From: Sulfurimonas sp. endosymbiont of Alviniconcha boucheti
GTDB lineage: Bacteria > Campylobacterota > Campylobacteria > Campylobacterales > Sulfurimonadaceae
Direction of reading: 5' to 3'
Assembly (NCBI GenBank): GCA_021766785.1
Contig: JAICBP010000079.1
Coordinates: 827 to 34,532 of the forward strand
DNA length: 33,706 nucleotides
Numbering within the stretch: the stretch's first letter is position 1; the number at the start of each line of letters is the position of its first letter. A program made the translations under genes and the position numbers. Below the pieces are notes generated by a model, which was not told the origin of the DNA, made no database searches, and was given only the letters and a program-made list of their open reading frames with translations. Positions 1-33,706 of the stretch are shown one piece after another.

Positions 1-18
1 GGGGGGGGTTAGAGTTAA

Positions 19-102
19 TGGTGCGCAGAGGGGGATTTGAACCCCCACACCCGAAGGCACAACGACCTCAACGTTGCGTGTCTACCGTTCCACCACCTGC
101 GC
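19..102 (-). tRNA. tRNA-Leu (anticodon GAG)
   Basis: Read on the minus strand, the acceptor arm begins GCGCAGG and closes with TCTGCGC, followed by A73 and an encoded CCA at 19-21. The anticodon stem CAACG/CGTTG encloses the loop TTGAGGT, which gives anticodon GAG. The T arm carries GGTTCAAATCC. The 84-base length and enlarged variable region fit class II tRNA-Leu. It lies 76 bases downstream of atpE on the same strand, so it could be read through from that gene or have its own promoter; I see no clear one. Confidence 0.95.
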
Positions 103-126
103 ATTTAAGAGTGATAATAAGATGAT

Positions 127-160
127 GACCTAACTCAAAAGAGTTAAGTCTGAGGTCTAA
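127..160 (-). other. hairpin between atpE and tRNA-Leu
   Basis: On the minus strand TAACTC-TTTT-GAGTTA forms a 6-bp hairpin, with GACC/GGTC able to pair outside it across a bulge. No U-tract follows, so it is not a standard intrinsic terminator. It could be a processing site or 3'-end structure for atpE mRNA. Confidence 0.4.
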
Positions 161-178
161 AAAGTTTAGGGTAACTAA

Positions 179-493
179 TTAGCCTAAGTAAGGGTTAGCA
201 TAAAGTGCAATTAATGCAATTACGAGTGCATAGATAACTTGTGCTTCAATCATTGCAAGAGCAATAAACATTGTAGTCATTAGTTTAGCACCAAGACCTG
301 GGTTACGTGCAGTACCAGCAATAGTTGCAGCAGCAGTATGCCCCATACCTATAGCTCCACCTAATGCAGCAAGCCCCAAACCAAGACCAGCAGCGATCAT
401 AGAGTAAGCTTTAAGAGTTTGGTTTGCAACCTCCTCCTCATTAGCGAATACAGCAGCTGAGAATGCCACTAAAAGAAAAAGAATTTTTTTCAT
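179..493 (-). CDS. atpE: F0F1 ATP synthase subunit c
   Basis: Forms the proton-driven c-ring of ATP synthase in the inner membrane. The 104-residue product starts with a basic, hydrophobic presequence (MKKILFLLVAFSAAVFA), followed by two membrane helices joined by a polar loop ARNPG (about residues 62-66). The ion-binding carboxylate is E83 in AMIEAQVIY. The residues expected of a sodium-binding c-ring next to that Glu are absent, so proton use is inferred. I chose ATG at 493 because AAGGA lies just upstream and the mature protein then fits; the frame stays open further upstream but those codons look untranslated. A presequence on subunit c is a known Campylobacterota trait. The gene stands alone here, away from the other F0 genes, as in many relatives. 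Confidence 0.95.
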   Translation of the reverse strand: MKKILFLLVAFSAAVFANEEEVANQTLKAYSMIAAGLGLGLAALGGAIGMGHTAAATIAGTARNPGLGAKLMTTMFIALAMIEAQVIYALVIALIALYANPYLG

Positions 494-604
494 AAAATTG
501 TCCTTATATTTATTACAATATCGTTCGGATAGCGTAACCTTATCTTGCGATAAAGCAATCCACACATAAATGCTAGGATTTCCCTACTAAAAATTGATAG
601 TGCA

Positions 605-610
605 ATTATA
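605..610 (-). promoter_or_regulatory. candidate -10 box for atpE
   Basis: TATAAT on the minus strand, about 110 bases upstream of the atpE start. No good -35 box is seen, which is usual for sigma-70 promoters in this group. It would give a leader of about 105 bases. Confidence 0.4.
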
Positions 611-621
611 ATGAAACAGTT

Positions 622-657
622 CTAAAGAGGAGTTTAAACTATCTCTAAACTCTTCCT
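622..657 (-). terminator. possible hairpin at the pnp 3' end
   Basis: GAGTTTA and TAAACTC pair around a 9-base loop; the stem includes the pnp stop codon TAG. Only a short CTCTTT follows, so termination is uncertain. Confidence 0.4.
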
Positions 658-2825
658 AAGGATATTTTGTTTCCTTTAAATTCAAGTATCTCTACTGTCA
701 CTTTATCACCTTCAGAGAAAACGTCTGAGATATTTTGAATATGTTCTTTAGAGATTTTAGAGATATGTAAGAGTCCATCAGTACCATCAGGAAGTTCTAT
801 AAATGCGCCAAATTCTACTATTCGTTTGACTATTCCATCATACTTTTCACCTACTTCATACTTCACTTTCTCACTTTTAGGAGCATTAACTATACTCTCT
901 ATATGTCCACGAGCTCCAGCTACACCACTTTTATTTTTACCAGTAATTTTTACTTTTCCATCTTTTTTATCGATATCAATAGCTACTTCAAACTTCTCAA
1001 TCATCTCACGAATAGTCTTGCCAGCTTGACCGATAATATCTCCAATAAAAGATGGATCGATATGAAAGAAGTCTATACTTGGAAGGACACCATCATTAAA
1101 CTCTATTTTTGATTCAGCTTCAAGCATAATATCGATAATATGTGAACGTCCCTCTTTTGCTTGATAGAGTGCTTCTTTGAGAATATCCAAAGAGATCCCA
1201 CCAAGTTTTATATCCATCTGCATAGCAGTGATACCATCTTTTGAACCAGTTACTTTAAAGTCCATATCGCCATCATGATCTTCAAGTCCCATAATATCTG
1301 AGAGAATAGCATATTTATTACCCTCACTTACCATACCCATTGCAATTCCAGCAATAGTATCACTTGTCTCAATATCAGCTGCACGAAGTGCCATATATCC
1401 ACCACATACAGTCGCCATAGAAGATGATCCATTTGATTCAAGTATCTCTGAAACTAGACGTACTGTTTGTCCTTCTAAATTTATCGCTGGTGCAAGCGCA
1501 CGTTTTGCAAGATTTCCATGTCCGAGTTCACGGCGTTTGGTTCCCATAACTGGACTAGCTTCTCCAACTGAAAAACCTGGGAAATTATAGTGCACCATAA
1601 AATTTTCGTTTTGTGCTTGGTTATCAGTTAGAGATTCAAACATCTGTGCATCTTTTGACCCACCTATGGTAAGAACGACAAGAGCCTGTGTCTGCCCACG
1701 GGTAAAAAGACATGACGCATGTGCATTTGGAAGGATATTTGTATCTATACTAATGGGTCTTACTTCCGTTAAAGTACGTCCATCAGCACGTATGTTTTTG
1801 TTTAAGATTTGTGCACGAACTTGCTCACGTTTCACTTTGTCAATGGCATCTTTAAGTTCTACTTCTAAAGTACTCTCTCTCCACTCTTCTTTAAGAGTTA
1901 AGATCTTCTTTTGAAGTTGCAAAAGTGCAGTTGAACGTTCAGATTTGGACATCTGATTCATTGCATCTGCAATATCATTCATATGGTTCTTTTTTATATA
2001 CTCCATCATCTCTTCATTAGGTACATGTGCTTTTAAGTTAAGTTGTGTAACTGGCTTCTTAGAAGCTATAAATGCCGATTCATATTTGTGATTTGCAGAA
2101 AAAAGTTCTGCTTGTGTTTTTTCAAATACTTTTATTAGTTCATCTTCGCTCATGGCGTTTGATGTGTGTGATGCTACAATAGATCCTGTCATTGTAGGAT
2201 CGAGCATAGGATCAACTACTATCTCATTCATCTCTATCTTTTTCCCACCAACTGTGCGCATCTCTATCATTAAAAGATCATCTTTTGTTCCAGAGAGATA
2301 AAGGTCAAGTGTAGAATTTTTAAGTTGAGTGAGTGTTGGGTTGATCACTAATTCGCCATCAACTTTTGCAGTACGAACAGCAGAGACAGAGGTATTAATA
2401 TCTATATCTGAAGTAAAGAGTGCTGCTGAGGCAGCATTGAGCGCTAGAACTTGAAGGTCTGACTCACTATCTGCAGAAAATACCATAATTGTTATCTGTG
2501 TTGGATGTCCAAAGCCTTTTGGGAAGAGTGGGCGAAGTGAGCGATCCACTATGCGAGAAGTAAGTGTTTCAAAGTCACTTGGCTTTGTCTCACGTTTAAA
2601 AAAACCACCAGGAATCTTTCCTGCAGCATATGTTTTTTCTATGTATTGTACAGTAAGAGGTAAAAAGTCATCTTTTACTATCTCTGTCTCATCAATAACT
2701 ACAGTTGCTAAAATTACTGTTTTTCCTGATTTTATCCAAGCTGCACCATTGGCTTGTTTTGCTACATCTTTGAATGAGTAAGACTCTTCTCTGTTTTCTA
2801 ATTCTAAACTTACATCGTATGTCAT
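645..2825 (-). CDS. pnp: polyribonucleotide nucleotidyltransferase (PNPase)
   Basis: Phosphorolytic 3'-to-5' exoribonuclease for mRNA decay and RNA quality control. The 726-residue protein has the full bacterial layout: two RNase PH-like halves (about 1-220 and 305-550), then a KH domain with GDIIGQAGKTIREM (about 590-650), then a C-terminal S1 domain ending in EILEFKGNKISLGRV (about 655-726). FTRGQTQAL and the GSKD stretch belong to the catalytic second half. It is the last gene of the purD-lptD run; its ATG overlaps the stop of the preceding phosphoribosyltransferase gene (ATGA), implying translational coupling. Length is normal and nothing looks damaged. Confidence 0.97.
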   Translation of the reverse strand: MTYDVSLELENREESYSFKDVAKQANGAAWIKSGKTVILATVVIDETEIVKDDFLPLTVQYIEKTYAAGKIPGGFFKRETKPSDFETLTSRIVDRSLRPLFPKGFGHPTQITIMVFSADSESDLQVLALNAASAALFTSDIDINTSVSAVRTAKVDGELVINPTLTQLKNSTLDLYLSGTKDDLLMIEMRTVGGKKIEMNEIVVDPMLDPTMTGSIVASHTSNAMSEDELIKVFEKTQAELFSANHKYESAFIASKKPVTQLNLKAHVPNEEMMEYIKKNHMNDIADAMNQMSKSERSTALLQLQKKILTLKEEWRESTLEVELKDAIDKVKREQVRAQILNKNIRADGRTLTEVRPISIDTNILPNAHASCLFTRGQTQALVVLTIGGSKDAQMFESLTDNQAQNENFMVHYNFPGFSVGEASPVMGTKRRELGHGNLAKRALAPAINLEGQTVRLVSEILESNGSSSMATVCGGYMALRAADIETSDTIAGIAMGMVSEGNKYAILSDIMGLEDHDGDMDFKVTGSKDGITAMQMDIKLGGISLDILKEALYQAKEGRSHIIDIMLEAESKIEFNDGVLPSIDFFHIDPSFIGDIIGQAGKTIREMIEKFEVAIDIDKKDGKVKITGKNKSGVAGARGHIESIVNAPKSEKVKYEVGEKYDGIVKRIVEFGAFIELPDGTDGLLHISKISKEHIQNISDVFSEGDKVTVEILEFKGNKISLGRV

Positions 2826-3478
2826 CTATTTTCCTCTAATAATTTTTCTATCTTTTCATCTTCAACTTTTTCTAAATTTTTATAATATAGACTTGTTTCT
2901 ACAAAATCATCTATCTCATAAAGAAAAAATATCTCATCTACAAATGGTTCTAGAAGTTCTAAAACATCTGTAGGTAAAACAGGTACTGCTATATAAATAG
3001 CCTTTGGATTCTGAGCAAGTACAGTTTTGAGTGCTGTTAAGAAACGACTTCCCGTCTCACTTCCATCGTCAACAAGCATAACAATTTTGTCACACATTGA
3101 AGAGAAAGGTCGTCCTTTTCTATACTGATAAATATAGCTAAGTATATCCTCTTCATGCTTTCTATGTGCTTCACCATAAATATAATCGTACTGAATATCA
3201 AATGCTGCTACTAATTTCTCATTTATTACTATCTCTTCAGTCTCACTTACACGTGCCACCTCACACTCTGGATTATTTGGTGCCATTACTGGTGCCATAA
3301 AGAGTGCTTCTAAGGGATTGTGTAGTTTTTTTGTTAAGAGAGAACCTAAGGAGAGTCCGCCTTTAGACGTAGCAACAATCTGCCACTGTTCATCTTTCAG
3401 CTTATTAACAGGAATAATATCAAGAAGTCTTTTAGCGGCATCTACTCTATCTTCAAGTATATTTTTATACTGCTTCAT
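2822..3478 (-). CDS. phosphoribosyltransferase-family protein
   Basis: A 218-residue type I phosphoribosyltransferase fold. The PRPP-binding signature is the stretch IVMLVDDGSETGSRF around residues 131-145: two acidic residues followed by GxxTG after a hydrophobic strand. The upstream VATSKGGLSLGSLL (about 36-49) fits the PPi-binding loop. Substrate specificity cannot be read from sequence; similar proteins are annotated only as predicted phosphoribosyltransferases or hydrolases. It sits 14 bases downstream of lptD and overlaps pnp by four bases, so it is co-transcribed with RNA-decay and envelope genes and with purD. Start ATG at 3478 follows an AGGAAAAG ribosome-binding site. Confidence 0.8.
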   Translation of the reverse strand: MKQYKNILEDRVDAAKRLLDIIPVNKLKDEQWQIVATSKGGLSLGSLLTKKLHNPLEALFMAPVMAPNNPECEVARVSETEEIVINEKLVAAFDIQYDYIYGEAHRKHEEDILSYIYQYRKGRPFSSMCDKIVMLVDDGSETGSRFLTALKTVLAQNPKAIYIAVPVLPTDVLELLEPFVDEIFFLYEIDDFVETSLYYKNLEKVEDEKIEKLLEENR

Positions 3479-3492
3479 CGCTTTTCCTCTTT

Positions 3493-5670
3493 TTAATTTG
3501 GTAACTGATAAGTAAACAGAGAATTTTTACTGTTTTGCATAATAGGTTTTAAAACTAAATTTATAAATACAAATTTATCTTCTATAAATGAGTTTCCACT
3601 ATTTGCTGTTATAGGGCGTCTATTTTCCTGATACTTCAGTCCAAAATCTAAACATTTACTTTTATAAAGAAAGCCTACTCCACGAGATTTCAACTCATCC
3701 TTTTGCATATCATAGTTGAAAAGTGCTTCAAAAGAGTAGTGACTATTGTAATCATAGCTAAATGTGGATGTAATATAGCTTGTATATTGTTCCTTATCTG
3801 TAGCATTTACTTTTTTCTTGAAACTATCTTGGTAAAGATGAGAGAGTGTAGTTGAAACGCCATGTGTATTAAGTGTTATTTTATTAAAAGCTTTAGAGAG
3901 TAAATTTTTTTTATAATTGTAAAACATATTATTGTAAAAACTTAAATAACTTGTTATACTATAATCAAGTTCATTTTCTAATTCACTATAAGATTTATTA
4001 TTGTTAGTGAATGTAATAGATTGTGCTATACGTTGGTAGAGTATTTGTGATACATTTGCATCATAGAGATATTGAGTAAATTCTAATTGAGCCTCTTTAT
4101 GCACTGAAGATATATTATAAAACTCACACTCTGCAGTATTAGAAGTTAATTGACAACTTTTATTATCGTTATAATAACCCTCTCTGAACTCTTCGCCTGG
4201 TTGATTATATCTTACTCCCAAAGAGACAACATGAGAAACTGTTTCATAACCTTTCGTGAGTTGTGTAGAGAGAAAGAGAGAGTGTCTATTTTCAACATAG
4301 TATCCATCTTGCAGATTCAAAGATAAGGGTGCGACTTGACCAGGAAGTGCTGTTTTATCTGAACCAGAGAAACTAGAATGCTGAAAATAAATATCAGAAG
4401 TATATGAGAGATTTAGATACTCATCAAATAGAGTAGTATATAAAGTAATAGGCAGTTTTATATTAGTCTGCACTGCTGTTTTACCATCTTGACGGGAACT
4501 ATTATTTACCTGTACATCTACATTATAAAGAAGATGATTTTTTAAAAGAGTATTTAAATAGTAGTGATACTGTAGAGTAGGTAGTTTTTGCAGTAACTGC
4601 TTTTGCTGCTGTGGTGTATAAGTAAGGTTGCGATAGTACTTAAAGTATGATCCTATATAGTGCTTATCTGTGTTGTAAAAGAGATTAACACGTGAAAGTA
4701 TTTGTGTTGTCGTTGAAGTATTAAGTGCGTCATGTGTAGCTAGATTAATATAATCAACATCATTCATATAATTAATATCTGTGTAAATAGCTGATTGACC
4801 TTTGAGATCTGTTCCAAACACGTTATTTATAAAGTCACTATTGTCATATTTTAAGTTGAAACCATAGTGTGCTTGATTTTGAAGATTCTTTTTTTGAAAG
4901 TAATTATCATCCTCTTTAAAATAACCTGCAGTCAATGTACCATGTGAAACAGAAGAGTTTGTAAAACGGAGAGTCTGGTAGATTCCTTTTCCTCTTAAAG
5001 TTCTGATTTGTGGAGTAATCTCCATATCCCACCAATTTTGTTCAGCGATATAAAGTGCTTGTGCATAATAGACACCTTCACTAGAGGAGACTCCAAAAGA
5101 GGGCATAAGTAAACCTGTACGTCTTGTTGTATTTGTGGAGTATCCAAAGTAGGGTGTATAAAGGATAGGAATATCTCCTATATAAAATCTAGCATTATAG
5201 ACATTTATCCATTTACCATCATTATCATAATCTAAAGAGGAAAATTCTATCTTCCATTTTGGATGAAAGGGATCACAACCACTTAGTGTTCCTTTATAAA
5301 TATTAAAAAGTGTATCTTTTGTCTTTCCATTATCTGCACTCATCCAGAGTTCTGTTTTTTTATTTATCATATAAAACGGTTTAAAAAAATTCTCTTTTTT
5401 AGCAATATTGAGTTTAGCATAATGCCCTAAAAGTTTATACTTTATACCACGATTCACACGGATATTATCAAAAAGTTCTAAATCACCATTTTCCTTGTTA
5501 TAGAGGGCTCTATCAGCTGTAATAATGTAGTTTTTGTAGATAATGGTCACTCCTTGAGATACTTCTACTATCTGTCCTTTAGAAGTCATATTAGAAGTAT
5601 ATATCTCTATCTTATCTGCACTAAATAGTGAAAGAGAGAGCATCAGTGAAAAAGCGAGAAGTTTAAGCAT
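3493..5670 (-). CDS. lptD: LPS-assembly outer-membrane protein LptD
   Basis: Inserts lipopolysaccharide into the outer leaflet of the outer membrane. The 725-residue product begins with a signal peptide (MLKLLAFSLMLSLSLFSA), then an OstA/LptA-like periplasmic domain (about 20-130) with repeats such as ITADRALYN, then a long beta-barrel region rich in alternating aromatic residues. LSGCDPFHPKWKIEF (about residue 129) is the conserved segment at the start of the barrel-plug region. It is shorter than the roughly 780 residues of E. coli LptD, as is normal for Campylobacterota. The start overlaps the end of the RDD gene by eight bases and the phosphoribosyltransferase gene follows after 14 bases. 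Confidence 0.92.
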   Translation of the reverse strand: MLKLLAFSLMLSLSLFSADKIEIYTSNMTSKGQIVEVSQGVTIIYKNYIITADRALYNKENGDLELFDNIRVNRGIKYKLLGHYAKLNIAKKENFFKPFYMINKKTELWMSADNGKTKDTLFNIYKGTLSGCDPFHPKWKIEFSSLDYDNDGKWINVYNARFYIGDIPILYTPYFGYSTNTTRRTGLLMPSFGVSSSEGVYYAQALYIAEQNWWDMEITPQIRTLRGKGIYQTLRFTNSSVSHGTLTAGYFKEDDNYFQKKNLQNQAHYGFNLKYDNSDFINNVFGTDLKGQSAIYTDINYMNDVDYINLATHDALNTSTTTQILSRVNLFYNTDKHYIGSYFKYYRNLTYTPQQQKQLLQKLPTLQYHYYLNTLLKNHLLYNVDVQVNNSSRQDGKTAVQTNIKLPITLYTTLFDEYLNLSYTSDIYFQHSSFSGSDKTALPGQVAPLSLNLQDGYYVENRHSLFLSTQLTKGYETVSHVVSLGVRYNQPGEEFREGYYNDNKSCQLTSNTAECEFYNISSVHKEAQLEFTQYLYDANVSQILYQRIAQSITFTNNNKSYSELENELDYSITSYLSFYNNMFYNYKKNLLSKAFNKITLNTHGVSTTLSHLYQDSFKKKVNATDKEQYTSYITSTFSYDYNSHYSFEALFNYDMQKDELKSRGVGFLYKSKCLDFGLKYQENRRPITANSGNSFIEDKFVFINLVLKPIMQNSKNSLFTYQLPN

Positions 5671-6112
5671 TGACTACCAAGGTTTTAGCTGTGAGATCAT
5701 GCCATGTTTGTCTGTTGGGGTTCAATATACCCCATAAAAAACCAAGATAAAAGAGTAGCTCACTAATAATACGAAATATAGCACGGTTTAAAGAGACTAG
5801 AATATTTGGATTTGCGACTGTTCTGATCTCAATTACACGAATTTTCATCGCTAATTTCCCAATAGTTGCACCATACTGCATTACAAAAAAAGATTGGTAC
5901 ATAATTTTTATGATCATATATTCTAATGTAAAATTATTAATAAGAGCTATTAGCGCTTCTATATTTTCAGCTTTTGAGAAAGAATCACCTATAGCAAAAA
6001 TAAAGATAAAAGAGAGTAAAAACTCATCAATAGTAAAAGCTAATGCACGCTTTTTAATATCCGCTAAAACAAGCTCTTCTCTATGAAGTATCTCTGCTAG
6101 TTCTTCATTCAA
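5663..6112 (-). CDS. RDD-family integral membrane protein
   Basis: A 149-residue membrane protein with the RDD pattern: KKRALAFTIDEFLLS near residues 20-34 (Arg and Asp in the first helix), a second hydrophobic segment around 65-85, and a third (IISELLFYLGFLWGIL) around 113-128, ending with the family's typical NPNRQTWHDLTAKTLVV. Function of this family is mostly unknown; some members are linked to ion transport. It overlaps lptD and lies nine bases after purD in the same operon. The polar N-terminal 20 residues are probably cytoplasmic. Confidence 0.85.
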   Translation of the reverse strand: MNEELAEILHREELVLADIKKRALAFTIDEFLLSFIFIFAIGDSFSKAENIEALIALINNFTLEYMIIKIMYQSFFVMQYGATIGKLAMKIRVIEIRTVANPNILVSLNRAIFRIISELLFYLGFLWGILNPNRQTWHDLTAKTLVVNA

Positions 6113-6121
6113 ATTTTATTC

Positions 6122-7387
6122 CTATAGTGCTTGGTAAGCTATATCTGTACGGATCTTCTTACCTGCAAAATGTACTTGACCACAACGAAGATATGCACGA
6201 TCACGAGCCTCTTTAATAGTATCACCTAAACCAACACATACCAAAACACGACCACCATCAGCATAAAGTTTATCATCTTCTCTACTCACACCCGCATAGG
6301 ATATATGAGTATTGTTTGCTATCTCTTTGTGATGTACTTCATCTACTATAATTTCAGCTGGAGTTGAAGATGCATATGGATAATTTTCACTTGCCATCAC
6401 TACACCTACTGCATACTGTTTGGAGAATGTAACATTGATATCTGAGAGTCTATTTGTTGCAGCTTTATGAAACATATCTGAGACAGATGATGTCATAAGA
6501 GGCATAAGAATCTCACACTCTGGATCTCCAAAACGTACATTAAACTCTAATGTAATTGGCTCACCATTTACGACCATAATCCCGATAAAAAGCACACCCT
6601 CAAAAGGAGTTCCCTCTTTTTTCATACCATCTAAAGTTGGACGGATAATACGATCACGTACTTTTTTGTAAAGTTTTTCATCTACTAATGGTGTTGGAGC
6701 ATAAGCACCCATTCCACCTGTATTTGGACCCTTGTCACCATCTAAGAGGCGTTTATGATCTTGTGCAGCTTGGAGTAAGATATAGTCATCTCCATCACAA
6801 ATAGCAAACATAGAGAGCTCAAATCCATCAAGAAACTCTTCTACAATTACTTTTTTACCAGCATCCCCAAAACTTTTACCACTAAGCATCTCACCTATAG
6901 CCTTTTTGGCTTCATCATGAGTTATGGCGATAATAACACCCTTTCCACCACAAAGTCCATCTGCTTTTACAACAATTGGTGCAGTAAGTGTATCTGTGAA
7001 CTTGTAAAGTTCTTCTATAGAATCAGACTCTATGTAAGAAGCAGTTGGAATATTATATTTTGCTAAAAAGTTTTTCATGTAAACTTTTGAACCCTCAAGT
7101 TGAGCGGCTTTTTTACTTGGTCCAAAGATAGTAAGCCCCTCTGCTTTAAAAATATCAACAACACCATCAACCAAAGGTGCTTCTGGTCCTACAATAGTAA
7201 GTTCTATCTCATTCACTTTTGCAAATGTTGCAAGTTCATTGTAATCACTTATTTTAAGATTTTTTCCTAACTCTTTTGTAGCACCATTTCCTGGTTGAAA
7301 AAAGAGTTCGTGACTTGCTTCTTCATTTTTTATAGCTCTTGCTATTGAATACTCACGTCCACCACTACCTAGAATCAAGATCTTCAT
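6122..7387 (-). CDS. purD: phosphoribosylamine--glycine ligase
   Basis: Second step of de novo purine synthesis: 5-phosphoribosylamine + glycine + ATP gives GAR. The 421-residue enzyme opens with [16 protein letters not shown] (glycine-rich N domain), followed by the ATP-grasp domain with [13 protein letters not shown] (about 147-159), [18 protein letters not shown] (about 218-236) and [10 protein letters not shown] (about 283-292). The ATG at 7387 is preferred over a codon five triplets upstream because a GGAG site lies at the right distance and the family starts at MKILIL. The 6S-like RNA gene and its terminator lie immediately upstream, leaving about 20 bases between the U-tract and the start codon; purD expression may depend on read-through of that terminator. 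Confidence 0.97.
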
Positions 7388-7403
7388 ATAATCGCTCCAC
7401 AAA

Positions 7404-7453
7404 ATAAAAAAAGTATTTATCTAAAAGATCTCTATCTCATAGATAAATACTTT
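7404..7453 (-). terminator. Rho-independent terminator after the 6S-like RNA
   Basis: On the minus strand AAAGTATTTATCT (7441-7453) pairs perfectly with AGATAAATACTTT (7410-7422) across an 18-base loop and runs into seven U residues. The plus strand has no U-tract after the stem, which fixes the direction. It ends the 6S-like transcript and sits only about 20 bases before the purD start. Confidence 0.85.
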
Positions 7454-7454
7454 G

Positions 7455-7659
7455 TAGAGATACCCCAAGTAGCCGTCTCGTAATTGGTTCGGTTCTAAAA
7501 GCCGAATTTGGGAGGAGAGAGAACTTTTTATGGCGATAGTCTCTTAGTATGGTTAACATACCTCAAACGATACCACTGCACTCAAAAGCTCTACTTGTCC
7601 TCTATATGAATATGTAGAACCCTCATTGTTACGATTGTTCGAACTACTCAGAATATCTT
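7455..7659 (-). ncRNA. ssrS: 6S RNA (RNA polymerase regulator), predicted
   Basis: About 205 bases on the minus strand between hemD and purD with no ORF. The two halves pair into one long rod: GATA/TATC (7654-7657 with 7459-7462), GAGTAG/CTACTT, TCGTAA/TTACGA, GGTTCTA/TAGAACC, GAGGA/TCCTC, AGAG/CTCT, and an apical GTATG/CATAC hairpin, with unpaired stretches between. This is the shape of 6S RNA, which mimics an open promoter and sequesters housekeeping RNA polymerase in stationary phase. A TATAAT box ends seven bases before the inferred 5' end, and an intrinsic terminator follows the 3' end. Placement next to purD is, as I recall, seen in other Campylobacterota. Features expected of tmRNA, SRP RNA and RNase P RNA are absent. 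Confidence 0.8.
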
Positions 7660-7665
7660 CTTGTA

Positions 7666-7671
7666 ATTATA
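7666..7671 (-). promoter_or_regulatory. -10 box of the 6S-like RNA
   Basis: TATAAT on the minus strand, preceded by TTTTTG. Standard spacing puts the transcription start at 7659, exactly where the paired rod begins. Confidence 0.65.
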
Positions 7672-7734
7672 CAAAAATCTAACTTGATTTAGTTTGATAA
7701 CTCTTTATACCTAAGAGAAGATTATTAAGAAGTA

Positions 7735-8364
7735 TCACTCTATCTCTTTAAAACAGCTTTGTATAGTTTTTTGTTTTGCTATTTTATACTTAATTTGCTT
7801 TGGTAGTGCTTTTCCTGTCGTCTTACCAATAACAATGACCTCTTGATTATTATCAATGGTATGTCTTTTTAAAAAACATTTTATACTCGAAGGAGAAGTA
7901 AATATTAAAATTGCATTCTTTTGTACCTGTACATTTTGTATAGCTTTTGAGCATTCACTTTTATAAACTATGCTCTCATATATTTTGTACTTCTCTTTCT
8001 CTAGTACTTTTACAAAATCAGAGGCGATTGTCTCTGCACGAAGATAGAGCCATCGCCTCTTTTTTGGATATTTTCTTATGATATTTTTTAGATCATCACC
8101 ATATCCAGTACCAACTTCTAAAATTTTACCACCAAGCTCTTCATAACTTTTAGCTGTTTGTGCAGAAATACAGAGTGCTTGTTTATCTATATACTCCTCT
8201 TTTTGATACTGTTGCAGTGCTTTTACAGCCTGTTTTGAAGTAAGAATAAAATAGTCATATTTGGAAAAATCTATAGAGGGCTGAAAAAAACTTATATCTA
8301 AGGAGCTAATACTAACTGCATCAGGATGAGAGGAGATAGAGAAGAGATAAATCTGCTTTGTCAT
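7735..8364 (-). CDS. hemD: uroporphyrinogen-III synthase
   Basis: Closes hydroxymethylbilane into uroporphyrinogen III with inversion of ring D, in heme/siroheme/cobalamin synthesis. The 209-residue length is slightly short for the family. Features that support it are FILTSKQAVKAL (about 39-50), LYLRAE in the middle (about 111-116), and the late TSPSSIKCFL plus VIVIGKTTGKAL (about 156-187), equivalent to the usual FTSxxxV and xIGxxTA segments. HemD proteins diverge strongly, so this rests on pattern rather than invariant catalytic residues. It follows guaA by 15 bases and is probably co-transcribed with it. Confidence 0.8.
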   Translation of the reverse strand: MTKQIYLFSISSHPDAVSISSLDISFFQPSIDFSKYDYFILTSKQAVKALQQYQKEEYIDKQALCISAQTAKSYEELGGKILEVGTGYGDDLKNIIRKYPKKRRWLYLRAETIASDFVKVLEKEKYKIYESIVYKSECSKAIQNVQVQKNAILIFTSPSSIKCFLKRHTIDNNQEVIVIGKTTGKALPKQIKYKIAKQKTIQSCFKEIE

Positions 8365-8379
8365 GAGAGAAGCTTTCGC

Positions 8380-9927
8380 TTATTCCCACTCAATAGTTGC
8401 TGGTGGCTTAGAAGAGATGTCATAAACGACACGATTAATTCCATCAACTTCATTGATAATACGGCGAGAAATTCTTTCTAATAGATCATGTGGTAAGTGT
8501 GCAAATGTAGCGGTCATACCATCAACAGCTTCAACAACACGAATACATACAGTGTTATCATAAGTACGGTTATCTCCCATAACACCTACTGACTTTACAT
8601 TAAGAAGTACTGCAAAGGCTTGCCATGTTTTAGCATAATAACCACTCGCTTTAAGTTCATCAAGTAAGATAACATCTGCTTCACGAAGTAGTGTCAAATC
8701 AGGAGTATTAACATCCCCCATAATGCGAATAGCAAGTCCAGGACCAGGAAAAGGGTGACGGTTGATCATATCTGCTGGAAGTCCAAGTTCAAGACCAATT
8801 TTACGAACTTCATCTTTAAATAGTTCTCGTAAAGGTTCAATAAGCTCAAAATCCATCCAGTCAGGAAGACCACCAACATTATGGTGAGATTTAATAACTT
8901 CAGAAGGACCATTAACAGAAATTGACTCTATAACATCAGGATAGAGTGTTCCTTGTGCTAAGAACTTAATACCATCATGTTTTTTAGCCTCTTTTTCAAA
9001 CTCTTCTATAAAAGTATGACCAATAATTTTACGTTTTTGTTCAGGATCGACAACACCTTTAAGCTTTCCTAAAAAACTATCAACTGCATCTACTGTAATG
9101 AGTGGCGTTTTAAGATTTATTTTAAAGACCTCTTCTACCTGTTCACGCTCACCTTTTCGTAAAAGTCCATTATCAACAAACACTGGAATTAGTTGATCAC
9201 CAATCGCTTCATAAAGCATGGCCGCTACAACAGAGCTATCAACACCACCACTAAGTCCACAAAGTACTTTTCCATTGCCAACTCTTTTACGAATAGATTC
9301 TATCTGTTGTTTTAAGAAGTGCTCCATTTTCCATTTTTCTGTAACACCACAGATATTTTTTGCAAAGTTGCGTAACATTAAGTAACCCTCTTCTGAGTGT
9401 TGCACTTCTGGGTGAAACTGCATTGCATAGATACTTTTTTCTTCATGAGCTATAATGGCAAAAGGAGAGTTTGCAGAAGTAGCAATAGGAGAAAAACCTT
9501 TAGGAAGAGTATCTACCTTATCTGAGTGACTCATCCATACAATACGCTCATTATCACAATCTGCTAAGAGTGGGGAATCTGTCTCTATTTTGAGTTCGGC
9601 TTTTCCGTACTCATGATGGCTAGAACGAATAACACTCCCACCAAAATCAACTGCAATACGTTGCATACCATAACAGATACCAAGTATAGGAATTCCCATA
9701 GAGTAGATCGCTTGATCTACCTCATAGGCATCTTTATTGTAAACTGAAGATGGTCCGCCTGAAAAAATTATTCCCTTAGGTTTTTTTGCTTTAATATCTT
9801 TCATAGAAGTCATAGAAGTATGATAAGGAAGAATCTCACAATAAATCTTGTCTTCACGAAGACGACGAGCAATGAGTTGTGTATATTGAGAACCAAAATC
9901 TAAAACAATAATGCTAACATTTGTCAT
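8380..9927 (-). CDS. guaA: GMP synthase (glutamine-hydrolysing)
   Basis: Converts XMP to GMP using glutamine and ATP. The 515-residue protein has a class I glutamine amidotransferase domain with the nucleophile C85 in GICYGMQR and [10 protein letters not shown] (about 177-186), then the ATP-pyrophosphatase P-loop [10 protein letters not shown] (about 225-234), then the dimerisation domain ending in the conserved [12 protein letters not shown] at 9927 was chosen because it has AAAGG upstream and matches the family's N-terminus ([18 protein letters not shown]); in-frame codons further upstream are unlikely to be translated. It leads the guaA-hemD pair. Confidence 0.97.
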
Positions 9928-9945
9928 ATAAATGCCTTTAAAAAT

Positions 9946-9975
9946 AGAATACTTAATTACGAAAGGATACAACAA
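9946..9975 (-). promoter_or_regulatory. candidate sigma-70 promoter for guaA-hemD
   Basis: TTGTTG (9970-9975) and TATTCT (9946-9951), 18 bases apart on the minus strand, giving a start near 9939 and a leader of about 12 bases. This is moderately good by eye only. Confidence 0.4.
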
Positions 9976-10005
9976 TAAAGATTAATATTTGGTTTATCTG
10001 AGATG

Positions 10006-10052
10006 AAAAAAAGTGTATCTCTTATCTAGTTCCCATATTGTATATGAGATAC
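10006..10052 (-). terminator. Rho-independent terminator after nhaD
   Basis: On the minus strand GTATCTC (10046-10052) pairs with GAGATAC (10015-10021), followed by AC and seven T residues. It closes the lipoprotein-nadB-nhaD operon and insulates guaA. Confidence 0.75.
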
Positions 10053-10070
10053 TAAAAAGAGAAGAAGATT

Positions 10071-11423
10071 TTAATAAAGCCCTAAAATTTCAAACTGGAA
10101 ATACCATATTGCAATAGAGACTATATACCCTGCTAGGATAGTCCAAGCATGTTTAAAATGTGAACCAAAAGTGTAGATCCCATGGAGTCTGCCCATAACA
10201 CCAACACCTGCTGCTGAACCGAAAGAGATAAGAGATCCACCAATACCAGCTGTCAAAGTAACGAGCATCCACTGTGTAATATCCATATCAGGAGAAGATT
10301 TAAGGATAGCAGACATAACAGGAACATTATCAACTATTGCTGAGAGGAAACCTACACCAATATTTGTTGCAGTTGAACCTGAAAATTCATATACATGATG
10401 AATATATTCTAAAAATCCAAGATAGTGAAGTGCACCAACAGCAGAAAGGATACCAAAAAAGAAAAGGAGTGTGTCATTTTCTACTTTTTGCATATTTACA
10501 TAGATATTAAATGAATTTGCACCACTTTTTGAGAGAAAAGTAGAGTAGAGTTTTAATACAGCCATACCAAACATCATGCCCCACATTGCTGGAAAATGAA
10601 AAAATTGATGTCCTAAAACAGCCATAATAATAGTTGCTACACCTAAGTAAGCTACACCCATACCACCATCTAAAACTTTTGGCTTCTTCTCGCTAGCCGC
10701 ATCAAAAGGAGGTTGTCCACTTGGTACAGAAAGAGAGAGCAAAAATGCTGTCACAAACCAACCAATCACAGAGGCCGGAAAGAGGTATAAAAAGTCAACG
10801 AACTCACCCTTGTTTGCAGTCCAAGCCATCAGTGTTGTAATATCACCAAATGGAGACCAAGCACCACCAGCATTTGCAGCGACTACAATATTTATTGCAC
10901 CAGGTACAAGAAAAGCAATGTTTTTTTTGTCAATAGTAAAGAGTACAGTTGAAAGAATCAATGCAGTCGTAAGATTATCTGCAACGGGAGAGATAAAAAA
11001 TGCTAAAAGACCTGTTAACCAAAAGAGTTTTTTGTATGTGTAACCCTTTGAGACAAGTTTATACTTCATAAGATCAAAAACACCACGCTCAATAAGTGTC
11101 TCAATATAAGTCATAGCAACAAGTAAGAAGAAGAAAATTTCTGCAATCTCAAGGATGAGATGTTCCAACTCTCCATGAAGTGAATCAGGGTTGAGTCCAT
11201 TTATCGCATAAAAAATACCAATAAGCATAAACATAAAAGTACCAGCAAAAAGGGCTGGTTTTGCCTTATTTACTTCATATTTATCTTCAGTAGCGATGAA
11301 GTAGTATGCTAAAACAAAGAGAGCTAAGCTTAACCAACCCACCCAACTTGTGGCAAGGTTTATGACCTGCCCGTCTAATAATACATGACCAGTATCTAAT
11401 GCAGTTACCAAATTGTGTTCCAT
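10071..11423 (-). CDS. nhaD: NhaD-type Na+/H+ antiporter
   Basis: A 450-residue polytopic inner-membrane protein of the ArsB/NhaD permease superfamily. It has around a dozen hydrophobic segments and the diagnostic NhaD stretch NAGGAWSPFGDITTLMAW (about residues 184-201), plus ISPVADNLTTALIL (about 144-157) and the repeated-half counterpart AIVDNVPVMSAI (about 361-372). It exchanges cytoplasmic sodium for protons, consistent with a marine or brackish organism. The ATG directly abuts the nadB stop (TAAATG) and GAGGAG lies inside the nadB 3' end, so the two are co-translated. A metabolic link between NAD synthesis and this antiporter is not obvious. Confidence 0.92.
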   Translation of the reverse strand: MEHNLVTALDTGHVLLDGQVINLATSWVGWLSLALFVLAYYFIATEDKYEVNKAKPALFAGTFMFMLIGIFYAINGLNPDSLHGELEHLILEIAEIFFFLLVAMTYIETLIERGVFDLMKYKLVSKGYTYKKLFWLTGLLAFFISPVADNLTTALILSTVLFTIDKKNIAFLVPGAINIVVAANAGGAWSPFGDITTLMAWTANKGEFVDFLYLFPASVIGWFVTAFLLSLSVPSGQPPFDAASEKKPKVLDGGMGVAYLGVATIIMAVLGHQFFHFPAMWGMMFGMAVLKLYSTFLSKSGANSFNIYVNMQKVENDTLLFFFGILSAVGALHYLGFLEYIHHVYEFSGSTATNIGVGFLSAIVDNVPVMSAILKSSPDMDITQWMLVTLTAGIGGSLISFGSAAGVGVMGRLHGIYTFGSHFKHAWTILAGYIVSIAIWYFQFEILGLY

Positions 11424-12872
11424 TTATATCTCCTCTTGTATTGTATGTACACCTATTGATTTATCTCTTAAAAGTGCTCCAGAGACTATTGCTTTTGCTG
11501 TTAACAAACGAAATTTCAGAAGTGTACCAATATTTTCTTTTAAAAGAGCATTAATTGTTCCTAACGCATCATTTAATCCATGTTTTGTACGAATAATTGA
11601 AAGATTTTCCCACATTATTCGTCTAAGTTGATTCTTTTTTGCTTTATCATCTTTAAAACTCATTACAGTTTGTGATACTTCAAATTCTATAAATGCTTTC
11701 TTCTCATTATTTTTTAAGATCTCTTCAACTGCCCGTGATGCAAAAACTAAACCTTCAAGCAGTGAGTTTGAGGCTAAACGGTTTGCACCATGTACACGAG
11801 TCGAAGCGACTTCCCCTATGGCGTATAGATTTTTCACACTTGGCACTCTGGCGTTTAGATCGCTACATATACCACCTATGGCATAGTGAAAAGCTGGAGA
11901 TATAGGTACTTTTTGCATTGGGACATTGAACCCTAACCCTCTTAATGTTTTGCAGATATTTGGAAAACGTTTCTCGAAGTACTTTGTTTCAAAATTATCA
12001 AAACAGAGATATACATTCATTCCTGTCTTTTTCTTATGTAAGTAGATAGATTTGCTCACTATATCACGAGAAGCAAGTTCACCACGTTTATCATAGTCAA
12101 AAAGAAATCTTTTTCCATTTTCATCTTCTATAGTTGCACCTTCCCCCCTGAGTGCTTCTGTAAGGAGCATCTTTTGTGCATTGTTACTATCTACAAAGAC
12201 AGTAGGGTGAAACTGCAACATTTCCATTCTCTCAAGCTCTATACCTTTCATAATACAAAGCCCTTGCATATCTGCACTAATACAAGGTGCATTTGTATGG
12301 TATTCATAGAGTGAACCTACTCCTCCACTTGCAATAATGACCTCTTTTGCATAGATATTTCTACATGTTCTATGATCAAGGACTGTAACGCCATAACACT
12401 CCTTATCTTTTATAAGAAGATCAACGACTCTTGCATTTGTAAGCATAGCATGAGGATTTTGTTCTAGTAGGAAGTGATGTAGATAGCGACCTGTAGCATC
12501 TCCACCAGCATGTAAGATTCTTTTACAAGAGTGTGCAGCTTCTTTTGTATAAAGAAGATTCCCGTTTTCATCGCGATCAAACTCAAAACCTTTTTTTACA
12601 AGATTGTTGATAGCTTCACGGGAGTACTTAGAGAGAATAGAAACAGCTTCTTCATCACAAAGACCTGCTCCAGCATTGAGAGTATCTTGTATATATGGTT
12701 CTATATCATCTTTATCTCGAGCTAAAGCTATGCCACCCTGTGCATAAAAAGTGTTACACTTAAATGTCTCACGTTTGTTAATGATAAGAACATTTTTGCT
12801 TTTTGGTAATTTCATAGCAGCGTATAGACCTGCTACACCTGCACCAATTATTATGACATCGTACCTAAACAT
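11424..12872 (-). CDS. nadB: L-aspartate oxidase
   Basis: First committed step of NAD synthesis: FAD-dependent oxidation of aspartate to iminoaspartate, with oxygen or fumarate as acceptor; NadA then makes quinolinate. The 482-residue protein has the dinucleotide-binding motif DVIIIGAGVAGLYAAM (5-20), FYAQGGIALA (about 43-52), TEALRGEGA (about 229-237), and the C-terminal flavin segment AIGEVASTRVHGANRLASNS (about 352-371). It is shorter than the 530-540 residues common elsewhere, as the C-terminal helical domain is reduced. Start and stop overlap the neighbouring lipoprotein gene (TAATG). Confidence 0.95.
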   Translation of the reverse strand: MFRYDVIIIGAGVAGLYAAMKLPKSKNVLIINKRETFKCNTFYAQGGIALARDKDDIEPYIQDTLNAGAGLCDEEAVSILSKYSREAINNLVKKGFEFDRDENGNLLYTKEAAHSCKRILHAGGDATGRYLHHFLLEQNPHAMLTNARVVDLLIKDKECYGVTVLDHRTCRNIYAKEVIIASGGVGSLYEYHTNAPCISADMQGLCIMKGIELERMEMLQFHPTVFVDSNNAQKMLLTEALRGEGATIEDENGKRFLFDYDKRGELASRDIVSKSIYLHKKKTGMNVYLCFDNFETKYFEKRFPNICKTLRGLGFNVPMQKVPISPAFHYAIGGICSDLNARVPSVKNLYAIGEVASTRVHGANRLASNSLLEGLVFASRAVEEILKNNEKKAFIEFEVSQTVMSFKDDKAKKNQLRRIMWENLSIIRTKHGLNDALGTINALLKENIGTLLKFRLLTAKAIVSGALLRDKSIGVHTIQEEI

Positions 12873-13066
12873 TACTTACAGCTCTCATTATTTTTTTTTA
12901 CTGGAAACTTTTTTTCTTCTAAAATAAATTTTACATTTTTATCTTCTACGAGAACACGCTTTTTGTTGAATGGATCGGCTTTATACCCACATCCTTGTAA
13001 ACTAAAGAGAAAGCTTGCTATAATTAGCAGATGAAAAATGCACAAGATATTATTACTACTCTTCAA
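12872..13066 (-). CDS. small lipoprotein, LptM(YifL)-like candidate
   Basis: A 64-residue product with a hydrophobic signal segment and a lipobox SLQGC about residue 24, followed by GYKADPF. A cysteine followed closely by Gly, a short polar stretch and Pro in a tiny lipoprotein is the pattern of LptM/YifL, which helps LptD mature in E. coli; here the motif is CGYKADP rather than CGxKGPLY, so this is a suggestion only. No ATG exists in frame. I prefer TTG at 13066, because GAGG lies six bases before it, over TTG at 13072 which has no spacing. The 5' end overlaps the divergent plus-strand gene by about 36 bases. An A9 run lies near its 3' end (12891-12899). Confidence 0.6.
   Translation of the reverse strand: MKSSNNILCIFHLLIIASFLFSLQGCGYKADPFNKKRVLVEDKNVKFILEEKKFPVKKNNESCK
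12995..13024 (+). promoter_or_regulatory. extended -10 promoter for the DUF721-like/uvrC genes
   Basis: TTGTAA (12995-13000), then an 18-base spacer, then TATAAT (13019-13024) with an extended -10 TGC. Predicted start is 13031, the A of the ATG, so the transcript may be leaderless. Confidence 0.6.
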
Positions 13067-13510
13067 TATCAACCTCAGTATAAAAAATTACTACACAATA
13101 AATGTATTCAAAAATTACTTTCAACTATTTTACCAGCAATTCGTCGTAGTGTGAAGCATAGTTACATTCATAAAAATAAACTTTTTATTACTATTACGGC
13201 TGGACTCAATAAATATGATAAGGATAATATTATAAATAGTATTAAAATGGTTTTAAATTCTCCTATGATTTTAGAATCTGAACGCTTTATGGAGTGTAAC
13301 AGTACGGATATTGAAGATGTTATTGTGTATATCGACCATAAACCAAAAACTCCACTTTACCTATATACTACACAAACAGACAAACTTAAGTACCTTGAAC
13401 GTGCTTCTGGAAATGTAACAATAGAGTTAGAAGATAAGAAACTTCAAGAGCTGATGCAAAGTATTCAAGATATTATCAAAAAAGAGAAGCAAGAAGCACA
13501 TGACACTTAA
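13031..13510 (+). CDS. DUF721/DciA-like protein (tentative)
   Basis: A 159-residue protein with no clear enzyme motif. The part [35 protein letters not shown] (about 30-64) has the helix, then short strand, then basic-strand layout of DUF721 proteins, some of which (DciA) load the replicative helicase; the match is weak. The C-terminal 30 residues are strongly charged and helical. It overlaps uvrC by 11 bases and likely shares its transcript. No Shine-Dalgarno sequence precedes the ATG at 13031; the promoter's predicted start coincides with the ATG. Its 5' end overlaps the divergent lipoprotein gene. Confidence 0.5.
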
Positions 13511-15305
13511 AGAGACTATAGAACAACTTCCCTCTACTGCTGGCGTTTACCAATATTTTGATAAAAATGGACATCTTCTCTATATCGGTAAAGCAAAAAA
13601 TCTTAGTAACCGTGTCAAGAGTTATTGGCAATTTACTCATAAATTGGCTCCCAATGCAAAACTTTCACAACGCATTACAAAGATGATAGAGCAGACATAT
13701 TCACTTAACTATATAGTAGTAAATAGTGAGCATGATGCTCTTATATTAGAAAACTCACTTATAAAACAACTCAATCCAAAGTATAATATTTTACTTCGTG
13801 ATGATAAAACCTATCCTTATATCTATATAGATACAGCTGAGAAGTATCCACGTTTTGATATTACTCGCAAGATATTAAAAAGCAAAAGTATTACTTATTA
13901 TGGACCTTATTCTGTAGGGGCTAGAGATATTTTAGACTCTCTGTATGAGTTGTGTAAACTTGTACAAAAAAAGTCCTGTTTAAAGTCGCATAAACTATGT
14001 CTCTACTATCAAATAGACAAATGCTTAGGACCTTGTGAACTTCTAGTAACACAAGAGCAGTATAAAAAAGAAGTAGATTTTGCTACTTCACTTATAAAAA
14101 ATAAAAAACATCTACTTAAAGAGCTTGAGTCAAAGATGCTGTTTTATGCCCAAGAGATGCGTTTTGAAGAGGCTGCAGAACTTCGTGATCGTTGTGAACG
14201 CATAGGTCGTTCGGAGATCAAGAGTGAAATAGATTTTGCTACAAATGAAAATTATGATATATTTGTTGTAAAAAACTCTGCTACTCGTGCAGTCATCGTT
14301 CGTATTTTTATGCGTAATGGTAAAATAATCTCCTCCTCCCATGACTATATAAATATCAAAGAGGAGGAGTTTTTTGAGGATGAACTCTATCTGAGAGCAC
14401 TACTTGACTATTATAAAGAGGACAAACCTCCTATAGTAGCTCCAATACTTATTGCTAAGAGTATTGAAGCACAAAAGAGTATAGAGGCACATCTTTGTAA
14501 AGTTTTTGAAAAAAAGGCAAATATCTCTACACCACAAAGGGGTAAACGCAAGGATCTTATTGATTTAGCTCTCTTAAATGCAGAAGAACTGCTCAAAAAA
14601 GATAAAAAAACTGACCATAGGGTTATACCACTTCAGATACAAGAGCTCTGTAGATTAGAGAAAGTTCCTTCACGTGTAGAGTGTTTTGACAACTCTCACA
14701 TTTCAGGCGTTGCTACAGTTGGTGCGATGATAGTCTATGAAGATGGAAAGTTTGATAAAAAGTCCTATCGTACATATAAGTTAGAAGCAAAGGATGAGTA
14801 TGGACAGATGAGAGAGACACTTACAAGACGAATCAATAGTTTTGAGAAAAATCCACCACCAGATCTTTGGATACTTGATGGAGGTGCAACACTTCTTAAA
14901 CTCGCTAGAGAAATACTTGATTCAAACGCCATCAATCTAGAAGTTATTGCTATTTCAAAAGAAAAAGTCGATGCAAAAGCACATCGTGCAAAAGGAAAAG
15001 CGAATGACATCATCTATACCAAAGAGGTACAATTTCATCTTAAAAATAGTGATAAACGCCTCCAATGGATACAAAATCTACGAGATGAAGCACATAGATC
15101 AGCAATTACTTTTCATAAAAAAACAAAACTTAAGCTTGACCAAGAGAGTAAACTTCTCTCCCTCAAAGGTATATCTCCAGCAAAGATTCAAAAACTATTA
15201 CAACATTTTGGTACATTTAATGAACTTAAGAATGTTTCATTAGAAGAGATAGCTACGATTTTAAATAAAAAAGATGCAAAAATTATAAAAAGTTCCTATA
15301 AATAA
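13500..15305 (+). CDS. uvrC: excinuclease ABC subunit C
   Basis: Makes both incisions in nucleotide excision repair with UvrAB. The 601-residue protein has the N-terminal GIY-YIG nuclease domain ([20 protein letters not shown], 14-33, and NRVKSYW), a UVR motif for UvrB contact ([16 protein letters not shown], about 210-225), the RNase H-like second nuclease ([17 protein letters not shown], about 396-412; DLWILDGG, about 457-464), and a C-terminal helix-hairpin-helix pair ([20 protein letters not shown]). All expected elements are present. It overlaps the upstream gene by 11 bases. Confidence 0.97.
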
Positions 15306-15407
15306 GTTCTATTTATCCTTGTTTATGATATATTTATTTGATATCAAGAGATGCTATATGCAATTTTTGCACAAGTATCAAAATATAACACTAAAGGGAT
15401 TTTGCAG

Positions 15408-16310
15408 ATGATAATCTACAACCATAAAAAAGAGTTCTTAGGAATTGAAGAAAAAGATTTGCAAGCTTTAGGCTTCAATGATCTTCAAAGTTTACAAAAG
15501 GAAGTGAGTGATTTTGCAGATCTTTTTGTCAAAACACCTGGTCATGTATATAATTTTCAACATGTACATTGGATTGACTTTATTACATGTGCCGAATCAA
15601 ATGAAGAACAAAAAGTGATTATTAGTGCAAATAATAAAAACTATAAGGCCACTATACAAATAACAATAACTTACCTCGTCGATAATCCTACCTCTAAAGC
15701 ATATCTGATACACCTCATTCATCTGTGTGAAATAATGCCTAAAGAGAGTGAGAGTCTCTCTGAAGATACTGTAGAAAAAGAGGTACTAGTAGATCCAACA
15801 GATGAGAGTTTAGAGTTTCAAGAAGGAAACACATCTTTACATATTGATAAATCTGAAACAGAGGAAAATTCCATAAATGTTACTGTTGATACTTATGAAA
15901 CGCCACTTGAGATTGATCTTGAAGATGAATTGGAACTTAAAGATAAGATAGAACAAACACCTTCTGTAAAAACAGCACAAAAAAGATTCAAAAATGATTA
16001 TATATACGATCCTACAGTTGCTTCTGAAGAGCTAGGTCTTCCTCTTGAACTCATAGAAGAGTTTATTCAAGATTTTATAGAACAAGCAAAAGAGTTTAAA
16101 GAGAAACTTTATGTTGCTCTTAATGAGGGGGAGTTAAATAACTTAAAAATACTCTCTCATAAACTAAAAGGTGTTGCAGCAAATCTTCGTATCGAAGATG
16201 CACTTGAAACAATTACTCTGGCAAATAGTTCTTCAGATCTTCATGTGATCCGAGAAAATTTAGATGCTTTTTATAGTATTATTGCAAAACTTGTAGATGA
16301 GAGATTGTAA
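15408..16310 (+). CDS. Hpt-domain phosphotransfer protein
   Basis: A 300-residue cytoplasmic protein. Residues 1-110 form a mixed alpha/beta domain, possibly PAS-like (EKDLQALGFNDLQSL, then VHWIDFITCA and IQITITYLV). Residues 115-205 are acidic and low-complexity. The C-terminal 100 residues are a histidine phosphotransfer domain with the phospho-acceptor H251 in SHKLKGVAANL. The architecture suggests an intermediate in a two-component phosphorelay; no kinase or response regulator is adjacent. ATG at 15408 has AAAGGGA upstream; the frame is open 57 bases further but without a better site. It faces lon tail to tail across 29 bases. Confidence 0.75.
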   Translation: MIIYNHKKEFLGIEEKDLQALGFNDLQSLQKEVSDFADLFVKTPGHVYNFQHVHWIDFITCAESNEEQKVIISANNKNYKATIQITITYLVDNPTSKAYLIHLIHLCEIMPKESESLSEDTVEKEVLVDPTDESLEFQEGNTSLHIDKSETEENSINVTVDTYETPLEIDLEDELELKDKIEQTPSVKTAQKRFKNDYIYDPTVASEELGLPLELIEEFIQDFIEQAKEFKEKLYVALNEGELNNLKILSHKLKGVAANLRIEDALETITLANSSSDLHVIRENLDAFYSIIAKLVDERL

Positions 16311-16339
16311 AAAATATCTAAAATATTGCACTTAAGATT

Positions 16340-18757
16340 CTAAAGAAGTATATGCTTTAAGACCTCTTCAACACGGGTCACCCCAACTATATCCATACTA
16401 TTTTGCACTTCCTCTGGAATATCCTCTAAATCACGTTCATAATTTTTTGCAGGAATAAGAACCTTAGTTATGCCAGCTTTATGAGCTGCTATAAGCTTCT
16501 CTTTTAGCCCACCAATAGGAAGGACATTACCACTTAATGAGACTTCACCAGTCATAGCTATTTCAGAGCGAATTTTTTTATTGCTAAGTATGGAAGCGAT
16601 AACACTTACCATTGCTATACCAGCACTAGGGCCATCTTTTTTCGTCGCACCATCTGGGACATGAATATGAAGATCGTAGCGCTTATATACTTCGCTGGTA
16701 TCTACTTTTACTTTCTCTTCTTTCTCTTTAAAAGTCATAGGAATATTTGCACTACTAATCTTTAACTTTTTTGTATCTATGAGGGTCTTGACAACACTCA
16801 TAGCAATTTTAGCAGACTCTTTCATCACATCACCAAGACTACCTGTGAGTTGCATAGTACCTTTACCCTTAATACGAATAGACTCTATTTTAAGTAGATC
16901 TCCACCAACAGCAGTCCATGCAAGACCATTTACTACACCCACAACAGCAACTTTATCAGTTTTTTCTATTTCAAATACACTCTTATCAAAAAAGCTTTTT
17001 AGATTTTTCATAGTTACAGTAACTTTACTTGTTTGAGGATGTTGGAGGATCTCCTTTGCCACCTTACGGCTAAGATCTGCGATGCGTCGACGTAAATTAC
17101 GTACACCTGCTTCACGTGTATAACTATGAATAAGCTCTTTCATCGCTGGTTTGGTTATATTAAGCTCACTTTTTTTGAGACCATGCTTCTTAATCTCTTG
17201 GGGAAGAAGGTAACGTGATGCTATCTCAAACTTCTCTTGAGGGGTATAAGAGCTAACAGGGATAAACTCCATTCGATCTCGAAGAGGTGCGCTAATATGC
17301 CCAATATCATTTGCTGTTGCTATAAAAATAGCATTAGAGAGATCAAGATTAAAATTTAGGTAGTAGTCTCTAAACTCACTATTTTGCTCTGGGTCAAGTA
17401 TCTCTAATAGTGCTGCTGTAGGATCTCCACGTTGCGATCTTGAGACTTTATCTATCTCATCAAGTACAATAACAGGGTTCATCTTTTTTGCATCGATAAG
17501 TCCTTGTGTTATACGTCCAGGCATAGCCCCTACATAGGTACGTCTATGCCCTCTAAGTTCATTTACATCTTCTAGTCCACCAAGTGCTATACGAACAAGT
17601 GGGCGTTTAAGTGCTGTAGCTATAGAGTTTGCTAATGAAGTTTTTCCAACACCAGGAGGTCCACTAAAACAGAGAATAACACCTGCACTTTTTTTGTTTG
17701 AAACGCCACGAAGCTCAAGGAGCTCTTTTACAGCGAAGTATTCAACTATACGTTTTTTAGGTTTCTCTAAAGAGAAGTGATCTTTGTCTAGTTGCTCTTT
17801 TACATTATCTATGTACAGAGATTTTTTTGCCATATTTCCAAAAGGAATATCTAAAGCCCAGTCAAGGTAAGTCTGTGTCATGGAAGCATCTGAAGAGTCT
17901 GGATGCATTCTAGAATAACGCTCTAATTGCTTGTTCACCTCCTTATAAGCATCTTCATTCATCTTCTCTTTTTTGGCTTTAAGTCTCTTGCGGTACTCCT
18001 CTATCTCTTCATCACGAGAGCCATCAGTTCCTAGCTCTTCTTGAATCTGTTTAAGTTGCTCTTTTAAGAAGTACTCTTTATTTACCTTCTCAATGTGAGT
18101 ATGTACTTTTGTGCGAATCTCTTTTTGGAGTTTATTTGCTTCTATCTCATCTATAAGAAAATCAATAAGATCTAAAAATCTTTTTTCAGTATCTAACTCT
18201 ACAAAGAGTTTATAAGCTTGTTCTTTTTTGAGTTTTATACTTGAACAGATGAGATCAATAATACGGTTATGATCATGGTTCTCTTCTATGGTGCGAAGTA
18301 GATCAGGTGGAAAATATGTACTGATATTAGAGAGCGCTCTAACTTTCTCACGTACAACTTCTAAAATAGCATCTATCTTTGCAGTATGTACTTCTGTCGC
18401 CTCAATAATATCTACATGTACGACAAGAGGATCTTTACTGACTTCACTTATACTTTTCGCACGAGCAAGACCTTGAAAAAGTATCTTTACACGACCATCA
18501 GGAAGTGCCACTTTACGCATTATATTTCCTACTACACCAGCATCATATAGAGAGTTAAAATCACGCTCACCCTCATGACTTTGTTTAGTTGTGCAAACCA
18601 TCACTAAAGAGTCTTCTTCTATAGCTTTTGTAGCAGCTGCAATGTTTTGCTCATCACTTAAAAAAAGTGGGCTAATCATAAATGGATATAAAAAGATTTC
18701 ATCTTCTGCGATAAGAGGAATATTCGCTGGAAAATCCTCATAGTTACTTAGTTTCAT
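16340..18757 (-). CDS. lon: ATP-dependent protease Lon
   Basis: AAA+ serine protease degrading misfolded and regulatory proteins in the cytoplasm. The 805-residue protein has the N-terminal substrate-binding domain, coiled-coil helices with EQLKQIQEELG (about 227-237), Walker A GPPGVGKTS, Walker B VIVLDEID, and the protease domain with catalytic S711 (KDGPSAG) and K754 (GGLKEKL). Nothing is missing. bamD ends 19 bases upstream on the same strand, so a bamD-lon operon is likely; co-expression would link envelope assembly and protein quality control. Confidence 0.97.
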   Translation of the reverse strand: MKLSNYEDFPANIPLIAEDEIFLYPFMISPLFLSDEQNIAAATKAIEEDSLVMVCTTKQSHEGERDFNSLYDAGVVGNIMRKVALPDGRVKILFQGLARAKSISEVSKDPLVVHVDIIEATEVHTAKIDAILEVVREKVRALSNISTYFPPDLLRTIEENHDHNRIIDLICSSIKLKKEQAYKLFVELDTEKRFLDLIDFLIDEIEANKLQKEIRTKVHTHIEKVNKEYFLKEQLKQIQEELGTDGSRDEEIEEYRKRLKAKKEKMNEDAYKEVNKQLERYSRMHPDSSDASMTQTYLDWALDIPFGNMAKKSLYIDNVKEQLDKDHFSLEKPKKRIVEYFAVKELLELRGVSNKKSAGVILCFSGPPGVGKTSLANSIATALKRPLVRIALGGLEDVNELRGHRRTYVGAMPGRITQGLIDAKKMNPVIVLDEIDKVSRSQRGDPTAALLEILDPEQNSEFRDYYLNFNLDLSNAIFIATANDIGHISAPLRDRMEFIPVSSYTPQEKFEIASRYLLPQEIKKHGLKKSELNITKPAMKELIHSYTREAGVRNLRRRIADLSRKVAKEILQHPQTSKVTVTMKNLKSFFDKSVFEIEKTDKVAVVGVVNGLAWTAVGGDLLKIESIRIKGKGTMQLTGSLGDVMKESAKIAMSVVKTLIDTKKLKISSANIPMTFKEKEEKVKVDTSEVYKRYDLHIHVPDGATKKDGPSAGIAMVSVIASILSNKKIRSEIAMTGEVSLSGNVLPIGGLKEKLIAAHKAGITKVLIPAKNYERDLEDIPEEVQNSMDIVGVTRVEEVLKHILL

Positions 18758-18776
18758 AATATTTGTTCCTATTTAA

Positions 18777-19520
18777 TTATTCATCTGTGCTATTACTATC
18801 TACAACAGAGTTACGTGAAACGACACTCTTTGTATCTGGAATAAGATAGCCATACCAACTTGCAGTACCATCACCTTCAAACCACTCTTTATACCAAGGT
18901 GTGTTTGCTCTATTTATTTCATTCCAGACTATCCAAGGCTCTAGTTTTTTTGCTCTGTAATAAGCTGCAGACTTAGGTTTATCTATACGATTATAAAGGT
19001 CAGCTATAGTTTTATTAAGTACAGCATCTGCTATATAAAGATTTGTTGCAATTGTATCAACAATACTATAGTACATAGAATGAGGATAGTTTGTTTTGAA
19101 TTTTTCTGCTTCTATAATGGCTTCTTGAATGAGAACTTGATCACGGCGTGGATTTGGTAAAGCCATATACTTCGCTTTTATTTTTAAAAACTCAGTAAAC
19201 TCTTTTTCATTTGCATTTGCATAGTGTTTAATGTACTCATTTAAAAAATCTTCACTTAAACGATACTCTTTATAGTACATATGAGCAGTAGCTAGAATCA
19301 TAGTTGCTTCAGGTAAAAGTGGAGAGCCTATATGTTCACCTTGAAGAGAGTAGTAGTAGTCATCAGCTTTATCTATGTTTCCTTTAGAGATAGACTCAAT
19401 AATCTTTGAGTACCAGTAAATTGCTGGCTTATTATACTCATCTAAATTTTTAGTACAGGAGCTTAAGAGTAGTGTTAAAGTAAGAAAAGTGAGTAAAGTT
19501 TTTCTATATAGCTTTTTCAA
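18777..19520 (-). CDS. bamD: outer-membrane assembly lipoprotein BamD
   Basis: A 247-residue lipoprotein of the beta-barrel assembly machine. The signal peptide ends in the lipobox LLLSSC with C22 as lipidated residue. TPR-like helical repeats follow (YWYSKIIESISKGNIDKADDYY; LLPEATMILATAHMYYKEYRLSEDFLNEYI; IADLYNRIDKPKSAAYYRAK), matching the BamD/ComL pattern. A Ser/Asp-rich C-terminal tail is lineage-specific. The start is TTG at 19520 with AGGA at six bases; no in-frame ATG gives a signal peptide. It is followed 19 bases later by lon. Confidence 0.88.
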   Translation of the reverse strand: MKKLYRKTLLTFLTLTLLLSSCTKNLDEYNKPAIYWYSKIIESISKGNIDKADDYYYSLQGEHIGSPLLPEATMILATAHMYYKEYRLSEDFLNEYIKHYANANEKEFTEFLKIKAKYMALPNPRRDQVLIQEAIIEAEKFKTNYPHSMYYSIVDTIATNLYIADAVLNKTIADLYNRIDKPKSAAYYRAKKLEPWIVWNEINRANTPWYKEWFEGDGTASWYGYLIPDTKSVVSRNSVVDSNSTDE

Positions 19521-19549
19521 AAATCTTCCTATTTTTATATTAGTCCGTT

Positions 19550-19558
19550 ATTCTAGCA
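19550..19558 (-). promoter_or_regulatory. candidate extended -10 promoter for bamD-lon
   Basis: TGCTAGAAT on the minus strand, about 35 bases upstream of the bamD TTG start; one mismatch to TGnTATAAT. Confidence 0.45.
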
Positions 19559-19659
19559 AAAAGAACTATATCTCTCTTTAAATTATTCAAATTTAGCTTT
19601 CATTATGAGCAAATTAAGACATTTGTATTTAAAAAGAGATTAATTATTATATTTAATTA

Positions 19660-19668
19660 TGTTATAAT
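19660..19668 (+). promoter_or_regulatory. extended -10 promoter of the pilus/adhesin operon
   Basis: TGTTATAAT, a perfect extended -10 element, placing the start near 19675. The leader then holds AGGAG at 19690-19694. No convincing -35 box is seen. Confidence 0.6.
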
Positions 19669-19700
19669 ACACCTATCAAGGTAAACAACAGGAGTATATT

Positions 19701-22700
19701 ATAAGAAAATTAAGAGAAATATTTGTTAGGAGTATTCTTCTTTTCTCCTTAGCCTCCTCTTCACTTTTTGCTGTAGTAGGTCATAAGACAAATTATTTAA
19801 ATCCTTTTCAAGCTGTTTTTAATCCTAGTCCAAATGTTATATATGGTGACTATGCTTCCATAGCTTCATCTGTAGAGTGTATTGAGAGCGTAAATGCTAC
19901 TACCTGTGATGATGGATATAGTGGTTATTTATTTAATGCGACAACCATGTATAAAAATGATGTAAATATTTCGGCAATCCCATTAAACTCTTCTACAGAA
20001 ACATTACAGTTACCAACTGATATTGATGGAAAAGATATATTATTTGCAGGTCTATATTGGCAAGGCAATATTGTTGGTGAAGATGCAGCAAATTATAATA
20101 CACAATTTAGTAACATCAATAAGCATGGTGGAATACTAGGACGAGATAAAGTTATTATGATAGATGCCAAAGGAAAAAAACATACTATAACTGCAGATAA
20201 AAATAGTACTTGGTTTTATGATTTTTGGGGAAATGGTATAGGATATGCTGGTGGGCATAGATCTCTTTATCAAGGCTATAAAGATGTAACAGCCATCCTT
20301 CAAAACTCCTATACTAAAGGAGTAATAAATAGTTACACAGTTGGAAATATTAAAGCAAGTGCTGGAAAAGACTACCCTACATACTTTTGGGGAGATCAAA
20401 ATACGAGTTTTAATGGCATAAGTATAGGTTTTTGGGCTAACTGGCAACTCATAGTTGTTTATAGTCATAGTAATCTAGCATCACTAACACCAAAACCAAA
20501 ACCAAAAAATATTACTATTTTCCATGGCTTTGAGCCTCTTATACCTCTAAAAGATGAAGTGAAATCAATTACTATCAACCTGTCAGGATTTGTAACACCT
20601 AAACAGGCTCCAGTAAATGCAAAAATGCTTTTTTATGGTTCAGGAGGAGAAGCGAAACTTGACTACGATAGTTTAGAGATTCAGAATAAGAAAACAGCGG
20701 GCTTCGTTCCTCTCTATAACTCTCCAGCAAATCCTCTTTCTGGTGCTTTTAATGGTTCTATATCTAGGTTTGGAACACGTGTAAATCCAAATATCACCTA
20801 CTATCCAGGAACAGATAGTGATGAGTTTAATATCTCTAATATGATGGATACAGAACAATCTACGACTGTACTTAAACTCAGCACAAAAAAGGTAAATGGA
20901 ACAGGAGATCAGTTTTTACCAGGTCTTGTCGCTTTTTCGACTGATGTTTATGAACCAAGTTTCTGTTATGATTATGCTTATAGAGAGTCTGATAAGTTTT
21001 TTACTGAAGATAACAATGGTTCACAAAATCCTAGAATTATTGGTTCTGTAACTCCTCAAAAGCCTATAACCATAAATATATATTTAAAAAGTCTTATCGA
21101 TTCTAATGTTCTTGTCAAAGATATGAAACTTACAGTACAAGATATTAATACAACACAAGCAAAATATATAAGAGACTCAACACTTTTAACTCTCAACTCA
21201 GGTATTAAAAATCCTATTTTTGATAGTTCCATTGGAAGTGTATCAGATAGCTCTATTAACGATATTCCCATAGGTACACTCAATGCAAAAGACCATTTTT
21301 CTGCTTCGTATGATTTGTTGCCTACCGTAGGAACACAAGATCTTAACATGACACTTAACGCAAAGGTTTCATACACTTTAGAGACAACTAGTATGTCTAT
21401 TCCCTACTCTTTAAATCTCTCTTCTGATATTCCTATGTGCACATCTACTCCCAACAAATATACATCAGAAAAAGGTAACTTTAACATGGTTCATGAGCAC
21501 TACTATAATTATGATACAGTTACTCCAACCAAAAGATACTACAACCTTCCAACACAGATTACAAATAGGGTTGGACATTTTAAGATTATCTCAATTGATG
21601 AGAATGAGACGCTTACTCCTAGATCTACTATGGTAGCTGTTGAGATGATAGATGCAAGTGCTTTTCACTCATCTCTTCTCTCTTGTCAAGAAATATCAAG
21701 CTCCATTAGTCCAAGATCCTGGATGCTGTTTGATGCTGTAGAATCAGTGAAATTTGATAAAACGACATTAAGTAATCCTTTAAAATTTTATACAAATGCA
21801 AAAGAAAATACTGCATTTAGGGTATCACAAATGTTAGACAATAATGGCAACTTACAAGTCATAGAGCATGTCTCTCCCACCACATGGCGATTGAAAAATT
21901 TTCCAACATATACAACTACACAACAGTGTACAGATAATAGTAACTCTATCTTTAATGTATGTGGAGATACTGGTAATGGACCTAATAATACAGGTATGAA
22001 TAAAACAGAACTTGCATCATGCATGGAGTGTATTTATGGCTTGAAGACAAAATTTACATGTTCAAGAGACAACTTTGCTATCCGACCAAACTCATTCTCT
22101 TTTGTATTGAATGACACTAACCAGAGTAGTGCACCTAAACATAAACTCATAGACAATGTTAGCTCCACAAAACCGAGTATAGATCTTGCAACAGGCTATG
22201 AGTACAATATAGATATTAATGCGACAAATTATATAGATAACAATGCTTCAGATGGCTACACTAAGCTCTTTAACACAGTTAATACTCAAGACTCTATGAC
22301 TTATATTTGGTCTCAAAAAACTCCTTTAGCTACTTGTAATGATGCAAATAAAACTCTTTCATTTCATATATTTAATGGGAGTGTAGATTTAGATCTTCCT
22401 CCTTTTGATCAAGTTGGACAATACCAACTTAATCTTTTAGATACAAGCTGGACAGCAGTAGATCATAATCCAGTATTTATGGGACATCATACTAGTGCAA
22501 ACGCCATCTATCCTGATGGTACTCCTATGTTTGAGACTGCCTCCTTAGATTGTAAAGTAAACTCAGCTTTTACACAAGATGAAAACTCTAGTGAACTTAG
22601 TGGCTGCAATATCTCTTCAGAGCATAATAGTAGTTCTGGAGTTATCACCTCAAATATAGTAGCTATTTTTCACCCTTACAAACTTGATGTGACCTCATTA

Positions 22701-23741
22701 ATTGCTTCACACGGTAGTGATAAAAATATTACCTTTCCAACTGCTGTTAGTAGTAGTGCATGGATTTATATGAGTGATATTGCTCATGAGAATAATATCT
22801 CCTTAAACTTTATAGGAGATATAGTAGCCAAAGGCTTTAATAATACAAACAACAGTAATTTTGTAGATGGATGCTATGCAAAACCACTTACTCTTTCACT
22901 CAAAAGTGATCTTATAAATGCAAATCCTGATTATAAGTATCATTTTGTTAGTAGAGAAGTAAATAGTAGTGTTATCTATGACTCTTGGGATGCAAATAAC
23001 TCTTCACAAGAACTACTTAACCTCACTACTGCAAACTTTCCAAAAGATGCGAATGGTTCACTCTCTATGACTCTTCACTACAACTATGAGCATAATACTT
23101 CAGTTGCTCTCAACCCTCAGAAAATAAATCTAGTTGGATTAGATGTAAGATGTACAAATGCAAGTGATTGTCAGATGAATGTTCTGCAAAGAAATAACTA
23201 TGAGAATAATCAAACAGTGAGTATTAATGCTCCATTAAGACACTTTTATGCAAAAGCATATACAGGTAAACAACGTTTTAATGTTCCAGCAGATAGTCCA
23301 TATAACGCAAAAATCTATTATCAGATATACTGTTTTGGAGATGGATGTAACACAAATCTACTGCCTAGTAAGGAACATATAAATGATATACGTTGGTATA
23401 GAAACAGATTGCATAATCCAAACCATGATGGAAATATTACTGCTATTTTTAAAAAAGGATCAGTAGGGAGGGTTATACTAACTAATGCGTTTATCAATAC
23501 AACAAATCCTGCAACTGTAAATTTACAATATGATAGTTCTAAAGGGTATCCATACATAAGCACTATGGAGATCAACGCATCAAACTGGTTAATTTATAAT
23601 CAAAATAATGAAAATGCAACATCTAACCAATTTCAGATAGAGTATAATAAGCTAGGAACAGGATACTCTGGAGAGCATGAAACCACTAGTGAAACAAGCA
23701 CTAGAGGTAATATCAAAACAAATAGGAAAACGATGTGGTAA
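19701..23741 (+). CDS. large secreted adhesin-like protein (MshQ/DUF6701-like), non-AUG start
   Basis: Predicted 1346-residue exported protein. The reading frame, open from a stop at 19665-19667, encodes a textbook signal peptide (RKLREIFVRSILLFSLASSS, then LFA and a likely cut) but has no ATG, GTG or TTG before 19947. AGGAG lies six bases before an ATA at 19701, which I take as start; ATT at 19698 is the alternative. Starting at ATG 19947 would delete the signal peptide. After it comes a domain with DILFAGLYWQGN, of a kind seen in large bacterial surface proteins, then Asn/Thr/Ser-rich beta regions with scattered cysteines. CSRDNFAIRPNSF near residue 787 resembles the opening of the DUF6701 domain of MSHA protein MshQ. 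It overlaps the first prepilin gene by seven bases. Likely role: pilus-associated adhesin; tentative. Confidence 0.7.
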   Translation: MRKLREIFVRSILLFSLASSSLFAVVGHKTNYLNPFQAVFNPSPNVIYGDYASIASSVECIESVNATTCDDGYSGYLFNATTMYKNDVNISAIPLNSSTETLQLPTDIDGKDILFAGLYWQGNIVGEDAANYNTQFSNINKHGGILGRDKVIMIDAKGKKHTITADKNSTWFYDFWGNGIGYAGGHRSLYQGYKDVTAILQNSYTKGVINSYTVGNIKASAGKDYPTYFWGDQNTSFNGISIGFWANWQLIVVYSHSNLASLTPKPKPKNITIFHGFEPLIPLKDEVKSITINLSGFVTPKQAPVNAKMLFYGSGGEAKLDYDSLEIQNKKTAGFVPLYNSPANPLSGAFNGSISRFGTRVNPNITYYPGTDSDEFNISNMMDTEQSTTVLKLSTKKVNGTGDQFLPGLVAFSTDVYEPSFCYDYAYRESDKFFTEDNNGSQNPRIIGSVTPQKPITINIYLKSLIDSNVLVKDMKLTVQDINTTQAKYIRDSTLLTLNSGIKNPIFDSSIGSVSDSSINDIPIGTLNAKDHFSASYDLLPTVGTQDLNMTLNAKVSYTLETTSMSIPYSLNLSSDIPMCTSTPNKYTSEKGNFNMVHEHYYNYDTVTPTKRYYNLPTQITNRVGHFKIISIDENETLTPRSTMVAVEMIDASAFHSSLLSCQEISSSISPRSWMLFDAVESVKFDKTTLSNPLKFYTNAKENTAFRVSQMLDNNGNLQVIEHVSPTTWRLKNFPTYTTTQQCTDNSNSIFNVCGDTGNGPNNTGMNKTELASCMECIYGLKTKFTCSRDNFAIRPNSFSFVLNDTNQSSAPKHKLIDNVSSTKPSIDLATGYEYNIDINATNYIDNNASDGYTKLFNTVNTQDSMTYIWSQKTPLATCNDANKTLSFHIFNGSVDLDLPPFDQVGQYQLNLLDTSWTAVDHNPVFMGHHTSANAIYPDGTPMFETASLDCKVNSAFTQDENSSELSGCNISSEHNSSSGVITSNIVAIFHPYKLDVTSLIASHGSDKNITFPTAVSSSAWIYMSDIAHENNISLNFIGDIVAKGFNNTNNSNFVDGCYAKPLTLSLKSDLINANPDYKYHFVSREVNSSVIYDSWDANNSSQELLNLTTANFPKDANGSLSMTLHYNYEHNTSVALNPQKINLVGLDVRCTNASDCQMNVLQRNNYENNQTVSINAPLRHFYAKAYTGKQRFNVPADSPYNAKIYYQIYCFGDGCNTNLLPSKEHINDIRWYRNRLHNPNHDGNITAIFKKGSVGRVILTNAFINTTNPATVNLQYDSSKGYPYISTMEINASNWLIYNQNNENATSNQFQIEYNKLGTGYSGEHETTSETSTRGNIKTNRKTMW

Positions 23742-24346
23742 AGAGAAACTCTCAAATGGCGTTTACAATGATAGAGCTTATATTTGCTATTGTCATTATT
23801 GCCATTACTGTCGTCTCTCTACCAATGATGATGCAAGTAAATACTAAAGGGATGGATAATAATCTTGCACAAGAGGCCATCTTTGCTGCATCAGTGGAAC
23901 TTATGCAAGCAACTACAGGCTATTGGGATGCTACCTCTATGAATGATATTGCATTAAGTAATTATTCAAGAGTAATCAATATAAGTGGAGATTGCAATAG
24001 CATAACAAAGCTCCGTCCTGGTCATATAGCACAGCCATTTCACAGAAGATGTATAGAAGACACTACAATTACATCTCCAAGCAATATTACAGGAAATAGT
24101 CTCTATAAAACTTTAAATGATCTTGAACATACCTCTCAAAAACTTTATATAGGAAATGCAAGTAGATCAGGATATAAAAATACAAACCTAACTATCTCTC
24201 TTAGTGTCTCTGTTGATGCAGATACAAACATTAAAATTTTAACAGCCACTGTAAAAGACCCAACAGATAATAATAAGATTGTAACTAAACTCTCTACTCA
24301 AAGTGCCAATGTTGGTGAACCCCAATATTATAAAAGGATGTTTTAG
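23735..24346 (+). CDS. type IV prepilin-like protein (MshD/PilV-like)
   Basis: A 203-residue minor pilin candidate. The leader MVKRNSQM is followed by AFTMIELIFAIVIIAITVVS: a class III prepilin signal with Ala instead of Gly at the cleavage site and the conserved Glu five residues after it. The AFTMIEL form is common in Campylobacterota. The globular part has a Cys pair (GDC ... RRC, about residues 88-109) that could form a disulfide. The GTG start at 23735 overlaps the adhesin-like gene and gives a positively charged leader; AGGA lies upstream. It is the first of three tightly overlapping prepilin genes. It would be cut by PilD, which is not in the window. Confidence 0.8.
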   Translation: MVKRNSQMAFTMIELIFAIVIIAITVVSLPMMMQVNTKGMDNNLAQEAIFAASVELMQATTGYWDATSMNDIALSNYSRVINISGDCNSITKLRPGHIAQPFHRRCIEDTTITSPSNITGNSLYKTLNDLEHTSQKLYIGNASRSGYKNTNLTISLSVSVDADTNIKILTATVKDPTDNNKIVTKLSTQSANVGEPQYYKRMF

Positions 24347-25275
24347 TGCTACGCCGATATGCTTTTACAATGATTGAACTCATTTTTGTTATTGTTGTTA
24401 TAGGCTTTTTAGCAAAGTTTGGAACAGAATTTTTAGCACAGGCCTATAATGGATTTATATTTTCAAAAATTAATAATGAACTACAGTCTAAAAGTGAAAG
24501 TGCGGTAGAACAGATAGCAGCAAGACTTCAATACAGAATAAAAACATCTATTATAGGAAGAGATCCTAACAATAATAATTTTAAATCTCTACCAAATATC
24601 ACAGTAGCAGACTCAAAAAAATATACTATACTAGAGTGGATTGGCATTGATAATGAAGGTTTTAGAGGAACCGTCACAACTGCTTTATGGAGTGGTATAA
24701 TAGATATAGATAAATCAACTGCCACATATCTAGTATCTCCAGAGACAAATACATCAGAGTGTAATGAGCTTATTAAGATACTCTCTTATGCTAGTGGTAC
24801 AGATATTAATAGCTCGGCAATTTATTTTATAGGTTCTACTACTGACATCAATGGATATGGCTGGGATGGTAATGCAATAACCACACAAAGCCTCACTATG
24901 CACCCTATTCAAACAGATGCAGATCCAACACACCTTATTCCAAGAAAAGGAGGCACTTTAAATAGTGCAAACACATTTTCAGGAGAAGATGTTTATGAGT
25001 ACTATCAACTCGCTTGGAGTGCCTATGCAATCGGAATTGATGATTATAATACTACAACAAAAATGGGAACACTAAAGCTTTGGTATGATTATCAACCATG
25101 GGATGGTGAAACATATAAAAACAGTGCTAAGTCTGTCACTCTTATGGAAAATGTAAGTACCTTTCGTTACAATGGGATAGGCTCTTTATTGAAAATTCAG
25201 GTCTGCACAAAATCAACATTTGGTACGATGGGTGAAGGAAACTATTCGATATGCAAAGAAAAAACAGTTTATTAA
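24346..25275 (+). CDS. type IV prepilin-like protein (MshO/PilW-like)
   Basis: A 309-residue minor pilin candidate with leader MLRRY and AFTMIELIFVIVVIGFLAKF, again Ala before the cleavage site and Glu at position 5 of the mature helix. Size and the helix-rich QSKSESAVEQIAARLQYRI after the membrane segment fit the larger PilW/MshO-type subunits. The GTG start shares one base with the previous stop (TAGTG) and AAGGA lies seven bases upstream, so translation is coupled. It has two late cysteines (CTKS ... CKEK, near 288-305). Confidence 0.8.
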   Translation: MLRRYAFTMIELIFVIVVIGFLAKFGTEFLAQAYNGFIFSKINNELQSKSESAVEQIAARLQYRIKTSIIGRDPNNNNFKSLPNITVADSKKYTILEWIGIDNEGFRGTVTTALWSGIIDIDKSTATYLVSPETNTSECNELIKILSYASGTDINSSAIYFIGSTTDINGYGWDGNAITTQSLTMHPIQTDADPTHLIPRKGGTLNSANTFSGEDVYEYYQLAWSAYAIGIDDYNTTTKMGTLKLWYDYQPWDGETYKNSAKSVTLMENVSTFRYNGIGSLLKIQVCTKSTFGTMGEGNYSICKEKTVY

Positions 25276-25715
25276 AGAAAAAAAATGGATTTGCTATGAT
25301 TATGGCAATTATAGTTATTGTTATCATCGGGACTATAATGGCATTATCTATTTCTCTTACATCACTCACAACTAAAAGGACAACTGATATTTATCTTTAC
25401 GAACAGGCATCACTCTATGCAAAAGTTGCGGCAGAGAGAGCACTCTTAAAAATTGCCAAAAATGATGTATCAATAAACCCTTGTGGATTTACAGGAGACA
25501 ACTATCAATTAGGTGGTATTTATGATGTCAATGTTTCCGTCAAATATGTCTATACTAACTTTCCTATAGGTTGTAATGCAGCGCAACAACTTACTACTAT
25601 TACAACACCTGAGCAGAATGGAACAGTTATGCTAGATATCTCTGTCAGTGTGAACAACAGTACAATAGATACAGAACCTATTCGTTATTTTAGAAGAACT
25701 CTTCAAAAATTATAA
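25251..25715 (+). CDS. prepilin-like protein lacking Glu5 (MshP/PilX-like)
   Basis: A 154-residue protein with leader MQRKNSLLKKKNG and FAMIMAIIVIVIIGTIMALS. The cleavage Gly is present but the usual Glu5 of the mature pilin is not, a feature of tip-type pseudopilins (MshP, PilX, GspK). The following KVAAERALLKIAKND is the standard amphipathic alpha-helix, and CGF ... IGC could form a disulfide. It overlaps the previous gene by 25 bases. It is the last gene of the block; hpf follows with its own promoter. Confidence 0.75.
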   Translation: MQRKNSLLKKKNGFAMIMAIIVIVIIGTIMALSISLTSLTTKRTTDIYLYEQASLYAKVAAERALLKIAKNDVSINPCGFTGDNYQLGGIYDVNVSVKYVYTNFPIGCNAAQQLTTITTPEQNGTVMLDISVSVNNSTIDTEPIRYFRRTLQKL

Positions 25716-25741
25716 TATATTATTTTTTGTAAACTATTAAA

Positions 25742-25750
25742 TGCTATAAT
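25742..25750 (+). promoter_or_regulatory. extended -10 promoter of hpf
   Basis: TGCTATAAT, perfect extended -10, giving a start near 25757 and a 23-base leader carrying AAAAGGA. It separates hpf from the pilin operon. Confidence 0.65.
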
Positions 25751-25779
25751 CATTTTATTTACAACAAAAGGATTATATT

Positions 25780-26313
25780 ATGAATATTTCATTAACTGGA
25801 AGACAACTTGATCTTACTGATGCTATTAAAGCACATATGACGACATCTATTGAAACACTTAGTAAATTTAACATGGATATTATCTCTGTAAATGTTATTG
25901 CATCTAAACAAACAAAGAAAGGTAAAGAACATTTTGTTGTAGAGTTTGTAATTAATCTCGCACACAAAAACTCTATTATTATCAAGCAGAGTGATGCAGA
26001 TCTCTATGCTGCCATTGATCTTGCCACTTCTCGTGCTCAAAAAGCACTTCGTCGTATGCATGACAAAGAGGTAGGACACCAAAAAATTGGACTTAATGAG
26101 CTTAAAGCTGAGATAATAGATATAAAAGAGTCCACAATTGATAGTGAAGATGAGATTGTTCCTGTTGAACTTGAGCTTTATAAACCTCGTGAAGTTGAAG
26201 ATGTTTTAAATGATCTCAAGGATAGTGATAGAATGTTTGAGATTTTTTTAGATAACGAAGGAAAAACTCGTGTTCTTTACAAAAGAAACGATGAGAAGTT
26301 TGGTCTTTATTAG
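25780..26313 (+). CDS. hpf: long-form ribosome hibernation promoting factor
   Basis: Binds the small ribosomal subunit and pairs 70S ribosomes into inactive 100S dimers under starvation. The 177-residue length and two-domain layout mark the long form: an N-terminal S30AE domain (MNISLTGRQLDLTDAIKAHM, 1-20; DLYAAIDLATSRAQKALRR, about 74-92), a linker, and a C-terminal dimerisation domain starting EDEIVPVELELYKPREVEDV (about 124) and ending RVLYKRNDEKFGLY. It is monocistronic. Its stop and that of recG on the other strand are separated by one base. Together with the 6S-like RNA it gives the window two stationary-phase shut-down functions. Confidence 0.93.
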   Translation: MNISLTGRQLDLTDAIKAHMTTSIETLSKFNMDIISVNVIASKQTKKGKEHFVVEFVINLAHKNSIIIKQSDADLYAAIDLATSRAQKALRRMHDKEVGHQKIGLNELKAEIIDIKESTIDSEDEIVPVELELYKPREVEDVLNDLKDSDRMFEIFLDNEGKTRVLYKRNDEKFGLY

Positions 26314-26314
26314 A

Positions 26315-28114
26315 TTACTTCTCTAAGTGCAATGCACTTTTTATCTGCTGAGCGATTTTTGCATCCTCAGCAAAGTCAAACCAACGGAACTGATTTCCAC
26401 TCTGATTTAGCCCCTTTAATAGATCTCCACTTTTTCTAAACTTCAGGTCTAAGTTCGCTATATCAAAACCACTTTTTGTATGTACAAACTTTTCTAAACG
26501 TGAAGAATTTTCTTGATTTGTATAGAGATAACAGTAGCCTTTGAGTCCAGTTCTACTCACACGACCACGAAGTTGATGTAGTGTTGAGAGTCCAAGTCTT
26601 TCTGCTCCAACTATTATCACAGTAGTAAGCCTAGGGAGTGAGATCCCAACTTCTACAACAGTAGTACTTATAAGTATATTGCCTTTATCTCTAAACTCTA
26701 GTAAAACCTGTTCTTTCTCTTTATCTTTTCCATGAGTGACAAAAACATTCTTGAAGTTTTTCTCCCAATAGCCTCGTGCCTCTTCAATACTCTGGTATTC
26801 TAATACTTCACTCTGCTCTACTAAAGGGTACACTATAAGTACTTGATTATTCATACTAATTTCACTTTTAATATGTGTAAGCAATTCAGGAAAATCTCTT
26901 TTATGTATAACTTGCGAATCTATATCTTTCGTAAAAGGTGTAGAAGTAATGAGGCTTACATCTATATTTGCAGACTCTATCATCGCTAATGTTCTGGGTA
27001 TTGGAGTAGCAGAAAACTGAAGATAATGAGGTTTTTCTTTTCCTTCACTAGTTAATTTTTCTAGTATATTTCTCTGTTTTGTTCCAAATCGGTGTTGTTC
27101 ATCGACCATGACAAGTGCTGCTTCTGGTAACTCTCTATACAAAACTGCATGTGTTCCTATGATAAAATCATACTCTTTAAGATTTACTTTTTTACTTTTG
27201 TTTGTTATTAATACAGATTTTATATTTGGCAAAAACTTACAAGCCTCTTCATAGAGTTGATTTGCAAGTATGGTAGTAGGAGCCATTAATATAGAACGAT
27301 GAGGAGAGATCATAAACGCCGAAGCAAGTATAACCATAGTTTTTCCACTTCCTACATCTCCAACTACCATACGTTTTGAGGCAACATTTTTGGCAAAATC
27401 TTTTTGGATATCTTCTATAGCATTGATCTGCTCAGGAGTAAGCTTAAATGGTAGAGTCTCTACCCATTCTTGATACTCAGACTTTTTAGATATAAGGGCT
27501 TGAAAATATCTACGTTTTCTTTGTAACTCTTTCATATAAGAGTATATCTCTATATACTTGAGTGCTGCTAAAGTTTTTGTATCAAGCTCTTTTTTCTCTG
27601 ATGTAATAGTATCTACAAAGTGAAGTTTGAGTACCTTTTGTGCCATCTCTTTGGGGATACCCTCTGCTAGTAACTTCTCTAAGTTTAACTCCTTTTGCAC
27701 TAAACGCCACATCACATCAGTTTTTAGTCCACATTTGTACTTAGGAGTAATAACTCCTATAGTAGTAACTTTTTTAGGCATACTCATACTATATTGCCCT
27801 TGTTTACACTCTACTAAACCATAATAATACTCTCTTCTTCCTACACAAAACTGATGTGTCATATAGGGCTTTGGACGAAAGAGAACCCCAGTAATGTGAT
27901 GTCCAAAATTATGTGCATAAAAAGTAATCTGTATAGAATTTGCTCCTTTATAGAGTGATTCAACAGTTGCATCTATGAGCTGATGGGTATGCGGGTATAG
28001 TTTATTATGTAGGCGTAAGTCCTCATAGGAGTGAGGAATAGTGAGTGCGAGTTGTGTGTAACTACTGATACCTAGTTTAGCAAACTTTGTAGCTACATCT
28101 TTGGAGAGTTCCAT
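26315..28114 (-). CDS. recG: ATP-dependent DNA helicase RecG
   Basis: Branch-migrating helicase that remodels stalled forks and Holliday junctions. The 599-residue protein is about 90 residues shorter than E. coli RecG, with a reduced N-terminal part, normal for this phylum. It has an OB-fold wedge region (about 45-120), Walker A VVGDVGSGKTM (about 250-260), the DEQH box MVDEQHRFGTKQR, FSATPIPRTLAM, and the C-terminal helicase motifs TTVVEVGISLP and LGLSTLHQLRGRVSRTG. A 36-codon membrane-peptide gene ends four bases before its ATG, so the two are probably translationally coupled. Confidence 0.95.
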   Translation of the reverse strand: MELSKDVATKFAKLGISSYTQLALTIPHSYEDLRLHNKLYPHTHQLIDATVESLYKGANSIQITFYAHNFGHHITGVLFRPKPYMTHQFCVGRREYYYGLVECKQGQYSMSMPKKVTTIGVITPKYKCGLKTDVMWRLVQKELNLEKLLAEGIPKEMAQKVLKLHFVDTITSEKKELDTKTLAALKYIEIYSYMKELQRKRRYFQALISKKSEYQEWVETLPFKLTPEQINAIEDIQKDFAKNVASKRMVVGDVGSGKTMVILASAFMISPHRSILMAPTTILANQLYEEACKFLPNIKSVLITNKSKKVNLKEYDFIIGTHAVLYRELPEAALVMVDEQHRFGTKQRNILEKLTSEGKEKPHYLQFSATPIPRTLAMIESANIDVSLITSTPFTKDIDSQVIHKRDFPELLTHIKSEISMNNQVLIVYPLVEQSEVLEYQSIEEARGYWEKNFKNVFVTHGKDKEKEQVLLEFRDKGNILISTTVVEVGISLPRLTTVIIVGAERLGLSTLHQLRGRVSRTGLKGYCYLYTNQENSSRLEKFVHTKSGFDIANLDLKFRKSGDLLKGLNQSGNQFRWFDFAEDAKIAQQIKSALHLEK

Positions 28115-28118
28115 CTCA

Positions 28119-28229
28119 TTATTTACCGAGTTTTTTCTCTAAGTCTCTTACTCTGAGGTGCATATTACCCATGATAAGAGTTATAACCACTATAATTATT
28201 GTTCCAAGTGAATCTGATAAATTTTCCAT
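28119..28229 (-). CDS. 36-residue single-pass membrane peptide upstream of recG
   Basis: An ORF below usual length cut-offs. ATG at 28229 has AAAAAGGA five bases upstream. The product starts MENLSDSLG, has one hydrophobic segment TIIIVVITLIMGNM (10-23), then a charged tail HLRVRDLEKKLGK. The stop TAA is four bases from the recG start. Good ribosome-binding site, sensible membrane topology and coupling to recG argue it is translated. Function unknown; it could act as a leader controlling recG translation, or be a membrane micro-protein in its own right. I do not recognise a family. Confidence 0.6.
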   Translation of the reverse strand: MENLSDSLGTIIIVVITLIMGNMHLRVRDLEKKLGK

Positions 28230-28236
28230 TATTTTC

Positions 28237-28263
28237 CTTTTTGTTCCACCTTTTTGGTGGTGA
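28237..28263 (-). promoter_or_regulatory. 5'-UTR hairpin before the small peptide and recG
   Basis: On the minus strand CCACC-AAAAA-GGTGG forms a perfect 5-bp stem, extended by TTGT/ACAA across small bulges, ending only a few bases before the AAGGA site. It is placed to affect ribosome access or mRNA stability. No U-tract follows, so it is not a terminator. Confidence 0.5.
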
Positions 28264-28270
28264 CAAAATA

Positions 28271-28300
28271 ATTCTACAATAAAAATCACAAAACTTTCAA
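28271..28300 (-). promoter_or_regulatory. candidate sigma-70 promoter for the small peptide and recG
   Basis: TTGAAA (28295-28300) and TAGAAT (28271-28276) with an 18-base spacer, one mismatch each to consensus. The predicted start near 28264 coincides with the beginning of the UTR hairpin. Confidence 0.55.
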
Positions 28301-28340
28301 AAATATGTCACTCTGCAATATTTTATGAAATTATTTTAAC

Positions 28341-29225
28341 TTAGTTATTTACTCTTTTAAGTCGCTCTGCTTCTTGTTCTTTGTAAAGCTCTGCACACCC
28401 TTTTGAGAGTTCACGTATTTTAAGCATATAGTTCTGGCGTTCAGTTTGTGATATCGCTTTTCTGGCGTCTAGCACATTGAAAATGTTTGAGACCATCATA
28501 CAGAGATCATACGCTGGAAGAGGAAGTTCTGCTTCAAGAGTTTTAAGACACTCTGTACTTTTTGCTTCAAACTCTGCAAAGAGCATATCTGTATCTGCTA
28601 CTTCAAAATTATATTTAGAGAACTCTATTTCACTCTCTTTATGTACATCTTTGTAGTATGTTTTGTTGCCATTTTTATCTTCATTCCATACTATATCAAA
28701 AACAGTATCAACACCTTGAAGATACATAGCTAAACGCTCAGTTCCGTAAGTAATCTCAACTGCAACAGGATTGCACTCTATGCCACCTACCTGTTGAAAA
28801 TAGGTAAACTGTGTCACCTCCATGCCATTAAGCCATACTTCCCAGCCTAAACCCCATGCACCAAGTGTTGGAGATTCCCAGTTGTCTTCAATGAAACGAA
28901 TATCATGCTTAGAAACATCAAGACCTAAAAACTCTAATGATTTTAAGTAAAGCTCTTGAATATTATCTGGTGATGGTTTTATGAGTGTTTGAAATTGGTA
29001 GTAAGATCCTAAACGATTAGGATTTTCTCCATAACGGCCATCAGTCGGACGACGTGATGGTGCTACATAAGCTACCGACCAAGGAGTAGAGTCTAGTGAA
29101 CGGAGAAATGTTGCAGGGTGAAATGTTCCTGCTCCTGAAGAGATGTCATAAGGCTGTACAATATTGCATCCCTCATTCATCCAAAATTCTTGTAGTTTTA
29201 AGAGCATCGCACTAAAAGTTATCAT
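28341..29225 (-). CDS. glyQ: glycyl-tRNA synthetase alpha subunit
   Basis: Catalytic alpha chain of the alpha2-beta2 glycyl-tRNA synthetase. The 294-residue protein begins [15 protein letters not shown], followed by [26 protein letters not shown] (about 20-45), [22 protein letters not shown] (about 60-81), and [25 protein letters not shown] (about 124-148), all class II GlyQ signatures. ATG at 29225 matches the usual family start; an upstream in-frame ATG at 29246 lies in a hairpin stem and lacks a ribosome-binding site. glyS is not adjacent, as in many Campylobacterota. Confidence 0.95.
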
Positions 29226-29240
29226 AAATATCTCACTTGT

Positions 29241-29260
29241 GAGCATTTAAAAAAATGCTC
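29241..29260 (-). promoter_or_regulatory. perfect 8-bp hairpin upstream of glyQ
   Basis: GAGCATTT and AAATGCTC pair around a four-base loop (29249-29252), about 15 bases before the glyQ start. The stem covers an in-frame ATG at 29246. No poly-U follows on either strand, so a role in the glyQ leader is more likely than termination. Confidence 0.45.
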
Positions 29261-29496
29261 TATTTAAAATTTGTATGATTATAGCTTTTATAGGCTTGAT
29301 TGATGATAAATATAGTTATAGAGACTTGATAAAGTCTCCTATTCACACTGTAATTTTAATTACAAAAAATAGATTAAAGGCTTAGCAAATTTGCCGTAGT
29401 GTTGCAATTATGATTTGAATTTAGGTTATAATTTATCTCATGGACTTACTATAAATATTTTGATTAAAGAAAGTACAGTATAAAAGGGAGTAGCAG
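29261..29496. other. intergenic region between glyQ and the SDR gene
   Basis: No ORF seen. It holds a 7-bp hairpin GAGACTT-GATA-AAGTCTC at 29321-29338, an inverted repeat GTAATT-TT-AATTAC within 29349-29364, and a TATAAT at 29427-29432 that could serve the SDR gene. Divergent promoters are expected here, but I see no convincing one for glyQ. Confidence 0.5.
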
Positions 29497-30189
29497 ATGC
29501 AAAAAGTAGCATTAGTAACAGGAGCGAGTTCTGGGATAGGTAGGGCTCTAAGTGAGAGGCTTTTAACTTTAGGATACAAGGTGCTTGGAGTAAGTCGGAC
29601 TATAGAGAGTAGCTTGTTCTCTTCAGATAATTTTAGCGCTTTGCAGGTAGATTTTTCTAAAGAGCAAGAGACTTTGGCTTTTTGTGAAAAAATAAAAAAA
29701 GAGAATATTCATATTCTTATAAATGCAGTTGGTTTTGGAAGATTTGAGCCACATGAAGAGCTCAGTGCAAAAACTATAACAGAGATGAGTTATCTTAATC
29801 TTACCGTTCCAATGCTCCTTACAAACGCCACACTAAGAAGCCTCAAAAAGAGTGAGGGCTATCTTGTAAACATTAACTCTATTGAAGCACTTAGAGCAAG
29901 TAAGTTTGCTGGCGTTTACTCTGCTACAAAAGCTGGACTTAAAGCCTTTGGAGACTCACTTTTTGAAGAGACCAGAAGATCTGGACTAAGTATTACCAAT
30001 ATCAATCCAGATATGACAGAGACAGCCTTTTATGATGCATTACGCTTTGGAACAAGTGCTAAAGAAGATGAAAAGCTTTTTGCTGAAGATATAGCTGATG
30101 CACTAGAGCATATACTTACTATGAGAAAGGGTGCAGTTGTGAGTGAATACACTATAAGAAGTTTGAAGTTTGGGATAACTAAGAGCTGA
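29497..30189 (+). CDS. short-chain dehydrogenase/reductase
   Basis: A 230-residue classical SDR oxidoreductase. It has the cofactor motif TGASSGIG (8-15), an NNAG equivalent reading NAVG (about 78-81), the catalytic Ser in NINSIEA (about 126-132) and YSATKAG (about 143-149) with Tyr and Lys in place. Arg after the second strand (VSRT) suggests NADP(H) preference; this is inference. Substrate unknown. AAGGGAG precedes the ATG. It is a single gene; its last 11 bases overlap the 3' end of the fliT-like gene on the opposite strand. Confidence 0.88.
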   Translation: MQKVALVTGASSGIGRALSERLLTLGYKVLGVSRTIESSLFSSDNFSALQVDFSKEQETLAFCEKIKKENIHILINAVGFGRFEPHEELSAKTITEMSYLNLTVPMLLTNATLRSLKKSEGYLVNINSIEALRASKFAGVYSATKAGLKAFGDSLFEETRRSGLSITNINPDMTETAFYDALRFGTSAKEDEKLFAEDIADALEHILTMRKGAVVSEYTIRSLKFGITKS

Positions 30190-30433
30190 TATTTAGTTTT
30201 GAGACAAGGGGCGCTTGTGTGGATTTCAAAAATCCTATATTTTTTTGTATCTGTACCATAGAGTTTTGTGTTTCATTACGAATTTTTATGAGAAAAGCAG
30301 TAGCAGTAGCTAAGAGGTGCAAGGCTTCATCTATCTCCTCTTTTTTTTTTAACGTTGGGAGATCCTCTATAAGTTTTTCAAGCTTTGATATATCTTTTTG
30401 AATGAGAGCAATTTTTAGCTCATTAAGCCACAT
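30179..30433 (-). CDS. FliT-like flagellar chaperone candidate
   Basis: An 84-residue, wholly helical protein with no cysteine or membrane segment. Its identity is inferred from position: it overlaps the end of fliS by 11 bases in the order fliD-fliS-X, where FliT-type chaperones sit. FliT binds the FliD cap protein before export. The sequence itself (KLEKLIEDLPTLKKKEEIDEAL, then IRNETQNSMVQIQKNIGF) resembles FliT only in general helical character. A run of ten A residues at 30341-30350 (minus strand) encodes LKKK; gain or loss of one base would produce an early stop. Confidence 0.55.
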   Translation of the reverse strand: MWLNELKIALIQKDISKLEKLIEDLPTLKKKEEIDEALHLLATATAFLIKIRNETQNSMVQIQKNIGFLKSTQAPLVSKLNISS

Positions 30434-30794
30434 TTGTTGATTCTCTCCAAGCTTCTAACAGTACTTTAAATACATTACTGCATTCATCTAATTTTTCAAT
30501 ATTATTCTCATTTCCAGCATCAAGTAAGAGCTGAATTTGGTAGTTGTATAATCCTTTAAGATATGTAGATATAGTGCCTTGTTTCATATCAAGTACTGAG
30601 ATAAGTTCACTAATAATAGCAGTAGAACGGTTCATCCAATAGACTCTTTTTTCTACATTTTTAACTAGTATAGCTTTTTTTGCTTGTGCATTAAAGCGCA
30701 GGATCCCCTCATAGAGCATCTCAATGAGCTTTGTTGGAGACTCTATATTTATATTATTTTGAGTATAAATATTGTGTGCAGTGCTATCATACAT
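30423..30794 (-). CDS. fliS: flagellar export chaperone FliS
   Basis: Binds the C-terminus of flagellin and keeps it unfolded for export. The 123-residue helical protein matches the family: NIYTQNNINIESPTKLIEMLYEGILRFNAQAKKAI at the N-terminus, MNRSTAIISELISVLDMKQG in the middle, and YNYQIQLLLDAGNENNIEKLDE. It follows fliD by 57 bases and overlaps the fliT-like gene. Confidence 0.93.
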   Translation of the reverse strand: MYDSTAHNIYTQNNINIESPTKLIEMLYEGILRFNAQAKKAILVKNVEKRVYWMNRSTAIISELISVLDMKQGTISTYLKGLYNYQIQLLLDAGNENNIEKLDECSNVFKVLLEAWRESTNVA

Positions 30795-30851
30795 TAAAAT
30801 CCTTTTCTACCTTTTTTCTTACTAATTAAATCGGCACTTCTTTTAGTTTTT

Positions 30852-32240
30852 TTAGTTATTGTTTTGTGTATTTGCTAATTGTACAAACATATCTGATGCA
30901 GAGTTAAACTTATTGATAATGCTATTAAAAGCAGTGTACTTTTTTTTCAAAATGGCATATTTTGCATCAAGACGTTCTATCTCTTTTGTTTTTCTATCTT
31001 CATAACTGGTTAAATTTTCACTAATATTATTTTTTACCTGATCAAGATCCCCATTTGTTTTGGTAAAAGAGTTTATGGTAGTATAAAAGGAGCTAAATGC
31101 TCCAGTGAGAGTTGTGGATGTTCCTGTTGTATCTGTATAGTCTCCTCCTGCAAAGAATGCCTTGACATTTGCTGGATTTGCATCTATTTTCGTATTGAGA
31201 GTGGTTTTGTTTATGCTCATGACTCCATCTCTATCTATATCAAAACCATAGTCTTGAAGATTGCCACCAACATTTGAGATGCTTCCTAGCATATTTTGAA
31301 TAGTAGTTTTCATAGATTTAACAATACTATCCCCTGAAAATATACCACGAGTCTTATTGTCTGTGCTTGATTTTGTTTGTTTGGAAAGTTCATCTACGAC
31401 AGCATTATACTTAGAGACAAAACTATCTATACGTTTCTCTAAATCTGTTCGATCTTGTGTAACACTTACTGTTGAGCTACCAAGTTCTTTGAGTGATACA
31501 GTATATCCAGAGACTAAGTCTATAATAGTATTTGAACTTCTTGTAATCGCTTGACCATTAAAATTAAAAGTGGCATCTATACCACTTTGAATGGTAGATA
31601 AACCAGAAGTCAGATTTGTGCCACCAGATGTTTTTCCTTCATCATCTGATAAAAGACCACTTGTATCAGTGATAGACATAGTTTGTAATGTACCCTCATT
31701 TGCAGCATTTAAAAAGAGTTTATAGTCTCCTTTGGCAATTTGAACTATACTCGCATTTACATCTGTACCAGCAATGCTATTGATACTATTTTTTAAATCT
31801 TTTAAAGTAGTAGTAGCATCATAATCTATAGTATAGGTATTGCTACCAACAGTAAGATCCATAGATCCTACCCCTGTAGCGATGAGTGCTGTGTCCGAAC
31901 TGTAAGATGCAGACTCGTTAATCTCTTTTGTTGCTAGTTGTGTGACATTAAGGGTAAAATCTTGTATATCACTATCTACATCAGCAGTAATAGAGACAGA
32001 ACTTCCTATTACATCTGTTTTTCTTGCACCAAAAAGAGTTGTATTCTGGAGTTCATTTGCTGCATCTCTGAAGTTTACCATAGCAGCATCTAAAACATCA
32101 CGAGCCGAGCTCTTGTCATTTTCATTTGTTATATTTAAAGTAAGTGGTTTAACTCTTTGTGCTTCATCTGCTTCTCTTAATTGATCAAGTACATCCTGTG
32201 TCAAAATTCCAGAACCAACACCTAATGATGAAATGCCCAT
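30852..32240 (-). CDS. fliD: flagellar filament capping protein FliD
   Basis: Forms the cap under which flagellin subunits fold at the filament tip. The 462-residue protein has the N-terminal cap domain (MGISSLGVGSGILTQDVLDQ; VKPLTLNITNENDKSS), the FliD middle domains rich in Ser/Thr/Asp beta strands, and a C-terminal helical region (DGVMSINKTTLNTKI ... AILKKKYTAFNSIINKFNSASDMF). The final helix is shaped for coiled-coil assembly with filament ends. AAAGGAT precedes the ATG. A FliA-type promoter lies just upstream. Confidence 0.95.
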   Translation of the reverse strand: MGISSLGVGSGILTQDVLDQLREADEAQRVKPLTLNITNENDKSSARDVLDAAMVNFRDAANELQNTTLFGARKTDVIGSSVSITADVDSDIQDFTLNVTQLATKEINESASYSSDTALIATGVGSMDLTVGSNTYTIDYDATTTLKDLKNSINSIAGTDVNASIVQIAKGDYKLFLNAANEGTLQTMSITDTSGLLSDDEGKTSGGTNLTSGLSTIQSGIDATFNFNGQAITRSSNTIIDLVSGYTVSLKELGSSTVSVTQDRTDLEKRIDSFVSKYNAVVDELSKQTKSSTDNKTRGIFSGDSIVKSMKTTIQNMLGSISNVGGNLQDYGFDIDRDGVMSINKTTLNTKIDANPANVKAFFAGGDYTDTTGTSTTLTGAFSSFYTTINSFTKTNGDLDQVKNNISENLTSYEDRKTKEIERLDAKYAILKKKYTAFNSIINKFNSASDMFVQLANTQNNN

Positions 32241-32267
32241 AACAAATCCTTTTGTTTCATAACCTCA

Positions 32268-32293
32268 AGATCGGCAATGAATGAAAAATCTTA
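32268..32293 (-). promoter_or_regulatory. sigma-28 (FliA)-type promoter for fliD-fliS
   Basis: TAAGATTT, then a 10-base spacer, then GCCGATCT on the minus strand. This approaches TAAAGTTT/GCCGATAA, with a start around 32260 and a 20-base leader to fliD. It fits late flagellar gene control. Confidence 0.5.
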
Positions 32294-32300
32294 AGTGGTA

Positions 32301-32389
32301 TTAAAATTGCACTTGATTTAGATTAACAATACTTATCATTCTCTGCACTTCATCTTTTGTAGGATTAGTTATAGTAAAAATTGTAAATT
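32301..32389 (-). pseudogene. out-of-frame duplicate of a DEVQRMI-type protein module
   Basis: Just beyond the stop of the propeller gene, another minus-strand frame reads TKDEVQRMISIVN and ends at a stop (32301-32303). It is nearly identical to TRDEVQRMINIVN inside the propeller protein (33314-33354 at DNA level). A 41-base DNA segment is shared with two mismatches (32322-32362 and 33314-33354). The fragment has no start of its own and looks like the left-over end of a longer or duplicated coding region. Confidence 0.6.
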
Positions 32390-33706
32390 TTATTTTATAC
32401 CGCCAATAATAACTAAACCATTTTCACCATCAGCTATATAAGCCTTTGTGCCATCACGTGAAAGAGTAACATCCAATGCATACCCAGCTGTATCGTATGA
32501 GTTAAGTTTTATTGGACGAGCTGGATCACTTATATCAACTATTACTAAACCATTCTCCAAATCAGCTATATAAGCCTTTTGTCCATTACTTGATAGAGCA
32601 ACATCTTCTGTATGACCAGCTGTATCGTATAAACCAAGCTTAGTTGGATGAGCTGAATCGCTTATATCAACTATTACTAAACCATTCGCATCATCAGATA
32701 GATAAGCCTTTGTGCCATCACTTGATAGAGTAACACTCTGTAAATATCCAGATGTATGGTATGAGCCAAGCTTTATTGGATTATATGGATCGCTTATATC
32801 AAGTATGACTAAACTATTCTCCCAATCAGCTATATAAGCCTTTGTGCCATCACTTGATAAAGCAATATTTAGTGCAGTTCCAGTATCATATGAACCAATT
32901 TTTCTTGGAAGAGCTGGATTGCTTATATCGACTATGACTAAACCATGATCCCAATCAGCTAGATAAGCCTTCGATCCATCACTTGATAGAGTGACACTTT
33001 TTGCCGCCCCAGATGTATTGACTGAGCCAAGCTTAGTTGGGTGAACGGGGTCACTTATATCAACTATTACTAAACCATTCTCATAATCAGCTACATAAGC
33101 CTTGCTGCCATCATTTGATAGAGTAACACCCCATGCAACTCCAGTTGTGTTATATGATCCAAGTTTTGTTGGATGAGCTGGATTACGTATATCGACTATA
33201 ACTAAACCATTCGTATAATCAGCTATATAGGCCTTGGTACCATCATTTGATAAAGTAACACCTTTTGCATTCCCAGCTGTATCGTAAGAGCCAAGTTTAT
33301 ATATTCGATTGTTATTAACAATATTTATCATTCTCTGCACTTCATCTCTTGTAGCAGGTGAACTAAAAAAGTTACTATCTGCAGTTGCTATATACGTTCT
33401 ATAGATATTTTCATAATTACTATTTATATTATCAAGTGCTGGAGTAATAGCTCTTAGTTGTGCAATTGTTATAATTGATTTGTGGTTACTCTGTTCATTG
33501 GTTATCTTTAAGAGGATACTATCTGATCTCTCTGCTGGCGTTTGCTCTTTTATACAGCGTAGAGGTAGTCCATTTGTTCTTTGAAGAGAGTGAGTCTCAT
33601 GAGGTCTCCATGCTACTCCTGGAGTTGTATCCCATATACGTGGTGCACCTCCAGGGTAAAACATACCATAACCATTTGAATTAAGCCATCCTGGACCAGG
33701 TATTTT
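32390..33706 (-). CDS. surface protein with C-terminal seven-bladed LVIVD propeller (5' end outside window)
   Basis: The frame is open to the window edge, so at least 438 residues are visible and the true start is missing; the ATG at 33664 is probably internal. The visible N-terminal part (about 1-60) contains GGAPRIWDTTPGVAWRPHET and ends HSLQRTNGLPLRCIKE, like the end of Fibrobacter-type FISUMP domains of exported proteins. A linker with TRDEVQRMINIVN follows. The last 302 residues are seven tandem repeats of about 43 residues (KLGSYDTAG ... VTLSNDGTKAYIADYTNGLVIVDISDPAHPT), enough for a complete beta-propeller. It is probably extracellular; ligand unknown. Confidence 0.8.
   Translation of the reverse strand, partial: KIPGPGWLNSNGYGMFYPGGAPRIWDTTPGVAWRPHETHSLQRTNGLPLRCIKEQTPAERSDSILLKITNEQSNHKSIITIAQLRAITPALDNINSNYENIYRTYIATADSNFFSSPATRDEVQRMINIVNNNRIYKLGSYDTAGNAKGVTLSNDGTKAYIADYTNGLVIVDIRNPAHPTKLGSYNTTGVAWGVTLSNDGSKAYVADYENGLVIVDISDPVHPTKLGSVNTSGAAKSVTLSSDGSKAYLADWDHGLVIVDISNPALPRKIGSYDTGTALNIALSSDGTKAYIADWENSLVILDISDPYNPIKLGSYHTSGYLQSVTLSSDGTKAYLSDDANGLVIVDISDSAHPTKLGLYDTAGHTEDVALSSNGQKAYIADLENGLVIVDISDPARPIKLNSYDTAGYALDVTLSRDGTKAYIADGENGLVIIGGIK
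32393..33298 (-). repeat. seven tandem LVIVD repeats (about 129-132 bases each)
   Basis: Seven in-frame units start at about 33298, 33166, 33034, 32902, 32773, 32641 and 32509. Each encodes a KLGxYxT start, an S-D/N-G-xKAYxAD core and LVIVDIS, and DNA identity between units is visible by eye. The fourth is one codon shorter; the seventh is capped by LVIIGGIK. Confidence 0.85.

Follow-up and report, generated by a model that had tools for sequence, protein, structure and literature searches.

The window, i.e. the whole stretch of 33,706 nucleotides that was analyzed (C76:827-34532), belongs to the 2.24 Mb genome of a Sulfurimonas endosymbiont, a draft of 83 contigs that is 99.99% complete. On its plus strand, a large gene of 1,346 codons (19701..23741) encodes an apparently exported protein and is the first member of a syntenic cluster that continues with three pseudopilin-like genes on the same strand and a gene with an S30AE domain. 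The first pseudopilin-like gene (23735..24346) starts with GTG before the large gene has ended and has a weak N_methyl match below the cut-off, and its place in the gene order is kept in the relatives read. The second (24346..25275, also with a GTG start) is the only one of the three with a prepilin motif above the cut-off (TIGR02532), and the third (25251..25715) is a small gene with a weak GspK-like N-terminus, again below the cut-off; these two were assigned by synteny as well. N_methyl matches of two of the three genes were below the cut-off. A type IV pilus or MSHA-type minor pilin cluster, which would call for prepilin N-terminal motifs in these genes, was considered as a possible identity. 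The large protein itself matched neither Pfam (0 families) nor NCBIfam (0 families), and the best hits of a PDB profile search had E-values of 0.46 and 0.64. An MshQ/PilY1-like tip protein was considered and dropped, as no recognizable domain was found in the large protein. From its signal peptide and its pseudopilin neighbors, our guess is that it is surface- or pilus-associated. On the minus strand upstream, a YfiO/BamD-like gene (18777..19520) starts with TTG here and with ATG in two relatives (G082 and G060).

The 5' region of the large gene contains no ordinary start codon. After a TAA at 19665-19667 the frame runs for 93 codons without ATG, GTG or TTG, up to an ATG at 19947..19949, as the first-pass annotation had stated and as in-frame reading bore out. 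Within this stretch, a Shine-Dalgarno sequence AGGAG (19690..19694) is followed at six bases by an ATA (19701..19703), the start codon that was proposed, and translation from there opens with IRKLREIFVRSILLFSLASSSLFA-VV, i.e. a basic segment and then a hydrophobic stretch ending in SLFA. By eye, this was recognized as a Sec-like signal peptide of about 24 codons (IRKLREIFVRSILLFSLASSSLFA, 19701..19772), beyond which another 1,322 codons lead to the stop at 23741. An ATT at 19698 is only 3 nt from the AGGAG. A default gene caller would start at the ATG of 19947, where no SD-like motif was found upstream, and would lose 82 codons, those of the signal peptide among them, just as had been predicted. 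No canonical start with an open path was found elsewhere by eye; the ATG at 19659 runs directly into TTA TAA. The promoter that had been claimed fared less evenly: the extended -10-like element TGTTATAAT (19660..19668) lies in a block conserved with G082 (TATGYTATAAT), but a scan with -35/-10 consensus sequences did not flag it and found no more sites in total than in shuffled sequences. Counts of codons behind SD motifs were set aside, since of eight ATA codons observed against 3.4 expected, six were trivial, lying one codon before an ATG. At the base rate, the chance of finding no NTG across 82 coding codons is P ~0.05, and its absence would by itself be weak evidence, while homology upstream of 19947 would be strong evidence.

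Such homology was found. While a first scan of genome contigs for relatives of the large protein came back empty, a genus search with its first 433 codons matched 55 of 135 genomes. The best match after the gene itself was in G082, a Sulfurimonas MAG, with 70% identity over these codons and 56% overall, and 84 codons upstream of 19947 align to it with 52 identities. The start region reads ATT ATA AGA AAA TTA AGA GAA ATA TTT GTT AGG in the window and ATT ATG GAA AAA ATC AAG CAA ATA TTT ATT AGA in G082, so that the ATA faces an ATG at the same site; in G082 an AGGGG stands in the place of the AGGAG, 6 nt before the ATG. The alignment continues into the DNA further upstream and takes in the extended -10. 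Four further orthologs (G027, G060, G114 and G105) have an ATG behind an SD-like purine stretch, while the start of the G146 ortholog lies beyond its contig end, and the remaining matched loci, whose relationship is more remote or whose N-termini differ, were left out of the codon comparison. The AUH start (AUH = AUA, AUU or AUC) is thus not conserved in relatives of the large gene, and ATA at this site is found in one genome only. The comparison with relatives that had been proposed as a check therefore points to a lineage-specific change from ATG to ATA in the window gene. Between the two codons that had been put forward, ATA is better placed than AUU, both by its spacing from the AGGAG (6 nt against 3 nt) and by its alignment with the ATG of G082.

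A frameshifted or otherwise damaged gene was ruled out, as the 1,346 codons contain no stops or frame breaks. Compared with G082, dN/dS is 0.28 for the whole gene and 0.39 within codons 2-82, and dS (against the G082 locus, L061) climbs along 19701-23741 from 0.59 to 2.17, a steep rise which suggests a mosaic or recombined gene. Judged against G060, the large protein has accumulated 175 unique changes in its own lineage and 95 in that of G082; the last 345 residues account for 65 and 21 of these, respectively, and the first 82 residues for 6 and 6. The downstream pseudopilins have no such excess against G060 (62 in the own lineage vs 59 in G082), and a weaker own-lineage excess against G146 (73 vs 51) and G105 (77 vs 48). 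Relaxed constraint could account for the faster evolution on the own branch, and so could low expression or recombination. Taken together, these data agree with a gene that is expressed but more weakly constrained, and they would also leave room for a recent null mutation.

By searching a 0.70 Mb unmasked sample of the same genome, about one third of it including the window, and drawn non-randomly mostly from contigs C82 and C81, we found that the first ATG, GTG or TTG lies at least 80 codons in for two of the 521 coding-like ORFs with 100 or more codons, one of them the window gene. A survey set of 590 coding-like ORFs, each with 80 codons or more, included 217 with a homolog in the samples of G082, G060 or G044, and three of the 217 could be aligned over at least 80 codons before their first NTG is reached, namely the window gene, a YheT-like hydrolase and a ComEA-like gene. 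For G082 (179 with homologs), one case of at least 50 codons, riboflavin synthase, occurred among the matches listed, which were sorted by aligned length; there was none for G060 (208 with homologs), and one for G044 (130 with homologs, another family), which directly follows a stop and seems to be a broken frame. Together with an OmpA/TSP3-like gene and a MATE-family transporter, five genes with AUH starts were identified in the sampled third, and an SD-like motif was present at the ATA of the OmpA/TSP3-like gene, the ATT of the ComEA-like gene, the ATT of the YheT-like gene and the ATA of the MATE gene. No translation factors are among them. The resulting rate, 5 of 590 sampled ORFs (~0.8%), is a rough lower bound, because this approach misses any AUH start that has an NTG close by.

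Certain of these starts extend far beyond the one genome. Matches to the MATE gene (minus strand, G000:C82:298542-299864; L078, L098) were found in 115 of 134 genomes, and in all 25 loci read (L111-L135) the first NTG comes only 22-31 codons inside the conserved protein, while an AUA or AUU stands behind an SD-like motif in every one of the 25; in G100, a stop lies directly 5' of the AUU. The MATE gene begins within the 3' end of the gene before it, which may therefore constrain the codon, and the stop of that gene reads TAATC or TAATT where TAATG would be expected. Re-initiation at the ATC or ATT of this motif is possible, and the start would be of AUH type in either case. The ComEA-like gene, which encodes an exported helix-hairpin-helix protein (plus strand, L106:15361-15945; L151-L165), has AUU or AUC at the start site in 11 of 15 loci, ATG in three and an unreadable site in one (L164); in seven of the 15 (L164 not counted), NTG is absent before codon 38 of the conserved part. 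The C-terminal part of this protein also matches ZorA/MotA-like profiles. Among 20 loci of the YheT-like gene, one has AUU (that of the present genome), one AUC and three AUA, with ATG or TTG in the others. The OmpA/TSP3-like gene resembles the window gene in that its own ATA stands against ATG or TTG in 14 of 14 other loci. The view of the codon at 19701 as an isolated oddity did not hold up, as AUH starts recur both in this genome and in the genus.

The cleanest test was provided by riboflavin synthase, because its N-terminal MFTGLI marks the start. With 128 of 134 genus genomes matched and 30 loci read, the start codon was TTG in 15, ATG in 11, ATT in three and ATC in one. A second set consisted of the best 80 of 583 relatives, split by identity rank and record title into 46 Sulfurimonas-like loci (ATG 24, TTG 15, ATT 7) and 34 others (ATG 24, GTG 10, no AUH). 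A few of the 46 fall outside the clade on the tree, hence the slightly different partition of the pooled set of 100 loci (L246-L355, duplicates removed), in which AUH starts occur in nine of 61 loci within the Sulfurimonas clade and in none of 39 outside it (Fisher p 0.011, a value that ignores the kinship of the loci). Start codons other than ATG, TTG, GTG, ATT and ATC were not found in these 100 loci. Outside the clade, riboflavin synthase starts with ATG or GTG, and never with TTG, among the other Campylobacterota read. The tree implies at least seven changes of start codon, at least five of them forced by supported branches.

As for the initiation machinery, the genome holds one GGGCTCATAACCC tRNA(CAT), and two other matches to the initiator-tRNA pattern turned out not to be tRNAs. 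An altered initiator tRNA was also discarded as a candidate, since the GGG/CCC anticodon stem is canonical in 38 of the 41 genus genomes searched, including the present one; the cause of any relaxed selection would then have to be sought in IF3 or in the 30S subunit. In IF3, whose gene infC has a TTG start here, a Ser is found where Thermus IF3 has an Arg, a position which we take to be R99 of Escherichia coli. A change of R99 to Leu in E. coli IF3 relaxes start selection. The Ser is thereby a candidate cause, although the IF3 of 5me0 likewise carries Ser at this position, so that Ser alone does not explain the situation in the genus. More broadly, we tentatively propose, at somewhat short of even chances, that Sulfurimonas ribosomes are relaxed at the third position of the start codon, and that AUU, AUC and AUA would serve the genus as routine starts and not as rare regulatory devices, with gains and losses that recur even in a gene of core biosynthesis.

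For the window gene, the most likely explanation, held with fair confidence, is that the ATA at 19701 is the real start codon of a large exported protein, derived from ATG in this lineage and tolerated through the use of AUH starts in the genus. A single G-to-A change would have turned ATG into ATA, and the change would be tolerated because Sulfurimonas and close kin repeatedly start with AUA, AUU or AUC. The AGGAG 6 nt upstream would position the ribosome on a short leader, of about 26 nt assuming that transcription begins some 7 nt past the -10, and the ordinary initiator tRNA(CAU), if this is the tRNA used, would pair with AUA by its first two bases. The product would be expected to begin with Met and to be exported, at a yield reduced by initiation at AUA. 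AUA starts operate at reduced yield in Staphylococcus aureus and Listeria, and reduced but real synthesis is accordingly to be expected from 19701, which would make it probably a working, if weak, start rather than the mark of a dead gene or a sequencing error.

The first-pass annotation had itself offered the latter two as alternatives, and both stay as rivals, made less likely by the intact gene and the habit of the genus. That the change from ATG to ATA was a recent loss-of-function or near-null mutation, with the operon deprived of its first product and the gene intact only through the youth of the mutation, is unlikely but the most serious of the rivals: the ATA occurs in this genome alone while the relatives have ATG, the protein has evolved faster on its own branch, mainly in the C-terminal part, and AUH starts strongly cut reporter yield. 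Set against this are 1,346 codons without stop or frameshift at a dN/dS of ~0.28, the strong SD that has been kept, and the other AUH-start genes in the same genome, some of them with AUH conserved genus-wide, from which it follows that AUH is evidently translated here. An error of sequencing or assembly, with G as the true base at 19703, is improbable. It would find room in a single draft genome of 83 contigs, but it would leave aside a second gene in that genome, the OmpA/TSP3-like one, with ATA against ATG or TTG in 14 of 14 other loci, as well as the AUH starts of other genes that are common to many independently assembled genomes, some of them in one contig.

The remaining two rivals concern the position of the start rather than its reality. 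Initiation at the ATT of 19698, one codon before the ATA, would be in keeping with the use of AUU at other genes of the genus, but with only 3 nt to the AGGAG, the ATG of G082 aligned to 19701 and an ATT just upstream of the ATG in G082 too, we regard it as a slight chance, lower still than that of an error. Least credible of all, to the point of near dismissal, is a start at the ATG of 19947 with the upstream stretch left untranslated; it is the first canonical in-frame start, but it has no SD-like motif and would discard the signal peptide together with 82 codons that are conserved in the orthologs.

If borne out by protein data, the genus-wide recurrence of AUH starts would be more notable than the single gene in the window. 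If such starts are ordinary in the genus, automatic annotation of Sulfurimonas genomes cuts short or overlooks proteins, and among these are exported ones whose signal peptide is lost. The genus would furthermore offer a natural comparative system for how third-base discrimination at the start codon works in bacteria, and since riboflavin synthase switches between ATG, TTG, ATT and ATC along a tree of related species, the cost in expression and its compensation, e.g. by SD strength, would be directly testable.

AUH starts as such are known in bacteria, and it is their breadth within one genus that appears unusual; among titles and abstracts of the open-licence literature, no AUH starts in Sulfurimonas or Campylobacterota were found. 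In E. coli, infC and pcnB have AUU starts that limit expression, whereas infC of the present genome has TTG. According to the account of S. aureus in PMC13009471, AUA starts there yield ~10-30% of AUG, those of infC and ccpN are accompanied by a strong SD, as in the window gene, and expression of citZ, ccpN and infC is reduced rather than abolished. The AUA of S. aureus citZ is described as confined to one strain lineage, much as the ATA of the window is confined to one genome, but the S. aureus starts were demonstrated by ribosome profiling and reporters, while that of the window is deduced from sequence (PMC13009471). For Listeria monocytogenes, rsbW is reported with single-base start changes to ATA or ATT, like that of the window gene, with start strength in the order ATG>ATA>ATT, although these changes, unlike the one in the window, arose under laboratory acid selection (PMC13068326). 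The same source gives 6 of 2,265 conserved Listeria genes (0.26%) with fixed non-canonical starts, to be set beside ~0.8% here (5 of 590, a rough lower bound) with the reservation that the methods differ (PMC13068326). Lastly, pncA (BBE22) of Borrelia burgdorferi is described as having an AUU start which, if ignored, leaves the annotated protein truncated, as would be the case here; unlike the window gene, it is a plasmid-borne enzyme gene whose start was proven by genetics and structure (PMC13398362).
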